The notes under the pieces are model-generated. The model did not search any database. It had not been told where the DNA came from and saw only the letters and a list, made by a program, of their open reading frames with translations. Source: Sphaerobacter sp. (lineage in GTDB: Bacteria; Chloroflexota; Chloroflexia; Thermomicrobiales; Thermomicrobiaceae). Taken from it: DNA of 64,000 nt. The stretch covers positions 1 through 64,000 of the forward strand of contig JASBVL010000027.1 in NCBI GenBank assembly GCA_029961075.1, written 5' to 3'. The position numbers and the translations under genes were made by a program. Each line of letters opens with the position of its first letter. Positions within the stretch are counted from its first letter, which is position 1. Shown here piece after piece: positions 1 to 64,000 of this stretch.

Positions 1-91
1 TGAGATCGTGCTGCGCGTGGATCGCCCGGACCACCGCCGTCCCGATGGTCCCCAAGCCGAGAACGGCCACGCCGACCCGTCTGCCCGTCAT
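1..91 (-). CDS. hom: Homoserine dehydrogenase, N-terminal 30 residues (window edge)
   Basis: Only the first 30 codons are inside the window; the gene runs off the left edge. The ATG at 89-91 is preceded on the minus strand by a purine-rich AAGGTGGGAAG ribosome site. The peptide opens MTGRRVGVAVLGLGTIGTAV, a Rossmann nucleotide-binding start with GLGTIG, followed by VVRAIHAQHDL, as in homoserine dehydrogenases. The gene is divergent from asd, whose product supplies aspartate semialdehyde, the substrate homoserine dehydrogenase reduces toward threonine and methionine. This context supports the call, but another NAD(P)-dependent dehydrogenase with a similar first strand cannot be excluded from 30 residues. 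Confidence 0.7.
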   Translation of the reverse strand, partial: MTGRRVGVAVLGLGTIGTAVVRAIHAQHDL

Positions 92-244
92 CCGCTTCCC
101 ACCTTTCTCCCAGTCGATGCGCCTTGCCGGCGCCTTGACGCCTCCGCCCGTCCTTGCTATCGTCTGGATGGCGTCCCCCAGAGGGTACGCGCGGGGCACG
201 GAGGCCGCAAGGTCGTGCCGAGGAGAGCTTCTGGTGTTCTTGCT

Positions 245-346
245 GCGCGCGATCGTCACCGTGATTGATGACATGACTATTGGACCCGCCGGTACGCAGG
301 CGGGTGCGGTGACCTGAGCGCGCCAACCAAACGCCTGTGAGGGGAC
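245..346 (+). promoter_or_regulatory. Structured 5' leader RNA of asd (unassigned riboswitch-like element)
   Basis: The asd leader can fold into a long closed structure. GCGCGC at 245-250 pairs with GCGCGC at 318-323. Across a 4x4 internal loop (GATC/CTGA), GTCACCG at 255-261 pairs perfectly with CGGTGAC at 307-313. Inside, CCCGCC at 285-290 pairs with GGCGGG at 299-304. The 3' arm also offers a competitor, since CAGGCG at 297-302 can pair with CGCCTG at 332-337. A strong intrinsic terminator follows at once, before the asd ribosome site, which is the layout of a transcription-attenuating riboswitch. The conserved cores of the lysine, T-box and SAM classes were not recognised. The remaining part of the hom-asd gap (92-244) shows nothing else clear. 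Confidence 0.5.
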
Positions 347-380
347 CGGCAGAGGGAAGCACCTCTGCCGTTTTTGTTTG
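347..380 (+). terminator. Intrinsic terminator in the asd leader
   Basis: CGGCAGAGG (347-355) and CCTCTGCCG (362-370) form a perfect 9-bp stem with a 6-nt loop, followed by TTTTTGTTT. It lies before the asd ribosome-binding site, so it would stop transcription ahead of asd unless prevented. It cannot terminate hom, which is on the other strand. Confidence 0.85.
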
Positions 381-416
381 TGGCGCATCGCGCCGTGGAG
401 GAAGGGAACACGCGCC

Positions 417-1472
417 GTGGGAGATCGGATCGAGGTCGCCGTCCTGGGGGCGACCGGCAGCGTCGGCCAGCGGTTTGTGCAGCTCCTGGACGGGCACCCC
501 TGGTTCCGGGTTGCGGAGCTCGTGGGCAGCGAGCGCTCGGCCGGCCAGCGCTACGGAGATGTCTGTGACTGGCGCATCAGCGCCGCCCCGCCCGCGGAGG
601 TGGCAGACATCCGCGTGCAGCACTACGAGGAGCCGGTGCGCAGCTCGGTCGTCTTCTCGGCGCTGCCGGGCGGGATCGCCGGGCAGGTCGAGGCGAGCCT
701 GGCCGCCCAGGGCAAGCGCGTCTTCACCAATGCTCGCGACACGCGCATGCAGCCGGACGTGCCGCTCATGATCCCGGAGGTGAACCCCGATCACGCGGCC
801 GCGATCCGCGCGCAGCGCGAGCGGCGTGGCTGGAAGGACGGGTTCATCGTCGCCAATCCCAACTGCTCCACGATCCACCTCGTGCTGGCGCTGAAGCCGA
901 TCTGGGACGCCTTCGGTATCGAGCAGGCGATCGTCACCACGCTCCAGGCCGCATCGGGCGCGGGCTACCCCGGTGTCCCGTCGATGGACCTGATCGACAA
1001 CGTGGTCCCCTTCATCGGGGGTGAGGAGGAGAAGATCGAGACCGAGACGCGCAAGCTCCTCGGCGACTACGGTCCGGACGGCTTCAGGTATGCCGACATC
1101 ACCCTCAGCGCGACCTGTACGCGCGTCCCGGTGCGCGATGGGCACACCGAGGCGGTGTCGCTCAAGCTGCGCCGCGCCGCGTCGGTGGACGACGTCGTGG
1201 AGGTGCTGGCCAACTTCCGCGGCCGGCCCCAGGAGCTGAGCCTGCCGTCCGCGCCCACGCGGCCGGTCGTGGTGCGGACGGAGGCCGATCGGCCGCAGCC
1301 GGTGCTCGACCGCAACGTGGAGCGCGGCATGGCCTCGATCGTCGGCCGGGTGCGTGCCTGCAACGTGTTCGACGTGCGCTTCGTGGTGCTGGGGCACAAC
1401 ACCATCCGCGGCGCGGCCGGGGCGTCGATCCTGAACGCGGAGCTACTCCGCGTCGAGGGGTATCTCGACTGA
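417..1472 (+). CDS. asd: Aspartate-semialdehyde dehydrogenase (archaeal/fungal type)
   Basis: Reduces aspartyl-4-phosphate to aspartate 4-semialdehyde with NADPH, at the branch to lysine, threonine and methionine. The protein is 351 aa, a normal length. GATGSVGQ near residue 11 is the NADP-binding glycine loop. NPNCS around residue 150 carries the catalytic cysteine, and the downstream VRDGHTE stretch holds the likely active-site histidine. The ANPNCS and SGAGYPG style is that of the archaeal/fungal-type branch. The GTG at 417 is chosen because GGAGGAAGGGA (398-408) sits just upstream; a TTG at 378 is in frame but lies in the terminator T-tract. Expression is probably controlled by the attenuator at 347-380. 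Confidence 0.95.
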   Translation: MGDRIEVAVLGATGSVGQRFVQLLDGHPWFRVAELVGSERSAGQRYGDVCDWRISAAPPAEVADIRVQHYEEPVRSSVVFSALPGGIAGQVEASLAAQGKRVFTNARDTRMQPDVPLMIPEVNPDHAAAIRAQRERRGWKDGFIVANPNCSTIHLVLALKPIWDAFGIEQAIVTTLQAASGAGYPGVPSMDLIDNVVPFIGGEEEKIETETRKLLGDYGPDGFRYADITLSATCTRVPVRDGHTEAVSLKLRRAASVDDVVEVLANFRGRPQELSLPSAPTRPVVVRTEADRPQPVLDRNVERGMASIVGRVRACNVFDVRFVVLGHNTIRGAAGASILNAELLRVEGYLD

Positions 1473-1641
1473 GCAAGCGCTGGGCGGCCCCCCAGCCGTG
1501 CTGGAGACCGGCGCGGGGGGCCAGGCGGGCGGGTCATCGCGGGGGGCCACGATGGCTCCTGGCGCGTTCCCCGTCCGCACCCCGGGCGGCGAGGGACTCC
1601 TCCCTCGCCGCCCACGCCGGCGGGTCCCGCGTCGCAGGGTG

Positions 1642-3940
1642 TCAGTCGTCCCGCCGCGCATAGGCCGGGGCCAGCGCCAGCGCCTCCTCAGGGTCGAGCA
1701 GCCCGGGCTGTCCTTCGGCGAGCCCGAGCCGCTGCTGCAGGCGGCGCAGCGGCTGCGGCGCCCACCAGTTCAGCCGCCCCATCAGCCGCATGGTGGCCGG
1801 CACGAGCAAGGCCCGAACGATGGTGGCGTCCACCAGCACCGCGATGGCCATCCCGATCCCGAGCGACTCGAACAGCAGGAACTTGGCAAACACCGCCGCG
1901 CCGAACAGCACGATCATGATCACCGCCGCGCTGGTGATCATCCGGCCCGTCCGCTCCAGGCCGCGTGCCACCGCCAGGGTGTTGTCCCCGGTCCGCTCGT
2001 ACTCCTCCTTGACCCGGGAGAGCATCAGGACCTCGTAGTCCATCGACAACCCGAACAGGATACAGAACAATCATCACCGGGACGGTCGTGACGATGTACC
2101 CGGTCGGCTCAAAGCCGAAGAGGCCCTTGAGGTGCCCGTCCTGGAAGATCCAGATCAGCGCCCCGAACGAGGCGGTGATCGACAGGACGTTCATCGCGAT
2201 CGCCTTGAGCGGCAGGACGACGGAGCCGAGCAGGAGGAACAGCACCACGTAGGTGACGACCATGATGAAGCCGATGGCGTAGGGCAGGCGGAACACGATC
2301 GTGTGTACGAGGTCGAGGTCGTAGGCGGTGGCACCGCCGACGAGCAGGTGGAAGTCCAGCGTCCCATCCTCGTCCAGGGCGCGAATGTCCCTCACCAGGC
2401 GCTTGAGGGCGTCGCTGTATTGCTCACCGGGGGCGATGACCGTCAGGCGCGCGCCCCGCTCGCTCAGGTAGCTCCTGGCCAGGGCGGCGGTCGCCGGGTC
2501 GGCGCCGCCGAGCAGGCGGGCCACCTCCGCTGGCGGCGTGTCCCGCCCCGCCGGTGCCAGGTCGTAGACGCTCTGCACCTGCTCAACGCCGGGCAGGACG
2601 GCGATGGCGTCGATCACGCGCCGGAGCGCCGCCAGGTTCGCCGGATCGGTCATGGCGCCCGACGCCGGCCGCGCCACCACCAACACCGGTGCCAGTTGCG
2701 TCTCCGCGAACTCGTAGGTCAGGGCCTCATAGGCGATGCGGGACTCCTCCGACCGTGGCAGCATGTCCATGCCGGGCGAGTCGAAGCGCGCACCGAGGAA
2801 CGGCGCGCCCGCGACGACCAGGGCGGCGAGCACCGGGAGCAAGACAAGCACCGGCCGCCGCATCACGCCGGTCGCCAGCCAGTGCCACACGCCCGCGTCT
2901 TGCCCCGCCAGCGGACTGACGCGGCGGACCTGGAGCCGGTTCACCTTCGGCCCCAGCATGGCCAGCGCGGCCGGAAGCAGGGTGAGCGCGTAGAAGACCG
3001 CCAGCCCGACCACGATCGCCCTGGCCAGGCCCATGGAGCGGAGGGCATAGGTCGGGAAGAAGGCCATCCCGGACAGGCCGATCGCCACCGTGATCCCGGA
3101 GACGAAGACCGCCTTGCCCGTCGTGGCCAGCGTCGCCGCCAGCGCCGCGTCGATGGGATGGTGGGTCAACTCCTCGCGGAAGCGCGTCACCAGGAACAGC
3201 GAGTAGTCGATGGCGACGGCCAGCCCCAGCATCGTCGCGATGTTGAGCACGTAGATGCTGGCATCGGTCAACAGCGCCATGAGCGCGATCCCGCCCAGCG
3301 CGGCGGGGATCGACACCAGGCCGACCGCCAGCGGCAGCCCGGCGGCGACCAGCGAGCCGAACACCAGGACGAGCACGATCAACGTGAGCGGCAGCGACAC
3401 CAGCTCCTGCACCCGCAGATCGCGGCTGACGAGGCTATTGAACGCCTCGCTGGCCGCCACCCAGCCCCCGTACGTCTGGGTGAGATTCGGGGTGACGATG
3501 AGCGAGCGGTAGTCGTGCAGATACCGTTCAGCCTCCGCTACGGACTCCGCGTCGACGGTAATCACCACGTAGGTCTTCTTGCCGTCGCGCGAGATGAACT
3601 GGCTGGACCCGGTGGTCGCGTACCCGGCGATGCTGAGGACTTCCGATCGATCCCGCAGCGGCGCCAGGGCCCGGGTGATCTCGTCCTGCACGGCAGGATC
3701 AGTCGCCGGCAGCGTGTTGGAGGAGAACACGATGACGATGGTGGAGCCGTGCTCTCCAAAGTCCTCCTCGAGCGCAGCCTGGAGACGTGCTGACTCCGAG
3801 TTCGGAGCGTCCCATCCGCCACCGTCCAGCCTGCTGAGCCCCTGTGGAATCACCGGTGCCGCAACCAGCAGCAGCGCGAGCGACAACCACAACACCAGGC
3901 GACGGTGCCGGGCGACAAACCATCCCCATCATTGGAACAT
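1642..3940 (-). pseudogene. MMPL/RND-family transporter, broken by an in-frame stop and a frameshift
   Basis: The coding sequence describes an MMPL (RND superfamily) membrane exporter of about 765 aa, with two sets of transmembrane helices separated by large extracytoplasmic domains and the typical LGLAVAIDYSLFLVTRFREE and GLSMDYEVLMLSR signatures. Two lesions are visible. The natural start appears to be ATG 3940, after GGGGAAGGG, but the fourth codon is TGA (3929-3931); the frame then reads WGWFVARHRRLVLW, a normal MMPL N-terminus. Near 2070 the frame shifts, so PVMIV in one frame is followed by FCILFGLSMDYEV in another. A GTG at 3895 could still start a shortened protein. Sequencing error is possible, but two independent lesions favour a pseudogene. 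Confidence 0.75.
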
Positions 3941-4145
3941 GGCGTCGTTCCCTTCCCCTCGATCCGCGGCGCACGCGAGTTCGCCGCCGGGCCGCGTCGA
4001 TGCGAACCCGGAATACGGTAGCGCCGGTGCGGGCAGCAGGCGCCGATCGGGGGATTGGCCGCCGACCCGCCGCGCGGGCGGGCGATGGCCTGTCCGAGCG
4101 GACAGGGACCGCCGGAGACGACAGGGTGCGGCTCTCGGGGACGAG

Positions 4146-4997
4146 TCAGGCGGTGGTGATCCCGCGGCCGGTGGCGGCCCGCAGCTTGGGGGTGAGGCCG
4201 GCATTGAGGCTGCCGCTGCGGTAGCCCTCCAGGTCGAGCGCGACGTACTGATACCCCGCGGCGCGCACGGCTTCGACGATCTCCGCGTGCCGCTCGATGA
4301 CGCGCGGGAAGTCCGCCGGGTCCACCTCGATGCGCGCGATCGGGTCGTGATGGCGAACGCGGACGTGGCGAAAACCGAGCGCCCGCAGGCTCCGCTCCGC
4401 CGCCGCGACCTGCCGCAGACGCTCAACCGTGATCGGCGTGCCGTAGGGGAAGCGGGAGGAGAGGCAGGCGAGCGCGGGCTTGTCCCACGTGCGCAGCCCG
4501 AGCTCGTGCGAGATCGCCCGGACGTCCGCCTTGGTGAGCCCGGCCTCGGCCAGCGGGCTGCGCACGCCGAGCTGGCGCGCGGCGCGAATGCCCGGGCGGT
4601 GGTCGCCCAGGTCGTCGGCGTTGGTCCCGTCCGCGACGCAGGCCATACCGCGCTCGCGGGCCAGCGCCACGAGCCGGGTGTAGAGCTCGCTCTTGCAGAA
4701 GAAGCAGCGCTGATGCGAGTTCATCGCATAGCGCGGGTCGGTCAGCTCCTCCGTGCGGACCATGACATGCTCGACCCCGAGCTCCGCGGCCAGCGCACGC
4801 GCCTCGGCGATCTCCTCCTCGGGGTAGGTGTCGGACAGCCCGGTGGCGGCCACCACCCGCTCGGCACCGAGGACGTCCCGGGCCACACGCAGCACGAGCG
4901 TGCTGTCCACGCCCGCGCTGTAGGCCACGACCACCGTGCCCAGCTCCGCGACGATCTGCCGCAGTCGATCGTACCTGGCGGAAAGCGCCGCATCCAT
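4146..4997 (-). CDS. larE: LarE-type ATP-dependent sacrificial sulfur transferase (PP-loop ATPase)
   Basis: LarE proteins adenylate the carboxylates of the pyridinium dicarboxylate cofactor precursor and transfer sulfur, building the nickel-pincer cofactor of lactate racemase-like enzymes. This 283-aa protein has the PP-loop SAGVDST near residue 25, TYPEEE, and CFFCKSELY, which holds the sacrificial cysteine region. It also has DGTNADDLGDHRPG and SSRFPYGTPIT, all in family order. ATG 4997 is preferred because GAAGGA lies about 7 nt upstream; in-frame upstream starts at 5012 and 5051 lack a clear site. No larA, larB or larC is visible, so its client enzyme is elsewhere or unknown. It is divergent from the flippase-like gene at 5258. 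Confidence 0.88.
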   Translation of the reverse strand: MDAALSARYDRLRQIVAELGTVVVAYSAGVDSTLVLRVARDVLGAERVVAATGLSDTYPEEEIAEARALAAELGVEHVMVRTEELTDPRYAMNSHQRCFFCKSELYTRLVALARERGMACVADGTNADDLGDHRPGIRAARQLGVRSPLAEAGLTKADVRAISHELGLRTWDKPALACLSSRFPYGTPITVERLRQVAAAERSLRALGFRHVRVRHHDPIARIEVDPADFPRVIERHAEIVEAVRAAGYQYVALDLEGYRSGSLNAGLTPKLRAATGRGITTA

Positions 4998-5257
4998 TGG
5001 CGTATCCTTCATCGCTTGGGGGCGGCTCGCCGCCGCGCTGGCGCGGATCACCGCCTGATCCTAACAGCGTGGCGGGGTAGGGTCAACGCAGCCGGCCTGG
5101 CACCTCACCTCGGGCGCCCCGATCGCTCGCCACGGGCTGGGCCGGTGCAGTACCATCGCGGGCGCGGTTCACGCCGCGCGGCCAGCAACCTGCGACGGGA
5201 GGTCGGCTGGAGTCGCGACCTCGGCGTGTCCCCGCAGGGAAGGAGAGCGAGCAGCAC

Positions 5258-6313
5258 ATGGAGCAACGGCCGCGACGACCGGCTCAGCCCGCCAACGAGG
5301 AGCGGTCCCCGCTCGATCGTCTGAGACGGCGCTTCGTCTACGGCCTGATCTGCGGCATCCTCGTCGTGATCGCCGTCGCCATCCTGGGCGACGGCCCGGC
5401 GCTGCTGCGCACGCTCGGGAAGTTCGACTGGCGCGTCGCGCCCCCGATCATCCTGCTCACGCTGGGCAACTACGTGCTCCGCTTCGCCAAGTGGCATCTC
5501 TACCTCCGCTGGCTCAACATCGCGCACCTCCGGCCGCGCACCAGCCTGGGCATCTTCCTGGCCGGCCTCTCGATGGCGATCACCCCCGGCAAGCTCGGCG
5601 AGTTTCTGAAGTCGTACCTCTTGCGCCGGGCGAGTGGGACGCCCGTCTCCGTCTCCGCCCCCATCGTGATCGCCGAGCGCGCGACCGACGGGATCGCCAT
5701 GCTGGGGCTGGCGTCGTTCGGGCTGGTCTCGGTCCGCTACGGCTGGCCGATGCTCACCGCGCTCGGCGTCGCGGCGCTCGCGGGCATCGTCATCCTCCAG
5801 CGTCGGGAGCTCATGTTCCGGATCTTCGCGCGCCTGGAGCAGGTGCCGGTGATCTTCCGCCGGATCCACGCGCTGCACGCCATGTACGAGAGCACCTATG
5901 CGCTCTTCCGGCCGGGCAAGCTCGTCGCGGCCGTAGGGATCGGGGTCGTCTCCTGGTTCGGCGAGTGCGCGGCCTTCTTCCTGATCCTGATCGGCCTCGG
6001 GCTCGACCCCACGCTGCACCTGCTGGTGCTGGCGACCTTCATCCTGGCCACCGCGTCGCTCCTGGGGGCGGTGTCGATGCTCCCCGGGGGGCTCGGCGCG
6101 GCCGAGGCGGGGGTCGCGGGGCTGCTGCTGCTCCTGGTGCATGACCCGCGCATGACGGCCGATCTGGCCGCCGCGGCCACGCTGCTCGTCCGCTTCGCCA
6201 CGCTGTGGCTGGGCGTCCTGGTCGGAACCGGGGCGCTGCTGGCCATCGAGCGCCACCTCACGCGCCTGGAGTCGCTCGGGCCGGCCGCGGACGCCGCCCA
6301 GACGGTGAGCTGA
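5258..6313 (+). CDS. LPG-synthase transmembrane-region family protein (UPF0104-like)
   Basis: A 351-aa integral membrane protein of the family first seen as the membrane part of lysylphosphatidylglycerol synthase (Pfam LPG_synthase_TM). Some members act as lipid flippases or in lipid-linked glycosylation. About eight hydrophobic segments follow a 30-residue charged cytoplasmic N-terminus. Family signatures include LRFAKWHLYLR, ITPGKLGEFLKSYLL (substrate-channel region), ERATDG, and the late SMLPGGLGAAEAG. The catalytic LPG-synthase domain is absent, so the protein is probably a transporter or flippase rather than an aminoacyl transferase. ATG 5258 follows GGAAGGAGAG with a slightly long spacing. 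No partner gene suggests the lipid moved. Confidence 0.85.
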   Translation: MEQRPRRPAQPANEERSPLDRLRRRFVYGLICGILVVIAVAILGDGPALLRTLGKFDWRVAPPIILLTLGNYVLRFAKWHLYLRWLNIAHLRPRTSLGIFLAGLSMAITPGKLGEFLKSYLLRRASGTPVSVSAPIVIAERATDGIAMLGLASFGLVSVRYGWPMLTALGVAALAGIVILQRRELMFRIFARLEQVPVIFRRIHALHAMYESTYALFRPGKLVAAVGIGVVSWFGECAAFFLILIGLGLDPTLHLLVLATFILATASLLGAVSMLPGGLGAAEAGVAGLLLLLVHDPRMTADLAAAATLLVRFATLWLGVLVGTGALLAIERHLTRLESLGPAADAAQTVS

Positions 6314-6547
6314 ACCACGCGCCGGGCCCCAGCCCGGGCTCGGTGGTATCCACCAGCCGCTTGATCCGACCATCAACCGATCAGCCGCAGCCCGGCGGCG
6401 CGTACCCGCTATGCTTGCCGTGATGCCCCCTGCGGCGTATCGCGCAGGCGGGCGTTACACGACCCGTGACCGGGCAGGGAGGCTGAGGGAGGCTCCGGCG
6501 AGCGGCAGGGGCCACGCGCGCGATGATCCGGCGGTGGCAGCCGGGGC

Positions 6548-7108
6548 ATGGCCCGGCTGCGGACGACGTCTGGGAGCACTGGAACCAGGTCTGGGATGCC
6601 GGGTTCGACGGCGCGCTCCTCGGTGCCGGCTCTGTCGATCACCGTCACGGCCACCGCGGTGTACACCTTCCATGCCATCACCCGGCAGAGCCAGGAGCGC
6701 CGCCGCCTGATTGAGGAGCGGATGGCGATGCACGCCGCCCTCGCCGAGCAGGAGCGCCGGCCGGTATCGTCGAGGCACGCCCGCGACTGGCTCAGGTGAT
6801 CCACGCGATGCTGGCACAGGTGCCACCAGCGTCGTGATGCACCTTGAGACAGACGAACCCCATACGCCGCCAACCGCTGCCGTGCGGCGCCGCCACGTCG
6901 AGCAGGCGCACCACCGCCCGGCGAGATCGAGGTGCTACGCCTGGAGGCGCAGGGGGCGTCGAACCGGGAGATCGCCGCGCGCCTCGCCGTGAGCCAGGCG
7001 ACGGTCAAGTCCCACCCGATCCACATCTTCGGCAAGCTGGGCGTGCACGACCGCACCGCCGCCGTCACGGTCGCCCTCGAGCGGGGTATCATCCGGCACA
7101 CCCGGTGA
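6548..7108 (+). pseudogene. Remnants of a NarL-type two-component system (histidine kinase + LuxR HTH)
   Basis: Fragments of two genes are legible in different frames. At 6640-6760 the text reads VYTFHAITRQSQERRRLIEE then HAALAEQERR, the pre-H-box coiled coil of DegS/NreB-type kinases. After a frame change, PRLAQVIHAMLAQ and then ATSVVMHLE mirror the phosphoacceptor region (RLAREIHDTLAQG..SIVMHLE), with His preserved. From 6923, a 61-codon open stretch ending at TGA 7106-7108 encodes a LuxR-type helix-turn-helix: EIEVLRLEAQGASNREIAAR followed by VSQATVKSH and FGKLGVHDRTAAV. The kinase ATPase domain and the whole receiver domain are missing, so a deletion fused the kinase dimerisation region to the regulator tail. 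Nothing intact is expected from this locus. Confidence 0.75.
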
Positions 7109-7293
7109 CCCGGGCCCCACCGCGCGACGGCTGCGTGCCTGGCGCGGCGGCGCCCGCGACCCGCTCGACCGGCGCCGGCAGCCCAGCGGGCCACATCATC
7201 CCGCCTCTCGCCCGATCGAGCCGCAGACGGCAACGAGCGGGCGTCACCGCCCGCTCGCCCCGATCGGCTCCGGCAGTCGCACGTCGCCGCGCG

Positions 7294-9666
7294 TTAGCGT
7301 CCCTGGTCACGCCCCGGCAGCGTGCGGCTATCGCGCGGGCGCCGCATCAGCGGCTGGCCGCTCTCCTGCGGGCGGGGTCGCGGCTGCGGTTGCCCGCGCT
7401 CCTCCTGGCGCGGGCGAGGCTCGCCCGCGCGCGGTCCCCGGTCGCCGCCGCGCTGCTCCGGGCGCGGGCCGCGCCCGCCGCGCTCGTCCGGCCGGCGCCC
7501 ACCACGCTGCTCGCCGCCGCGGCCGCCGGACCCGGCACCGTCGCGCCGCTCCGGCCCGTCCTTGACGAGCAGGGCCTTGCGCGACAGGTTGATCTTCCCA
7601 TCCGGACGGATGCCCGTGACGACGACGTTCACTTCCTGGCCGACCTGGACCACATCCTCCACCGAGTTCACCCGGTGCGTGTCCAGCTCGGAGATGTGCA
7701 CGAAACCGTCCTTGCCCGGCAGAATCTCGACGAACGCCCCCGACGGGATGATCGTCTTCACCCGCCCGAAGAAGATATCGCCGACCTCCGGCACCTTGGT
7801 CATGCGCTCGATCGTGTCGACCGCCTTGCGGGCGCTCTCCTCGTTCACCGCGCTGATGAAGACCGTGCCGTCGTCCTCGATGTCGATCTTGGCGCCGGTC
7901 GCCTCCTGGATCCCGCGGATCACCTTGCCGCCCGGGCCGATGACCTCGCCGATCTGGTCGGGCCGGATCTGAATCCGGTAGATGCGCGGCGCGTACGGCG
8001 ACATCTCGGGCCGCGCCTCGGACAGCACCGCGTTCATCTTCTCCAGGATGGCGAGCCGGGCGCGGCGGGCCTGCTCCAGCGCGTCGCGCATGATCGCCGC
8101 GGTGATGCCCATCACCTTGATGTCCATCTGGATGGCGGTGACGCCCGCCGCGGTGCCCGCGACCTTGAAGTCCATGTCGCCGAGCGCGTCCTCGATGCCC
8201 TGGATGTCGGTGAGGACCTGGTAGCGGCCCGTCTCCGGATCGGTCACCAGCCCCATCGCCACACCGGCGACCGGGGCGGAGATCGGCACCCCGGCGTCCA
8301 TCAGCGCCAGCGAGCTGCCGCACACGCTGGCCATCGAGGTGGAGCCGTTCGAGCTGACCACCTCCGAGACGACCCGCATGGTGTACGGGAAGACCTCTTC
8401 GTCGGGCAGGACCGCCAGCAGCGCCCGCTCGGCCAGGGCACCGTGGCCGATGTCCCGGCGGCTCGGGCCGCGCAGCCGCCGCACCTCGCCCACGCTGAAG
8501 GGCGGGAAGTTGTAGTGGTGCAGGTAGCGCTTCGACTCCTCGATCCCGAGGCCGTCGAGCATCTGCTCCTCGGAGGTGGTCCCCAGCGTGACGACCGTCA
8601 GGACCTGGGTCTGGCCACGGGTAAAGATCGCCGACCCGTGGGTGCGCGGCAGGACCCCGGCCTCGATCCAGATCTCGCGGATCTCGTCGGGGCGCCGGCC
8701 GTCGGGCCGCTCGCCGCGCTCCAGGATGGCGCGGCGGACGAGCCCCTTCACCAGGCTGTCGAAGATGTCGGACACCTCGCGCTCAGTGGCGACCGACTCC
8801 TCGCCTTCGTCCGCCGCGGTGAAGTGCTGGATGACCTCCTGCTTGAGCGCCGCCGTGGCCTCCAGCCGCTGCTCCTTGTCGGGGTTGAACACGGCGCCGA
8901 CCAGCCGATCCGCGACGAACGCCTCGACGCGCTCCTTCAGCTCGGTGTTCTCGGGCGGCGGGGTGAACTCCCACTTCTCCTTGCCGGCGACCTCGCGCAG
9001 CTCGTGCTGCATGCTGACGATCCGCCTGATCTCGTCGTGGGCCAGCAGCACCGCCTCGACCACCCGCTCCTCGGGGATGCTATTGGCCCGCCCCTCGACC
9101 ATCATCACGGCGTCCGCGGTGCCGGCCACGACCATGTCGAGCTTGCTGTCGATGAGCTGGTGCTCGGTCGGGTTGATGACGAGCTGCCCGTCGATCTCGC
9201 CGACGCGCACCGCGCCGACCGGACCGGCCCAGGGAATCGGCGAGAGCATCAGGGCAGCTGAGGCGCCGATGATCGACAGGATGTCCGGGTCGTTCTCCTG
9301 GTCGGCCGAGAGCACGGTGGTGATGACCTGCACCTCGGCCCGGTAGCCCCTGGGGAAGAGCGGGCGGATGGGGCGATCGGTCAGCCGTGCGGCCAGGATC
9401 GCGGCCTCGGTCGGCCTCCCCTCCCGCTTGATGAAGCCACCCGGGATCTTCCCGGCGGCGTACATCTTCTCCTCGTAGTCGACGGTCAGCGGGAAGAAGT
9501 CGAGCCCCTCCCGCGGCTCGCGCTCGCCCACGACGGTCGACAAGACGATGGTGTCACCATAGCGAACGGTGACCGCGCCGTGCGCGAGCCCGGCCATGCG
9601 GCCGGTCTCGATGGTGAGGAGCCGGCCAGCTACCTCAATAGATCGTTGGTGTATGACTGGTGGCAT
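7294..9666 (-). CDS. pnp: Polyribonucleotide nucleotidyltransferase (PNPase)
   Basis: Phosphorolytic 3'-5' exoribonuclease that degrades mRNA to nucleoside diphosphates. The 790-aa protein has two RNase PH cores; GSSNGSTSMASVCGSSLAL-like and DIQGIEDALGDMDFKVAGT segments mark the second, active one. A KH domain (VIGPGGKVIRGIQ) and an S1 domain (FFGRVKTIIPSGAFVEI, then DGFVHISEL) follow. After residue ~700 comes an 85-residue tail of RGG, RPRP and QRGG stretches, predicted disordered and basic, possibly for RNA binding or partner docking. ATG 9666 is preceded by GGGAG. The gene lies just downstream of rpsO on the same strand, the widespread rpsO-pnp order, with a hairpin in the 355-nt spacer. 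Confidence 0.97.
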   Translation of the reverse strand: MPPVIHQRSIEVAGRLLTIETGRMAGLAHGAVTVRYGDTIVLSTVVGEREPREGLDFFPLTVDYEEKMYAAGKIPGGFIKREGRPTEAAILAARLTDRPIRPLFPRGYRAEVQVITTVLSADQENDPDILSIIGASAALMLSPIPWAGPVGAVRVGEIDGQLVINPTEHQLIDSKLDMVVAGTADAVMMVEGRANSIPEERVVEAVLLAHDEIRRIVSMQHELREVAGKEKWEFTPPPENTELKERVEAFVADRLVGAVFNPDKEQRLEATAALKQEVIQHFTAADEGEESVATEREVSDIFDSLVKGLVRRAILERGERPDGRRPDEIREIWIEAGVLPRTHGSAIFTRGQTQVLTVVTLGTTSEEQMLDGLGIEESKRYLHHYNFPPFSVGEVRRLRGPSRRDIGHGALAERALLAVLPDEEVFPYTMRVVSEVVSSNGSTSMASVCGSSLALMDAGVPISAPVAGVAMGLVTDPETGRYQVLTDIQGIEDALGDMDFKVAGTAAGVTAIQMDIKVMGITAAIMRDALEQARRARLAILEKMNAVLSEARPEMSPYAPRIYRIQIRPDQIGEVIGPGGKVIRGIQEATGAKIDIEDDGTVFISAVNEESARKAVDTIERMTKVPEVGDIFFGRVKTIIPSGAFVEILPGKDGFVHISELDTHRVNSVEDVVQVGQEVNVVVTGIRPDGKINLSRKALLVKDGPERRDGAGSGGRGGEQRGGRRPDERGGRGPRPEQRGGDRGPRAGEPRPRQEERGQPQPRPRPQESGQPLMRRPRDSRTLPGRDQGR

Positions 9667-9912
9667 GTTGTGCTACTCCCACATCCAAGCGACCACGCTC
9701 GGTCGCAGCGAGCTCAAGTACCTGCGCGGCTGCAGACGTGGGAGGTGTTAGGGACTGGCGTTCGGCGACGAACCGTGCTATCGATTCCTCGCCGGGCTCC
9801 AATTCCTAACCCCTCGCACGCGCCTGCAACCGGCGGAACGCGAGATGAGTGCCTACACCTCCTCCCGGACTGGCCCAGGCACCGGCGGGACAGCCCCAAC
9901 GCACACAGAGAA

Positions 9913-9932
9913 GCCCAGGGATACCCCTGGGC
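9913..9932 (-). other. Hairpin in the rpsO-pnp spacer
   Basis: GCCCAGGG (9913-9920) and CCCTGGGC (9925-9932) form a perfect 8-bp stem with a 4-nt loop, in the 355-nt rpsO-pnp gap (9667-10021), which has no other clear feature. On the minus strand it is followed by TTCTCTGTG, so it could be a weak rpsO terminator. In other bacteria this spacer carries an RNase III processing stem used in pnp autoregulation; that role here is inference. Confidence 0.5.
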
Positions 9933-10021
9933 CCGTCATCGTGCTGACAGTGAACCGACGGGAATCCGCCGCGGCACGCGTGGGTTCGCCGGTAGTCAGA
10001 GGGAAATGAGCGGCCACGTAG

Positions 10022-10291
10022 CTAACGACGCAAACCGAGCCGCTCGATCGTCGCGCGGTATCGCTCAACGTCCTTCTCGCTCAGGTAGGCCAGCAGTCGG
10101 CGCCGCCGGCCGACGAGCTTCAGCAGGCCCCGGCGCGAGTGATTGTCGTGCGGGTGCGCCCGCAGGTGCTCGACCAGGCCGTTGATTCGCTCGGTCAGAA
10201 GCGCGATCTGGACCTCGGGAGACCCGGTGTCCGTCTCGTGCATCCGGAAGTTCCTAACGATCTCGTCCTTCTGCGCCTTGTACAACGCCAT
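10022..10291 (-). CDS. rpsO: 30S ribosomal protein S15
   Basis: Primary 16S rRNA-binding protein of the 30S platform, 89 aa, the standard length. The sequence [20 protein letters not shown], then [17 protein letters not shown] and [20 protein letters not shown], is the S15 signature. An upstream in-frame start at 10330 exists, but ATG 10291 follows GGGAGG at good spacing and gives the canonical N-terminus. A TATACT -10 box lies about 55 nt upstream. pnp follows downstream on the same strand. Confidence 0.98.
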
Positions 10292-10343
10292 TCGAGCGGC
10301 GCCTCCCTCTGCTGTCCACGGACAACCCACGTGCTCCGCCGTC

Positions 10344-10373
10344 AGTATATCACGGGCGCAATCAGCCCGCCAA
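10344..10373 (-). promoter_or_regulatory. Candidate sigma-70 promoter of rpsO
   Basis: On the minus strand TTGGCG (10373-10368), 18 nt, then TATACT (10349-10344) give a good -35/-10 pair. Transcription would start near 10337, about 45 nt before the rpsO ATG, with the GGGAGG ribosome site between. Confidence 0.55.
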
Positions 10374-10378
10374 CACGC

Positions 10379-10399
10379 GCCGGCCCCGGCGGGGCCGGC
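10379..10399 (-). terminator. GC-rich hairpin after ilvC
   Basis: GCCGGCCCC (10391-10399 read as complement) pairs with GGGGCCGGC around a 3-nt loop just after the ilvC stop. There is no U-tract, so it is either a GC-only terminator or an mRNA 3'-end stabilising stem. It sits directly before the rpsO promoter. Confidence 0.45.
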
Positions 10400-10409
10400 C
10401 AGCGCGCTG

Positions 10410-11429
<1,020 letters not shown>

Positions 11430-11477
11430 CGACTCTGCTCCTCTCGACCGGTACCGGCAGACGTCAGGCGTCACCCG

Positions 11478-11640
11478 TCATACGTGGTCCGTAGTGCGTG
11501 TTCCGTGGTGCGTATTGCGTGTTCCGTTCGTCTTCCCCTCTCCCCCTGTGGGAGAGGGGCCGGGGGTGAGGGGGACGAAACACGGACGACACACAACGTA
11601 GTGCTCAACACGGAATACGCACTACGCACTACGTGGGACG
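11478..11640. repeat. Heptad-repeat intergenic element, copy 1 (ilvN-ilvC spacer)
   Basis: Left arm: successive 7-bp units such as TCCGTAG, TGCGTGT, TCCGTGG, TGCGTAT, TGCGTGT. Core: CCCCTCTCCC facing GGGAGAGGGG. Right arm: complementary units ending GGAATAC, GCACTAC, GCACTAC. The whole is an imperfect inverted repeat inserted between ilvN and ilvC. Further copies lie at 27286-27440, 41538-41612, 57170-57375 and 62198-62245. Confidence 0.85.
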
Positions 11641-11649
11641 ACCCCCGCC

Positions 11650-12177
11650 TCACGCGACCGCATCCTCCACCCGCACCGCGACCGAGCCGCTGCCGCGCTC
11701 GATGGCGACACAGCCCGTGCGCGCGACTTCCTTGATCCCATACGGCCGAATCAGCGTGATCAGCGAGTCGATCTTCTCGCTCGGGCCGGTCACCTCGATC
11801 ACGAGCGTGTCCGGCGCGGCGTCGACGATGCGGGCGCGATAGACCTCGGACACGAGCCGCATGATATCACCCCGGGTCCGCTCGTTGGCCGCCACCTTGA
11901 CCAGCGCCAGTTCCCGCTGGATCAGGTTCTCCCCGGTCACATCCGTGACCTTGATCACCTCTAGCAGCTTGTAGAGCTGCTTGGTGACCTGCTCCACCGT
12001 CCGGTCGTCGCCCTGGACCACGAGCGTCATCCGCGACAGGCCCGGCTGCTCGCTGTGCCCGACGGCGATGCTGTCCACATTGAACCCGCGCTGGCGGAAC
12101 AGGCTCATCACCCGGTTCATCACACCCGGGCGATCCTCGACCAACACCACCAGCGTGTGGCGTCGCACACCCTCCAT
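11650..12177 (-). CDS. ilvN: Acetolactate synthase small (regulatory) subunit
   Basis: Regulatory subunit that activates IlvB and mediates valine feedback inhibition. The 175-aa protein has an N-terminal ACT domain (HTLVVLVEDRPGVMNRVMSL, with GFNVDSIAVG) and a second ACT-like C-terminal half (TLVIEVTGPSEKIDSLI). ATG 12177 lies only 2 nt beyond the ilvB stop, implying translational coupling and stoichiometric expression with IlvB. A heptad-repeat element follows before ilvC. Confidence 0.96.
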   Translation of the reverse strand: MEGVRRHTLVVLVEDRPGVMNRVMSLFRQRGFNVDSIAVGHSEQPGLSRMTLVVQGDDRTVEQVTKQLYKLLEVIKVTDVTGENLIQRELALVKVAANERTRGDIMRLVSEVYRARIVDAAPDTLVIEVTGPSEKIDSLITLIRPYGIKEVARTGCVAIERGSGSVAVRVEDAVA

Positions 12178-12179
12178 GC

Positions 12180-13910
12180 TTACGCTTCTTCCTCAATCAT
12201 GTCGCGGATCGATCCGCCCGACGGGATCATCGGGTAGACGTTCTCCTCCTGATTGACCACGAACTCCAGCAGCGTCGGCCCATCGATCGAGCGCGCCCAG
12301 CGGATCGCGTCGTCGACTTCCTCCGGCCGGGTCACGCGCCGGCCGGGGATGCCGTAGGCCTGGGCGATCAGCATGTAGTCCGGGCTGCTGATTGGCGTTT
12401 CCGAGTAATTGCGGTTGTGGAACAGCTCCTGCCACTGGCGGACCATCCCCAGGTAGCCGTTGTTGATGATCGCGATGTGGACGGGCGCCCGCTCCTGGAC
12501 GATGGTGCCGAACTCGAACATCGTCATCTGGACGCCGCCGTCCCCGACCACCGCCCACACCTCGGCGTCGGGACGGCCCAGGGCCACCCCCATCGCGGCC
12601 GGCACCCCGAAGCCCATCGTGCCCAACCCGCCCGAGGTGATCCACTGGTGGGGGATGTCGCAGGTGTAGAACTGCGCGGCCCACATCTGATGCTGGCCGA
12701 CGTCGGTGGTGACGATGGCCCGCCCCTCGGTGAGCGCGTGCAGCCGCTCGACCACGTACTGCGGCGCCAGCTCGCCGGTGGGCGCCACCGGGCCAGATGC
12801 CGGGCGCTTGCGCCAGCTCGCGATCTGGGCCAGCCAGTCGTCATGCCGGAGCGGCTCGAGCTCGTCGAGCAGGGCCAGCAGCGCCTCCCGCGCGTCGCCC
12901 ACGACCGGCACCGCCGTCTCCACGTTCTTGCCGATCTCGGCCGGGTCGATGTCGATGTGGATGATCTGGGCGCGGGGCGCGAACTCGCTGACGCGCCCGG
13001 TGACGCGATCGTCGAAGCGCATGCCGATGCCGACGATGACGTCCGCCTCATGGATCGCGCGGTTGGCGTGGGCGAAGCCGTGCATGCCGACCATGCCCAG
13101 GCACAGCGGGTGGGACCCCGGGAAGCCCCCGATGCCGAGCAGGGTGAGACCGACCGGGATCTGCGTCCGCTCGGCGAAGCGGACTAGCTCCTCCGTCGCG
13201 CCGGAGATCAGGATGCCGTGGCCGGCCAGGATCAGCGGCCGCTGGGCGGCGCGCAGCACCTCCGCCGCCCGGCGGATCTGCCGCCGGTGCGGCACGATGG
13301 TCGGCCGGTAGCCCAGGAGCTGCACCGGCTCCGGCGGCGCCAGCTCCCCCTCGGCCAGGAGCACATCCTTCGGCACGTCGACCAGCACCGGCCCGGGCCG
13401 CCCGGTCGTCGCCAGGTGGAACGCCTGCTGGATCGTCGGCCCGATGTCCGCGACCCGGCGGACGACGAAGTTGTGCTTGGTGATCGGGAGCGTAATGCCG
13501 GTGATGTCGATCTCCTGGAAGGCGTCGGTGCCGATCACCGCCTGCGGCACCTGCCCGGTGATCGCCACCAGGGGGATCGAGTCGAGCATCGCCGTGGCGA
13601 TCCCCGTCACCAGGTTGGTCGCGCCAGGCCCGGAGGTCGCGAGGCAGACGCCCGGCCTCCCGGTCGCCCGCGCGTAGCCGTCGGCGGCGTGGGCCGCACC
13701 CTGCTCGTGGCGGACGAGCACGTGGTGGATATCGAACTCCGGCAGCACGTCGTAGAGCGGGATCACCGCGCCGCCGGGATAGCCGAAGATGACCCGGACG
13801 CCCTCCCGCTGGAGCGCCCGGCACAGCACCCGTGCGCCGTTCGACGGCCTGGCCGCCGGTGTCGGCTCGGCCCGACGGTCCGTCTCGGTTTCGTTGGTCT
13901 GGACGACCAT
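12180..13910 (-). CDS. ilvB: Acetolactate synthase large (catalytic) subunit
   Basis: Thiamine-diphosphate and FAD enzyme condensing pyruvate with pyruvate or 2-oxobutyrate, first step of branched-chain amino-acid synthesis. The 576-aa protein has FGYPGGAVIPLYD, then LVRHEQGAAHAADGYARATG with the catalytic Glu of the TPP site. GPGATNLVTGIA and the central FAD/DHS-like domain (GMVGMHGFAHANRAI) follow, and the TPP motif runs from GDGGVQMTMFE to INNG. An upstream in-frame start at 13988 is rejected, since ATG 13910 has GAAGAGGGGG just upstream and gives a normal N-terminus. Upstream on the same transcript lie a leader peptide and terminator hairpin, so expression is likely attenuated by branched-chain aminoacyl-tRNA supply. 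Confidence 0.96.
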   Translation of the reverse strand: MVVQTNETETDRRAEPTPAARPSNGARVLCRALQREGVRVIFGYPGGAVIPLYDVLPEFDIHHVLVRHEQGAAHAADGYARATGRPGVCLATSGPGATNLVTGIATAMLDSIPLVAITGQVPQAVIGTDAFQEIDITGITLPITKHNFVVRRVADIGPTIQQAFHLATTGRPGPVLVDVPKDVLLAEGELAPPEPVQLLGYRPTIVPHRRQIRRAAEVLRAAQRPLILAGHGILISGATEELVRFAERTQIPVGLTLLGIGGFPGSHPLCLGMVGMHGFAHANRAIHEADVIVGIGMRFDDRVTGRVSEFAPRAQIIHIDIDPAEIGKNVETAVPVVGDAREALLALLDELEPLRHDDWLAQIASWRKRPASGPVAPTGELAPQYVVERLHALTEGRAIVTTDVGQHQMWAAQFYTCDIPHQWITSGGLGTMGFGVPAAMGVALGRPDAEVWAVVGDGGVQMTMFEFGTIVQERAPVHIAIINNGYLGMVRQWQELFHNRNYSETPISSPDYMLIAQAYGIPGRRVTRPEEVDDAIRWARSIDGPTLLEFVVNQEENVYPMIPSGGSIRDMIEEEA

Positions 13911-13977
13911 GCGCGCCCCCTCTTCCGCTGGGCCCGTGTGCGGGGCGGCCGCGACCGCACCGCGCCACGAACGAATC

Positions 13978-14001
13978 GAGCCTCCCATTGCTGGGAGGCT
14001 C
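13978..14001 (-). terminator. Attenuator hairpin upstream of ilvB
   Basis: GAGCCTCCCA (13978-13987) and TGGGAGGCTC (13992-14001) form a perfect 10-bp stem with a 4-nt loop. On the minus strand it is followed by GATTCGTTCG, a weak U-containing tail. It lies 30 nt after the leader-peptide stop and 67 nt before the ilvB start, the position expected for a translation-controlled attenuator. Confidence 0.75.
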
Positions 14002-14030
14002 GCGAGTCACTCTTTCCTATCGATTGGTAC

Positions 14031-14123
14031 TTACGCTCTCGCAACGCCCCCCGTATTATCGTGGCCAATAATGATAATAAGGCCTACGATAATAAGGCTT
14101 ACCATAACGAGGGTGACGCGCAT
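14031..14123 (-). CDS. ilvB leader peptide (Ile/Leu/Val-rich attenuation peptide)
   Basis: A 30-codon ORF running ATG 14123 to TAA 14031. The peptide reads MRVTLVMVSLIIVGLIIIIG and then HDNTGGVARA. Thirteen of residues 3-19 are Ile, Leu or Val, the regulatory amino acids of this pathway, including a run of four Ile. It sits between a strong promoter and the terminator hairpin before ilvB. Ribosome stalling at these codons when charged Ile-, Leu- or Val-tRNA is scarce would be expected to favour an alternative fold and readthrough into ilvB-ilvN. No strong ribosome site precedes the ATG; an in-frame GTG at 14258, close to the predicted transcript start, could begin a longer 75-residue form. 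Confidence 0.8.
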   Translation of the reverse strand: MRVTLVMVSLIIVGLIIIIGHDNTGGVARA

Positions 14124-14270
14124 GAGAGCGCCGAGAAGGGCAAGGACACGCGCAGCCGCGGGCACCGGCACCACTGCCGCCACCTGCTCGTCGATCCTCG
14201 GCTGCGCCACGGCCGTCACTGCCTGGTCCACCCGTCCTTCAACACCCACGAGACTCACTCGCGTTCACGC

Positions 14271-14299
14271 ATGATAGACCCTGGCACGCGGTATGTCAA
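14271..14299 (-). promoter_or_regulatory. Sigma-70-type promoter of the ilv leader/ilvBN operon
   Basis: On the minus strand a perfect TTGACA (14299-14294), 17 nt, then TATCAT (14276-14271) form a near-consensus promoter. The start would be near 14264, about 140 nt before the leader-peptide ATG and 350 nt before ilvB. Confidence 0.8.
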
Positions 14300-14338
14300 G
14301 AGTCAGTGGGCCATCACCCCGCGGACGGCTCCTCCTGG

Positions 14339-14896
14339 CTACAACGGGCTGACGTTCTGCCTCCGCAGCGCGGCACGGTAGCGGGCTGCGTCGGCGTCGG
14401 CCAGGCCGTCGATCTGGGCCACCAGGGCACGCATCTGCTCCAGCCGCGTCGTGAGGTGTGCCGCCGCGCCGCCCGGCTCGAGTCCCGCGCCCGGGTCCAG
14501 CGGATCCCGTGAGACAGCTCGCTGTCCAGCCGGATCGAGCTGGACCAGGCTGCGAAAGCTGCTCCCGGCCGCTTGCCGCTCCAGCCACCAGAGCCAGCCC
14601 TGGCCGGGCCGCCCCACCCGATCGAGCTCCCGCAGCACCTGACTCTCCGCCCCGACGGCCGCGAAGCGGTCGCGCAGGTTGCGGCGGCTCACTCGCATGG
14701 GCGGCAGGGGGTCCGGCATCAGCGCGTTGAGTTGCTGCAGCGCCGCCGTGAGCGCCTGGAGCATCTGGTGCACCGCCGCGCAGGCGTACGACTCGGCCGC
14801 GTCGCGGTCCTGGGCGGCCGCCAGGGCGGCGATCTGCATCCGCGCGCCCGCCAGCTTCGCCTCGACCTGCCGTCGCTCAGCCGTCTGCTCACCCAT
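14339..14896 (-). CDS. Hypothetical protein, helical and Arg/Gln/Ala-rich
   Basis: A 185-aa protein of no family recognised by eye. It begins MGEQTAERRQVEAKLAGARM and has a long Ala/Gln-rich amphipathic region to about residue 60 (coiled-coil-like). A proline patch (MPDPLPPMRV) and WLWWLERQAAG come next, with another helical stretch ending ALRRQNVSPL. There is no signal peptide or membrane segment. Codon use matches the neighbours and no longer overlapping gene competes, so it is probably real. It lies upstream of the ilv promoter on the same strand with no sign of co-transcription. Confidence 0.6.
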   Translation of the reverse strand: MGEQTAERRQVEAKLAGARMQIAALAAAQDRDAAESYACAAVHQMLQALTAALQQLNALMPDPLPPMRVSRRNLRDRFAAVGAESQVLRELDRVGRPGQGWLWWLERQAAGSSFRSLVQLDPAGQRAVSRDPLDPGAGLEPGGAAAHLTTRLEQMRALVAQIDGLADADAARYRAALRRQNVSPL

Positions 14897-15155
14897 CGAC
14901 CACCCTCTCGCAACACTCCCGCCCCGACCCGCATGACGGCAGCCACGGCGCCCATTACGTCGAGTTCACCGCAGGCTAGTGCCGTCGGTCTCGGTCTACC
15001 GGCTTGACGCGCCACTCCCACATGAGTAGAGTAGGCGTCTCGATTCCGACGCGTAGTCCAGCACATGAATCGGTCTATGGCTGATTCAGCCTGCACCTGC
15101 GCACCTGACTTACGCTCTGCGCTCTTGATCGGAGTATCAGGCGAGGAGCCTCGTC

Positions 15156-15911
15156 ATGCACAACAAGCCATTCAGCCCGTCGCTGCGTCTGTCCGCCGCG
15201 CTGCTGCTCACGGGACAACTCCTGTACATCGCGGTCACCCAGTTCCACGCCGGTGGGGACGCCAATAATCACCCCGTCATATTCGCCGAATACGCGGCTA
15301 GCGGGATCTGGACGGCCGTACACGTCGCCCAGTTCGGGGCCATGGCGATCTTGGTCTCGGGGCTGCTCACCCTGTTCGTCGCCCTGGACGTTTAGGCTGG
15401 AACGGCGAGATGGGCGGGTCGATTCGGTGCCGCGTCGGCGGTGGTAGCACTGGCGCTCTACGGCGCCCTGCAGGCGGTGGATGGGGTCGCCAACAAGCAG
15501 GCCGACGCTGCGTGGGTGAGCGCCCCAGACGCCGAGAAGGCGGCGCGCTTCGCGAGCGCCGAGGCAATTCGGTGGATCGAGTGGGGGATGAGAAGTTACC
15601 ACGACTTCGCGTTGGGCCTCGCGTTGCTCCTGGTCGCGGCCGCGGTCGTGCGCACGGCCTGGGTCCCTCGGCCGATCGCTTACCTGATGGGGCTCACCGG
15701 CCTCGCCTACCTGGTGCAGGGCTGGGTGGTTGGCGCCGAGGGCTTCTCGCAAACGGGATCGATCCTGATCGTGCTGGCCTGGGTCCTGGGCCTTGCGTGG
15801 ATGATCTGGCTGGTCGTCGTCGCCTGGCGGCCGCATGACTCGGCGCTCCGTCGCCTGGCCGATGAAGGCGGGAGTCGCCCCGACGCCATGCACATGCCGT
15901 CCCAGAAATGA
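15156..15911 (+). pseudogene. DUF4386-like integral membrane protein interrupted by an in-frame amber codon
   Basis: Two open stretches, 15156-15395 (79 aa) and 15441-15911 (156 aa), lie in the same frame and are separated by a TAG at 15393-15395 and a short continuing segment. Reading through gives LFVALDV-stop-AGTARWAGRFGAAS and then VVALALYGALQAVDGVA, one continuous membrane protein of about 250 aa with five or six hydrophobic segments. ATG 15156 follows a GAGGAG site. The TAG is one base from CAG (Gln), so a single transition explains it. It may be a recent pseudogene or a sequencing error. The family assignment rests on overall pattern and is tentative. Confidence 0.6.
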
Positions 15912-16339
15912 CCACACATCGACCCATGACGGGAAAGGCGGGGAGTCAAGACCCGCGATGGCGCGGTACCGTGAGACGGTGGACCTGTCGGCCGGTATCG
16001 CCTGGAGGCGGGTGGGTCGAGCCATACCAGGCCATCGCCTATACGACGAGAGCGGGGGGTGATACGCCTTGCCCCTGGGTCCTGGTCGTTCCTTCCCATG
16101 CTCGCCCTGCGCACCACCGCCTGCAGCGACCGCTTGGACGACGCCTGGCCCGCCGGTGGTCACCGTCGGCGCCAGCAGGGACGAGCGTGGGCATGCCAGC
16201 GGCGAGACCACCGTCGGCCCCACTCGGAGTCCACAGCACGCCGACCGCCCGTTTCCCTGGTAGCCCTTCCCTCTGCCGGGCGCACGCGATTCTCGCCAGC
16301 CCACAAAGTCGGCCAGGCGCCCCTGCCGTCGCGCCTGCC
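15912..16339. other. Spacer without a supported gene
   Basis: This stretch between the broken membrane protein and the tRNA-Leu promoter holds long open frames on both strands, but all look like GC-driven shadows. No ribosome site, repeat family or RNA was recognised. Confidence 0.5.
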
Positions 16340-16368
16340 TTGCGAGCGGCGCGGCGATGTGCTATACT
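16340..16368 (+). promoter_or_regulatory. Promoter of the tRNA-Leu / rnpB / tRNA-His cluster
   Basis: TTGCGA (16340-16345), 17 nt, TATACT (16363-16368). It starts about 45 nt before tRNA-Leu. The three stable RNA genes downstream are closely spaced and may share it. Confidence 0.7.
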
Positions 16369-16420
16369 GCCCGTCGCGTCGGGGTCGCAACCGCGGCCGC
16401 GGCGGCCGGAGCGGCAACGT

Positions 16421-16507
<87 letters not shown>

Positions 16508-16516
16508 TACCGGCCG

Positions 16517-16539
16517 GAAGCCCGTCTCGAGCAGGCTTC
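16517..16539 (+). terminator. Small hairpin between tRNA-Leu and rnpB
   Basis: GAAGCC (16517-16522) pairs with GGCTTC (16534-16539), followed by TGTATTAACAATT. It may be a weak terminator or a processing stem between tRNA-Leu and rnpB; the U-tract is poor. Confidence 0.35.
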
Positions 16540-16552
16540 TGTATTAACAATT

Positions 16553-16925
16553 GAATGGCGCAGGCAGGACGGTCGCTGGCCCTCGGGCCAGAGGAAAGTC
16601 CGAGCTGCACAGAGCGAGGGTGCCCGGCGAAAGCCGGGGCAGCGCCGGGCCGGTAGGCGCTGACAGTCCAGATCGGCACACCGTCGGGCGTGCCCGATGG
16701 TGTGAGAGCAACAGAGACCAATGCCGGGCCGCATCTCGGTCCGGAGTGAAAAGGGCAATCCTCCCCGCAGCAATCTCCGAATGGGCCGCTATCAGGTTGC
16801 TCGCCGAGGCCCGAAGTCGAGAGCAGCCACGGAGGCGACGACGTGGCCGTTCGGCGGCCTCCGGGCCGCCGGGCGAGATAGATGACCGTCACGAACAGAA
16901 CTCGGCTTACTCGCCTGCGCCATTC
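16553..16925 (+). ncRNA. rnpB: RNase P RNA
   Basis: Catalytic RNA that matures tRNA 5' ends. Ends are set by an unusually long perfect P1 helix: GAATGGCGCAGGC (16553-16565) with GCCTGCGCCATTC (16913-16925). Conserved cores are present: GAGGAAAGTCCG near 16600, GAGAGCAACAGAGACC near 16706, and AGATAGATGACCGTC then ACAGAACTCGGCTTAC near the 3' end. The usual P15 region is atypical (GAGTGAAAAGGGCAATCC in place of the common GGUNAG context), which fits reports that Chloroflexota RNase P RNAs depart from type A. It sits between tRNA-Leu and tRNA-His, two of its substrates. Confidence 0.95.
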
Positions 16926-16933
16926 ACTGCCTT

Positions 16934-17010
16934 GGTGCCTCTAGCTCAATTGGCAGAGCACTGGTCTGTGGAACCAGGGGTTACGGGTTCAAGCCCCGTG
17001 AGGCACCCCA
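16934..17010 (+). tRNA. tRNA-His (anticodon GTG)
   Basis: A 77-nt tRNA with the extra G at -1 (16934) opposite discriminator C (17007), the histidine identity pair. GTGCCTC (16935-16941) pairs with GAGGCAC (17000-17006). The anticodon arm is CTGGT, loop CTGTGGA, ACCAG. CCA is encoded at 17008-17010. It begins 8 nt after rnpB. Confidence 0.97.
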
Positions 17011-17104
17011 AATCCCGCGAACGTACGCAGGGAAACGGCTCAGGAAACCACCCGAGGCCCGTGGAAACTGATCACTAGTCTCACTCCCCTACGGTAAAAG
17101 GCGG

Positions 17105-17158
17105 GAGCACTGGTCTCCCCTACCAGGGGTTGCGGGTTCAAGCCCCGTGAGGCACCCC
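17105..17158 (+). pseudogene. 3'-part copy of tRNA-His (tRNA remnant)
   Basis: About 54 nt repeat the 3' half of tRNA-His: GAGCACTGGTCT, then ACCAGGGGTT, CGGGTTCAAGCCCCGTGAGG and the CCA end. The anticodon loop is CTCCCCT instead of CTGTGGA and the 5' acceptor strand is missing. The pieces could still fold an anticodon arm and T-arm but not a full tRNA. The copy sits 95 nt after the real gene. The rest of the 17011-17406 gap holds no other feature. Confidence 0.7.
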
Positions 17159-17406
17159 CATCGGTATCACCACCGCCGCAAGGCAAGATCAGCACGTGCA
17201 GGGGCGAGCGGGTTTCTCCGCTGGCCCCTTTAGCATGGCACGCCGCCGCCCGTGACCCGGCCGGGGGCCAGACGCTCCCGCGGGCCGCGCTGCGGGGCCG
17301 TGGCGCCATCGGTCGGCCCGCGGCATGGACGAGGCACGCCACTGTCGCCACCGCATCGCAGGAACCAGGTGGGCCAGGTCGATGATGGGGCCAGCCCGCT
17401 CGGCAC

Positions 17407-18129
17407 CTATCGTGTTGGCAGGTGGCGAGTGGGCAGCGGGGCCAAGGCGTAGGGGTTCCTGATCGTCTCCACCCCGCTGATGTACCACTGCTCGTCGACC
17501 CGTGTGAACGTGTAGACGTCGATGACCTCCGACTGCGTGCGGGAGCCGTACGCCAGCTTCGCAGTCGCCAGGTCGCCCTGAATAGAGACATCGAAGACGT
17601 CGAACTGGACGTCCACCCACTCGGTTGGACTCAGGGGATTGGCCGGCGGTTCGACCCCCTCCGGCAGGTCCGCGGCGGTCGGATGTCGCCCCTCGGCAGC
17701 GGCCTTGGCCTGCGCCTGCTTCCAGGCGTCGAGTTGCCGCTGGCGCTCAATGCCGAGTGCCACCCTCGCTGAGAGGATCCCGGTTTCGGCTCCACGGGGC
17801 CCCGGGGCCAGACCCGCCAGCGCCGCCCCGATGGCCTCCATGCCGACGCGACGGACGACCCAATCGAAGCTCTCGGGGAGCTCCACCGTCGGGTCGTTGT
17901 AATAGATCGTCGGGAACTCGTGCATGTCCCCGTAGACCAGCATGTTGAACATGGCGCGCTCTTCGCGCCGCAGCAGGGCCTCGAACGCCGCGACCTGCTC
18001 GGCCGTGGCCGGTACGCCCGGGTCCGGCCGGACGGCATCGCGACCGGCCCCACGATCGGGTCGCGCCAGCATGACCAGCCCGAGCAGGACCACGGCCGCG
18101 CCGATCACCGCCATGTGCCGTCGCCGCAT
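17407..18129 (-). CDS. Hypothetical membrane-anchored extracytoplasmic protein
   Basis: A 240-aa protein starting MRRRHMAVIGAAVVLLGLVM, a basic N-terminus plus one hydrophobic helix, so a signal anchor or uncleaved signal peptide. The remainder is soluble and acidic, with FNMLVYGDMHEFPTIYYNDP, a Gln/Lys/Ala-rich helix (LDAWKQAQAKAAAEGR) and a final beta-rich segment (VIDVYTFTRVDEQWYISGVE), similar in style to small SnoaL/NTF2-like or lumazine-binding folds. No family is recognised. ATG 18129 is well placed after GGAGG. The gene is isolated, ending near the tRNA cluster. Confidence 0.65.
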   Translation of the reverse strand: MRRRHMAVIGAAVVLLGLVMLARPDRGAGRDAVRPDPGVPATAEQVAAFEALLRREERAMFNMLVYGDMHEFPTIYYNDPTVELPESFDWVVRRVGMEAIGAALAGLAPGPRGAETGILSARVALGIERQRQLDAWKQAQAKAAAEGRHPTAADLPEGVEPPANPLSPTEWVDVQFDVFDVSIQGDLATAKLAYGSRTQSEVIDVYTFTRVDEQWYISGVETIRNPYALAPLPTRHLPTR

Positions 18130-18800
18130 CGCCCGGCCTCCGCGCTGCTAACCCGAGAGCCATCGAGCGCACGGAGGCCAACCGGTGCGCTCCCGGGTTC
18201 GGGCTCCGGAGCGAATTCCATCTGATGGACTCGATACTACACGAGAACGATCGGTCTTGGCAACTTGCGGATATAGCCTCGGTTGGACTTGTCAACGCCA
18301 CAGCCCTCGGCCCCGCAGCGACCGAGAGGAGCGATGCGGCCACGTGTATCATGGACTTCGACGGTTTCGTCCGGCATACCCGGCGATCGTCCCAAGCGGT
18401 CCTGAGCCGGCGCTTCTTGTCAGCCCGGGCTGGGCGCGGATACCCGACGATTGCGTCCAACGCCGTCCGCCCCGGGCGGGTACCGGCAGCGACCGCGTCC
18501 ACCGCGGGAGGCTCCGTTCGGCACCAGACCCTCCCCTACCAGGGGCCTCGGACCGCCCCCTTCCGACAGCACGCGGGGCAGTCGGGCGGGCGGGAGCCGG
18601 CCAGGAGGCCGGCGCTCCACGCGCCCCGGCCAGGCGCGGCTACCCGACGATCGCGTCGAACTCCATGAGGCACCCACGGCTGACCGGGATCGAGCCGATG
18701 GGCTCCTCGGATCATCGCCGCCGAGGCGGGAACTGATCCCCGGCGCGCAACATGCGCACGACCGATCCCGCCACCGCCGCCCCGCCGCTCTCGGACCAGG
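18130..18800. repeat. Repeat-bearing spacer upstream of alaS
   Basis: No gene is supported. A direct repeat stands out: GGATACCCGACGATTGCGTC (18439-18458) and a near copy, GGCTACCCGACGATCGCGTC, around 18640-18660. Between them lie GGCCGGCGCTCCACG (family of 21.6-22.1 kb) and CTCCCCTACCAGGGG, like the loop insertion in the tRNA-His remnant. Confidence 0.5.
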
Positions 18801-18829
18801 TTGACAGGCAGACACGGCCCTGCCATACT
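18801..18829 (+). promoter_or_regulatory. Promoter upstream of the alaS fragment
   Basis: A perfect TTGACA (18801-18806), 17 nt, then CATACT (18824-18829). The start would lie about 90 nt before ATG 18925. A strong promoter in front of a truncated gene suggests that the truncation is recent or an assembly artefact. Confidence 0.65.
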
Positions 18830-18924
18830 GTACGTACATGTCGCGGCGCAGGTGGTCCGACGGCGCCATCGTCGGTACAATCCATGACTGCCGTCCTGCC
18901 GCGACTCGTGAGGGCATTACCCAG

Positions 18925-19920
18925 ATGAAGAGCAGTGAGATCCGACGGGTCTTTATCGAGTTCTTTGCCGAGCGTGGGCACCTCCAGGTGCCGAGCTCAT
19001 CCCTGGTGCCGCACAACGACCCCACCGTCCTGCTGACGACCGCGGGCATGCAGCAGATGACGCCCTACTTCCTCGGACTGGAGCGCCCGCCCAGCCCCCG
19101 CCTGACCTCCATCCAGAAGTGCTTTCGCACCGTCGACATCGACGAGGTGGGCGACGAGGAGCACCTGACCTTCTTCGAGATGCTCGGCAACTTCTCGGTG
19201 GGCGACTACTTCAAGGCCGAGGCCATCTCCTGGGCCTGGGAGCTGCTGACCGAGCGGTTCGGCATCCCGCGAGAACGGCTACGCCCCTCGGTCCATCGCG
19301 ACGACGACTTCGCCTTCGCCTACTGGCGCGATGTGATCGGCATCCCGGCCGAGCTCATCGCCCGGCTCGGCGATGAGCACAACTGGTGGGGCCCGGTCGG
19401 GGAGACCGGCCCCAACGGCCCCGACTCGGAGATCTTCTACGACCGCGGCGAGGCGCTGGGCTGCGGGCGGCCCGACTGCGGTCCGGGCTGCGACTACTGC
19501 CACCGCTTCCTGGAGATCTGGAACCTGGTCTTCATGGAGTTCTTCAAGGAGGCGGACGGCACGCAGCGCCCGCTGCCGCGCAAGAACATCGACACCGGCA
19601 TGGGGCTGGAGCGGATCGCCATGGTGCTCCAGGGGGTCGGCTCGGTGTTCGAGACCGACCTGTACCTGCCGATCCTGGAGTGCGCCGCCGACATCGCCGG
19701 GGTCCGCTACCGGGAGGATCCCAGGGTCGACCGCTCGCTGCGGGTCATCGCCGACCACGGCCGCGCCGTGACCTTCCTGATCGGCGACGGCGTCTTCCCC
19801 GGCAACGAGGGGCGGAGCTATGTCCTGCGGCGCGTGCTGCGGCGCGCTGTGCGCCACGGCCGCCTGATCGGGCCGGTCAACCGCCTGACCGCGGCGAGTG
19901 GAATGACCTCGACGACCTGA
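18925..19920 (+). pseudogene. alaS: Alanyl-tRNA synthetase, truncated after the catalytic domain
   Basis: The first ~318 codons are a normal AlaRS aminoacylation domain: KSSEIRRVFIEFFAERGH, VPSSSLVPHNDPTVLLTTAG, CFRTVDIDEVGDEEHLTFFE, TGPNGPDSEIFYD, KNIDTGMGLERIA and VFPGNEGRSYVLRRVLRRAV. After HGRLIG (19871) homology stops; the frame adds PVNRLTAASGMTSTT and ends at TGA 19918-19920. A full AlaRS is about 870-900 aa; the tRNA-binding helices, editing and C-Ala domains are absent. The following DNA is an unrelated secreted-protein gene lacking its own 5' end. AlaRS is essential, so either an intact copy exists elsewhere or the junction near 19872-19896 is a misassembly. ATG 18925 is the family start; a longer in-frame start at 18838 overlaps the promoter. 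Confidence 0.85.
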
Positions 19921-21473
19921 TCGCCGCGGGCATCTGCCTCGAGGGCTCCGTCAGCGTCACTCGCGGCAGCCAGCCGGGCACGGTCGACACGGCGACCCTG
20001 CAGGCCCCGGCGCCGGCGGCGATCGACGCCGTCGAGGTGTCCCAGGGCGGCAAGACCTTCAAGGAGGGCACCGACTTCACCTGGCAGTACAGCGGCGGCC
20101 AGCTCGCCATCGACTGGAGCCCGGATGGTGCCGAGCCGTCGTCGGACGGTGATCCCAACACGACCGACTACACCGTGACCTACGTCTTCAACTGCCCGGC
20201 GCCGCGTATCGCGGGCGTCGAGAAGCACACCGTCGGCACGGTCGGCTCCCGGACCTCGGACGACACCGAGATCGTCGACGGTTACACCGCCATCCCGGTC
20301 GGCGATCTGGGCGTCGCCGGTGACGGTGGTGCCGTGCTCGAGGGCCAGTCCCGCTGGGTGGTGCCGATCGTCCAGACCAACAACGGCTGGAACACCGAGC
20401 TGGTCATCACCAACGTCTCCGGCAAGACCACCTCGGTGAACGCCACCTTCTACGCCGAGGGCGGCCAGGGCTTCGCCGGGCCGAGCGTCGCGATCCTGAG
20501 CGGTGAGACGCTGGCCGCGGGCGAGTCGGTCCTCGTCGACCTGAAGGAGTGGGGCTTCCCCGAGGGCGAGGTCGGCTCGGTCTGGGTCGATGCCACCAAC
20601 GCGGTGGTGGCCGGCGCCTTCCGCGCCAAGCCGTCGACCGACATGATGCTGACCACGCTGGCCCAGCCGCGCACCGACGAGAACGACCCCGGCGCGACCC
20701 TGAAGTACGGCCCGCTGGTGTTCCGCGACTACAACGGCTGGAACACCGGCATCAACATCGCCAACCTGTCCAGCAGCACCAACCAGGTCACCGTGACCTA
20801 CTACAACTACGCCGGCAACGCGGTGGCGACCGAGACGGTCACCATCCCGCCGCGGGCCATGGAGTACGTCTACACCCCGGCCTCGGGCAACTTCGGCGTC
20901 GGTGAGAACCAGATCACCGCGGTCCGGATCGCGGGCAGCGCGCCGCTGGTGGCGGCGATCGACGAGGTGAAGTACCTCGGCGGGCAGGGGCAGGGCCACG
21001 CCATGTCCTACCCGGCCGCCTGGGCGCTCAACGGCTGGCTCGGTGATGCGCCGACCAGCAACGCCGACGGTCGCTACGAGTACGACGCCCTGCTGGCGCT
21101 GCCGCTGGTGCAGAAGGGCAACGGCGGCTCGGGCGACACCTCCGGCATCAACCTGTTCAACCCCGACTTTGAGTACGGCGTGAACGCCTACATCCAGTTC
21201 GTGGATGCCAGCGGCGTGCCGGTGGCGCCGACCGTCGGGAACGACGACAGCGAGGCGCCGATCGTGCTGCCGCTCGCCCCGCACGCGGGGGCCACGGTCT
21301 ACACGCTGAACTACAGCGAGATGCCGGCTGGCTTCCAGGGCGCGGCCGTGATCGGCGTCGAGGGCCTGGGCGCGCTCGTCGGCGTGTCGAACAACGTCAA
21401 CTACGACGTCGCCGGCGACGGCTCGGCCGTCTTCAACCTGACGAACCTGGGCGTCGTGTTCGACGGCGAGTAG
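19896..21473 (+). pseudogene. 5'-truncated NGWNT-module secreted protein (paralogue 1)
   Basis: About 525 codons lacking signal peptide and first module. From EWNDLDDLIAAG (19896) it aligns by eye with the middle of the intact paralogues at 22430 and 34567. Legible blocks: VEKHTVGTVGSRTSDD; module 2, WVVPIVQTNNGWNTELVITN with FYAEGGQGFAGPSV; module 3, PLVFRDYNGWNTGINIANLS with IPPRAMEYVYTPASGN and DEVKYLGGQGQGHAMSYPAA; module 4, ALPLVQKGN with GDTSGINLFN and a VSNNVNYDVAGDGSAVFNLT end. It is out of frame with the alaS fragment upstream and has no start of its own. A strong terminator follows the stop. Confidence 0.8.
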
Positions 21474-21548
21474 GACGCCAGCTCAGGGCAGACCACCTGC
21501 CGAGCTGAACCCGGCGCCACCCCATAACCCACACCCCTGACCACACGA

Positions 21549-21586
21549 GCCGCCCCCGGAGCCATCCGGGGGCGGCTTGTCTCTCC
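21549..21586 (+). terminator. Terminator after paralogue 1
   Basis: GCCGCCCCCGGA (21549-21560), loop GCCA, TCCGGGGGCGGC (21565-21576), followed by TTGTCTCTCC. A perfect 12-bp stem 75 nt after the stop codon. Confidence 0.75.
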
Positions 21587-21600
21587 CCGCACCACCCCCG

Positions 21601-22140
21601 TCGAGCGCCGCCACAGGAGCGCCGCCACCGTGGAGCGCCGGCGTCGCACGGAGCATCGCCGGCCCCCGTGGCGACGTGGAGCGCCGGCGTCCCCGCCGGC
21701 CCCGGTCGCGCGGGCCGGGGGATCTTTCCCCGGGCTGGGCCGTCTGGGCCCGGGGGTTTACCCCCGGGCACCCGGGCGGCCCGCGCGACCGCCAGCCGCC
21801 CCGCGGGGACCCGTTCTCAGCCGGCTGATGAACGTTGACGAATACATGGCCCATCCCTGCCGCCCTCGCCCCCAGCCCGCTTCAGCGGGCTTTTCATTGT
21901 CAGCCCGGGGCTTTTAGCCCCGGGCCCAGACCGGCACGCGCGGCTCCTCCCGCCCCGCGCGATCCCGGCACCCCGGCGGCCCGCGCTGACCCACGCAACG
22001 GGCGGGAGCCGGCGAGGCTCCGTGCGACGCCGGCGCTCCACGTGCCCCGGGCACCCGCTGCCCCGTTGCGCGGCGCACGGGAGCCGCCGATGCTCCGTTC
22101 GACGGCGGCGCTCCACGGGGCCGGCGCCCCGGTGGCGGCA
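21601..22140. repeat. GC-rich repeat cluster (GGAGCGCCGGCGTC and CAGCCCGC families)
   Basis: This spacer has no supported gene. It holds several copies of GTGGAGCGCCGGCGTC and complements such as GACGCCGGCGCTCCACG (21630, 21675, 22027, 22090), many next to GAGCCGGCGAGGCTCCG-like hairpins. At 21873-21928 lies a double hairpin, CAGCCCGCTTCAGCGGGCTT then GCCCGGGGCTTTTAGCCCC; a close relative is at 28709-28760. These are short interspersed palindromes, function unknown. The part from 22141 to 22429 shows only the ribosome site of the next gene. Confidence 0.65.
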
Positions 22141-22429
22141 CCCCGCGTGCGGCAGCAGCGTGTGGAGATACTCCGCGAGTCGGAAACTCCGTGAAAAGAT
22201 CGTTGCCGAACCGCAACCATCACCGACGCCGTCCGTTGTGGAATGGACAAGCCCGGTGCGTGGGACACCGATGTGACTCACGGCGAGTGTGCACCATCGT
22301 GTTGGCAGCCCCGTCCGCGCCCTGGATGGGGCTGGGTGCACCGGGCGGGGCGTGGCGCGGTGCCACGCCCGGGGGCAGTGGGGCGGTGCCGGCTGGGAGA
22401 GCGCGGCCCGCAAGGAAGGGATCTGTACA

Positions 22430-24454
22430 GTGCGACGCCGCGTCATCCATCTCCTGGCCGCGCTGGGCCTGCTCGCCGGCATGCTGGCCGGCGTGGTCGG
22501 CTCCGCGTCGGCGGCGCCGGAGAACCCCGGCGCCAACTGGCGCGACCCCGAGGGGGGCGCCATCTTCTTCCCCTGGGTGCCGAACAACGACACCCTCGCC
22601 GGAGGTGAGGGCGTCACCGGGTCGGTCACGGTGCAGAACCTGGAGGGCTTCCCGGTCGACGTGACCATCAGCGACGCCGCGGGGAACGAGCTGGCCTCGC
22701 TCACGCTCAACCCGCGCGCCTCGCAGACCTTCGAGGCCGACGACCTCGGCCTGCCGGAGCCCGGCGCGGGCGTGATCGCCTCGGCCCGGTGGGACGAGGA
22801 TCTGGACCTGCTCTCGATCACCGGCCTCTGCGAGCCTCGGAACTACACAGTCGGGCGCGGGTCCGGGTCCGGCACGGTGGACACTGCCGGTTTCTTCGGG
22901 TGGATGCGTCCGTACGACGTCGAGGTGACCCAGGGCGGGTTTGCCTTTTTCGAGGGCGACGACTACACCTGGGACTACAACGAGGACACCGGCCAGCTCG
23001 CCATCGACTGGAGCCCGAGCGGCGCCGAGCCGAGTCCCGGGACCGACTACGAGGTCGTCGCCTACCTGTGCTTCCCGCCGCGCATCGCCGGCCTCGAGAA
23101 GCACACCGCCGGCACCGTCGGCGCCCGCACCTCGGATGACACCATCGCCGTCGACGGCTACAGCGCCGTGCCCTGGTTCGACCTCCTGCTGGCGACCGGC
23201 ATCGCGTCCCTGGACAGCGGCGAGCCCGTCGAGGCCTACCTGGAGGGCCAGTCCCGCTGGGTGCTGCCGATCGTCCAGACCAACAACGGCTGGGACACCG
23301 AGCTGGTCATCACCAACGTCTCCGACGAGCACACCTCGGTGAGCGCCACCTTCTACGCCGAGGGCGGCCAGGGCTTCGCCGGGCCGAGCGTCGCGATCCT
23401 GTCCGGCGAGACGCTCAAGCCGGGTGAGAGCGTCGCGGTCGACCTGCTCGACGATGCCGGCTTCCCCGAGGATGCCGTCGGCTCGGTCTGGGTCGACGCC
23501 ACGCATGCGGTCGTGGCGGCCGCCTTCCGCGTCAAGCCATCGACCGACATGCTGCTGACCAACCTGGCCCAGCCGCGCAACGACGCGCCGCTGCCGTTCC
23601 TGCAGCCGACCGAGAAGTTCGGCCCGCTGGTCTTCCGCGACTACAACGGCTGGAACACCGGCATCAACATCGCCAACCTCTCCAGCGACTACAACCACGT
23701 CACGGTGACGTACTACAACTACGCCGGCAACGTGGTCTCGGCCGAGACGAAGAACATCCCGCCGCGGGCCATGGAGTACGTCTACACCCCGGCGACGGGC
23801 AACGTCGGCCTGGGCGAGAACCAGGTGACCGCGGTCCAGGTTGACGGCACCCATCCGCTGGTGGCGGCCATCGACGAGGTGAAGTACCTCGGCGGGCAGG
23901 GCCAGGGCCACGCCATGTCCTACCCGGCCGCGGGCGCGCTCTTGTCGCTGCCTGCTGGTGACCAGAACGACGTCTTCCCCCCGCCCACCTTCAGCGACGG
24001 CCGCTACTTCTACCTGGCGTCGCTGGCGCTGCCGCTGGTGCAGAAGGGCAACCCGAGCACCGGGATGGGCGACACCTCGGGCATCAACCTGTTCAATATC
24101 GGCCCCGAGCGTGGCGTCGAGGCCTGGGTGCAGTTCGTCGACTCCGCCGGGGTGCCGGTGGCGCCGACCGTCGGGAATGACGACAGCGAGGCGCCGATCG
24201 TGCTGCCGCTGGCGGCCCACGCCGGGGCGACGATCTACACGCTGCGCTACAGCGAGATGCCGGAGGGCTTCCAGGGTGCCGCCGTGGTCGGCGTCACCTG
24301 TGGACCCCTCACGTCCGAGTGCGTCGGTGGCGAGCTCGTCGGCGTGTCGAACAACGTCAACTACGACGTGGCCGGCGACGGCTCGGCCGTCTACAACATG
24401 GTCAACACCTACTACCTGCGCTACCTTGTCGGCATCGGCAGCATCGTCGACTAG
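22430..24454 (+). CDS. NGWNT-module secreted protein (intact paralogue 2)
   Basis: A 674-aa exported protein. GTG 22430 follows AAGGAAGGG; the next residues, RRRVIHLLAALGLLAGMLAG, then SASAAPEN, form a signal peptide with cleavage after an Ala-rich site. Four related modules can be read: FFPWVPNNDTL with VTGSVTVQNLEGFPVDVTI (1), WVLPIVQTNNGWDTELVITN (2), PLVFRDYNGWNTGINIANLS (3), and LPLVQKGN with DTSGINLFN (4). Each has a P-V start, an Asn/Trp turn, a beta pair, a FY.EGG or YYNYAG hairpin and a VVAA or PLVAA strand, as in repeated beta-sandwiches. No anchor or sortase motif is present. A surface-layer or adhesive role is an inference. Confidence 0.85.
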   Translation: MRRRVIHLLAALGLLAGMLAGVVGSASAAPENPGANWRDPEGGAIFFPWVPNNDTLAGGEGVTGSVTVQNLEGFPVDVTISDAAGNELASLTLNPRASQTFEADDLGLPEPGAGVIASARWDEDLDLLSITGLCEPRNYTVGRGSGSGTVDTAGFFGWMRPYDVEVTQGGFAFFEGDDYTWDYNEDTGQLAIDWSPSGAEPSPGTDYEVVAYLCFPPRIAGLEKHTAGTVGARTSDDTIAVDGYSAVPWFDLLLATGIASLDSGEPVEAYLEGQSRWVLPIVQTNNGWDTELVITNVSDEHTSVSATFYAEGGQGFAGPSVAILSGETLKPGESVAVDLLDDAGFPEDAVGSVWVDATHAVVAAAFRVKPSTDMLLTNLAQPRNDAPLPFLQPTEKFGPLVFRDYNGWNTGINIANLSSDYNHVTVTYYNYAGNVVSAETKNIPPRAMEYVYTPATGNVGLGENQVTAVQVDGTHPLVAAIDEVKYLGGQGQGHAMSYPAAGALLSLPAGDQNDVFPPPTFSDGRYFYLASLALPLVQKGNPSTGMGDTSGINLFNIGPERGVEAWVQFVDSAGVPVAPTVGNDDSEAPIVLPLAAHAGATIYTLRYSEMPEGFQGAAVVGVTCGPLTSECVGGELVGVSNNVNYDVAGDGSAVYNMVNTYYLRYLVGIGSIVD

Positions 24455-24489
24455 ACCCGCCTCAGGCGGACGCCGCGCTGCGAGCGCAC

Positions 24490-24524
24490 CGCCGCGCCCC
24501 CGGGCTCGTCCCGGGGGCGCGGCG
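24490..24524 (+). terminator. Terminator after paralogue 2
   Basis: CGCCGCGCCCCCGGG (24490-24504), loop CTCGT, CCCGGGGGCGCGGCG (24510-24524), then CGTCTCTCCCCC. A perfect 15-bp stem 35 nt after the stop. The rest of the spacer to 24886 holds no recognised feature. Confidence 0.7.
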
Positions 24525-24886
24525 CGTCTCTCCCCCGTCCGGCCCTGCGCACCCCGCGCCGCGCCCGTGTGTTCGAAGGGATAGGAGGCGAGCGCGCCGG
24601 GCCGGTGCCCCCGCGTGGGGCGGCCGACCCGGGTTGCCCAATGCGACTGGCGCGACACGCCGCCTCTGGGGAACAACACCCGCAACACCCGCAACTCCAC
24701 CGCCCGCACTAGATGCCCGTCCTGTGCGGCGCCAGTTGGCCGGAATAGCCCATAAGTACGCGGCCGGACAGGCCCGCCATGCGTTAAGCTACGTGAGGAC
24801 CGGTCACCGGCCCGATGCGGTTGGGGGGAACCGGTGCGCCTCGGTGCCGGCCGCGACGAGCCAGGGAAGCGGGAAGGGGTATCTCG

Positions 24887-26410
24887 ATGACGCGCACCCG
24901 TCGACGTGCGACCATCCTCGCGCGAGCGTCCGCCGCGCTCCTCATCCTGGCGGCGCTCTTCGCCACGCTCGCGCTCCCGGCCGCGGCGCAGGAGTACGCC
25001 GGCTGGGAGTTCCGGCTCGAGCCCTGCCAACACGCGGCCGGCTTCGGCTCCGCCGGGCTGACCGCCGGCCCGGGCATCCCGCCGCTCGGCAGCGGCAGCC
25101 TTACTTTCGATCTCGCGGACGACGGCACCGGGTTCCCGCAGTTCCGCCACCGGGGCTTCGACGGCGTGGCGCTCGCCACGCTGACCCGGCTCTCCTACAG
25201 CTCCTACGTCGCCATGTCCGGTGACCTGACCGTCGCCCCGCTGCTGCTGCTCGACGTCGACATCGACGGGGACGGGCAGGGGGACGACCAGCTCGTCTTC
25301 CAGCCGGGCCAGCAGGGTGCGGCGCTCGCCAGCTACGACTGGCAGAGCTGGGATGCGCTCCAGGGCCGCTGGTGGTCGCGCACCGGGCAGGCCGGGATGA
25401 GCGCCGACGCGCCGCAGCCGCTCGCGACCTACCTGGAGTCCTTCCCGCAGGCGACGATCGCCAGCCCGGACGGGCGCGGCGGGCTGCGCCTCGCCGCCGG
25501 CTGCCTCGGCGACGGCTGGGCTGGCTTCACCGGTGCCATCGATGCGCTGAGCATCGGCGTGGGTGGCCGCACGACGACCTATGACTTCGAGCCGGGCCGC
25601 GTCGTGGTCAATGGCGCGACGCCTCCCGGGCGGGTGGCGAGCGCGCCGGTCTTCGACCAGCTCACCCCGGCGCCCTTCAGCCGCAGCGCCCCCGGCTCGG
25701 TCACCATCGGCGTCGACGTCCACTCCGACAGCCCCATCCGCTCGGTCACGCTGACGCTCAACGGCCAGAACCTGCCGGAGCCGCCGATCACCGTCGTGGG
25801 CAACAGCGCCACGGCGCGCGCCACCCGCTCGCTGGCGGCCGGCGTTTACTCCGTCACGGCCACCGCCACTGACGCCGACGGCGACCGCTACACCGCGCAG
25901 TGGGACTTCGTCGTCGGGGCCGCCGGTGAGAGCCAGTGGTTTACCGCCAGCGGCGCCCCCAAGCCGGACCAGATCAACGCCACCCTGCGCTCGCTGGTCG
26001 AGGCCTTCCGCTGGCACCTGCTCGGCCAGTCGTGGGACGGCGCCGCGCACCCGGAGATACCCACCCACGGCACCACCGTCACCCAGGCGCCCGCGGTCGG
26101 GACCTGGGTGACCAGGGACGGCTTCGATCAGGCGGCCACCGAGGCGACGCTCCGCTCCCTGGTCGAGTCCTTCCGCTGGCACTTCTGGGGCGTCTCCTGG
26201 GATGGCGGCGACCACGCCGACGTCCCGACGCACGCGACCCAGATCCTGCCGCAGCAGGGCATCGACCCCTGGTTCGACGAGGACGGCAAGCCGATCCGGG
26301 CGAACATCGAGGCGACGCTCCGCTCGCTGGTGGAGGCGTTCCGCTGGCACTTCTGGGGCGTCTCCTGGGATGGGCAGCACCACGAGAGCGACATGCCCAC
26401 CCACGGGTGA
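24887..26410 (+). CDS. Secreted protein with three C-terminal WHFWGVSWDG repeats
   Basis: A 507-aa exported protein of no recognised family. ATG 24887 follows GGGAAGGGG; MTRTRRRATILARASAALLI, then LAALFATLALPAAAQEYAG, is a signal peptide. Residues ~35-235 form a beta-rich domain opening with GWEFRLEPCQHAAGFG, with an Asp-rich DVDIDGDGQGDD loop that could bind calcium. Residues ~250-340 look like an Ig/cadherin-like fold (SVTLTLNGQNLP, GVYSVTATATDADGD). The C-terminus is three tandem ~55-residue repeats, each with ATLRSLVEAFRWHFWGVSWD followed by an H.D.PTH end. Nothing by eye predicts an enzyme activity; surface or envelope binding is an inference. Confidence 0.8.
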   Translation: MTRTRRRATILARASAALLILAALFATLALPAAAQEYAGWEFRLEPCQHAAGFGSAGLTAGPGIPPLGSGSLTFDLADDGTGFPQFRHRGFDGVALATLTRLSYSSYVAMSGDLTVAPLLLLDVDIDGDGQGDDQLVFQPGQQGAALASYDWQSWDALQGRWWSRTGQAGMSADAPQPLATYLESFPQATIASPDGRGGLRLAAGCLGDGWAGFTGAIDALSIGVGGRTTTYDFEPGRVVVNGATPPGRVASAPVFDQLTPAPFSRSAPGSVTIGVDVHSDSPIRSVTLTLNGQNLPEPPITVVGNSATARATRSLAAGVYSVTATATDADGDRYTAQWDFVVGAAGESQWFTASGAPKPDQINATLRSLVEAFRWHLLGQSWDGAAHPEIPTHGTTVTQAPAVGTWVTRDGFDQAATEATLRSLVESFRWHFWGVSWDGGDHADVPTHATQILPQQGIDPWFDEDGKPIRANIEATLRSLVEAFRWHFWGVSWDGQHHESDMPTHG

Positions 26411-26468
26411 GCGGTACCCCGCACCTCCGCGCCGCGCGGGGGTGCGGCCGACGATCAGTGACAGTGAT

Positions 26469-26505
26469 GGCGACGCGCGACCCGGTCACGCGGTCGCGCG
26501 TCGCC
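26469..26505 (+). other. Perfect 14-bp hairpin before the lipoprotein gene
   Basis: GGCGACGCGCGACC (26469-26482), 9-nt loop, GGTCGCGCGTCGCC (26492-26505). It abuts the GGGGAGGGG ribosome site of the gene at 26522 and lies 58 nt after the previous stop. It could terminate the upstream transcript, protect the downstream mRNA 5' end or restrain translation. It has no U-tract. Confidence 0.6.
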
Positions 26506-26521
26506 GTGGGGAGGGGCCAGC

Positions 26522-27259
26522 TTGACACGAACGCGTAGCGTGCTCGGCGCGCTGGTCGGCGCGGTGCTCCTGCTGGGGACCGCGTGCCTGGGCGGCGCCG
26601 AGCCGACGCCGACGAGCGCCACGCAGCCGACGCGGTCCGCCGCGGCAGCGTCCCCCACGCCGGAGGCGAAGGCCACGCCCAATAGCCTCACACCATCGGG
26701 CGATTGGTGTACGCCGGTGCTCGCCGCCGGCGCCACCCCGACGCCCACGCCGCCGGTGAACCGCCGCCTCGGGCCGCCGGTCATGGCGCTCATCGCCGGC
26801 GAGTGCGAGCAGGAGGGCTCGATCGGCTCCTTCTTCTGGCAACTGGGCAGCGAGGTGGCCGCCGACGTCAACGCGCCCGGCCTCCAGATCCAGGCCGGCC
26901 CGCTGGCCCTGCAGCGGGGCCAAACGGTCCGGTTCGACCCGCGCGTCGGCCCCGTGCCGGCCAAGCTCACCCTGATCGTCTACCCGCAGCAGGGCAACGT
27001 CCGCCCGCTGGAGGAGCTGCCGAACGCGCAGGGGACGCCCCAGATCGGCACGCCGATCCCCGGCTCGAACACCCCGGATGTCTTCAAGCCGACCACCGAG
27101 CCGGTGACGACGGTCGAGATCCCGGTCGACGCGCTCTCCTGGACGGTCGACCTGGAGCCGGGGCGCTACTTCCTGCACCTCAAGGGCGAGTGGCCCAACC
27201 CGCAGGGGCAGGGCCGCCAGCTCACCGGCGAGTACTCGTTCTTCGTCCGCGTCGAGTAG
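26522..27259 (+). CDS. Secreted lipoprotein, function unknown
   Basis: A 245-aa protein with a type II signal peptide: TRTRSVLGALVGAVLLLGTA then Cys at about residue 22 (lipobox LGTAC), so it is probably lipid-anchored outside the membrane. A Thr/Pro/Ala-rich linker (PTPTSATQPTRSAAAASPTP) to about residue 60 precedes a beta-rich domain (GSFFWQLGSEVAADVNAPGL, then RVGPVPAKLTLIVYPQQ) ending in a final strand pair (LEPGRYFLHLKGEW, YSFFVRVE). TTG 26522 is chosen because GGGGAGGGG lies just upstream and it gives the complete signal peptide. It follows the secreted repeat protein at 24887 and may belong with it. Confidence 0.75.
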   Translation: MTRTRSVLGALVGAVLLLGTACLGGAEPTPTSATQPTRSAAAASPTPEAKATPNSLTPSGDWCTPVLAAGATPTPTPPVNRRLGPPVMALIAGECEQEGSIGSFFWQLGSEVAADVNAPGLQIQAGPLALQRGQTVRFDPRVGPVPAKLTLIVYPQQGNVRPLEELPNAQGTPQIGTPIPGSNTPDVFKPTTEPVTTVEIPVDALSWTVDLEPGRYFLHLKGEWPNPQGQGRQLTGEYSFFVRVE

Positions 27260-27285
27260 CGCCCGCCCACCGCACCGCGGGCCTT

Positions 27286-27440
27286 CGTGTCCCCCTCTCC
27301 CCCGCGCCCCCCTCCCAGGATTGGGAGAGGGGGCAGGGGGGTGAGGGGGACACGCAATACGCACTACGCAGTACGCACCACGCACCACGCACCACGCAAT
27401 ACGCAATACGCAATACACAATCCGCACCACGCATCACGCC
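27286..27440. repeat. Heptad-repeat intergenic element, copy 2
   Basis: The clearest copy. A core with GTCCCCCTCTCC facing GGAGAGGGGGC and GAGGGGGAC (27288-27351) is followed by twelve consecutive 7-bp units from 27352: ACGCAAT, ACGCACT, ACGCAGT, ACGCACC three times, ACGCAAT three times, ACACAAT, CCGCACC, ACGCATC. Only the last two positions of each unit vary freely. One arm is present; the opposite arm seen in other copies is absent. The spacer 27260-27577 holds no gene. Confidence 0.9.
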
Positions 27441-27577
27441 CCAGGCCCCCAGCCTCTTGACGGACCGCGCGGCGCCGTCGACCATCCTGCCCGGAGCCAG
27501 CCAGCGGCGCCGTCCCACGCGGCGGCCCCGGTTTGGCCGGCCAGGGTCGGCCGTCGGTGTAGCAGTGAGGAGGCGGG

Positions 27578-28372
27578 ATGGAGGACGTGGAGCGGATCAA
27601 GGACCGGGTCCGCGCGCAGTTCGGCGCGGCGGCGGACGCCTACGTGCGCAGCGCCACCCATCGCATCGGCGACGATCTCGCGCGGCTGGTCGCGCTGGCC
27701 GAATTGACGCCGGAGACGGTCGCCCTCGATGTCGCCACCGGCGGCGGGCACACCGCGCTCGCCCTGGCGCCGCACGTGCGCCAGGTCATCGCCAGCGATC
27801 TCACCCCCGCGATGCTGGAGCAGGCCCGCGCCTTCCTGACCGCGCAGGGCGTGACCAACGTCGAGTTCCGGGTGGCCGACGCGGAGGAGTTGCCCTTCCC
27901 CGACGCCAGCTTCGACCTCGTCACCTGCCGCATCGCCCCCCACCACTTCGCCGACGTCCAGCGCGCCGTGCACGAGACGGCCCGCGTGCTCCGTCCGGGT
28001 GGGCTCTTCCTCCTGATCGACAGCGTGTCCCCCGAGGACCCCGAGCTCGACGCCTTCCTCAACGAGCTGGAGCGCCGCCGCGACCCGAGCCACGTGCGCT
28101 CCTACCGCCGCTCGGAGTGGTGCCGCTTCCTTGAGGCGGCCGGCTTCGCCGTGGAGGCGATGGAGACCTTCCCCAAGCGCCACGACTTCGCCGACTGGAC
28201 CGGTCGCTCGCGCCTCAGCCCGGAGGATCGCGCCGCGCTGGAGGCCTGGGTGCTGGCCGCGCCGCCCGCCTGCCGCGAGCACTTCCGGGTGGAGGTCGTC
28301 GACGGCCGCGTCGTCGCCCACACCGACGAGAAGGCGCTCTTCAAGGCCCGGAAGATCGCGCCGGGCGCGTAG
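27578..28372 (+). CDS. Class I SAM-dependent methyltransferase
   Basis: A 264-aa cytoplasmic methyltransferase of the UbiE/YcgJ type. LDVATGGGHTALALAP near residue 50 is motif I (SAM-binding glycines), with SDLTPAMLEQAR (acidic end of strand 2), ADAEELPFPDASFDLVTCRI (motifs post-I and II) and VLRPGGLFLLID (motif III). The N-terminal VRAQFGAAADAYVRS is typical of the MenG/UbiE-like group. The acceptor substrate cannot be told; no quinone-synthesis genes are near. ATG 27578 follows GAGGAGGCGGG. The gene stands alone between two repeat regions. Confidence 0.85.
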   Translation: MEDVERIKDRVRAQFGAAADAYVRSATHRIGDDLARLVALAELTPETVALDVATGGGHTALALAPHVRQVIASDLTPAMLEQARAFLTAQGVTNVEFRVADAEELPFPDASFDLVTCRIAPHHFADVQRAVHETARVLRPGGLFLLIDSVSPEDPELDAFLNELERRRDPSHVRSYRRSEWCRFLEAAGFAVEAMETFPKRHDFADWTGRSRLSPEDRAALEAWVLAAPPACREHFRVEVVDGRVVAHTDEKALFKARKIAPGA

Positions 28373-28443
28373 GGCTCTCGCCCCGCGCTGGCCGAAACCG
28401 CCGGCCGGCGCGGGCGGCCAACCGTGCGGGGCCGCACGGAACC

Positions 28444-28648
28444 GGGCGGGTACAAGGCCCGCCCCTACCGGAGGAACGGCGCGCCGGTCGGGGCGGGGCT
28501 TGTCGAGCGGAGCACCGCCCGCAATCCCCGCGGGCGGGCACAAGGCCCGCCCCTACCGGAGGAACGGCGCGCCGGTCGGAGCCGGGTCTTGTCGAACGGA
28601 GCACCGCCCGTTATCCCCGCGGGCGGGCACAAGGCCCGCCCCTACCAC
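28444..28648. repeat. Tandem GC-rich repeat, ~88-bp unit
   Basis: Units start with GGGCGGG at 28444, 28532 and 28621 (period 88-89, third unit partial). Each contains ACAAGGCCCGCCCCTACCGG, then AACGGCGCGCCGGTCGG and GGAGCACCGCCCG. Single elements of this family recur at 32028-32175, 39137-39320, 41752-41890, 43688-43745, 55508-55650 and 62340-62515. The gap 28373-28804 has no gene. Confidence 0.8.
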
Positions 28649-28708
28649 ACGCACCCGGCCCTTCCCCCCCGGCGGCAGTCGCTCGAGCGTGCGCTCGGGG
28701 GCGGTCTC

Positions 28709-28760
28709 AGCCCGCTTCCGCGGGCGTTCATGGTGAGCCCGGGGCTTCATCCCGGGCCAC
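28709..28760. repeat. Double-hairpin repeat, second copy
   Basis: CAGCCCGCTTCCGCGGGCGT then AGCCCGGGGCTTCATCCCGG closely match 21873-21928. Two adjacent short stems, suggesting a small mobile palindrome family. Confidence 0.65.
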
Positions 28761-28804
28761 GTCACCGACCGCACGGGCCACCCGTGGCGCCCACGCCCTG
28801 CCCC

Positions 28805-30049
28805 TCACCCCACCGTCAGCGGCTCGGGGGCGGGCAGGTCGTGCTCGGCGGCGTAGCGGCGGGCATGCTCGATCCGCTCGGCGATGCTGGGGTGGCTGGA
28901 GAGCAGGTAGCGCACCAGGGCCGGCGGCTGCGGATCCGACAGGTTCACGGCCGCCAGCCGGGTCATGGCCGAGCCGAAGGCCGCGGGGTCGCGCGTCAGC
29001 TCGAGCGCGAAGCGATCGGCCCGGCGCTCGATCCGGCGCGAGTACCAGTTCTGCACCGGCCCGAGGATCAGCCCCGCGAGCGAGAGGATCCACGCCAGGA
29101 GCGGCATGGTGGCGATGTCGTCCAGCCGGCGCGTGCCGATCCGGTGGCCGTAGCGGCGCAGCGTCGCGCGCGCCAGCCGGTCGACCAGGAACGACAGGGC
29201 GACGGTGAAGCCGCTGCCGAGCGCGATCAGGCGCCACAGGTCGCGGTGCGCCTGGTGCGCGATCTCGTGCGCCACGATCACCTCGATCTCCTCCGGGGTG
29301 AACTGCTCCAGCAGCGTGTCGCCCAGCACGATGCGCCTGGTTCGCCCGAGCCCGGCGAAGAAGGCGTTGGCCTTCTTGGTCTGCCGGCTCATGTCGGTCT
29401 GCAGCACGTCCGCCACCGCGATGCCGGAGCGCGCGGCGAGGGCCTTCAGGCGCTCGGCCAGCTCGCGGTCCTTCAGCGGCTCGTACCTGTTGAAGAGCGG
29501 CATGATCAGCACCGGGCCGAGCTGCGCCAGCAGCACGGTGAGGGGAATCGAGGCGGCGCTGACGATGGCCCACCAGGCGCGCGGCCAGCGCCGGATCGTG
29601 GCGTAGCCGGCGGCCACGAGCGGGATCTGCAGCGTGAGCCCGACGCCCAGCCCCTTGGCCTGTTCGCCGAGCCAGGCCGCGCGCGATTGATTGCTCAGCC
29701 CGTAGCGGTGCTCGACGACGTAGCCGCTGAGGTAGCTGAGCGGCAGCCCTGCCAGCCAGGTGAGGAGCGCGTAGGTGGCGCCCGTGGCCGCCTCTCCCGG
29801 CAGCCCCCAGCCCGCCCGTCGCTGCACCGCCGTCCGGATCCGGGCCGCGGTGCCGGAGAAGACCACGAGCGCGCCCGCCACCAGGCTGGCCGCCACGCTC
29901 AGCAGGTAGAGCCGCTCCTTCGTCCGGTTGTAGGCCCGCGCGCGGCGCAGCCGCTCCCGGTCGACCGGCGCGGGGGCGCCCGCCGTCCCCGCCGCTGCCA
30001 GGCGGCGCAGCGCGAGCGCGCCGCGCACCACCGTCAGCCCACGCACCAC
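28805..30049 (-). CDS. M48-family membrane zinc metalloprotease (CAAX prenyl protease 1/Ste24-like)
   Basis: A 414-aa integral membrane protease. HEIAHQAHRD is the zinc HExxH motif, and ERRADRFALEL, ~70 residues on, supplies the third zinc ligand (Glu). About six hydrophobic segments surround these, and NRYEPLKDRELAERL with QTDMSRQTKKANAFFAGLG are family blocks just before the active site. Bacterial members are thought to degrade misfolded membrane proteins; true prenyl-peptide processing is not expected. GTG 30049 is preferred because GGAAAGGA lies ~7 nt upstream; the frame stays open to 30139. It is divergent from the lysE-like gene. Confidence 0.88.
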   Translation of the reverse strand: MVRGLTVVRGALALRRLAAAGTAGAPAPVDRERLRRARAYNRTKERLYLLSVAASLVAGALVVFSGTAARIRTAVQRRAGWGLPGEAATGATYALLTWLAGLPLSYLSGYVVEHRYGLSNQSRAAWLGEQAKGLGVGLTLQIPLVAAGYATIRRWPRAWWAIVSAASIPLTVLLAQLGPVLIMPLFNRYEPLKDRELAERLKALAARSGIAVADVLQTDMSRQTKKANAFFAGLGRTRRIVLGDTLLEQFTPEEIEVIVAHEIAHQAHRDLWRLIALGSGFTVALSFLVDRLARATLRRYGHRIGTRRLDDIATMPLLAWILSLAGLILGPVQNWYSRRIERRADRFALELTRDPAAFGSAMTRLAAVNLSDPQPPALVRYLLSSHPSIAERIEHARRYAAEHDLPAPEPLTVG

Positions 30050-30249
30050 GATGCCGTCCTTTCCCCATGCCGGTCGGCAGCGCCCGGCCGGCGATCTGCT
30101 ATGCTTACGCCGCCCTGGTGTGGCACGCACGGCGTCCACCTCCCGGCTCTCGTCGCCCCGATAGCCGGGTCAGCCAGTGGTGCCGCCACGCTCCCGCCCC
30201 GGGTTATGGCGGCCTCGTTGCTGGAGAGCAGAGGAGCGGACAGCGACGC

Positions 30250-30891
30250 ATGGAGCTGGCACTGCGCGGGATTCTCACCGGCCTCATGCTGGCGGCCCCG
30301 ATCGGCCCGGTCAACATCGAGATCGTACGCCGCGGGCTCCGCTCCGGGTTCCTCTCCGGCTGGTTGGTCGGCGCGGGAGCCATCACCGCCGATACCCTCT
30401 ACTGCCTGCTCGCCGTCGCGGGGGTCATGACGCTGATCGACCGCCCGGGCGTGAGCATCGTCCTGTGGGGAGCCGGCGCGGGCTTCCTCGCATTCCTGGG
30501 TTATAGCAGTATACGCGCCGCCCTGACCAGCCAGCACCTGATCGACATAAAGCAGGATGCGGGCGGCTTCGCGCGGCGCTCCTACCCAACCGGGCTGTTG
30601 ATCGCGCTGCTCAACCCGATGGGCATCGCCTACTGGGCCTCGATCGGCGGCGCCCAGGTGGCCTCCGCGGTCGAGCAGACCGACACGAGCGGTGCGGTCG
30701 CCGTGGTGGTCGGGCTGATCCTGGGACTCGTGCTCTGGGTCACCGGGCTGTCGCTCCTGGTCCACGGTGGCAAGCGCTTCCTGTCCGACCGGCTCTTCCG
30801 CTGGGTGAACCTGGTCAGCGGGGTGGTGCTCATCGGCTTCGGCGTCTGGTTCGGCATGCAGGCGGTGCAGGAGGTCGCCGGATGGCTCTGA
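30250..30891 (+). CDS. LysE/RhtB-family exporter
   Basis: A 213-aa membrane protein with six hydrophobic helices, starting MELALRGILTGLMLAAPIGP followed by VNIEIVRRGLRSG, the LysE/RhtB N-terminal signature. LNPMGIAYWASIGG in the middle is the second family block (NPK/NPM motif). These carriers export amino acids or related small molecules; the substrate is unknown. ATG 30250 is used. The stop overlaps the next start by 10 nt (ATGGCTCTGA), implying translational coupling with the S58 peptidase downstream. One guess is that it exports amino acids released from short peptides by that partner. Confidence 0.88.
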   Translation: MELALRGILTGLMLAAPIGPVNIEIVRRGLRSGFLSGWLVGAGAITADTLYCLLAVAGVMTLIDRPGVSIVLWGAGAGFLAFLGYSSIRAALTSQHLIDIKQDAGGFARRSYPTGLLIALLNPMGIAYWASIGGAQVASAVEQTDTSGAVAVVVGLILGLVLWVTGLSLLVHGGKRFLSDRLFRWVNLVSGVVLIGFGVWFGMQAVQEVAGWL

Positions 30892-32006
30892 GCGCCAGGC
30901 GCCCCCGGGCGCGGGAGGCCGGGCTGGTGCTCGGCACGCTGTCCCCGGGGCCTCACAACGCCATCACCGACGTGGCCGGGGTGCGGGTCGGCCACGTGAC
31001 GTTGATCGCGGGCGAGGGCCCGCTGGTGCCGGGCCGGGGGCCGGTCCGCACCGGCGTGACGGTGATCCTGCCTCACGAGGGGAACCTGTTCCGCCAGAAG
31101 GTGCCGGCCGGGATCTTCGTGCTCAACGGCTTCGGCAAGTGCCTGGGCCAGGAGCAGATCGACGAGCTGGGGGTGATCGAGTCCCCCATCGCCCTCACCG
31201 GCACGATGAATGTGGGCGTCGTGGCGGACGGCCTCGTCGCGCACGCCATCCGCACCAACCCGGACGTGGGCATCACGACCTCGACGGTGAACCCGGTCGT
31301 GGGCGAGTGCTCCGACGCCTACCTGAACGACATGCAGGGGCGGCACGTGCGGCAGGAGCACGTGCTGGAGGCGATCGCGGCGGCGCGGCCCGGGCCGGTG
31401 GCCGAGGGCTGCGTCGGCGCCGGGACCGGCATGAGCCTGTTCGGCTTCAAGGGCGGGATCGGCACCGCGTCGCGCCGCCTGCCGGCCCTGCTCGGCGGCT
31501 ACACCGTCGGCGCCCTCGTGCTCGGCAACTTCGGGCGCCGGGAGCAGCTTACCATCGCCGGTGTGCCGGTGGGGCGCGAGCTGGCCCACTGGCAGCCGCC
31601 CGTCGACCCTGAGCCGCCCGAGACCGGCTCGGTCATGGTCATCCTGGCGACCGACGCGCCGCTGCTGGACCGCGGGCTGCGGCGCCTGGCGCGGCGCGCG
31701 GCGCTCGGGCTGGCGCGCACCGGGTCGATCGCCGGGCATGGGAGCGGCGACTACATCATCGCCTTCTCCACCGCCAATCGCATCCCGCACGACCCGAACG
31801 GGCTCGTGCTCACCCTCCGCCACATCGTGGAGGACGGCGCGCTGATCGACGGGCTCTTCCAGGCGGCGGTCGAGGCGACGGAGGAGGCCGTGATCAACGC
31901 CCTCTTCGCGGCGACGACCATGGTCGGCCGCGATGGGCACGTGCGCCACGCCCTCCCCCTCGACGAGACGCTGGCCATCCTCCAGCGCGCTGGCGTCCTG
32001 CGGTAG
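30882..32006 (+). CDS. P1/S58-family aminopeptidase (DmpA-like)
   Basis: A 374-aa member of the DmpA/L-aminopeptidase family (peptidase S58), which cleave themselves into two chains and act on N-terminal residues of peptides, amides or beta-peptides. NAITDVAGVRVGHVTL, TGVTVILPHEGNLF, NGFGKCLGQEQIDELG, GTMNVGVVADG and TSTVNPVVGECSDAYLND follow family order. ETGSVMVILATDAPL near residue 250 holds the Gly-Ser self-cleavage and nucleophile site. ATG 30882 overlaps the lysE-like stop, so the two are translationally coupled. No signal peptide, so it is cytoplasmic. Confidence 0.9.
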   Translation: MALSARRPRAREAGLVLGTLSPGPHNAITDVAGVRVGHVTLIAGEGPLVPGRGPVRTGVTVILPHEGNLFRQKVPAGIFVLNGFGKCLGQEQIDELGVIESPIALTGTMNVGVVADGLVAHAIRTNPDVGITTSTVNPVVGECSDAYLNDMQGRHVRQEHVLEAIAAARPGPVAEGCVGAGTGMSLFGFKGGIGTASRRLPALLGGYTVGALVLGNFGRREQLTIAGVPVGRELAHWQPPVDPEPPETGSVMVILATDAPLLDRGLRRLARRAALGLARTGSIAGHGSGDYIIAFSTANRIPHDPNGLVLTLRHIVEDGALIDGLFQAAVEATEEAVINALFAATTMVGRDGHVRHALPLDETLAILQRAGVLR

Positions 32007-32027
32007 GGGCAAACGTCGCGCGTTCTC

Positions 32028-32175
32028 CCAGGTCGGGGCGGCGCTTGTCCCGCCCGAGCATTGGTGGCATTGGCTGGCGCGGGAGGGCACCAGGCCCTCC
32101 CCTACCGAATACACCCGCGCCCGTTCTGCGGTCGGGGCGGGGCGTGTCGCGCGGAGTACCGCCCGGCGAGGCGTG
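32028..32175. repeat. GC-rich interspersed repeat (GTAGGGG family)
   Basis: GGGAGGGCACCAGGCCCTCC, then CCTACCG, followed by GGAGTACCGCCCGGCGA near 32155. The latter is shared with 39236-39260. Same family as the tandem at 28444. Confidence 0.7.
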
Positions 32176-32193
32176 GTCTGCGCCGAGCGCGCC

Positions 32194-33765
32194 TCACGCC
32201 TTGACCAACGTGCCGTTGATGGCGGCCAGATCCTCGAGCTGCGAGTAGATCCAGGCCAGGATGTCTTGCTCCACGACGAGCTGCCGCAGCGCCCGTGCCC
32301 GTCGCGCGCGCTCCTCGGCCGGCATGGTGAGCGCCTGGTAGATCGCGTGCGCCGTGCTCTCCACGTCCGCGGGGGAGACCCAGAGCGCGTGCTCGCCGAG
32401 TTGCTGGTAGGCGCCGGCCGTCTCCGACAGGATCAGCACGCCGTCGCGCCGGTTGAGCAGCGCGCCCTCCTTCGCCACCAGGTTCATCCCGTCGAAGATC
32501 GCGTTCACCAGCAGCACGTCGTAGTGCTTCATGGCGGCGAGGGCCCGCGGGTAGTCGTCGCCGATGAAGAGGTGGATCGGCTCCCAGGCCACGCCGTCGC
32601 GCTCCGCCATGTTGGCGTACTTAGTTTTGATCCGCCCCACGATCGTGTTGATGTCGTCCAGGTAGTCGACGTACTCGGCCACCTCCAGCCGGGACGGCAC
32701 CAGGAAGGCGAGGAAGTTCACCCGGCCGATGAACTCCGGGTGCTGCTCCAGGAAGCGATCATAGGCGTGGAAGCCCCGCACGATGTTCTTGCTCGGCTCG
32801 GCGCGATCCACCCGGAGGATGGTGTACTCGTTGAAGAACGACTTGAGGTGCTCTTCGTGGCGCAGGGCGTCCTCGCTGGCCGCGACCCGGCGTACGGCGT
32901 CCACGTCGATCGAGATCGGGTAGGAGCGCACGTAGGTGGTGCGCCCGCGGTAGTGGATCTCGCGCCGGCGGTAGTCGATGTCCACGTCGTCCAACGTCGC
33001 CTCGCAGGTGTAGATGAAGCTGCGCGCGTGACGCGGCGTCTGGAAGCCGACGATGTCGTTCGCCAGCATGCTGTGGCAGATCGCCCGGCGGAACGCCTCG
33101 GGCAGCAGGCGCCAGTAGTCGGGGTCCGGCCAGGGGATGTGGACGAAGTGCTGCAAGACGAGATCAGGCCGCGCCTCGCGCAGGTAGCCCGCCACGAGGT
33201 AGAGATGATAGTCCTGCAGCATCACCACCGGCGGCTGGGCGCTGGCCTCGACCGCGGCCAGGATCTCATCGGCGAACTGCCGGTTCACCGTCACGTAGCC
33301 GGAGTTCCAGGCATGCCAGATATTGTGGTCGATGTCCGGCTGGCGCGGGGTGTCCCACAGGTAGTGCTGCAGAAACCACAGGAGGGGGTTGCTGATCTGG
33401 TTGTAGTAGCCGTCGTAGGCGTCGGGATCGGAGACGACGAAGCGCACCCGGAAGTCGGTGTCGTCCGGCTGGATGACCGCTTCGCCTCGCTCCTCGGCCA
33501 GCCGGGCGCGCAGGCGGTCGCCGTCCGTCATCGCGGCCGCGACCCACACCGCGTCGGTGAAGCGGCTGACCGCGCTGATCGCCGTCACCACACCGCCGGT
33601 CCCACGCCGCGTGCTGAAGGAGCCGTCAGGTTCAAGGTGGAACTCGACCGGGCCACGATTCGACGCGATGATCAGGGTCACCCGGCTGAGGAGATCGCGC
33701 GCCGAATTGGGGAGACCGCGCCGCTCCCCTGCCTCGTTGGTTGCCGCTGCATGCTCGTCAGCCAC
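32194..33765 (-). CDS. otsA: Alpha,alpha-trehalose-phosphate synthase (GT20)
   Basis: Transfers glucose from a nucleotide sugar to glucose 6-phosphate, giving trehalose 6-phosphate, for osmotic and heat protection. The 523-aa protein is near family length. ASNRGPVEF, GGVVTAI, VWVAAA, then WFLQHYLWDTPRQP, MLQDYHLYLVAGYL, FVHIPWPDPDYWRLLP, RSYPISIDVDAV, RVDRAEPSKNIVRGF, NAIFDGMNLVAKEGALLN and LSETAGA are GT20 blocks in order. A glucosylglycerol-phosphate synthase role remains possible. GTG 33765 has a close purine site. No trehalose-6-phosphate phosphatase gene is adjacent. Confidence 0.93.
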   Translation of the reverse strand: MADEHAAATNEAGERRGLPNSARDLLSRVTLIIASNRGPVEFHLEPDGSFSTRRGTGGVVTAISAVSRFTDAVWVAAAMTDGDRLRARLAEERGEAVIQPDDTDFRVRFVVSDPDAYDGYYNQISNPLLWFLQHYLWDTPRQPDIDHNIWHAWNSGYVTVNRQFADEILAAVEASAQPPVVMLQDYHLYLVAGYLREARPDLVLQHFVHIPWPDPDYWRLLPEAFRRAICHSMLANDIVGFQTPRHARSFIYTCEATLDDVDIDYRRREIHYRGRTTYVRSYPISIDVDAVRRVAASEDALRHEEHLKSFFNEYTILRVDRAEPSKNIVRGFHAYDRFLEQHPEFIGRVNFLAFLVPSRLEVAEYVDYLDDINTIVGRIKTKYANMAERDGVAWEPIHLFIGDDYPRALAAMKHYDVLLVNAIFDGMNLVAKEGALLNRRDGVLILSETAGAYQQLGEHALWVSPADVESTAHAIYQALTMPAEERARRARALRQLVVEQDILAWIYSQLEDLAAINGTLVKA

Positions 33766-34151
33766 CTGTCCCTCGCATCCCGTTGTGCTGGTCGACTCGT
33801 GCAGTGCCGGGGCTCGCCACCCGTGCGCCGTGGCGTGGCCGGGCAGTGAGTGGCGACGCCGCGCCTGGTGTGCCGATGCGCCTCGTGCTCGCTGGTCGAA
33901 CGTAGGCTGGCAGGCGGCGCTGGGTGCGGTGCCAGGAACACCACTGCCTCCAACCGTGACCCCCGGGCCGCGTCCCTCGTAATCTCGATCCTACCACAGC
34001 CTCTCGCGCGCTTCCGGCCCCCGGCCCGGCTCGCGAACATATCCGTTTCCGCGTCAGATGGCGTAGAATGGCACCATCTGGTGGCTCCCAGTCGATCGTG
34101 TTGCGCGACGCTGAGGTGGCCGTTTGTGTCCCGGAGGAGGCGAGGCTGGCC
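33766..34151. other. Divergent spacer between otsA and the zinc-ribbon gene
   Basis: No gene is supported. Around 34060, TAGAAT preceded by a TTTCCG-like box could be a weak promoter for the gene at 34152. GGAGGAGGCGAG (34134-34145) is that gene's ribosome site. An otsA promoter was not identified. Confidence 0.4.
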
Positions 34152-34469
34152 GTGGCTCGCCCCGGAGATCGGATCTGTCCTGACTGCGGCAGCGGCCGCA
34201 CCGAGCTGGTCCAGCGGGGGCTGGCAGGGCTGGTCAACGCGACGGACCAGTACTATCGCTGCCACGACTGCGGGCGCATCACCTATGAGATCCTGGCGCG
34301 GACCGCGCGCGAGATCCGCGCCGGGCGGATCGAGCCGGGCCGGGTGATCCGCGCCGCCGGCCATCCCTACACCGTGCGCCGCGTCCTCAAGATCGGGGTC
34401 AACGAGTACCTGGTCTACCTGCGGCCCGCCGAGGACCCCTTCCCGATGTCCGGCCCTCGGTCGCGATAG
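34152..34469 (+). CDS. Small zinc-ribbon protein, function unknown
   Basis: A 105-aa protein. CPDCGSGRTELVQRG and, ~25 residues later, YYRCHDCGRITYEI form a two-knuckle zinc ribbon (CxxC...CxxC). The C-terminal half is a basic beta-rich segment (RAAGHPYTVRRVLKIGVNEY). Such ribbons bind nucleic acid or proteins; no specific family is recognised. GTG 34152 is chosen because GGAGGAGGCGAG lies ~7 nt upstream and the product begins VARPGDRICPDC; a longer in-frame start at 34068 has no ribosome site. Monocistronic, divergent from otsA. Confidence 0.65.
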   Translation: MARPGDRICPDCGSGRTELVQRGLAGLVNATDQYYRCHDCGRITYEILARTAREIRAGRIEPGRVIRAAGHPYTVRRVLKIGVNEYLVYLRPAEDPFPMSGPRSR

Positions 34470-34566
34470 GGCGTGTCCCCCTCATCCCTGCGCCCCCGCC
34501 TCCCCATGGGGCGAGCGGGGAGAGACCCCGCCGGGCCGGTCGGGGGTGGCGGCCGGCCCGGGCGCA

Positions 34567-37110
34567 TCACGGCCCCCCGGCGAGCCAGTCGATGGTCGCG
34601 GCGGCGGTCTGCCCCGCCGCCGCAACCGTGAGCGTGTCCCGGCCAGGGTTGGCGCCGGTCCAGGAGCAGGTGGCCGTGCCGTCCGCGCCGGTCGGGCCGC
34701 TGACCGCCGCTGCGACCGCGGCGTTGGCGGAGCCCGCCGCCAGCGCGCAGGCCACGGCGACGCCCGGCACCGGGTTCCGCGCCGCCGAGCCGTCAGTGAC
34801 GCGGACGGTCACGGTGTGCGCCGTGCCCACCGGCGCGCTGGCGGACGCGGGCTCGACGGCGAGCGCGCGGCTGAGGCCGAGGGTCCACGACGTCTGGCGC
34901 GTCTCCCGCTCGCCCGGGTCGCGCACCCCGTCGCGGTCCCCGTCGACCCAGACCTCGAGCGTGTCGAGGCCGAGCGCCCCGTTGGACGCGTAGGCGAGGG
35001 TCGCCTGCCCCGCGCCGTCGGTGGTCGCGGACACGACCCTACCCGCGTTCGGCCCACTCTGCACCGCCAACTGCACCGGCACGCCCGGCAGCGGGTCCTG
35101 GAACTGATCGGAGACCGTCACCGTCGCGCGGTACGGGGGTGGGGTGCCCTGCTCGTCGGTGACCGGCTGCGCGTCCGGCCCCCAGGAGACGGCGAAGGTC
35201 CGGAAGAAGCGGGGGCTGGCGTGGGACGTCACCGCCAGGGAGTAGACCGCCGAGCCGTCGCCACCCACCGCATGGTTCACATTGTTCGACACGCCCACCA
35301 GCGTGCCCGCGCCGACGGCGCCCACCACGGCCGACCCGACCAGGCCCGCCGGCTGCTCGCTCAGGTTCAGCGTGGAGAGCGTGGCGCCCGCGCCGGCTGG
35401 CAGCGGGAAGCGCAGCGGCGCCTCCGCGTCGTTCGCGGCCACCGTCGGTGCGACCGGCACCCCGCTGGGGTCGACGAACTGTACCCAGGCCTCCACGGCC
35501 GCGCCGCTCGGGTTGAACAGGTTGATCCCGGAGGTGTCGCCCATCCCGGTGCTCGGGTTGCCCTTCTGCACCAGCGGCAGCGCCAGCAGCGCCTCGTACA
35601 GGACGCGCCCGTTCACTGGCGTGCCGGCCGACGCGGCCTCCCGGCCCCCACCCTGGGCACGGCTGGCCGGGTAGGACAGGGCGTGGCCCTGGCCCTGCCC
35701 GCCCAGGTACTTCACCTCGTCGATGGCCGCCACCAGCGGCGCCGTGCCCGCGATCCGGACCGCGGTCACCTGGCTCTCCCCGAGGCCGAAGCTGCCCGTC
35801 GCCGGGATGTAGACGTACTCCATGGCCCGCGGCGGGATAGTCACCATCTCGGCCGCCACCACGTTGCTGCTGTAGTTGTAGTAGGTCACCGTCACCTGGT
35901 TGTACACGCTGGCCAGGTTGGCGACGTTGATGCCGGTGTTCCAGCCGTTGTAGTCGCGGAACACCAGCGGGCCGAACTTCTCGGTCGGGCTGGCCGCCCC
36001 ATCGTCGGTGCGGGGCTGGCCCACGGTGGTCAGCAGCATGCCGGTCACGGGCTTGACGCGGAAGGCCGCCGCCACCACGGCGTGGGTGGCGTCGACCCAG
36101 ACCGCGCCGACCGCGCCCTCCGGGAAGCCGGCGTCCGCCCTCAGGTCGACCCGCACCGTCTCGCCGGCCTTCAGGGTCTTGCCGGAGAGGAGCATGGCGC
36201 TCGGGCCGGCGAAGCCCTGGCCGCCGGCGGCGTAGAAGGTCGCGCTGACCGAGGTGGGCTTGCCCGAGACGTTGGTGATGACCAGCACGCTGTTCCAGCC
36301 GTTGTTGGTCTGCACGATCGGCACGACCCAGCGGGACTGGCCCTCGAGCGGCGCCCCGCCGTTGCCCGCCAGCGCCACATCCCCGGCCGGGATGGCGCTG
36401 TAGCCGTCGACGGCCGCGGTCGCGCTGGTGGTGCGGACGCCCACCGTCCCGACGGTGTGCTTCTCGACGCCGGCGATGCGCGGCAGCGGGCAGGCGAAGC
36501 GGTAGGTCAGGGTGTAGCTGCTGCCCGCGTTCGGCTCGGCGCCCTTCGGGCTCCAGACGATGGCGAGCTGGCCGTGGCGGTACTCCCAGGTGAAATCGAC
36601 GCCCGCGGCGAAGACCTTGCCGCCCTGGGTCACGCTGACCGCGTCGACCGTGCGCGGCGCCGGGGCCGGCAGCGTCGCCGTGTCGACCGTGCCGCGCTGG
36701 CTCCCGCGGCTGACGACCGTACTGCCCCCCGCGCACAGCCCCGCGCCGGCCAGGTCATCGAGGTCGTGCCAGGTGGCGGAGGCGATCACGCCCGCGCCCG
36801 GCTCCGGCAGGCCGAGCTCGCTGGCGTCCCAGGTCTGCGCGGCGCGCGGGTTGAGCGTCAGGCGCGCCAGGGTGCGCCCGGCCGCGTCGGTCACGGTCAC
36901 GTCGACCGGGAAGACCTCCAGATTCTGCACCGTGATCGCGCCGGTGATGCCGTCGATGCCGCCGAGCGCATCATGGTAGGGCACCCAGGGGAAATAGAGC
37001 GTCGGCTGGCCCGGCTCCTCGGGCGCGGCCCTGGCCGTCGCGGCGGGGCCGATGATGAGGCTTGCGAGGAGGCTGAGTCCCAGCAGGGCGCGCAGCCAGG
37101 TTCGTCCCAA
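34567..37110 (-). CDS. NGWNT-module secreted protein with Ig-like C-terminal domains (paralogue 3)
   Basis: An 847-aa exported protein. TTG 37110 follows GGAAGGAG and yields a signal peptide, GRTWLRALLGLSLLASLIIG then ATARAAPEEP. The first ~650 residues repeat the four-module plan of the protein at 22430: LYFPWVPYHDAL, WVVPIVQTNNGWNSVLVITN, PLVFRDYNGWNTGINVANLA, and LPLVQKGNPSTGMGDTSGIN. The last ~190 residues are extra: two invasin-type (Big_1-like) Ig domains, VTVSDQFQDPLPGVPVQLAV with TDGAGQATLAYAS, and VRVTDGSAARNPVPGVAVAC with DGTATCSWTGANPG. This supports an extended extracellular stalk. No anchor motif seen. Opposite strand from the other two copies. Confidence 0.85.
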   Translation of the reverse strand: MGRTWLRALLGLSLLASLIIGPAATARAAPEEPGQPTLYFPWVPYHDALGGIDGITGAITVQNLEVFPVDVTVTDAAGRTLARLTLNPRAAQTWDASELGLPEPGAGVIASATWHDLDDLAGAGLCAGGSTVVSRGSQRGTVDTATLPAPAPRTVDAVSVTQGGKVFAAGVDFTWEYRHGQLAIVWSPKGAEPNAGSSYTLTYRFACPLPRIAGVEKHTVGTVGVRTTSATAAVDGYSAIPAGDVALAGNGGAPLEGQSRWVVPIVQTNNGWNSVLVITNVSGKPTSVSATFYAAGGQGFAGPSAMLLSGKTLKAGETVRVDLRADAGFPEGAVGAVWVDATHAVVAAAFRVKPVTGMLLTTVGQPRTDDGAASPTEKFGPLVFRDYNGWNTGINVANLASVYNQVTVTYYNYSSNVVAAEMVTIPPRAMEYVYIPATGSFGLGESQVTAVRIAGTAPLVAAIDEVKYLGGQGQGHALSYPASRAQGGGREAASAGTPVNGRVLYEALLALPLVQKGNPSTGMGDTSGINLFNPSGAAVEAWVQFVDPSGVPVAPTVAANDAEAPLRFPLPAGAGATLSTLNLSEQPAGLVGSAVVGAVGAGTLVGVSNNVNHAVGGDGSAVYSLAVTSHASPRFFRTFAVSWGPDAQPVTDEQGTPPPYRATVTVSDQFQDPLPGVPVQLAVQSGPNAGRVVSATTDGAGQATLAYASNGALGLDTLEVWVDGDRDGVRDPGERETRQTSWTLGLSRALAVEPASASAPVGTAHTVTVRVTDGSAARNPVPGVAVACALAAGSANAAVAAAVSGPTGADGTATCSWTGANPGRDTLTVAAAGQTAAATIDWLAGGP

Positions 37111-37529
37111 CCCATCGCTCCTTCCGCTCCACGATCCTCCGCGCGCAGACGACCCGGCGCCTGCCGGCGAGGCCGTCCCATCGTCTCCGCCACCGTGGCA
37201 GGTCCACCGGCGGGCGCTGGCCGCTGCCGGTCTTCCCGCGCAGGTGCGGTGCGGCGCGCTCCCGCGCTCGCGCGACCGCGCTGGCGTTTCGGGCGTGTTG
37301 ATCGCTGCGGTGGGTTGCGTGCCGGGTCTCCCGCGATCGAGGCGACGCCGTCCCAGGGGTAGAACGTACGAGGAGCGGAGGAGGTAGCGGGGGCGGGCGC
37401 GTGCCCTGGCCGAGCGCGGGGCGCGGCGGCCCCGCCGGCGGGGTGGATGAGACGGCCCCCGGCCCCGCTCCCGGGTTGAGGCGGCGGCTCGGGGGCCACG
37501 GTGCGCGATCGGGTTGGTGTCCGACCGGG
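37111..37529. other. Spacer upstream of paralogue 3
   Basis: No gene, RNA or repeat family is recognised. The only functional sequence seen is the GGAAGGAG ribosome site of the minus-strand gene at 37118-37125. Confidence 0.45.
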
Positions 37530-38942
37530 TTAGGAGACCTGCATCGTCGCGGCGCGCAGCGTCTCCGGCATCGGCTTGCTGCGCTTGGTGGGGGTGACGT
37601 ACTGCTCGACGAGGGCGCTCGTGCCGCCGACGTTCAGCCGGTCGAAGATGAGGTTGAAGCGCTCCTCCAGGATGGCGCCGATCCCCTGGCGCACGTCGGC
37701 CGGGAGATCCCACATCTGGCGCTTGAAGGGGCCGAAGCCGCGCTTGCGCGTGGTGTAGTAGAACTGCGCGTCGGTCATCCCCGGCTTGCGCTCGTCGGCG
37801 TGGTGCTCCGCCAGGTAGGCGTAGATCTCGTTGCGCAGCTCGCTCGGGAAGAGCTCGCTGTCGTAGATCAGGTTCTGGAACGCCGTGGCCAGGTGCACCT
37901 CGCAGGCGTTGGCTTCGGCGAAGCGGTTGAAGGCGATCTCGGGCAGCGTCGAGGCGCCGTGCTGCACCGCGCCCGCCAAGCCGAACTCCTCGCGCGCGAC
38001 CTTGGAGAGCTCGGCCAGCGTCGCGAAGTCGACCTTGACGTCGGCGATCGTGCCGTCCGGCAGGACCACGCCGCCGTGGCTGGTGCCGGTCTGGACGCTG
38101 ATCTTGCTGATCCCGACCAGGTCGCTGCCGAGCCCGGCCAGCACCTCGTTGTAGCCCTGCATGAAGGCGCGCAGCTCGTGCACGTTGCTGTTCTTGCCGC
38201 CGACCTCACCGATCTCGCCGCCGACGGAGACCATTACCCCCTCGGGCTGGTGCTGGCGGATGAAGGCGGTCAGTTCGGCGCAGTGCTGGAAGTTGAGCCG
38301 CTGCTGCTCGAACACCGTCGGCTTGCTCAGGTCGACCAGGGTGGAGGAGTCGATGTCGATGTTATAGAACCCCGCATCCAGCGCCTCGAGGGTGAGCTGC
38401 TGGACGGCCTCGATCTCCTTCTGGGGATCCTTGGCGTAGCTCTTGGCGCTGATCTGGAAGTGGTCGCCCTGGATAAAGACCGGGCCGCGGTAGCCCTCGC
38501 GCAGCGCGGCCGCCAGGACGCTGGTGGCGTACTCCTCCGGGCGCTGCTGGGTGTAGCCGATCTCGGAGCGCGCGATCTCGAAGATGAACTGCTTGCAGTC
38601 GTACCGCATCGCGGTGCGGAACACCGCGCGGGCGGTGTCGTAGGTCAGACCGCGCACGTTGATCGCCGGCGTCGTGCGGTGGTGCCACGCCCCGCGCCCG
38701 CCGGCCATGTAGTAGTCATGGATCGACGCGGGAAGCGCGCCCAGCGCCTGCGCGGCCTCCCAGATCACCCACCGGCACGCCGCCTTGACGGCGTCGTCGC
38801 CGAAGACGGCGCTGTAGACCAGGCGGTCGACCTTCTGCTCGCGAAAGGCACGCTCGTCCGTGATCGACAGCGTGCCGTCGCGGATCTCGGCCGCCGGCCT
38901 GAGATCGTCGAGGACCTCGTGAATCGAAGCATAGCCCTGCAT
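37530..38942 (-). CDS. Class II (zinc) fructose-bisphosphate aldolase-like protein
   Basis: A 470-aa protein, longer than the usual 280-350 aa class II aldolases. GPVFIQGDHFQISAKSY resembles the zinc/substrate region (HxDH-type), NIDIDSSTLVDLS the catalytic strand, GGEIGEVGGKNSNVHE the second metal-ligand block and QTGTSHGGVVLP the phosphate loop. VQHGASTLPEIAFNRFAE matches the HGGS-like segment near the third zinc histidine. The N-terminal ~100 residues and the C-terminal arm (YYTTRKRGFGPFKRQMWDLP) are extra. It may act on a different ketose bisphosphate or be a tagatose-type enzyme. ATG 38942 follows GAGGAGG. Confidence 0.8.
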   Translation of the reverse strand: MQGYASIHEVLDDLRPAAEIRDGTLSITDERAFREQKVDRLVYSAVFGDDAVKAACRWVIWEAAQALGALPASIHDYYMAGGRGAWHHRTTPAINVRGLTYDTARAVFRTAMRYDCKQFIFEIARSEIGYTQQRPEEYATSVLAAALREGYRGPVFIQGDHFQISAKSYAKDPQKEIEAVQQLTLEALDAGFYNIDIDSSTLVDLSKPTVFEQQRLNFQHCAELTAFIRQHQPEGVMVSVGGEIGEVGGKNSNVHELRAFMQGYNEVLAGLGSDLVGISKISVQTGTSHGGVVLPDGTIADVKVDFATLAELSKVAREEFGLAGAVQHGASTLPEIAFNRFAEANACEVHLATAFQNLIYDSELFPSELRNEIYAYLAEHHADERKPGMTDAQFYYTTRKRGFGPFKRQMWDLPADVRQGIGAILEERFNLIFDRLNVGGTSALVEQYVTPTKRSKPMPETLRAATMQVS

Positions 38943-39136
38943 TGCCGCTGCCTCCTCGCGGTGTCGTTCGCGTGGCCCGGCCTCCGGGGGCCGGCCGCTG
39001 CCTATCTTAGCCGCAAGTCTCGGATGCAAGCCACACCCGGTGGCCCAGCAAATTCCAGGCCGGGCCGTGGCGCCGTGCTCCTGGGAGCGCCGAGTCGTGG
39101 AGGCCGGCCTCCGGCTCCCCGGTGCGCCGGGCGCGC

Positions 39137-39320
39137 GTCGTAGGGGCGGGCCTGGTGCCGCACGGCGCCGCCCGCCTGCGCCCGACCGCGAGACACCGGC
39201 CCGTCGTGCCACCAGTAGGGGAGGGGCGTGTCGGACGGAGTACCGCCCGGCGATGCGTGGTCGGCGGCGGGATGGTATTCCCACGTCGGGAGGGCACAAG
39301 GCCCTCCCCTACCAGACCAG
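39137..39320. repeat. GTAGGGG-family repeats upstream of the aldolase gene
   Basis: Copies at 39141 (GTAGGGGCGGGCCTGGTGCC) and 39216 (AGTAGGGGAGGGGCGTGTC), with a facing end GAGGGCACAAGGCCCTCCCC near 39290. The latter two form one inverted-repeat element. Together with the next entry they fill the 567-nt gene-free gap. Confidence 0.75.
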
Positions 39321-39339
39321 GGGCGGCGGGCGCCTTCGT

Positions 39340-39440
39340 GTCATCCTGAGCGGAGCCCGGGTGAGCCGGGCGGAGTCGAAGGATCTCTCCAATACCCTGC
39401 CAGACCACGGAGAGATCCTTCGCTGCGCTCAGGATGACAG
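39340..39440. repeat. Inverted-repeat element (GTCATCCTGAGCG family), copy 1
   Basis: Ends GTCATCCTGAGCG and CGCTCAGGATGAC form a 13-bp terminal inverted repeat. Internally GAAGGATCTC faces GAGATCCTTC. The 101-bp length, palindromy and second copy at 43558-43668 suggest a MITE-like element. A partial copy lies at 60105-60160. Confidence 0.85.
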
Positions 39441-39509
39441 CGGGCCGCGCAGGCGGGCGGCTCCGTCCGAGTCGAAGCGCCTGCCCGGCGCCTGCCGGAG
39501 GGATCGCCG

Positions 39510-41501
<1,992 letters not shown>

Positions 41502-41537
41502 ACGTGCGTGTCCTTTCGTGCATCGTGCTGCCGGTGG

Positions 41538-41900
41538 TGCGTGATGGGTGAGATGCGTGTTCCGTAGTGCGTATTCCGTGTTGCGTGGTCCGTGTCCTCA
41601 GTGCGTGCGCGCTGGGCCGCGTGCCGCTGGCATGGGCCTCTCCTCCAGCGTCCGTCTCATCCGGCGTGTCTCCACCGTCTCTCCAGCGCGATCCCCCTCC
41701 AGCGCGCGGTCCTGCCAGCCTGAACGGCTCCGTGCGGGAACCGTCTTTCGGTAGGGGAGAGCCGTGTGCCGCACGGAGCTGCCCGCGTCTTAGTTAGGCG
41801 GGGACAAGCCCCGCCCCTACCGGTGGCTCGCGCCGAAGGCTTGCGGTAGGGGAGAGCCTGGTGCCGAACGGAGCCGCCCGCGCGCTCCCCGGCGCGAGCC
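41538..41900. repeat. Heptad-repeat arm (copy 3) and GTAGGGG-family repeats
   Basis: At 41552-41595 units TGCGTGT, TCCGTAG, TGCGTAT, TCCGTGT, TGCGTGG, TCCGTGT form one heptad arm with no facing arm or core. From 41751 to 41890, GGTAGGGGAGAGCCGTGTGC, then GGGGACAAGCCCCGCCCCTA, then a second GGTAGGGGAGAGCCTGGTGC are the GTAGGGG family. The gap 41502-41998 holds no gene. Confidence 0.75.
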
Positions 41901-41998
41901 GGCGGGCGGTGCTCCGCTCGACGAGCCCGGGCCCGCACGACCGGACCACCGCCCGACCCGCTCGCGACGACCGGCCGGCGCGGCCGCATCGCCGCCCG

Positions 41999-43369
41999 TC
42001 AGCCCGCCGCCGACTCCCCGAACAGCGTCCAGATGGTCGCGGCGTACTTGATGCCGGCCAGGTAGTGCCCCACCGTCATGAACTCGTTGGCGGCGTGTCC
42101 GCGCCAGTCCGGCGGGCCGATCCCGGTCCCGGCCCCGGGGATGCCCAACTTGCCCGCCAGCCAGACCGCCTGCCGCCCGGACGCCGACTCGCTCGGTCGC
42201 AGCGACGGCTCGCGGCCGTAGACCCGGCGCGCCGCCTCCACCACGATGCGCGCGAAGGGGGAGTCGGCGGGCACGCGCGACGGCTCGATGCTGCCCAGGT
42301 CGTGCAGCTCGACATCGGCGAACCCGTGCTCGTCCAGGTGGCGGCGCAGGCGCTGGAAGATGTCGGCCGGGTCCTGATCGACCACCAGCCGGAAGTCGAG
42401 ATTGACCGTCGCCGTCGCGGGCAGCAGCGTCTTGTTGCCCTCGCCGACGTACCCGGAGGCGAAGCCCGCTATGTTGCAGGTGGGGGTGAAGAGGAGCTGC
42501 TCCAGCGCGTCGACGCCCGAGACCCCGCCGAGGAATCGGTCGACGCCGAGGTCCCGCTGCTGCGCCGCGTCGTCCCAGCCGGCCCGCTCCAGCAGCGCGC
42601 GCTCCAGCGGCGTCGGCGGCCGCACGGCGTCGTAGAAGCCCGGGATCCGCACGCGGCCGTCGGGCCCCTTGATCGACGCCAGCGCCCAGACGAGCGTCCA
42701 GGCGGGGTTGGGCACCAGCCGGGCGCGCGCCGAGTGGAGGTCCTTGCTGCCACCCCGCGCCCGGAGCTGCACGAAGAGCAGCCCCGAGGTGCCGAGGCTG
42801 ATGCGGGGCACGTCGCCGGCGTCGAAGCCGCCGTCGAACGAGAGCGCGGCGTCGGCGGCGAGCAGGTCGCGGTGGCGCTCGACGAAGGCCGGCAGGCTGG
42901 GGCTGCCGCTCTCCTCCTCGCCGTCGAAGATGAACTTGAGGTTGATCGGCAGGCCGCCCGTGGCCCGGAGCGCCTCGACCGCCTTGAGGTGCGCCATCAG
43001 GTTCCCCTTGGCGTCGGTGGCGCCGCGGCCGATGATGCGGTCCCCAACCCGCCGCGCCTCAAAGGGCGGGGACTCCCAGTCCGTCTCCGGCTCGGCCGGC
43101 TGCACGTCGTAGTGGGTGTAGATCAGCAGCGTCGGTGCGCCGGGCCGGTCGCTGGCGGCCTCGCCGTAGACGATCGGCAGGCCGTCCGTCTCCATCACCC
43201 GGGCGGTGATCCCGACGTCGCCCATCATCTCGACCAGGAGCGCGGCGCACTCGCGCACGCCGACGTTGGCCGAGGAGATCGACGGCTGCCGGATCAGCCG
43301 CTGCAGGTCGCCGACCAGGCGGTCGGCGTGCGCGTCGACATAAGCAGAGACCGCGGCGAGGTCGGTCAT
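41999..43369 (-). CDS. M20-family metallopeptidase (dipeptidase)
   Basis: A 456-aa zinc dipeptidase of the carnosinase/CPG2-like M20 group. IYTHYDVQPAEP carries the first zinc His and Asp, GRGATDAKGNLMAHL the bridging Asp, and FDGEEESGSP the catalytic Glu with the next zinc Glu. SFDGG provides the following Asp, and GIPGAGTGIGPPDWRGHAAN the final His. RGGSKDLHSA is the dimerisation-domain histidine. ATG 43369 follows AAGGGGGAC; the frame is open to 43534 but lacks family sequence. No signal peptide, so cytoplasmic. It lies between two S9 peptidase genes, separated by repeats, a set consistent with peptide scavenging. Confidence 0.93.
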   Translation of the reverse strand: MTDLAAVSAYVDAHADRLVGDLQRLIRQPSISSANVGVRECAALLVEMMGDVGITARVMETDGLPIVYGEAASDRPGAPTLLIYTHYDVQPAEPETDWESPPFEARRVGDRIIGRGATDAKGNLMAHLKAVEALRATGGLPINLKFIFDGEEESGSPSLPAFVERHRDLLAADAALSFDGGFDAGDVPRISLGTSGLLFVQLRARGGSKDLHSARARLVPNPAWTLVWALASIKGPDGRVRIPGFYDAVRPPTPLERALLERAGWDDAAQQRDLGVDRFLGGVSGVDALEQLLFTPTCNIAGFASGYVGEGNKTLLPATATVNLDFRLVVDQDPADIFQRLRRHLDEHGFADVELHDLGSIEPSRVPADSPFARIVVEAARRVYGREPSLRPSESASGRQAVWLAGKLGIPGAGTGIGPPDWRGHAANEFMTVGHYLAGIKYAATIWTLFGESAAG

Positions 43370-43557
43370 GGCGTCCCCCTTCGTCCGTGCCGGTGTTGCC
43401 TGCCCCGCATTGTAGCGCCGCCGCGCGCCGGTGGGGCGTGGCCGGGCGACCTCCGCCAGCGCCCGCGGGCGACCCGCCGCTGCCGTCCGGTCGCACCCAG
43501 GGCGGCGCCATCCGCTCGCCCGCGCGGCGGCCACGCCGCAGCGGCCCCGGCCCCCTT

Positions 43558-43745
43558 GTCATCCTGCGCGGAGCCCGCCGCTAGGCGGGCGGCTCCGTCC
43601 GAGTCGAAGGATCTCTGCGTGGGGCGGCGGCGTCTCGTTGAGATCCTTCGCTGCGCTCAGGATGACAGGCACGTGCCCGCCGCCGCTGGTAGGGGCGGGC
43701 CTGGTGCCCTCCCGAGTTCGATGCGCGCGGGCGGCTCTGTGCGGC
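43558..43745. repeat. GTCATCCTGAGCG-family element (copy 2) plus GTAGGGG-family piece
   Basis: GTCATCCTGCGCGG (43558) and CGCTCAGGATGAC (43654-43666) with internal GAAGGATCTC and GAGATCCTTC repeat the 39340 element. GGTAGGGGCGGGCCTGGTGC follows at 43689. The gap 43370-43834 otherwise shows no gene. Confidence 0.8.
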
Positions 43746-43834
43746 GCCCGCCCCGAGCGGAGAACGGCGCGCGTCACCACGGGGGGCGGGGCCCAGCCAG
43801 CGCCGGGCGCCGCCCAGGATGGCCGCCATCGCAC

Positions 43835-45802
43835 CTAGTCGGTCTGCGACGTGCCGTCCCGGCCCAGGTGCCGCTCGTACCAGGCGACCACCCGCTCCAG
43901 CAGGTCGATCTGGTGCTTCCGCTCGGTGAAGACGTGCGGCTCGCGCGGGTAGATCACGAGCTGGGTCTCGACGCCGCGGCTCTTCAGCCCCTCGTACAGC
44001 TCGAAGCCCTGGCTGGGCGGGACGCGGATGTCGGCCTCGCCGTACAGGATCAGGGTCGGCGTGGTGGCCCGGTTGATCACCCGGATCGGCGACAGCCGCC
44101 AGTGCGTCTCCACCGCCTCGTCGACCGGACCGAGGTAGCGGTCGAAGACGCTGCGGACGTCGGCCGTCCCCTGGAAGCTGACCCAGTTCGCGATCCCGGC
44201 GCCGGAGACGGCCGCCTTGAAGCGGTCGGTGTGGGTGATCGCCCAGTTGGTCAGGAAGCCTCCGCCGCTCCAGCCGCCGACGACGAGCTGGTCCGGGTCG
44301 GCGATGCCCTCGGCGATCAGGTAGTCCACGCCGCTGTTGATGTCTTCCCAGTCCGGCTCGCCGTAGCAGCCGACGATGCCGCAGAGGAACGCCGTGCCGC
44401 GGCCGGAGGAGCCACGCGGGTTGGGCAGGAAGACGGCGTAGCCGCGCTGGGCGAAGAACTGGCCCCAGTCGTGCCAGCCGGCGTAGAGGTGGTGGGTCCA
44501 GGCGCCGCACGGGCCGCCGTGGATGTGGACCAGCAGGGGATAGCGCCGGCCCGGCTCGTAGCCCACCGGCAGGATCAGCAGCCCCTCGATCTCCAGCCCG
44601 TCGGGCGCGGTCCAGCGGATATCGCGCACCTCGCCGAAGGTGTAGTCGCGCGTCCAGGGGTTGAGGTCGGTCAGCCGGCGCGGCGTGTCGCCCAGGTCGG
44701 CCACGTAGACGTCGACGTAGGAGTAGTCGTCCGCGTAGACGAAGGCCGCGCGGCTCCCGTCGGCGCTGAGGCTCAGGCGCATGGCGCCGGTCCCGGGGCG
44801 CTCGAAGGGCGCGAAGGCGTCGGTCATCGCGCCGCTGGCGACGTCGATCAGCTTGAAGGTGTGGCGCTGCCCGATCTCGACCCCGGCGAGGAGGCGCTGG
44901 CCGTCGGGCAGCCAGGCGAAGGCGTAGAACGACCCCGCGAAGCCCGGGGCGAGAATGCGCGGCGTGCCGCCCGCGGCCGGGATCGTCTGCAGCGAGAAGA
45001 GCGCCGGGATGACCTCCTCCGCGGCGACAAAGGCGATGGTGGCGCCGTCCGGGCTGAGCTGCGGCGCGGTCAGCAGCCCCTCGAAGCGCCCGAGGCTGGT
45101 CATCTCGCCGTCCAGCCGGATGACGGCCAGCTCCGGCGCGAAGGTGAAGTGCGCCTTCGGCGCCGGAGAGGCCAGGACGAGGAGGGCGGTCCCGTCCGGC
45201 GCCCAGGCGAAGCCGGGGTCGCCCTGCGTGCCGATGTGTACCCCCTCCGGGCTGAGCCGGCGCGGCGCGGGGAGCCGGCTCGGGTCGAGCGCGGCGGTGT
45301 CCGCCGGCACCTCCACCACCCAGAGGCTGGCGCGCTTGACGTCGGCGTCGATGACGCGGGCGTCGTTGCCCTCCTCCCGGCGCTGCTTCGCCTCCGGCGT
45401 CTCGGCGTCCAGCGCCGTGTAGGCGATGCGGGAGCCGTCGGGCGACCAGGCGGCCTGGACCACGCCCCCGGGGGCGTTGGTCAGCCGCACGGCCTCGCCG
45501 CCCGCCAGATCCAGCAGGTAGACCTGCGCCGTGCCGCGCGTGAGCCGGTCGGAGACGAACACGAGCCGCCGGCCGTCGGGCGACCAGCGCGGCGCGGCGT
45601 CCGCGGCCTCCGAGCCGGTCAGCCGCCGCGGGTGGCCGCCATCGGCCGCCACCAGCCAGATGGTGCTCACCGGGTAAGGGCCCTCCTTGGAGGCCGGGGT
45701 GGTCACATAGGCGACCTGCCGCCCGTCGGGCGATAGCTGCACGTCGGTCACGAGCGTGGCGGTCACCGCCCGCTCGAAGCCAAGCAAGCGCTCCTGCGCC
45801 AT
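43835..45802 (-). CDS. S9-family peptidase (second, divergent paralogue)
   Basis: A 655-aa serine peptidase with an N-terminal beta-propeller (VTDVQLSPDGRQVAYVTTPA, DAAPRWSPDGRRLVFVSDR, VQAAWSPDGSRIAYTALD) and a C-terminal hydrolase domain. The nucleophile lies in GGWSGGGFLTNWAI, the oxyanion block in VHIHGGPCGAWTHH, the Asp in LYGEADIRVPPSQGFELYEG and the His in PREPHVFTERKHQ. It is clearly diverged from the enzyme at 39510 (GGGF for GGYM). ATG 45802 follows GAGAGGAGAGG; the ORF's first codon at 45835 is less suitable. Cytoplasmic. Confidence 0.92.
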   Translation of the reverse strand: MAQERLLGFERAVTATLVTDVQLSPDGRQVAYVTTPASKEGPYPVSTIWLVAADGGHPRRLTGSEAADAAPRWSPDGRRLVFVSDRLTRGTAQVYLLDLAGGEAVRLTNAPGGVVQAAWSPDGSRIAYTALDAETPEAKQRREEGNDARVIDADVKRASLWVVEVPADTAALDPSRLPAPRRLSPEGVHIGTQGDPGFAWAPDGTALLVLASPAPKAHFTFAPELAVIRLDGEMTSLGRFEGLLTAPQLSPDGATIAFVAAEEVIPALFSLQTIPAAGGTPRILAPGFAGSFYAFAWLPDGQRLLAGVEIGQRHTFKLIDVASGAMTDAFAPFERPGTGAMRLSLSADGSRAAFVYADDYSYVDVYVADLGDTPRRLTDLNPWTRDYTFGEVRDIRWTAPDGLEIEGLLILPVGYEPGRRYPLLVHIHGGPCGAWTHHLYAGWHDWGQFFAQRGYAVFLPNPRGSSGRGTAFLCGIVGCYGEPDWEDINSGVDYLIAEGIADPDQLVVGGWSGGGFLTNWAITHTDRFKAAVSGAGIANWVSFQGTADVRSVFDRYLGPVDEAVETHWRLSPIRVINRATTPTLILYGEADIRVPPSQGFELYEGLKSRGVETQLVIYPREPHVFTERKHQIDLLERVVAWYERHLGRDGTSQTD

Positions 45803-45944
45803 GGTGTGGCCTCTCCTCTCCGCTCCGCTGGGCACGGCCGCGCGTGCCCAGCCGCGCTCGGCGGGCGCGCAGGCTCAGCCTGTCGCTCCCGGGCGCGGCT
45901 GTCAAGCGGCAGGCGTGGTGGGCGTGAGGGCCGCGCCGCGGCCC

Positions 45945-47354
45945 TCACGCACTCTTGACGGCGTTGGTGAGCTTGACCAGCGACTCCTTGGCGTCGCCGA
46001 AGAGCATGACGGTCTTGGGGTTGTGGAACAGCTCGTTCTCGATGCCGGCGAAGCCGGGCCGCATCGACCGCTTGAGCACGATGATGGTGCGCGCCTGGTC
46101 GACGTTGAGGATCGGCATGCCGTAGATCGGGCTGCTCGGATCGTGGCGCGCCGCCGGGTTGACGACGTCGTTGGCTCCGACCACCAGCGCCACGTCAGCG
46201 TGGGCGAACTCGTTGTTGATCTGCTCCATCTCGAAGAGCTGATCGTAGGGCACGTTCGCCTCCGCCAGCAGCACGTTCATGTGCCCCGGCATGCGGCCCG
46301 CGACCGGGTGGATGGCGTAGCGGACGCGCACGCCACGCTTCTCCAGCTCGTCGGCCAGCTCGCGAATCTGGTGCTGTGCCTGCGCCACGGCCAGGCCGTA
46401 GCCCGGGACGATGATGACCTCGCTGGCGTAGGCCATCACCACCGCGGCGTCCTCCGGGGTGGTCTCGCGGATCGGGCGCTCCTCGCCCGCCTTGGCGGGC
46501 CCCGCCGCGGCGCTGCCGAAGGCGCCGAACAGCACGTTGGTCAACGGGCGGTTCATGGCGCGGCTCATGAGCACGGTGAGGAAGCCACCGGAGGCGCCGA
46601 CCAGGGCACCGGCGACCACCAGGATCTGGTTGTCGACGACGAAGCCGGTCAGCGCGGCGGCAATGCCGGTGAAGGAGTTGAGCAGCGCGATCACGACCGG
46701 CATGTCGGCGCCGCCGATCGGCAGCACGACCAGCACGCCCAGCACCATCGCCACGGCCAGCAGCAGCCAGACGAAGAGGTCGCCGCCGTTGAAGCCGACC
46801 AGCACGGTGCCCAGGGCGAGGATGGCGATGAACAGCACGGCGTTGATCGCCGACAGCCCCGGGAAGCGGATCGGCCGGCCGGAGATCAGCTCCTGCAGCT
46901 TGCCGAAGGCGATCAGGCTGCCGGTCAGCGAGAGCGCGCCGATGGCGGTGCCCGCCGCGACGGAGAGCGCCTCGCCGGCGCCGATGGTCGTGCCGGCCCT
47001 GGCCAGGCTGCTGAACTCGGCGACCGAGACGAAGGCCGCCGTGCCGCCACCCATGCCGTTGAACAGGGCCACCATCTGCGGCATGGCGGTCATCTGCACC
47101 GTGCGCGCGAAGTAGATCCCGACGGCCGCCCCGATGACGGTGCCCACCAGGATGATGCCGATGTTGAGCGGGCTCCAGGTGATCGAGCGATCGAGGAACG
47201 TCGCTCCCACGGCGATCGTCATGGCCAGCATGGCCAGGCGGTTGCCGTGGCGAGCCGTGGCGGGTGAGCTGAGGCGCTTGAGACCGAGGATGAACAGGAT
47301 CGCCGAGGCCAGATACGCAACGTCAATAAAGGCAGCGCGAGCGTCTGTAATCAC
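45945..47354 (-). CDS. pntB: NAD(P) transhydrogenase subunit beta
   Basis: Membrane and NADP(H)-binding subunit of the proton-translocating transhydrogenase, which makes NADPH from NADH using proton motive force. The 469-aa protein has about nine membrane helices, then the NADP domain: VIIVPGYGLAVAQAQHQIRE, HPVAGRMPGHMNVLLAEA, and VVGANDVVNPAARHDPSSPI with YGMPILNVDQA, in family order. GTG 47354 overlaps the pntAb stop by 4 nt (GTGA), implying translational coupling. It is the last gene of the pntAa-pntAb-pntB operon. Confidence 0.96.
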   Translation of the reverse strand: MITDARAAFIDVAYLASAILFILGLKRLSSPATARHGNRLAMLAMTIAVGATFLDRSITWSPLNIGIILVGTVIGAAVGIYFARTVQMTAMPQMVALFNGMGGGTAAFVSVAEFSSLARAGTTIGAGEALSVAAGTAIGALSLTGSLIAFGKLQELISGRPIRFPGLSAINAVLFIAILALGTVLVGFNGGDLFVWLLLAVAMVLGVLVVLPIGGADMPVVIALLNSFTGIAAALTGFVVDNQILVVAGALVGASGGFLTVLMSRAMNRPLTNVLFGAFGSAAAGPAKAGEERPIRETTPEDAAVVMAYASEVIIVPGYGLAVAQAQHQIRELADELEKRGVRVRYAIHPVAGRMPGHMNVLLAEANVPYDQLFEMEQINNEFAHADVALVVGANDVVNPAARHDPSSPIYGMPILNVDQARTIIVLKRSMRPGFAGIENELFHNPKTVMLFGDAKESLVKLTNAVKSA

Positions 47355-47647
47355 CGCTTCTCCACCGGCTTCTTCTTGAACATCTCCAGCATCCGATCGG
47401 TGACCGCGAAGCCCCCGAAGACGTTGCCGGCACCCAGCACGATCGCGACGAAGGCCAGCGCGTGGAGCAGGGGCGTGTCGGCCGTCCCGGCGACGAGGAT
47501 CGCGCCGATGAGCACGATGCCGTGGATGGCGTTGGTGGCGGACATGAGCGGCGTGTGCAGCGTCGACGGGACCCGGCCGATCACCTCCACGCCGAGGAAG
47601 AGCGCCAGCAGGAAGACGTAGGCGCTGAGGACCAGTTCTTGGCTCAC
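47351..47647 (-). CDS. pntAb: NAD(P) transhydrogenase subunit alpha part 2
   Basis: Small 98-aa membrane part of the alpha subunit in the three-gene transhydrogenase form. Helices include LVLSAYVFLLALFLGVEVIG, ATNAIHGIVLIGAILVAG and FVAIVLGAGNVFGGFAVTDR. GTG 47647 overlaps the pntAa stop (GTGA) and has GGAGCGGG upstream; a longer frame opens at 47668 inside pntAa. Both neighbour junctions are 4-nt overlaps, so all three subunits are likely made by coupled translation. Confidence 0.94.
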   Translation of the reverse strand: MSQELVLSAYVFLLALFLGVEVIGRVPSTLHTPLMSATNAIHGIVLIGAILVAGTADTPLLHALAFVAIVLGAGNVFGGFAVTDRMLEMFKKKPVEKR

Positions 47648-48819
47648 GCTACCCGCTCCTTCATCCACTCCCGCGTCGGCCCGTGCAACACCTCGCCGTC
47701 GCGGGTCAGGACCACACCGGCCGTGATGGCGTCCTCCAGGTCGAGCGTCCAGGTGGCGTTCGGGGCCAGGTGCTCCAGCAGGGCGCCGATGTTCTTGGCG
47801 TACATCTGGCTGGCGTGGTAGGCCATCTCGCTCGGCAGGTTGAGCGGGCCCAGGATCGTCACCCCGTGGCGGACCACGGTCTCCCCCGGGACGGTCAGCT
47901 CGCAGTTGCCCCCCATCTCCGCGGCCAGGTCGACGATCACGGAGCCGGGGCGCATCCCGACGACGGTATCCTCCGGCAGCAGGAGCGGCGCGCGCTTGCC
48001 GGGGACGAGCGCCGTGGTGATGATGACGTCGGAGCGCGCCGCGTGGTCCTTAATCAGCGCGATCTCCCGCCGGATGTGCTCCTCGGCCAGCTCCTTGGCG
48101 TAGCCGCTGGCGTCCTGCGCGCCCTCGTGGCCGATGTCGATCTCGAGGAACGTGGCGCCCAGGCTTTCGACCTGCTCCCTGACGACCGGGCGGGTGTCGA
48201 ACGCCTCCACCACGGCGCCCAGGCGGCGCGCCGTCGCGATGGCCTGCAGCCCGGCCACGCCCGCCCCGAGGACGAGCACGCGAGCCGGCGGGATCGTCCC
48301 GGCCGCGGTCATGAGCAGGGGGAAGAACTTGGGGAGCGCGTTCGCGGCCAGCAGCACCGCCTTGTACCCGGCGATGGTGCTCATCGACGAGAGCGCATCC
48401 ATCGGCTGGGCGCGGGTGATGCGCGGGATCGCGTCCATGCTGATCGCCGTGACCTTGCGCTCGGCGAGCTGCACCACGAGCTCGGGGCGCGTCAGCGGCG
48501 AGAGGAAGGCGATCACCGCGGTGCCCGGCCGAAGCTGCGCGATCTCCGCGTCGGTCGGGCGCTGAACTTTAAGGATCACATCGGCCTCGCGGTAGACCTG
48601 GGCGGCGTCGGGCACGACCGTCGCGCCGGCCTCCGTGTAGAGCGCATCCGGGTAGCTGGCCGCGGCCCCGGCATCGTGCTCCACGATGACGCGGAAGCCC
48701 CGGCCGGTCAGCCGCTTCACGACCTCCGGCGTGAGCGCGACCCGCCGCTCCCCGGGGATGGTCTCCCGCGGTACACCGACCGCGAGTCCGGTGGCGGATT
48801 CGGGCTGTGGTGAAACCAA
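47644..48819 (-). CDS. pntAa: NAD(P) transhydrogenase subunit alpha part 1 (NAD-binding)
   Basis: Peripheral NAD(H)-binding subunit, 391 aa, homologous to alanine dehydrogenase. AVGVPRETIPGERRVALTPE is the N-terminal block. SMDAIPRITRAQPMDALSSM is the loop that closes over NADP(H) of PntB, VLVLGAGVAGLQAIATARRL the Rossmann loop, and VDLAAEMGGNCELT a late family block. TTG 48819 is preferred, since AAGGAG sits ~9 nt upstream; an in-frame GTG at 48840 is the alternative but lies beside an 8-bp hairpin. Confidence 0.93.
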   Translation of the reverse strand: MVSPQPESATGLAVGVPRETIPGERRVALTPEVVKRLTGRGFRVIVEHDAGAAASYPDALYTEAGATVVPDAAQVYREADVILKVQRPTDAEIAQLRPGTAVIAFLSPLTRPELVVQLAERKVTAISMDAIPRITRAQPMDALSSMSTIAGYKAVLLAANALPKFFPLLMTAAGTIPPARVLVLGAGVAGLQAIATARRLGAVVEAFDTRPVVREQVESLGATFLEIDIGHEGAQDASGYAKELAEEHIRREIALIKDHAARSDVIITTALVPGKRAPLLLPEDTVVGMRPGSVIVDLAAEMGGNCELTVPGETVVRHGVTILGPLNLPSEMAYHASQMYAKNIGALLEHLAPNATWTLDLEDAITAGVVLTRDGEVLHGPTREWMKERVA

Positions 48820-48845
48820 GGCCCTCAACTCCTTAGACACTCAAG

Positions 48846-48976
48846 GTGGGTGGACACGCCACCCACGGACGGTTCCCGGGCTGCTCCCGAACTGCGGCAG
48901 CGCAGATCGCGCGCTGCATGCTGAGCTCGATATGCTTCGCTAGACGAAGCGTAACGCCGCCCTGCGTGGCAGTCAA
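48846..48976 (-). promoter_or_regulatory. Promoter and hairpins upstream of pntAa
   Basis: On the minus strand TTGACT (48976-48971), 17 nt, TACGCT (48953-48948) is a candidate promoter. GCTTCG (48934-48939) and CGAAGC (48945-48950) form a small hairpin at the expected start. GTGGGTGG (48846-48853) and CCACCCAC (48859-48866) form a perfect 8-bp stem near the pntAa start, which could limit translation or act as an operator. Confidence 0.4.
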
Positions 48977-49019
48977 CAGGTCCCGCCGTGCGGCGGTGCG
49001 GGGGGCGGGGGCGGCGCGG

Positions 49020-49235
49020 CTAGGGGGAGTCGGGTCGCGCCCCCGCGTCCTCCGCCGCCCGATGACACTCGACGAGCCAGCGAATGACGTCGAGGTGGCT
49101 CTCACGGTAGTACCGGCCCAGCCCCAGCGTCCACCAGGGCCGGACCGGTACGACCAGCCGTTTCGCTTCCAACCGGCGCAGCTCGGCTTCGCTGACGCCG
49201 GTGATGCTCAAGACTTCGTCGCGCCGGAAGAGCAT
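49020..49235 (-). CDS. MerR-like DNA-binding domain protein (minimal)
   Basis: A 71-aa protein of a MerR-type winged helix and little else: RRDEVLSITGVSEAELRRLE then RLVVPVRPWW and GRYYRESHLDVIRWLVECHR. MerR regulators usually have a dimerising coiled coil and effector domain after this; both are missing, so it may act as a small partner or recombination-directionality-type protein. ATG 49235 overlaps the upstream 49208-49762 gene by 28 nt, so the two are probably co-translated. Confidence 0.7.
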   Translation of the reverse strand: MLFRRDEVLSITGVSEAELRRLEAKRLVVPVRPWWTLGLGRYYRESHLDVIRWLVECHRAAEDAGARPDSP

Positions 49236-49762
49236 GCGCTCGTCGCCGATGCAGTCTCACGGGACAGGATCAGCGCCGGGCGGGGGCGGTACCCACGCGC
49301 TCGCGGCCGGATGAGCGCGGCCTGCGCCTCCTCCACCACGACGGCGTGGAGGCACCGCGCCGCCGGGCGGCCGAAGCGCGCCGCCAGCGCCTCGGTGAGT
49401 GCGTCATCCAGCGCCGCCAGCAGCTGGTCCAGCGCGTGGGTGGCGTGCTCGACCAGCACGTAGACCCGCAGCGGATCGTGCAGCGAGATCTCCGGCGGGG
49501 CCAGCTCCTCGCCGTCCGGCACCTCCTGCTCCTCATAGAGGGCCACGACGTGGCGGTCGTAGCGCAACAGGAGTTCGCCGACCTGCCGCGCCAGCTCGTA
49601 CCGGAAGTACGACAGCGCCGTGGGGTCGTTCACCCGCAGCCGCTCCAGTGCCGCCTCCGGGGTCGGGAGGTGCATCCGGCGCGCGGTGACCGCCGCGGCG
49701 GCGTCGATCATCCCGGGTGTGGTGGCGGTGAGCTCCGCCGGAGCGCTCAGGACCTCTGCCAT
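49208..49762 (-). CDS. Hypothetical protein co-expressed with the MerR-like minigene
   Basis: A 184-aa soluble, helical protein of no recognised family. It begins MAEVLSAPAELTATTPGMID and contains FRYELARQVGELLLRYDRHV, an acidic loop (EEQEVPDGEELAPPE) and HALDQLLAALDDALTEALAA. A basic C-terminus (LIRPRARGYRPRPALILSRE) follows. It reads as an all-helical four-bundle. The stop lies inside the MerR-like gene (28-nt overlap), so both are a unit. ATG 49762 follows GAGGGAG. Located 46 nt downstream of gdh and possibly co-transcribed with it. Confidence 0.6.
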   Translation of the reverse strand: MAEVLSAPAELTATTPGMIDAAAAVTARRMHLPTPEAALERLRVNDPTALSYFRYELARQVGELLLRYDRHVVALYEEQEVPDGEELAPPEISLHDPLRVYVLVEHATHALDQLLAALDDALTEALAARFGRPAARCLHAVVVEEAQAALIRPRARGYRPRPALILSRETASATSACSSGATKS

Positions 49763-49808
49763 GACTGCTCCCTCACTCGGGGGGCCGCGCCGGCCCCAGC
49801 GTGCCGGG

Positions 49809-51128
49809 TCACTTGGTCGCCGTGCGGCGCAGCGCGGCCGTCTCGGCCACCCGGCCCACGGCGAGCAGGTAGGCAGCCTCCCGCAGGCTGACGCGCTCGG
49901 CCTCGGCCCGCGCCAGCACCGCGTCGTAGGCGTCGAGCATCATGCGGTCTAGGCGCGACCGGACCTCGTCCAGCGTCCACCTGGTGCCCTGCAGCCCCTG
50001 GATCCACTCGAAGTAGGAGACGACCACGCCCCCGGCGTTGGCCAGGATGTCCGGCACCACGGTGATGCCGCGGTCGGCGAGGATGCGGTCCGCCTCGGCC
50101 GTGGTCGGGCCGTTGGCCCCCTCCACGATGATCTGGGCGGTGATGGCGCCCGCGTTGGCCTCGGTGATCTGTCCCTCCAGCGCGGCCGGGATCACCACGT
50201 CGCAGTCCACCGTCAGCAGCTCGGCCGGGCCGATCGGGTCGGCATCCTCGCCCGGGTAGCCTTCCAGCAGCCCGCGCGGGTGGTTGCGGGTATGCGTGAT
50301 GATGCGCGCGATGTCGAGCCCGTGGGGGTTGTAGAGGCCGCCGCTCACGTCGCTGATGGCGACGATCCGGCAGCCGGCCTCCGCCAGGGTGCGGACGGTC
50401 TGCCCGCCGACCTTGCCGAAGCCCTGCACCGCGATCCGGGCCGCTTCGGGGGCGATGCCGCGGCGCTTCAGGGTCTCCAGCGTGATGAGGGCGACGCCGC
50501 GCCCGGTGGCCTCGCCGCGCCCGGGGATCCCGCCCAGCGCCAGCGGCTTGCCGGTCACGATGGCGGGGTCGTGCATGCCGGTCTGCTGCTCGACGGCGTC
50601 CAGGAGCCAGGCCATGACCCGCTCGTCGGTGTTCACGTCCGGGGCGGGGACATCGATGCGCGAGCCGATGATCGGCACGAGGGCGGTCGCATAGGCGCGG
50701 GTCAGCCGCGCCAGCTCCCCCGCGGACAGCAGCGACGGATCGCAGTTCACGCCGCCCTTGCCGCCGCCGTAGGGGAGATCGAGCAGGGCGCACTTCCAGG
50801 TCATCAGCGCCGCCAGGCCGCGCACCTCGTCGAGGTCGACCGACGGGTGGTAGCGGATGCCGCCCTTCGCCGGTCCGCGCAGGCGCGAGTGCTGGACCCG
50901 GTAGCCCTGAAAGACCTCAATGCGGCCGTCGTCCATCTCGATGGGGAGGGCAACGCTCAGTTCCCGCTCGGGTGTCTCCAACACCCGCTGCAAGCCGGGG
51001 TCAAGCCCGAGCCGCTCCGCGGCGGCGCGGAACTGGGCCTGGCTGTCGCGCAGGAGGCTCGACCCCCGGGGCGCCTGCCGCGCGGGGTTGCTGGACCTGC
51101 TGGCGGGTTCGACTCGTTCCTGCTGCAT
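49809..51128 (-). CDS. gdhA: Glutamate dehydrogenase (Glu/Leu/Phe/Val family)
   Basis: Interconverts glutamate and 2-oxoglutarate plus ammonia. The 439-aa protein has FQGYRVQHSRLRGPAKGGIR, LPYGGGKGGV with the catalytic Lys, DVPAPDVNTDERVMAWLLD and GGIPGRGEATGRGVALI. The nucleotide fold carries AVQGFGKVGGQTVRTLAEAG (GxGxxG), with ANGPTTAEADRIL and PDILANAGGVVVSYFEW late. Length and motifs fit the hexameric small class. ATG 51128 is chosen with AGAGG 6 nt before it; ATG 51134 is the alternative. A 9-bp palindrome at 51178-51198 lies in its leader. Confidence 0.93.
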   Translation of the reverse strand: MQQERVEPASRSSNPARQAPRGSSLLRDSQAQFRAAAERLGLDPGLQRVLETPERELSVALPIEMDDGRIEVFQGYRVQHSRLRGPAKGGIRYHPSVDLDEVRGLAALMTWKCALLDLPYGGGKGGVNCDPSLLSAGELARLTRAYATALVPIIGSRIDVPAPDVNTDERVMAWLLDAVEQQTGMHDPAIVTGKPLALGGIPGRGEATGRGVALITLETLKRRGIAPEAARIAVQGFGKVGGQTVRTLAEAGCRIVAISDVSGGLYNPHGLDIARIITHTRNHPRGLLEGYPGEDADPIGPAELLTVDCDVVIPAALEGQITEANAGAITAQIIVEGANGPTTAEADRILADRGITVVPDILANAGGVVVSYFEWIQGLQGTRWTLDEVRSRLDRMMLDAYDAVLARAEAERVSLREAAYLLAVGRVAETAALRRTATK

Positions 51129-51177
51129 CGCCATCCTCTCTTCTCACGCGGCTGCACGGGCAGCGCATCGGCGTCGC

Positions 51178-51198
51178 ATGCCCTCATTCTGAGGGCAT
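51178..51198. promoter_or_regulatory. Perfect palindrome in the gdhA upstream region
   Basis: ATGCCCTCA (51178-51186), TTC, TGAGGGCAT (51190-51198): 9 bp each side, 50 nt before the gdhA start. It could be an operator for a dimeric regulator or a leader hairpin. The adjacent regulator gene at 51272 is one candidate protein; this is only an inference. Confidence 0.5.
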
Positions 51199-51271
51199 CC
51201 GGCGTGAGAATCCCATAGGAACGCGAGGATCGGGCGTGAGAAACGCGTGAGAACGCCGATGCGGCCGTTGA

Positions 51272-51985
51272 TCAGGAGGCGCCGGGCTCAGCCGGGTCGG
51301 CGGCGAGGAGATAGCCCACGCCCGGCTCCGTCAGCAGGTAGCGTGGGTGGGCGGGATCCGGCTCCAGCTTCTGTCGCAGGTAGCGCACGTAGGTGCGCAG
51401 GTACTCCACCTCGTTGTGGTACTCCGGGCCCCAGACCTCCCGCAGGAGCTGGTCGTGGGGGATGACGCGCCCGCGCTGCCGGGCCAACGCCAGGAGGAGG
51501 CGAAACTCGGTCGGCGTCAGGTGGATCTCCTGGCCGTCGCGCGTGACCCGGTGCGCGGCCAGGTCGATGACGAGATGGCCGATGCTGAACCGCGCCGGGG
51601 TGGCGGGCGTGTCCCGGCTGCGGCGCAGCACCGCCTGCACCCTTGCCAGCAGCTCCTTCGCGCTGAACGGCTTGGTGATGTAGTCGTCGGCGCCGAGCTC
51701 GAAGCCGCGCAGCTTGTCCGCCTCCTGCGTGCGCGCCGTCACCATGATGATCGGGATGTCCGAGAACTCCCGCACCCGGCGGCAGACGGCGAAGCCGTCG
51801 ATGTCGCCCGGAAGGAGGAGGTCGAGCAGGATCAGGTTGGGGCTCTCCAGCGCCACCATCTCCAGAGCCTGGGCCCCGTCGGTCGCCGTCAGCACCCGAT
51901 AGTGGGCCGTGCGGAGGATGGAGTCGAACAGGCGGAGGAGGCGCGGCTCATCTTCGACGACCAGGATGGTGGCGCTGCTCGACAC
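51272..51985 (-). CDS. OmpR/PhoB-family response regulator (orphan)
   Basis: A 237-aa two-domain regulator. The receiver (1-~120) has ILVVEDEPRLLRLF with the acidic pocket, NLILLDLLLPG with the phosphoacceptor Asp, PIIMVTARTQ and DDYITKPFSAKELLARV (switch Lys). The winged helix (~135-230) has IHLTPTEFRLLLALARQRGR, LREVWGPEYHNEVEYLRTYV then RYLRQKLE, and TEPGVGYLL. It is KdpE/PhoB-like. No histidine kinase is adjacent, so its sensor is elsewhere. GTG 51985 follows GGGAGGAG at somewhat long spacing. Its start lies 17 nt from a nitrilase fragment on the other strand, so any promoter may have been altered by that junction. Confidence 0.9.
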   Translation of the reverse strand: MSSSATILVVEDEPRLLRLFDSILRTAHYRVLTATDGAQALEMVALESPNLILLDLLLPGDIDGFAVCRRVREFSDIPIIMVTARTQEADKLRGFELGADDYITKPFSAKELLARVQAVLRRSRDTPATPARFSIGHLVIDLAAHRVTRDGQEIHLTPTEFRLLLALARQRGRVIPHDQLLREVWGPEYHNEVEYLRTYVRYLRQKLEPDPAHPRYLLTEPGVGYLLAADPAEPGAS

Positions 51986-52002
51986 AGCCTAGCGCTCCTC
52001 CC

Positions 52003-52308
52003 GTGGCGCTCATCGACCGCCACGGCGAGATCGTGCTGACCTACGCCAAGGTCCACACCTGCGACTTCAGCCTGGAGGCCGCCTGCACCCCCGGCGAGGA
52101 CTTCCCCGTCTGCACGCTCGACACCGCCGCCGGGCCGGTGCAGGTCGGCGCCATGATCTGCTTCGACCGCGAGTTCCCCGAGAGCGCGCGGCTGCTCATG
52201 CTCAACGGCGCCGAGATCATCCTGACGCCCAACGCCTGCCCCCTGGAGCCGAACCGGCTCGGGCAGCTCCGCGCCCGCGCCTTCGAGAACATGGTCGAGG
52301 TGCCGTAG
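52003..52308 (+). pseudogene. Internal fragment of a nitrilase/amidase-family gene
   Basis: About 100 codons from the middle of a carbon-nitrogen hydrolase: ALIDRHGEIVLTYAKVHTCD (catalytic Lys region), VGAMICFDREFPESARLLML (catalytic Cys in ICFD), GAEIILTPNACPLEPNR and AFENMVEV. Both ends are missing: the N-terminal Glu-bearing ~90 residues and everything after ENMVEV. The piece lies between the response-regulator start and a truncated beta-lactamase gene, so it was left by a rearrangement or joined in assembly. Confidence 0.8.
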
Positions 52309-53369
52309 CCGCCGTCCCAGCCGAACCGGCCGGGGCTCCCGGCCAGGTCGTGCCGCCGGGTGCCGACGGCCATGCCGAACCCCCAACTGTGCCCCTCCTC
52401 AAGGAGGACGTGCGGCCCGACCTGCTGCTCCGGCGTCAGGTGGTCCGCGGTCATCAACTCGACCGCCCGCCGCGACAGGATGCGCTCGCGCCCGCAGCGC
52501 CCCTTGTGCAGCATCATCCGGAAGAACGCCAGCAGGTCGTCGGCGGTCGAGACCAGCCCGCCTCCCCCGGCGGGGAAGACGGGTGGGCGGCTCCACCGGC
52601 TGGCGTCGGGGTCGTCGTAGACCGCCAGCGTGCCGGTGTCGGGGTCGGCCACGTAGCAGTGCGGCAGCCGGTCCCGCTTGTCGGCCGGCACGTGGAACCC
52701 GGTGTCCCGCATGCCGAGCGGCGCGACGAGCCGCGCGCGGAGGAACGTCTCCAGCGGCTGGCCCGCGGCGCGCGCGATCAGCACCCCCAGGACGTCGGCG
52801 CTGGCGTGGTACAGCCACACCTCGCCCGGCTGGTAGAGCAGCGGCGGGCGGCCGAGGCGCCGCAGCCACTCGTCGGGCGGCACGGCCGGGAGATCCGGCC
52901 CGGGGGCGAGCCCCGCCTCGGCCATCGCCTGCTGGATCGGATACTGGCCGGGGGGCGCCATCACCGCGCCGAAGCCCGGCCGGAAGGTCAAGAGATCGCG
53001 CAGCGTGATCGGGCGGTGCGCCGGCACCGTGTCGTCGAGCGGCGCGTCGAGCCGCCGGAGCACCCGGCGGTCGGCCAGCTCGGGCAGCCACCGATCCACC
53101 GGGTCGTCCAGCCGCAGGATGCACTCCTCCACCAGGATCATCGCCGCGGCGGCGGTGATCGGCTTGGTCAGCGAGGCGATGCGGAAGATCGTGTCGCGGC
53201 GCATTGGCTGGCCGCTCCCGAACGCCATCGTCCCGATCGCCTCGACGTGCACCTCCCCGCGCCGGCTGACCAGCGCGACGAGCCCGGGGAGCTCACCGCG
53301 CTCCACGTAGCCCGCCAGAACGTCGTGCATGCGGGCGAGCCGCGTCGCTGAGAGGCCGCCGGCGCTCAT
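52309..53369 (-). pseudogene. Serine hydrolase of the beta-lactamase/esterase family, 3'-truncated
   Basis: The reading frame starts at ATG 53369 (AAAAGGGAG upstream) and codes ~350 residues of a class C-like serine hydrolase or EstB-type esterase. FRIASLTKPITAAAAM holds the SxxK nucleophile, WLYHASADVLGVLIAR the Tyr-containing block, and LGMRDTGFHVP and GHSWGFGMAVG are family landmarks. After GRFGWDGGYGTS, where the last ~40 residues should follow, the frame runs into the antisense of the nitrilase fragment and ends only at 52041. The end of the enzyme is thus replaced by foreign sequence. The truncated protein probably does not fold normally. Confidence 0.75.
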
Positions 53370-53520
53370 GGGCGCTGCTCCCTTTTGGTGCCGAGCGTCA
53401 ACGTCGCCGCCCGCTCGGCCGTGATCGGCGTCCAGCCTCACGCCCATCCACGCTGCGCCCGCCACCCGCGCGTCCGCCGGGCCCGGCCGGCCAGGCCGCC
53501 GCCGGGACGTCCGCGTCGCC

Positions 53521-54300
53521 TCACCCGGCGAAGAACGCCAGCAGCACGGGCGCGAGCGCATCCGGCGCGACGGCGTGCGTCTGGCCCTCCAGCGTCTGAC
53601 GCCGCGCACCGGGGAGGATCGCGGCGACCGCCTCTGTCGCCTGGCGAAGCCAGGCCGGGCTGGCGCCTCCGTCCACCACGAGCGTGGGGATGGTGACCGA
53701 GGCTGCCAGCTCGGTGGGGATCGCCATGTCTCCCAGGACGGCATGGTCGTAGGGCAGGGTGTGCGCGGTCGCCTCCAGCCTCGGCCACATGGGATCGCTG
53801 CGTAGCTGGGTCACGAGCTCGGTAGGCACACCCACCGCTTCGGTCATGAAGAGCGCGACCGCGTCGCCCCGGCGGCCCGCCGCCAGCAGCGCATTGAGCC
53901 GCGTCAGGTAGTCCGCGGGTATCGGCGGCCGGCTCCCGTCGACGATGTACGGTGGCTCGAACAGGGCCAGCTTCGTGATGGGGAGCCTGCTCGCCGCCGC
54001 GCGGAGGGCCAGGGCCGCGCCGGAGGACATCCCGTACACGAACGCCGCGCCGCCGACGTCGTCGATCAGGGCGTGCAGATCCTCGATCTCCCGCTCGACC
54101 GCGTACGGGGCCGTGTCGCCGCTGTCGCCGCGCCCGCGACGGTCGTAGGTGACCACGGTGAAGGGCGGCGCCAGCAGCGCCGCGAGTGGCGCGCCTGCCG
54201 TGCGATCCGACAGCGCCCCGCCGACCAGGATGACTGGCGGGCCCTCGCCCGTTCGTTCGTACGCGATGACAGTGCCGTCGCGCGAGCGCACGGTCTTCAT
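53521..54300 (-). CDS. Alpha/beta-hydrolase
   Basis: A 259-aa alpha/beta-hydrolase fold protein. VILVGGALSDRT is the oxyanion-type loop, VVTYDRRGRGDSGD the DxxGRG turn, and FVYGMSSGAALALRAA holds the nucleophile Ser (G-M-S-S-G). LVVDGGASPAWLRQATEAVA gives the acid region and LEGQTHAVAP the His. Substrate unknown. ATG 54300 starts MKTVRSRDGTVIAYERTGEG, a normal beginning for the family. The gene lies between two truncated genes but is itself complete. Confidence 0.88.
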   Translation of the reverse strand: MKTVRSRDGTVIAYERTGEGPPVILVGGALSDRTAGAPLAALLAPPFTVVTYDRRGRGDSGDTAPYAVEREIEDLHALIDDVGGAAFVYGMSSGAALALRAAASRLPITKLALFEPPYIVDGSRPPIPADYLTRLNALLAAGRRGDAVALFMTEAVGVPTELVTQLRSDPMWPRLEATAHTLPYDHAVLGDMAIPTELAASVTIPTLVVDGGASPAWLRQATEAVAAILPGARRQTLEGQTHAVAPDALAPVLLAFFAG

Positions 54301-54336
54301 CTTCTTACCGCCTTCGCCTTCGTTGCGCCGCTACCG

Positions 54337-54765
54337 CTATCGCGCGTCGTCTGCTCGTTGGTAGCGCAGGAACACGACCCCGGATCGGAACACCCGGGTG
54401 TCCACGAGCCGCAGGCGCCGCGCCTCGGCGAGCGCCGGGAACATCGGCGTCCCGCCTCCCAGGATGACCGGCTGGACGTAGAGCTGGACTTCGTCGATCA
54501 GGCCGTGCCGCAGCAAGGTGGCCGCAATGCTGGCGCCGCCGACCTCGATCTTCTTGCCGGGCTGCTGTTTCAGCCGCACGACCTCGTCGACGAGACCGCC
54601 CCGGACCAGCCGGGTGTTCCAGCCAACCTGGTCGGGGGTCGTCGAGAAGACGACCTTGGGCGTCTCCTTCCAGCGCCGCGCGAACTCGACCAGGTACGCC
54701 GGGGCCGTCGGGTCGGCGTCCGCCGTGGGCCAGTAGGCGGCCATGAGCTCGTACGTCCCTGCCCG
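54337..54765 (-). pseudogene. Dihydrofolate-reductase-like (RibD C-terminal) protein, 5'-truncated
   Basis: Homology begins abruptly at GTYELMAAYWPTADA, the residue block that in DHFR/RibD-C-like proteins comes ~50 residues in (GRRTYELM). It continues with RWKETPKVVFSTTPDQVGWN, KKIEVGGASIAATLLRHGLI (GGAS nucleotide loop) and DEVQLYVQPVILGGGTPMFP, to a normal C-terminus. The N-terminal strand with the substrate site is missing; the preceding 100 codons are unrelated and Arg-rich. No start fits the shortened domain. It was probably a reductase of unknown substrate, now inactive. Confidence 0.7.
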
Positions 54766-54965
54766 CCGACGCTCGGGTTCGCGCCTCAATCCCGGCGCGC
54801 GCATGGTCTCGGCCGGCCGACGCCGGGCCCCCTGGCGGCAGGTGCGCCCCGCACGCGACTCGCGCCCCGTGGCGGAGAGCACACCACCCCGTCCTGCCCT
54901 GGTTCCTCAGCGAACGTGCGTGTTCTGAGGGCGCCCGCCGGCGGGCGCTCTCTTGGGCTGAGGAG

Positions 54966-55382
54966 TTAAGCTCCTCGCTCGCAGTTGATCAGCCACGGCG
55001 TCCCGAAGCGGTCCACCAGCATCCCGAACCCGGCCGCCCAGAAGGTCTCCTCGAACGGCATCGTCACCGTCCCGTTCTCCGCCAGGGCGTTGAAGATCCG
55101 CTCGGCCTCGGCCAGGTCGTCGATCACGAGCGACACGGCAATCCCCCGCGGCGTCTCGTGCTGGCCGGGAAAGCTGTCCGACCCCATCAGCGCCTGGCCG
55201 CGCACCACCAGCCGAGCGTGCATGACGCGATCGTGCCACTCCGGCGGGACCTGGCCCGCCATGGGCGACTCCCCGAAGGTCATGATGCCCTCGATCGTGC
55301 CGCCGAACACCTGCGCGTAGAAGCGGAACGCCTTCGCGCACCGGCCGTCGAAGTTGAGATAGGGCGAGATTTCCACGCTCAT
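54966..55382 (-). CDS. VOC-fold protein of the PhnB/3-demethylubiquinone-methyltransferase-like group
   Basis: A 138-aa vicinal-oxygen-chelate fold protein. MSVEISPYLNFDGRCAKAFR then FYAQVFGGTIEGIMTFGE is the family opening, and HARLVVRGQALMGSDSFPGQ and DDLAEAERIFNALAENGTVT with GMLVDRFGTPWLINCE complete the two VOC halves. Despite the common database name, these are not established methyltransferases; functions are mostly unknown. ATG 55382 follows AGGGAG. Confidence 0.85.
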   Translation of the reverse strand: MSVEISPYLNFDGRCAKAFRFYAQVFGGTIEGIMTFGESPMAGQVPPEWHDRVMHARLVVRGQALMGSDSFPGQHETPRGIAVSLVIDDLAEAERIFNALAENGTVTMPFEETFWAAGFGMLVDRFGTPWLINCERGA

Positions 55383-55499
55383 CACGACTCCCTGCGTCAT
55401 GCCCTGCCCAACGATCCGATCGGTCCGACCCCGCGTCACCCCCTTCCGTCCTGCGCCCCGCCCGATCCCCCTGCGCGATGACAAGACGGCGCCGCCAGG

Positions 55500-55650
55500 A
55501 CGACATTTGGTAGGGGAGGGCCGTGGGCCGAACGGAGCCGCCCGCGCGCGGAGCGCCGGCGTCGCACGGCGCCTCGCCGGCTCCCGCCCAATCGCCCCGC
55601 GCGCCCCCGGGAGCGCGCAGCCCGACCTCGGTCGGGCGGGTCTTGTGCCC
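55500..55650. repeat. GTAGGGG- and GGAGCGCCGG-family repeats
   Basis: TTTGGTAGGGGAGGGCCGTG at 55506, then GGAGCGCCGGCGTCGCACGG at 55551 and GGTCGGGCGGGTCTTGTGCC at 55632. No gene is supported in 55383-55789 except a short minus-strand stretch, MTIELMRPLVSALAARAFGK, at 55709-55780, which may be a gene fragment. Confidence 0.65.
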
Positions 55651-55789
55651 GCCCGGCGATGCCGGGACGACCCCGGTGTGCCACGCCCCGGGCGCCGGCT
55701 AGGCGCAGCTACCCGGCGCATTTGCCAAACGCCCTCGCGGCCAGCGCCGAGACGAGCGGCCTCATCAGCTCGATCGTCATGAACGCCCC

Positions 55790-57163
55790 GTGCCGTGCAC
55801 CACCGTGGTCAACGCCTACCGGGAGCTGGCGGCGGAGGGGCTGGTCGTCGGGCACGTCGGGCGGGGAACCATCGTGGTCGGCGCGACGGGCGACGGTGCG
55901 GACGGCGGCCATGCGCGGGGCATCCCCTGGAGCCAGCTCTTCACCGGCGTGACCGAGGTGATGAACGACCCGCTCCTGCGCGACACCATGCTCGTCTCGG
56001 CGCGCTCCGATGTCATCTCACTGGCGACCGGCATCCCCTCGCCGGACCTCTACCCGATCGAGACCATTCGGGCCCTGCTGGATGAGGCGCTCCACGCCGC
56101 GGGCCAGGAGTTGCTCCAGCACTGCCCGACCGAGGGCTACCCGCCGCTGCGGGCCGCGCTGGCGGAATGGACCGCTGGCGAGGGCCAGCCGGTCGCCCCG
56201 GACCAGGTGCTGATCGTCGCCGGGTCGCAGCAGGGGCTGTATCTCCTGGCGCGCGCCCTGTTGGAGCCGGGCGACCTGGTCGCGGTCGAGTCGCCCACCT
56301 ACCTCGGCGCGCTCCAGGTGTTTCGCGCCGCCGGGGCGCGCCTGCTGCCGATCCCGGTCGACGAGCACGGGATGCGGGTCGGGCTGCTGGAGGACCTGAT
56401 CGGGCGGCGCCGGCCGAAGCTGATCTACACCCTGCCCACCTTCCAGAACCCCACCGGCGCGACCATGAGCCTGGAGCGTCGCCAGCGGCTGCTGGCGCTG
56501 GCGGCCCGCTACCAGGTGCCGGTGGTGGAGGACGACCCCTACGGCGCGCTGCGCTACGACGGCCGGCCGATCCCCCCGCTCCACGCGCTCGATACGCACG
56601 GCACGGTGATCTACCTGAGCACCTTGTCGAAGATCCTCTTCCCCGGCTTCCGGATCGGCTGGATCGCCGCCCCGCGCCCGGTGATCGAGCGGCTGGCGCT
56701 GATGAAGCAGATCGTCGACCTGGACACCAACCCCCTGGCGCAGTGGGCGGTCTGGGCCTTCCTGGACCGCGGCCTGCTCGGCCAGCACGTGGCCCGGCTG
56801 CGGCAGATCTACCCCCGGCGCCGCGACCGCATGCTGGCGGCCATCGAGCGGCACTGCGCCGGCATGCTGACCTGCGAGCGGCCGGCCGGCGGGCTCTATG
56901 TCTGGGGCTGGCTGGCCGACGGGCTCCGGGCGCGCGATCTGCTGCCGGAGGCGGCCCGGCGCGGCGTGGCGATCGCGCCCGGCAGCAGCTTCCACCCCGA
57001 CGGTACCGGCGAGAGCACGCTGCGGCTCAACTTCACCCTGCCGCGCGAGGAGGAGATCGACGTGGCGATCGCCCGGCTGGGCGAGGCCATCGCCGCCCTG
57101 CGGGCCAGCCGCACCGGCGGCCCCGAGCGGCGCGAGGCCGCGCGCGCCACGCCGATCGTGTGA
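55790..57163 (+). CDS. MocR/PdxR-like PLP-dependent regulator or aminotransferase, 5'-truncated
   Basis: MocR proteins join a GntR-type winged helix to an aminotransferase-fold PLP domain. The opening here, TTVVNAYRELAAEGLVVGHV then GRGTIVVG, is the end of the winged helix; the first ~50 residues are missing and no ribosome site precedes GTG 55790. The aminotransferase-like part is complete: ISLATGIPSPDLYP, PTEGYPPLRAALAEW, QQGLYLLARALLEPGD, TLPTFQNPTGATMS, VVEDDPYGALRYDG, and STLSKILFPGFRIGW with the PLP Lys. It lies just upstream of pdxS, as PdxR does in some bacteria. Without its helix it cannot bind DNA normally, so it is decayed, an aminotransferase only, or misassembled. Confidence 0.7.
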   Translation: MPCTTVVNAYRELAAEGLVVGHVGRGTIVVGATGDGADGGHARGIPWSQLFTGVTEVMNDPLLRDTMLVSARSDVISLATGIPSPDLYPIETIRALLDEALHAAGQELLQHCPTEGYPPLRAALAEWTAGEGQPVAPDQVLIVAGSQQGLYLLARALLEPGDLVAVESPTYLGALQVFRAAGARLLPIPVDEHGMRVGLLEDLIGRRRPKLIYTLPTFQNPTGATMSLERRQRLLALAARYQVPVVEDDPYGALRYDGRPIPPLHALDTHGTVIYLSTLSKILFPGFRIGWIAAPRPVIERLALMKQIVDLDTNPLAQWAVWAFLDRGLLGQHVARLRQIYPRRRDRMLAAIERHCAGMLTCERPAGGLYVWGWLADGLRARDLLPEAARRGVAIAPGSSFHPDGTGESTLRLNFTLPREEEIDVAIARLGEAIAALRASRTGGPERREAARATPIV

Positions 57164-57169
57164 GACGTG

Positions 57170-57375
57170 GGACGTGAGGCGTGTTCCGTATTGCGCACTG
57201 CGTGTTCCGTGATGCGTGTTGCGTGGTCCGTGTACGGCGATGGTGTACTGCGTAGTGCGTATTGCGTACTCCGTGACCTCCCTCACCCCCGACCCCTCTC
57301 CCAAAGTTGGGAGAGGGGAGAAGACGGAACACGCACTACGCACTACGCAACACGCAGTACCCAATACGGAACGCG
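57170..57375. repeat. Heptad-repeat intergenic element, copy 4 (upstream of pdxS)
   Basis: Two-armed copy. Left arm units include TGCGTGT, TCCGTGA, TGCGTGT, TGCGTGG, TCCGTGT, and after a break TGCGTAG, TGCGTAT, TGCGTAC. Core: CCCCGACCCCTCTCCC facing GGGAGAGGGG (57290-57320). Right arm: GGAACAC, GCACTAC, GCACTAC, GCAACAC, GCAGTAC. It fills the gap between the MocR-like gene and the pdxS ribosome site. Confidence 0.88.
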
Positions 57376-57409
57376 TAACACGGACCCCGCACCAGAAAGG
57401 AGTCGTCCC

Positions 57410-58297
57410 ATGACCGTCGAGCACGCACCGTCCCGCACGAAGGCGGACGTGGCGCGATCGCTCACCGGCGGCGTCATCATGGACGTGGTGACGCCGGAGC
57501 AGGCGCGCATCGCCGAGGCGGCCGGCGCCCGCGCCGTCATGGCGCTGGAGCGCGTCCCGGCCGAGATCCGCCGCGAGGGCGGGGTCGCGCGCATGAGCGA
57601 CCCCGAGCTGATCCTGGCCATCAAGGAGGCCGTCTCAATCCCGGTGATGGCCAAGGTCCGCATCGGCCACATTGCCGAGGCGCAGATCCTCGAGGCGATC
57701 GGGATCGACTTCATCGACGAGAGCGAGGTGCTGACGCCGGCCGACGATCGCCACCACATCGACAAGCACGCCTTCTCGGTCCCGTTCGTCTGCGGCGCGC
57801 GGAATCTGGGCGAGGCGCTGCGGCGGATCGGCGAGGGCGCCGCGATGATCCGCAGTAAGGGCGAGGCCGGGACCGGCAACATCGTCGAGGCGGTGCGCCA
57901 CCTCCGCGACATCACCGACGACATCCGCCGCCTCCGGGCACTGCCCCGCGAGGAGCTGATGACCGCGGCCAAGGAGCTCGGCGCACCCTACGAGCTGGTG
58001 TGCACAGTTCACGAGACCGGCCGGCTGCCGGTGCCGCTCCTCTGCGCCGGTGGCGTGGCCACCCCGGCCGACGCTGCCCTGGTGATGCAGCTTGGCGCCG
58101 AGGGTGTCTTCGTCGGCTCCGGCATCTTCCTGTCCGAGAACCCGGAGCGCCGGGCGGCGGCGATCGTCGAGGCGGTCGCCCACTACCGCGACCCCGAGCG
58201 GCTGGCCGCCATCAGCCGCGGGCTGGGCGCCCCCATGCGCGGCCTGGACCTCCGGGAGATCCCACCCGAGCAGTTGCTCGCCGAGCGCGGCTGGTAA
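57410..58297 (+). CDS. pdxS: Pyridoxal 5'-phosphate synthase subunit PdxS
   Basis: Makes PLP from ribose 5-phosphate, glyceraldehyde 3-phosphate and ammonia supplied by PdxT. The 295-aa protein is of family length and nearly invariant: [60 protein letters not shown] with the catalytic Lys, [53 protein letters not shown] and [23 protein letters not shown] 57410 follows AGAAAGGAG. No pdxT follows; the next gene is a small HTH protein, so the glutaminase must be elsewhere. Confidence 0.97.
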
Positions 58298-58307
58298 GGC
58301 GCACCCG

Positions 58308-58332
58308 GCGGGCGCCCGGCCGGGGCGCCCGC
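58308..58332 (+). terminator. Hairpin after pdxS
   Basis: GCGGGCGCCC (58308-58317), loop GGCCG, GGGCGCCCGC (58323-58332): a perfect 10-bp stem 11 nt after the stop. No U-tract, so a GC-only terminator or 3'-end stabiliser. Confidence 0.55.
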
Positions 58333-58480
58333 CCCGCTCCCGCGCCTGCCGGCTCCCCGTGGGGCGGGCGCGGCCGCGCCCGCCCGTGCCTCCCGCGCGG
58401 TACCCCCTGTACCACAGAGTCACCGTGTGCTATGATCGGTGTACGTACAGAGTGTAGGGACAGTGTGAAGGCGGGAGGCG

Positions 58481-58744
58481 ATGGCACGGGTACAGCACGA
58501 CAGCAGTAAGGTCTACACCGTCGGCGAGGCGGCCGAGCTCTTGCAGTTCCACCCCGACGCCATCCGCTACTGGCTGCGGGTCGGCGAGCTGGCCGGCGAG
58601 CGCGTCGGCACGCCTGAGGGGTGGCTGATCCGGTCGGACGCGCTCGTGGCGTTCCTGCGGCAGAACGGCGAGCCGCTGCCGGCGGCGCTGGCGGATGCGG
58701 AGACGGTGATGCCGGCGGCACAACTGGCCAGCCAGGCCGCGTAG
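58481..58744 (+). CDS. Small helix-turn-helix (MerR/excisionase-like) protein
   Basis: An 87-aa protein. VYTVGEAAELLQFHPDAIRY then WLRVGELAGERV, GTPEGWLIRSDALVAFLRQN is a MerR/excisionase-type winged helix like those of phage excisionases and plasmid or toxin-antitoxin HTH proteins. The C-terminal ~25 residues are Ala-rich. ATG 58481 follows GGGAGGCG. TATGAT at 58430 is a likely -10 box. No integrase is seen near. It may be a local regulator of unknown target. Confidence 0.75.
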   Translation: MARVQHDSSKVYTVGEAAELLQFHPDAIRYWLRVGELAGERVGTPEGWLIRSDALVAFLRQNGEPLPAALADAETVMPAAQLASQAA

Positions 58745-58918
58745 CCTGCGCTGAGTGCCAGCGTGCCGCCGGTCGGATCTGCGCTCACGGGCGACGCGCA
58801 GCGGGCTGTGACGACGCCCGCACGCCTGCCCCCTTGGCCGCGCACAGGGGCGGCGGTGGGAGCGGCGGGCCGCGACGTCGCACCGACGACGGACGTGCGC
58901 CCGGACGAGCGTCCAGTC

Positions 58919-59914
58919 CTAGTCAGCGCGGTTGGCCATGGCCGGCAGCGGCGCCGCGGCTTCCCGCGGTGGGGTGTCGACCGCGGCCCCCGCAGGTCGC
59001 TGAAAGGTGACCGGGCGCTTGGGTGTCTCATCGACGAGCAACTGGAAGACGTCGGGGCGCGCGTAATGCCCGACGACGTCGAAATCGTATTTGCCCCGCG
59101 CGATCTCCCCGAGATCGAGGTCGGCGGTCAGGATCGCTTCATCCTCGAACGCCGGGCCGGCCAGGATCTCGCCCAGCGGTGAGACGATGACCGAGCCGCC
59201 CCGGCAAAGCACGGTATCGGGATCGGTGACCCCCTCGATCGGGTAGTCGTCGGGGTAGTCGCGGCGGCGGGCGAACTGGTTGGCCGAGAGCACGAAACAG
59301 CGCCCCTCACAGGCGATGTGCCGCATGCTGGCGATCCACGTGTCCCGCTGGTCGGCGGTGGGCGCGCAGTAGATCTCGATCCCCTTCTGATACATCGCCA
59401 TCCGCAGGAGGGGCATGTAGTTCTCCCAGCAGATCACGGCGCCGAGCCGGCCCAGCGGCGTCTCGAAGACCGGGAGCGTGGAGCCGTCCCCGTAGCCCCA
59501 CACCAGCCGTTCGGCGGCCGTCGGCATCAGCTTGCGGTGCTTCCCCATCAGCTCCCCCTGCGGGTTGAAGAAGAGGACGGTGCAGTACAGCGTGCCGCCA
59601 TCCCGCTCGATGACCCCCATCACCAGATACACCCCGCGCTCGCGGGCCAGCTCGCCGAGCCGCTGGGTCGTCGGCCCCGGCACATCCACCGCCGACGCCC
59701 AGTAGCGCCGGTACCACTCGCGGCCCTCGGGCGTGCGCGAGCCGACCGTGGCGCCGAAGGTGATGCCGCGCGGGTACGCCGACAGGAACGCCTCGGGAAA
59801 GACGACGAGGTCCGCCTCGGTCTGGGCAAGGAGCCGCTCGGTCTTCTCCAGCGTCATCTCCAGATCGAAGGCGACCGGAGCCGCCTGCACGACCGCTGCG
59901 CGAACGGTAGCCAT
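58919..59914 (-). CDS. Nitrilase / carbon-nitrogen hydrolase
   Basis: A 331-aa nitrilase-superfamily enzyme, likely acting on nitriles (or cyanide/amide). The catalytic triad is visible: Glu in [14 protein letters not shown], Lys in GKHRKLMPT and Cys in [18 protein letters not shown], where CWENYMP is the nitrilase rather than amidase type. [20 protein letters not shown] and [17 protein letters not shown] are later blocks. The last ~30 residues ([16 protein letters not shown]) are an extra tail. ATG 59914 follows a strong AGGAGG. The fragment at 52003 belongs to a different subfamily (ICFD). Confidence 0.9.
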
Positions 59915-60104
59915 GGCCGACCTCCTGACGCTTCGCCGACAGCGAACGGTGCTGTCGCGCTCTCATGCCAGAGAATCGTCGGGTCTGGCCTGAGTATAAG
60001 TCAGTCTGCGCCTGGGTGCGCCGGGAATGGTCCCCCCACGGCCGTCGGGTTCCGACGGCGGCCTGCAGCCCATGCGGGCACGCGCGCATCGCGGCGCCGG
60101 GCTC

Positions 60105-60160
60105 AGGGCAGGCTCTTCGACTGCGCCCGCCGTTCGGCGGGCTTCGCTCAGGATGACGGG
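60105..60160. repeat. Partial GTCATCCTGAGCG-family element
   Basis: GGCTCTTCGACTGCGCCCGC then GGGCTTCGCTCAGGATGACG retains one terminal repeat and the adjacent TCG-rich arm. Lies in the 277-nt gap between rodA and the nitrilase gene. Confidence 0.6.
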
Positions 60161-60191
60161 AGCGCGCGGCCGGGGGTGCGGGCCGTCCCCG

Positions 60192-61334
60192 TCATTCCCG
60201 CTGGAACCCAAGGCGTTGCTGATGGATGAGGATGCTCTGGAGCAGGCCGATGCCGGCGAGGAGCGTCCAGAGCGAGCTCCCGCCGACGCTGATGAAGGGG
60301 AGTGGGATCCCGGTCACCGGCACCAGGCCCACGTTCATGCCGATATTGACGAACGTTTGGAAGAAGATGATCGCGGTGATGCCGAAGGCGACCACCTGGC
60401 CGAAGGTGTCGCGCGCATTGATCCCGATCTGCATCGTGCGCCAGAGGAGGATGGTGAAGGTCAGGAAGAGGGCGATCGCGCCGGTGAAGCCGAACATCCC
60501 CATGGCGTGGGCGAAGATGAAGTCGGTGAGGCGCACCCGCAGCAGGTCGAGCTGGCTCTGCAGGCTGCCCTCCAGCCCGTGGCCGAACGGCCCGCCGGTG
60601 GCGATCGTCACGCGCGCCTGGATGATGTTGTACCCCTCGCCAAGCCGGTCGCGCTCCGGGAAGTACGAGATCAAGAGCCGCTCGCGCATGTAGTCGTGCA
60701 TGATGTAGTTCCAGGTGATCCAGGCGCCGGGCACCGCGGCCAGCAGGACGCCCGCCAGGTAGAGCAGGCGGGCGCGGCTCACCAGCATCACCACCAGCCA
60801 GACGAACGCGAAGACGCCGGCCGTGCCGAGGTCCGGCTGCAGATAGACCAGCGCCATCGGGACCGCCACCAGCAGGCCGGAGAGGACGAAGTTGCGCAGC
60901 GTGCGCATCTCCTCGCCGCGGTCGGCGATGAAGGATGCCAGGCTGATCAGCACCGTCAGCTTGGCGATCTCCGACGGCTGAATGGTGATCGGCCCGAACT
61001 GAAACCAGCGCGTGGAGCCGCCGGCGGTCGTCCCGGCCAGCATCACCGCGACGAGCAGGACCAGCGTGCCCAGATAGAGGACCCAGGCGAAGGTCTTGAG
61101 ATAGCGGTAGTCGAGCGCCGTGAGCCCGGCCATGACGCCGAACCCGATCACCGCGAAGATGAACTGGCGCATGGCCGGGTTGCCGAGCGTGAGCGGCTCC
61201 ATCCCGTCGGCGCTCCAGATCGTCACCAGGCCGAACCCGATCAGGACCAGCGTGGTGACGACCAGGTACACGTCGAAGGCGCGCCAGTTGGTGGTCCGCC
61301 CCCGGGCATGAAGGCTGGTGATCAGCGTCCCCAT
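60192..61334 (-). CDS. rodA: RodA/FtsW-family (SEDS) peptidoglycan glycosyltransferase
   Basis: A 380-aa SEDS protein with about ten membrane helices; SEDS proteins polymerise glycan strands of peptidoglycan from lipid II. STRWFQFGPITIQPSEIAKL is the FQPSE-type signature, LVYLQPDLGTAGVFAF the second block with the essential Asp, and ATGGPFGHGLEGSLQSQLDL then DFIFAHAMGMFGFTGA the third. INIGMNVGLVPVTGIPLPFI with SVGGSS is the closing family motif. ATG 61334 comes 1 nt after the stop of the HD gene upstream (CTCTAGCATG), so translation is coupled. No partner class B PBP gene is adjacent. Confidence 0.95.
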   Translation of the reverse strand: MGTLITSLHARGRTTNWRAFDVYLVVTTLVLIGFGLVTIWSADGMEPLTLGNPAMRQFIFAVIGFGVMAGLTALDYRYLKTFAWVLYLGTLVLLVAVMLAGTTAGGSTRWFQFGPITIQPSEIAKLTVLISLASFIADRGEEMRTLRNFVLSGLLVAVPMALVYLQPDLGTAGVFAFVWLVVMLVSRARLLYLAGVLLAAVPGAWITWNYIMHDYMRERLLISYFPERDRLGEGYNIIQARVTIATGGPFGHGLEGSLQSQLDLLRVRLTDFIFAHAMGMFGFTGAIALFLTFTILLWRTMQIGINARDTFGQVVAFGITAIIFFQTFVNIGMNVGLVPVTGIPLPFISVGGSSLWTLLAGIGLLQSILIHQQRLGFQRE

Positions 61335-61335
61335 G

Positions 61336-62109
61336 CTAGAGCAGCTCCACGCCGTTGATGTGGATGTGGAAGTTGCAGCCGAGCAGCTCGGCGGCGCGCC
61401 GGCACATCAGCATGCGCGGCAGGAAGATCTCGAAGTAGTCCATCACCTGGCTGATGCTGGTGTCGATCGTCAGCTCCAGCGTGATCGACTTCTGCTCCGG
61501 GTCGACCCGGAGGAACGAGGACTCAACCGCCCAGTTGACCCGGTCGTGCGCGTCGAACTTGCCCGGGTCGCTGGCGCGGACGCGGCTGCGATGCACGTCG
61601 GACTTATCCGCCAGGATGAGCGCCGCCGACACCGGATGCACCGCTTCGCCCAGGCGCTGGGCGTCGTCGCCGTGGCTGCCGATCGCGCCCATCACCAGCG
61701 CAATATCGGCCGGGGCGACTCCGTAGCGCAGCAGGATGTCGCGCGCCAGGAGGGCGCTCGTCAGGGCGTGGTCGTAGCGGCTGATGGCGTTGCCCATGTC
61801 GTGGAGGTAGCCGCTGATCGCCGCCAACTCTTGCAGGTGCGGGTCGTAGTCCAGCCGCCGCAGCACGTTGCGGGCGATGCGGGCCACCAGGTTCGCGTGC
61901 CGGGTGCCGTGCTCGGTGAAGCCGATCACGCCCAGGTTGGCGTTGGCGGCCTCGATGTAGGCCTGCACTTCCGGGTCGCGGGCGAGCGTGTCCACGCTCA
62001 CCGGCAGGACTTTGCCGCTCGGCTGGGCCGCGGCGCCTGGCTGCTCGGGGCGGGATTCCTCCATCGCCTCGACGAACTCGTTGACCCGTCCGTGCATGTT
62101 CTTGACCAT
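61336..62109 (-). CDS. HD-domain metal-dependent phosphohydrolase
   Basis: A 257-aa protein. HGTRHANLVARIARNVLRRL, SGYLHDMGNAI (HD motif) and AIGSHGDDAQRLGEAVHPVS with DKSDVHRSRVRASDPGKFDA give the metal-binding His and Asp residues of a phosphohydrolase (nucleotide or cyclic-nucleotide type). The N-terminal ~55 residues are Pro/Gln-rich and likely disordered; the C-terminal ~75 (TLELTIDTSISQVMDYFEIF) are beta-rich. ATG 62109 follows GAGGAG. Its stop abuts the rodA start, so a role linked to cell-wall growth or its nucleotide control is an inference from context. Confidence 0.85.
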   Translation of the reverse strand: MVKNMHGRVNEFVEAMEESRPEQPGAAAQPSGKVLPVSVDTLARDPEVQAYIEAANANLGVIGFTEHGTRHANLVARIARNVLRRLDYDPHLQELAAISGYLHDMGNAISRYDHALTSALLARDILLRYGVAPADIALVMGAIGSHGDDAQRLGEAVHPVSAALILADKSDVHRSRVRASDPGKFDAHDRVNWAVESSFLRVDPEQKSITLELTIDTSISQVMDYFEIFLPRMLMCRRAAELLGCNFHIHINGVELL

Positions 62110-62194
62110 GAGATGCTCCTCAATGACTGCGTGTCCGGCCCTAATTATAGGCCGGCGGGGCGAGCGGGGGCGGGGCGCGGCATGCCAGGGTAGG

Positions 62195-62515
62195 GTTGCG
62201 TGGTGCGTGGTGCGTGCTTCGTGTTTCGTGTTGCGTATGCCGTCGTGTGGGCTCCGTAACGGCTGAGCGCTCGCCTGCCGGCCGCTGCCGTCTCTGTCGC
62301 AGACGTCGTCCCCGTGGCTGGCACGCGCCTCGGACATGCTGCCGGGCGGTGCCGGGCGGGCACAAGTCCCACCTCGACCGGCGTGGGGCGTCGGGCCGGC
62401 TGCGCGAGCGAGGTAGGGGAGGGCCTTGTGCCCTCCCGGGTCGGCAGTCGCCCCCGGGCCGTGGATCGGGGCAGCGCCGGGCGGGGACAAGCCCCGCCCC
62501 TACCGGTGGGGCCGC
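62195..62515. repeat. Heptad arm (copy 5) and GTAGGGG-family repeats
   Basis: Units TGCGTGG, TGCGTGG, TGCGTGC, TTCGTGT, TTCGTGT, TGCGTAT at 62198-62240 form a single heptad arm. GTAGGGGAGGGCCTTGTGCC at 62413 and GGGGACAAGCCCCGCCCCTA near 62485 are the GTAGGGG family. A weaker run of CGCACCACAC-like units lies at 62590. No gene is supported in 62110-62625. Confidence 0.75.
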
Positions 62516-62625
62516 GCTTGCGATGACGGGAATAGCGCTGCGCAGAATGGCGTGGAAGCGTCCGGAGAGGGATGCCTCCTGCACGCGCATCCCGCACCAC
62601 ACACCACGCGTGACGCATGACCCCC

Positions 62626-63744
62626 TCACGCCGCGAAGCGCTCCAGCCGGAGCGCGTCGAGCGGCAGCGAGGTCTGGCCGGTCACGATCAGCTCGGCCAT
62701 CAACTCGCCGATGCACGGCGCGAGCGCGAACCCGTGCCCGGAGAACCCGCAGGCGATGATCAGGCCCGCGACGCCGGGCGCCGGGCCCAGGATCGGCACC
62801 TCGTCGGCCGCGATCGCCTCCAGGCCGGTCCAGGCCCGCACGATGCGGGTGCGGCGCAGCAGCGGGTAGACTGCGCTGGCGTCGACCGCGCTGCCGGCCA
62901 GGCTCGCGATCCGGGTGCGGCCGAAGCGCCCCGCCCAGTCGACTGTGCCGGACCAGCCGCCGCCGAGCAGGTAGGCGCCGCTTGGGAGCTGCTTGAGGCT
63001 GAGCCGGCGCCCCACGCAGGTGAGGACCGGCTTCAGGCGCGACGGCATCGGGTCGGTCACCATCATCTGCAGCGCGTGCGGCGCGATCGGCAGCTCGAGC
63101 CCCACCGTCCGCGCCAGCTCGCGGCTCCAGGCGCCGGCCGCCAGCAGCACCGCCCGGCAGGCGATCTCACCCCGCGTGGTGCGCACCCCCACCACCCGGT
63201 CGCCCTGCAGCCGCAGCCCGATCACGGCGGTCCGCTCATAGAGGGTCGCGCCGTGGCGCTGGGCGGCGCGGCAGAACGCCCTGGTGACCAGGATCGGCAT
63301 CGCGTGGCCGTCGGTCGGGCACCAGGCCCCGGCGATGATGTCCGGCGCCAGGCCGGGGACGAGCGCGTCCAGCACGTCGCGGCCCACGACCTCGATGCCC
63401 AGGCCGCGTGCGCGCTCGGCGCGCACCCGTTGCTCCAGCGCGGGCAGATCCTCCTCCCGCGCGACGAGCGTCAGGTGGCCGTCCTGGCGATAGCCCAGGT
63501 CGGCGCCGAGCTCCGCTTCCAGGGAGGGCCAGCGGGCGATGGCGCGCATGGCGATGGCCAGCTCGCGCGGGTCGCGCCCCTGCTGCCGGACGCCGCCCGC
63601 GCTGGCGCCCGAGGCGCCGGAGGCGACCTCCCGCGCCTCGACGATCGCCACCGAGACGCCGGCCTTGCTCAGCTCGTAGCTCGCGGCGCAGCCGATCACG
63701 CCCCCACCGACGACCACGACCTCGACCGGCGGCAACTGGGTCAT
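62626..63744 (-). CDS. FAD-dependent oxidoreductase (DAO family; glycine/sarcosine oxidase-like)
   Basis: A 372-aa flavoprotein. EVVVVGGGVIGCAASYELSK near residue 8 is the dinucleotide-binding loop, with the ribose-binding Glu in VAIVEAREVASGASGAS. LLAAGAWSRELARTVGLELP, RAWTGLEAIAADEVPILGPA and IIACGFSGHGFALAPCIGEL are DAO-family blocks in order. Likely substrates are secondary or small amino acids (sarcosine, glycine, proline); this is not resolved. ATG 63744 follows GGGAGGGAG. Confidence 0.9.
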   Translation of the reverse strand: MTQLPPVEVVVVGGGVIGCAASYELSKAGVSVAIVEAREVASGASGASAGGVRQQGRDPRELAIAMRAIARWPSLEAELGADLGYRQDGHLTLVAREEDLPALEQRVRAERARGLGIEVVGRDVLDALVPGLAPDIIAGAWCPTDGHAMPILVTRAFCRAAQRHGATLYERTAVIGLRLQGDRVVGVRTTRGEIACRAVLLAAGAWSRELARTVGLELPIAPHALQMMVTDPMPSRLKPVLTCVGRRLSLKQLPSGAYLLGGGWSGTVDWAGRFGRTRIASLAGSAVDASAVYPLLRRTRIVRAWTGLEAIAADEVPILGPAPGVAGLIIACGFSGHGFALAPCIGELMAELIVTGQTSLPLDALRLERFAA

Positions 63745-63919
63745 CTGCGCTCCCTCCCACTCCCTGGCGGACCGTGCAGGCCGAGTATCGCCGCCGCCGC
63801 GGCCCCCGGCAACGGCGCGCCGCCTCGACCAGGCAGCGCGCTGGGGAGTATCCTGGGGCGGGCCGCGCAGCGCGGCCGCAGACCAGAGCGGCAGGACAGG
63901 TTCGATAGGCGGAGCAGGG

Positions 63920-64000
63920 ATGGACCAGGCACAGGAACAGGAGCAGGTGGAGCGCCAGGTGGCGATGGTGTTCGTCGCCCATCCGGACGATGCCGAGTTC
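63920..64000 (+). CDS. PIG-L/LmbE-family deacetylase, N-terminus (window edge)
   Basis: Only 27 codons are inside the window. After MDQAQEQEQVERQ comes VAMVFVAHPDDAEF, the AHPDDAEF zinc-binding motif of the LmbE/PIG-L family of N-acetyl-sugar deacetylases. ATG 63920 follows GGAGCAGGG. The gene continues past the right edge and is divergent from the DAO gene. Confidence 0.85.
   Translation, partial: MDQAQEQEQVERQVAMVFVAHPDDAEF

Follow-up and report, generated by a model that had tools for sequence, protein, structure and literature searches.

Outward heptamer arrays and a triplex-type core as a composite intergenic repeat in Sphaerobacter

In Sphaerobacter, dozens of intergenic gaps are occupied, from the stop codon on, by outward 7-base repeats, and these heptamer arrays usually point away from a known triplex-forming DNA motif (TM). 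The element is a genus-specific composite of two kinds of repeat which are both known, namely heptamer arrays (the arms) and the TM core, and the combination of the two with fixed junctions is apparently new. A literature search, which covered mainly papers outside subscription, returned no description of a composite core-and-arm element and only one string match, in an unrelated paper. As for the function of the composite element, there are candidate roles only.

The window, i.e. the whole stretch of 64,000 nucleotides that was analysed, belongs to a genome of 3.57 Mb in 131 contigs (G000), which was compared with its two congeners G001 and G002, the latter being S. thermophilus. Statistics were obtained from 0.8 Mb of G000 (chosen stretches plus the window); this sample was partly picked for holding matches, so that element densities cannot be read from it. 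An earlier note on this DNA had described runs of ACGCANN or its complement at five loci (11478, 27286, 41538, 57170 and 62198), and all five indeed carry them with the exact period of 7 that was claimed (Table 1). The proposed family of intergenic elements with 7-bp units is real and extends over the genome, since a scan of the complete G000 gave 190 exact (ACGCANN)x3 matches. With one mismatch allowed, the window contains 25 three-unit ACGCANN runs and its 100 dinucleotide-preserving shuffles contain none, so that such runs are more common than expected in shuffled sequence; a reversed-pattern control is uninformative for these runs because ACGCA reads the same backwards. If each unit is allowed one mismatch, the longest run in the window comprises 13 units and not 12, as counted before.

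Table 1. Arms and cores at the five loci of the window (window positions)
Locus	Part	Position	Strand	Remark
11478	Left arm, 7 units	11481..11527	-	Continues as xCGTCAx units toward ~11459
11478	Full TM core CCCTCTCCC-CCTGT-GGGAGAGGGG-CCG-GGGGTGAGGG	11536..11572	+	
11478	Right arm	11573..11633	+	Abuts stop codon of ilvN-like gene (11650, minus strand)
27286	TM-like core, extra pyrimidine block and GGGGTGAGGGG tail	27293..27351	+	
27286	Single right arm, 13 units, at most 1 mismatch each	27352..27440	+	
41538	Single arm, 6 units, without core	41554..41593	-	
57170	Left arm, two blocks (8 + 4 units)	57178..57274	-	Starts beside stop codon 57161-57163
57170	Full TM core	57280..57317	-	
57170	Right arm, 7 units	57324..57370	+	Ends shortly 5' of pdxS-like ribosome-binding site
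62198	Left arm, 6 units, without core	62197..62236	-	
62198	Right-arm remnant (ACCACGCGTGACGCATGAC)	62591..62621	+	Other repeats between remnant and left arm

The period does not depend on the motif that was searched for. A motif-free search of the 0.8-Mb sample for periods between 1 and 15 bp detected 46 intergenic tandem arrays, every one of them of period 7 or 14; each of the 40 period-7 arrays contains ACG or CGT. When 478 units are read outward, the bases A, C and G are nearly fixed, as the earlier note had it for the whole of ACGCA, but base 4 is either C (359 units) or G (94 units), which makes ACGGA a common variant; base 5 is A in 438 units. Of the two last bases, both of which had been regarded as free, only base 6 is so, whereas A does not occur at base 7, which is T in 212 units, C in 190 and G in 76. 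Units in a distal position drift toward TGACGCA and contain CGTC on one strand. The arrays consist of 3 to 16 tandem units and are mostly intergenic (101 of 3731 array bp inside called genes), as is characteristic of heptameric intergenic simple sequence repeats. Adjacent units are identical at the two variable bases with a frequency of 0.277; when units are permuted inside their arrays, the frequency is 0.169 and does not exceed 0.209 in any of 500 shuffles. Such a resemblance of neighbouring units is to be expected from slippage that duplicates units locally.

The CCTCTCCC/GGGAGAGG core that the earlier note had assigned to these elements is present at 11478, 27286 and 57170, but absent at 41538 and 62198. 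In its form CCCTCTCCC-loop-GGGAGAGGGG-CCG-GGGGTGAGGGG it fits the published G/C-rich intrastrand triplex motif with one additional base pair per stem. This motif is given as 5'-CCCTCNCCCN3-6GGGNGAGGGN3GGGNGAGGG-3' in PMC4666352, where triplex formation in vitro is reported for the E. coli TM. Since the stems are one base pair longer in the Sphaerobacter core, the strict TMECO pattern CCCTCNCCC N3-6 GGGNGAGGG N3 GGGNGAGGG has no match in the 0.8-Mb sample. A relaxed pattern with a second loop of 3-5 nt, which is equivalent to 10-nt stems with a 3-nt loop, has 20 matches, compared to none in the mirror-image control and in shuffles. Judged by its sequence, the Sphaerobacter core matches a triplex-type motif.

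The sample contains 41 elements, of which 24 are two-armed and the rest single-armed. Both arms point outward in all 24 two-armed elements, and so do 36 of the 37 arms near a core. Of the 41 elements, 19 have a loosely defined core no more than 120 bp away, and some further cores are interrupted by additional repeats. Among the 20 full cores, ten have both arms, two have one arm and eight have none, which means that core and arms are separable. In the window itself, the earlier count of two two-armed copies, with all others single, has to be extended, as the copy at 62198 additionally possesses the remnant of a right arm. There are also other repeats in and near these elements. A second repeat, GGGCGGGTACCCGCGTGCGGGTGCGG or its complement, is nested in the TM core at three sites of G000 (C13:2954, C13:66644 and C14:12786), and a second GC-rich family (CGGGCGGGCACAAGGCCCGCCCCTACCGG-like) forms an 89-bp tandem at 28443-28646 of the window, with related pieces inside the 62198 element (62340-62500).

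The core-to-arm junction GGGTGAGGGGGACGNATGACG (at most one mismatch) occurs 56 times in G001, 56 times in G002 and once in G000, while it was detected neither in three other genera nor with the reversed pattern. The opposite junction, GAGAGGGGAG...ACGGAACACG, is present 11 times in 0.8 Mb of G000. Junctions that are fixed, but whose counts are specific for the lineage, argue for a joint spread or a joint homogenisation of core and arms, which differs from lineage to lineage.

The elements are not evenly distributed over the different types of spacers. According to gene calls made by a custom script, on which the spacer classes rest, spacers of at least 80 bp harbour an element in 15 of 67 cases between convergent genes, in 23 of 217 cases between tandem genes and in none of 105 cases between divergent genes (Fisher p = 2e-7 for convergent and 1e-4 for tandem, each versus divergent). 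The preference for gene ends and rarity between divergent genes are like those of the heptameric repeats of Xanthomonas. When position relative to gene ends was tabulated, as the earlier note had proposed, the outer end of an arm turned out to lie at the stop codon, with a median distance of -1 bp and 37 of 44 ends at most 20 bp beyond the stop, under an arm-extension rule that may run too far and enter the gene. Genes adjoining an arm use TGA as their stop codon in 31 of 44 cases compared to 310 of 596 others, which is a weak effect (Fisher p = 0.02). In the window, the 11478 copy is located between an ilvN-like and an ilvC-like gene and the 57170 copy precedes a pdxS-like gene that starts at 57410.

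Four-unit runs are present in all three Sphaerobacter members. Of 58 other relatives, one has them, in the form of ACGCAGC and ACGCAGG arrays, and a survey of 400 genomes from the phylum gave 18 with such runs. Among the matches listed, named genomes with such runs belong to Anaerolineae, Gemmatimonadota, Desulfobacterota, Kiritimatiellota, Omnitrophota and others, and by reading we identified inverted ACGCA pairs without a core in four contigs of other bacteria (L157, L170, L173 and L196). In a member of the order to which Sphaerobacter belongs (G031, e.g. contig L089), long homogeneous ACGCAGC arrays occur, in contrast to the mixed arrays of Sphaerobacter. G000 contains 87 core-type hairpins, its congeners contain 170 and 110, and three genera elsewhere in the family have 40, 71 and 15; ACGCA arms were absent from the six core-bearing stretches that were read from one of these three genera (G005).

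Ten sites of G000 were compared by eye with those of G001 and G002. The element is absent from both congeners at C14:5010, C14:15775 and C13:76825, and it is present in all three species at C14:12385, C13:66644, C13:68659 and window locus 57170, the G001 copies at shared sites being in places incomplete or split at contig ends. The site corresponding to 62198 is two-armed without a core in S. thermophilus, and at that of 11478 the same species has a core-like hairpin which is short and degenerate. At the 27286 site both congeners lack the core, and all they possess is a short TGACGCA array close to the following gene. The arms at shared sites cannot be aligned beyond the unit, i.e. their sequences have turned over between species. 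Concerning the occupied and empty sites that the earlier note had suggested to look for, single-species sites do exist, but the divergence of the spacers is too high for insertion points or a clean empty site to be recognised.

We consider it somewhat better than an even chance (probability roughly 0.55) that these elements are a composite repeat of a TM core and slippage-driven arrays, which is tolerated downstream of genes and foldable at the mRNA 3' end. In this model, a dispersed non-coding repeat with an intrastrand-triplex/hairpin core would be joined to 7-bp arrays via the fixed junctions, and the arrays would become longer or shorter and drift in sequence through replication slippage, and would extend across the spacer up to a stop codon or ribosome-binding site. 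Copies would survive only downstream of genes, possibly because divergent promoter spacers are intolerant of them, and transcription from either side would allow the 3' end of the mRNA to fold into a long, rod-like hairpin. Slippage is the probable cause of the arrays, but slippage alone explains neither the retention of ACG across species despite turnover nor the outward symmetry. New copies might arise by recombination or gene conversion between copies or by means of a putative trans-acting enzyme, and the host might benefit, for instance, from a bidirectional protection of mRNA 3' ends.

The folding of the elements could also be taken to mean that they are a family of terminators or functional RNAs, with arms selected to pair into a long hairpin that works in both directions and terminates or protects mRNAs. 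The folds are strong indeed, with z-scores versus shuffles of -6.2 (DNA) and -7.5 (RNA, other strand) for 11478-11640 and of -9.1 (RNA) for 57170-57396, and the location after stop codons and between convergent genes, with no copy in divergent spacers, would be in line with such a role. However, strong folds follow from inverted arrays and may be no more than their by-product. The complementarity of arms from the same element does not robustly exceed that of arms from different elements, neither by duplex energy (p = 0.11 in the own genome and 0.45 in G001/G002) nor by ungapped matches (p = 0.02 and 0.53, respectively). Selection for one precise hairpin is therefore unsupported, as is recent inverted copying as a rule, and a hairpin kept by covariation of the arms was rejected. 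Moreover, many copies are one-armed, no U tract was seen, and no element of the window matches Rfam 15 above the gathering score, the sole match there being a tRNA (16935-17007). Closely similar E. coli TMs had neither promoter nor terminator activity in earlier work that is cited in PMC4666352. Altogether, a functional RNA family is rather unlikely.

It appears improbable that the triplex core acts as a replication-stall site that itself drives the outward growth of heptamers, in which case the element would be self-extending, would spread and would fill 3' spacers without any transposase. We are equally doubtful about a non-autonomous element of the REP/REPIN type, which a RAYT (TnpA-REP) tyrosine transposase would mobilise via the core hairpin. 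GTAG- or CGTC-tagged REPs, REPINs and RAYTs (PMC3733652) resemble the Sphaerobacter elements in being palindromic, dispersed and intergenic, and the latter are 3'-intergenic, hairpin-bearing and variable between species. G000 has four partial Y1-transposase matches, one of which is a RAYT above the curated NCBIfam cut-off (C47, 102.8 bits). Yet no element or TM adjoins any Y1-transposase gene in the ten stretches examined. The single Y1 match in G001 and likewise that in G002 is of the IS200/IS605 type and below the RAYT cut-off, while the junction still reaches its 56 copies in each. No GTAG or GGAG foot of the core palindrome, nor any other tag, was established, and the arms are simple repeats. 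A RAYT-borne REP was thus rejected for want of any flanking relation between repeat and RAYT. In the window's genome, the gene of a REP-associated tyrosine transposase at L271:894-1577 (minus strand; NF047646, 102.8 bits) has no recognised partner repeat beside it.

Still less probable are putative binding sites for a DNA-binding protein that would recognise the word YACGSA and serve in regulation or in organising the chromosome. This word is strongly kept at a fixed step of 7 bp, at many loci and in three species, but with such a step each site is rotated around the helix by about 240 degrees relative to the one before, arrays range from 3 to 16 units, and the elements lie downstream of genes, with none in divergent spacers. 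A CRISPR is rejected since the units are contiguous without repeat-spacer order, and a coding repeat is excluded by the period of 7 together with the intergenic position.

The earlier statement that the elements differ from CRISPR, classical REP and IS-type MITE structures holds as far as tested, but both of their ingredients are of known kinds: PMC4666352 and PMC4692102 describe the TM core and heptameric repeats, respectively. According to the latter, Xanthomonas and Nostoc contain the heterogeneous heptameric intergenic repeats GGGANTN and GGGGA(C/T)T, which come closest to the Sphaerobacter arrays among known repeats. Each Xanthomonas genome has them at more than 100 dispersed loci, with 70 and 75 inverted pairs in two species. 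Xanthomonas GGGANTN and the Sphaerobacter arrays share the period of 7, a partly degenerate unit, inverted pairs, the location near gene ends and the rarity between divergent genes, and the sites in Xanthomonas, mostly shared between species with varying length and sequence, can be likened to those reported here. In contrast, the Sphaerobacter unit is NYACGSA and not G4-forming, about half of the elements possess a TM core and fixed TM-arm junctions, and the arms reach the stop codon. With the TMECO/PIT motif, Sphaerobacter shares the intergenic, multicopy core CCCTCTCCC-loop-GGGAGAGGG-loop-GGGTGAGGG. In the part of its description that is accessible, TMECO is reported from proteobacterial genomes and heptamer arms are unmentioned. 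Further 7-bp direct repeats at many loci are the heptanucleotides of Calothrix, TAACTGA of Beggiatoaceae and the elements of Geobacter metallireducens, which form families of four or five tandem heptanucleotides (PMC4692102, PMC4679880 and PMC2700814). These differ in sequence from the Sphaerobacter repeats, a triplex core is unreported in the accessible text, and TAACTGA in most cases immediately precedes a start codon and almost always forms direct repeats.

Published work states that heptameric repeats are over-represented in bacteria, that a link to polymerase slippage is speculative (work cited in PMC4692102 and PMC4679880) and that their origin is unexplained (PMC4692102). With ACGCA sites masked, a period of 7 was found in 40 of 64 other tandem arrays on 79 contigs from many phyla (L122-L201 except L162), which had been selected for an ACGCA run and are not an unbiased survey; the dominance of period 7 in this selection suggests a general mutational or selective cause. 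These other arrays have many different units, which drift along the array. The three Sphaerobacter species offer dozens of orthologous and species-specific arrays with or without a triplex core. Since both kinds of arrays occur in related species, a growth of arrays driven by the core is directly testable.
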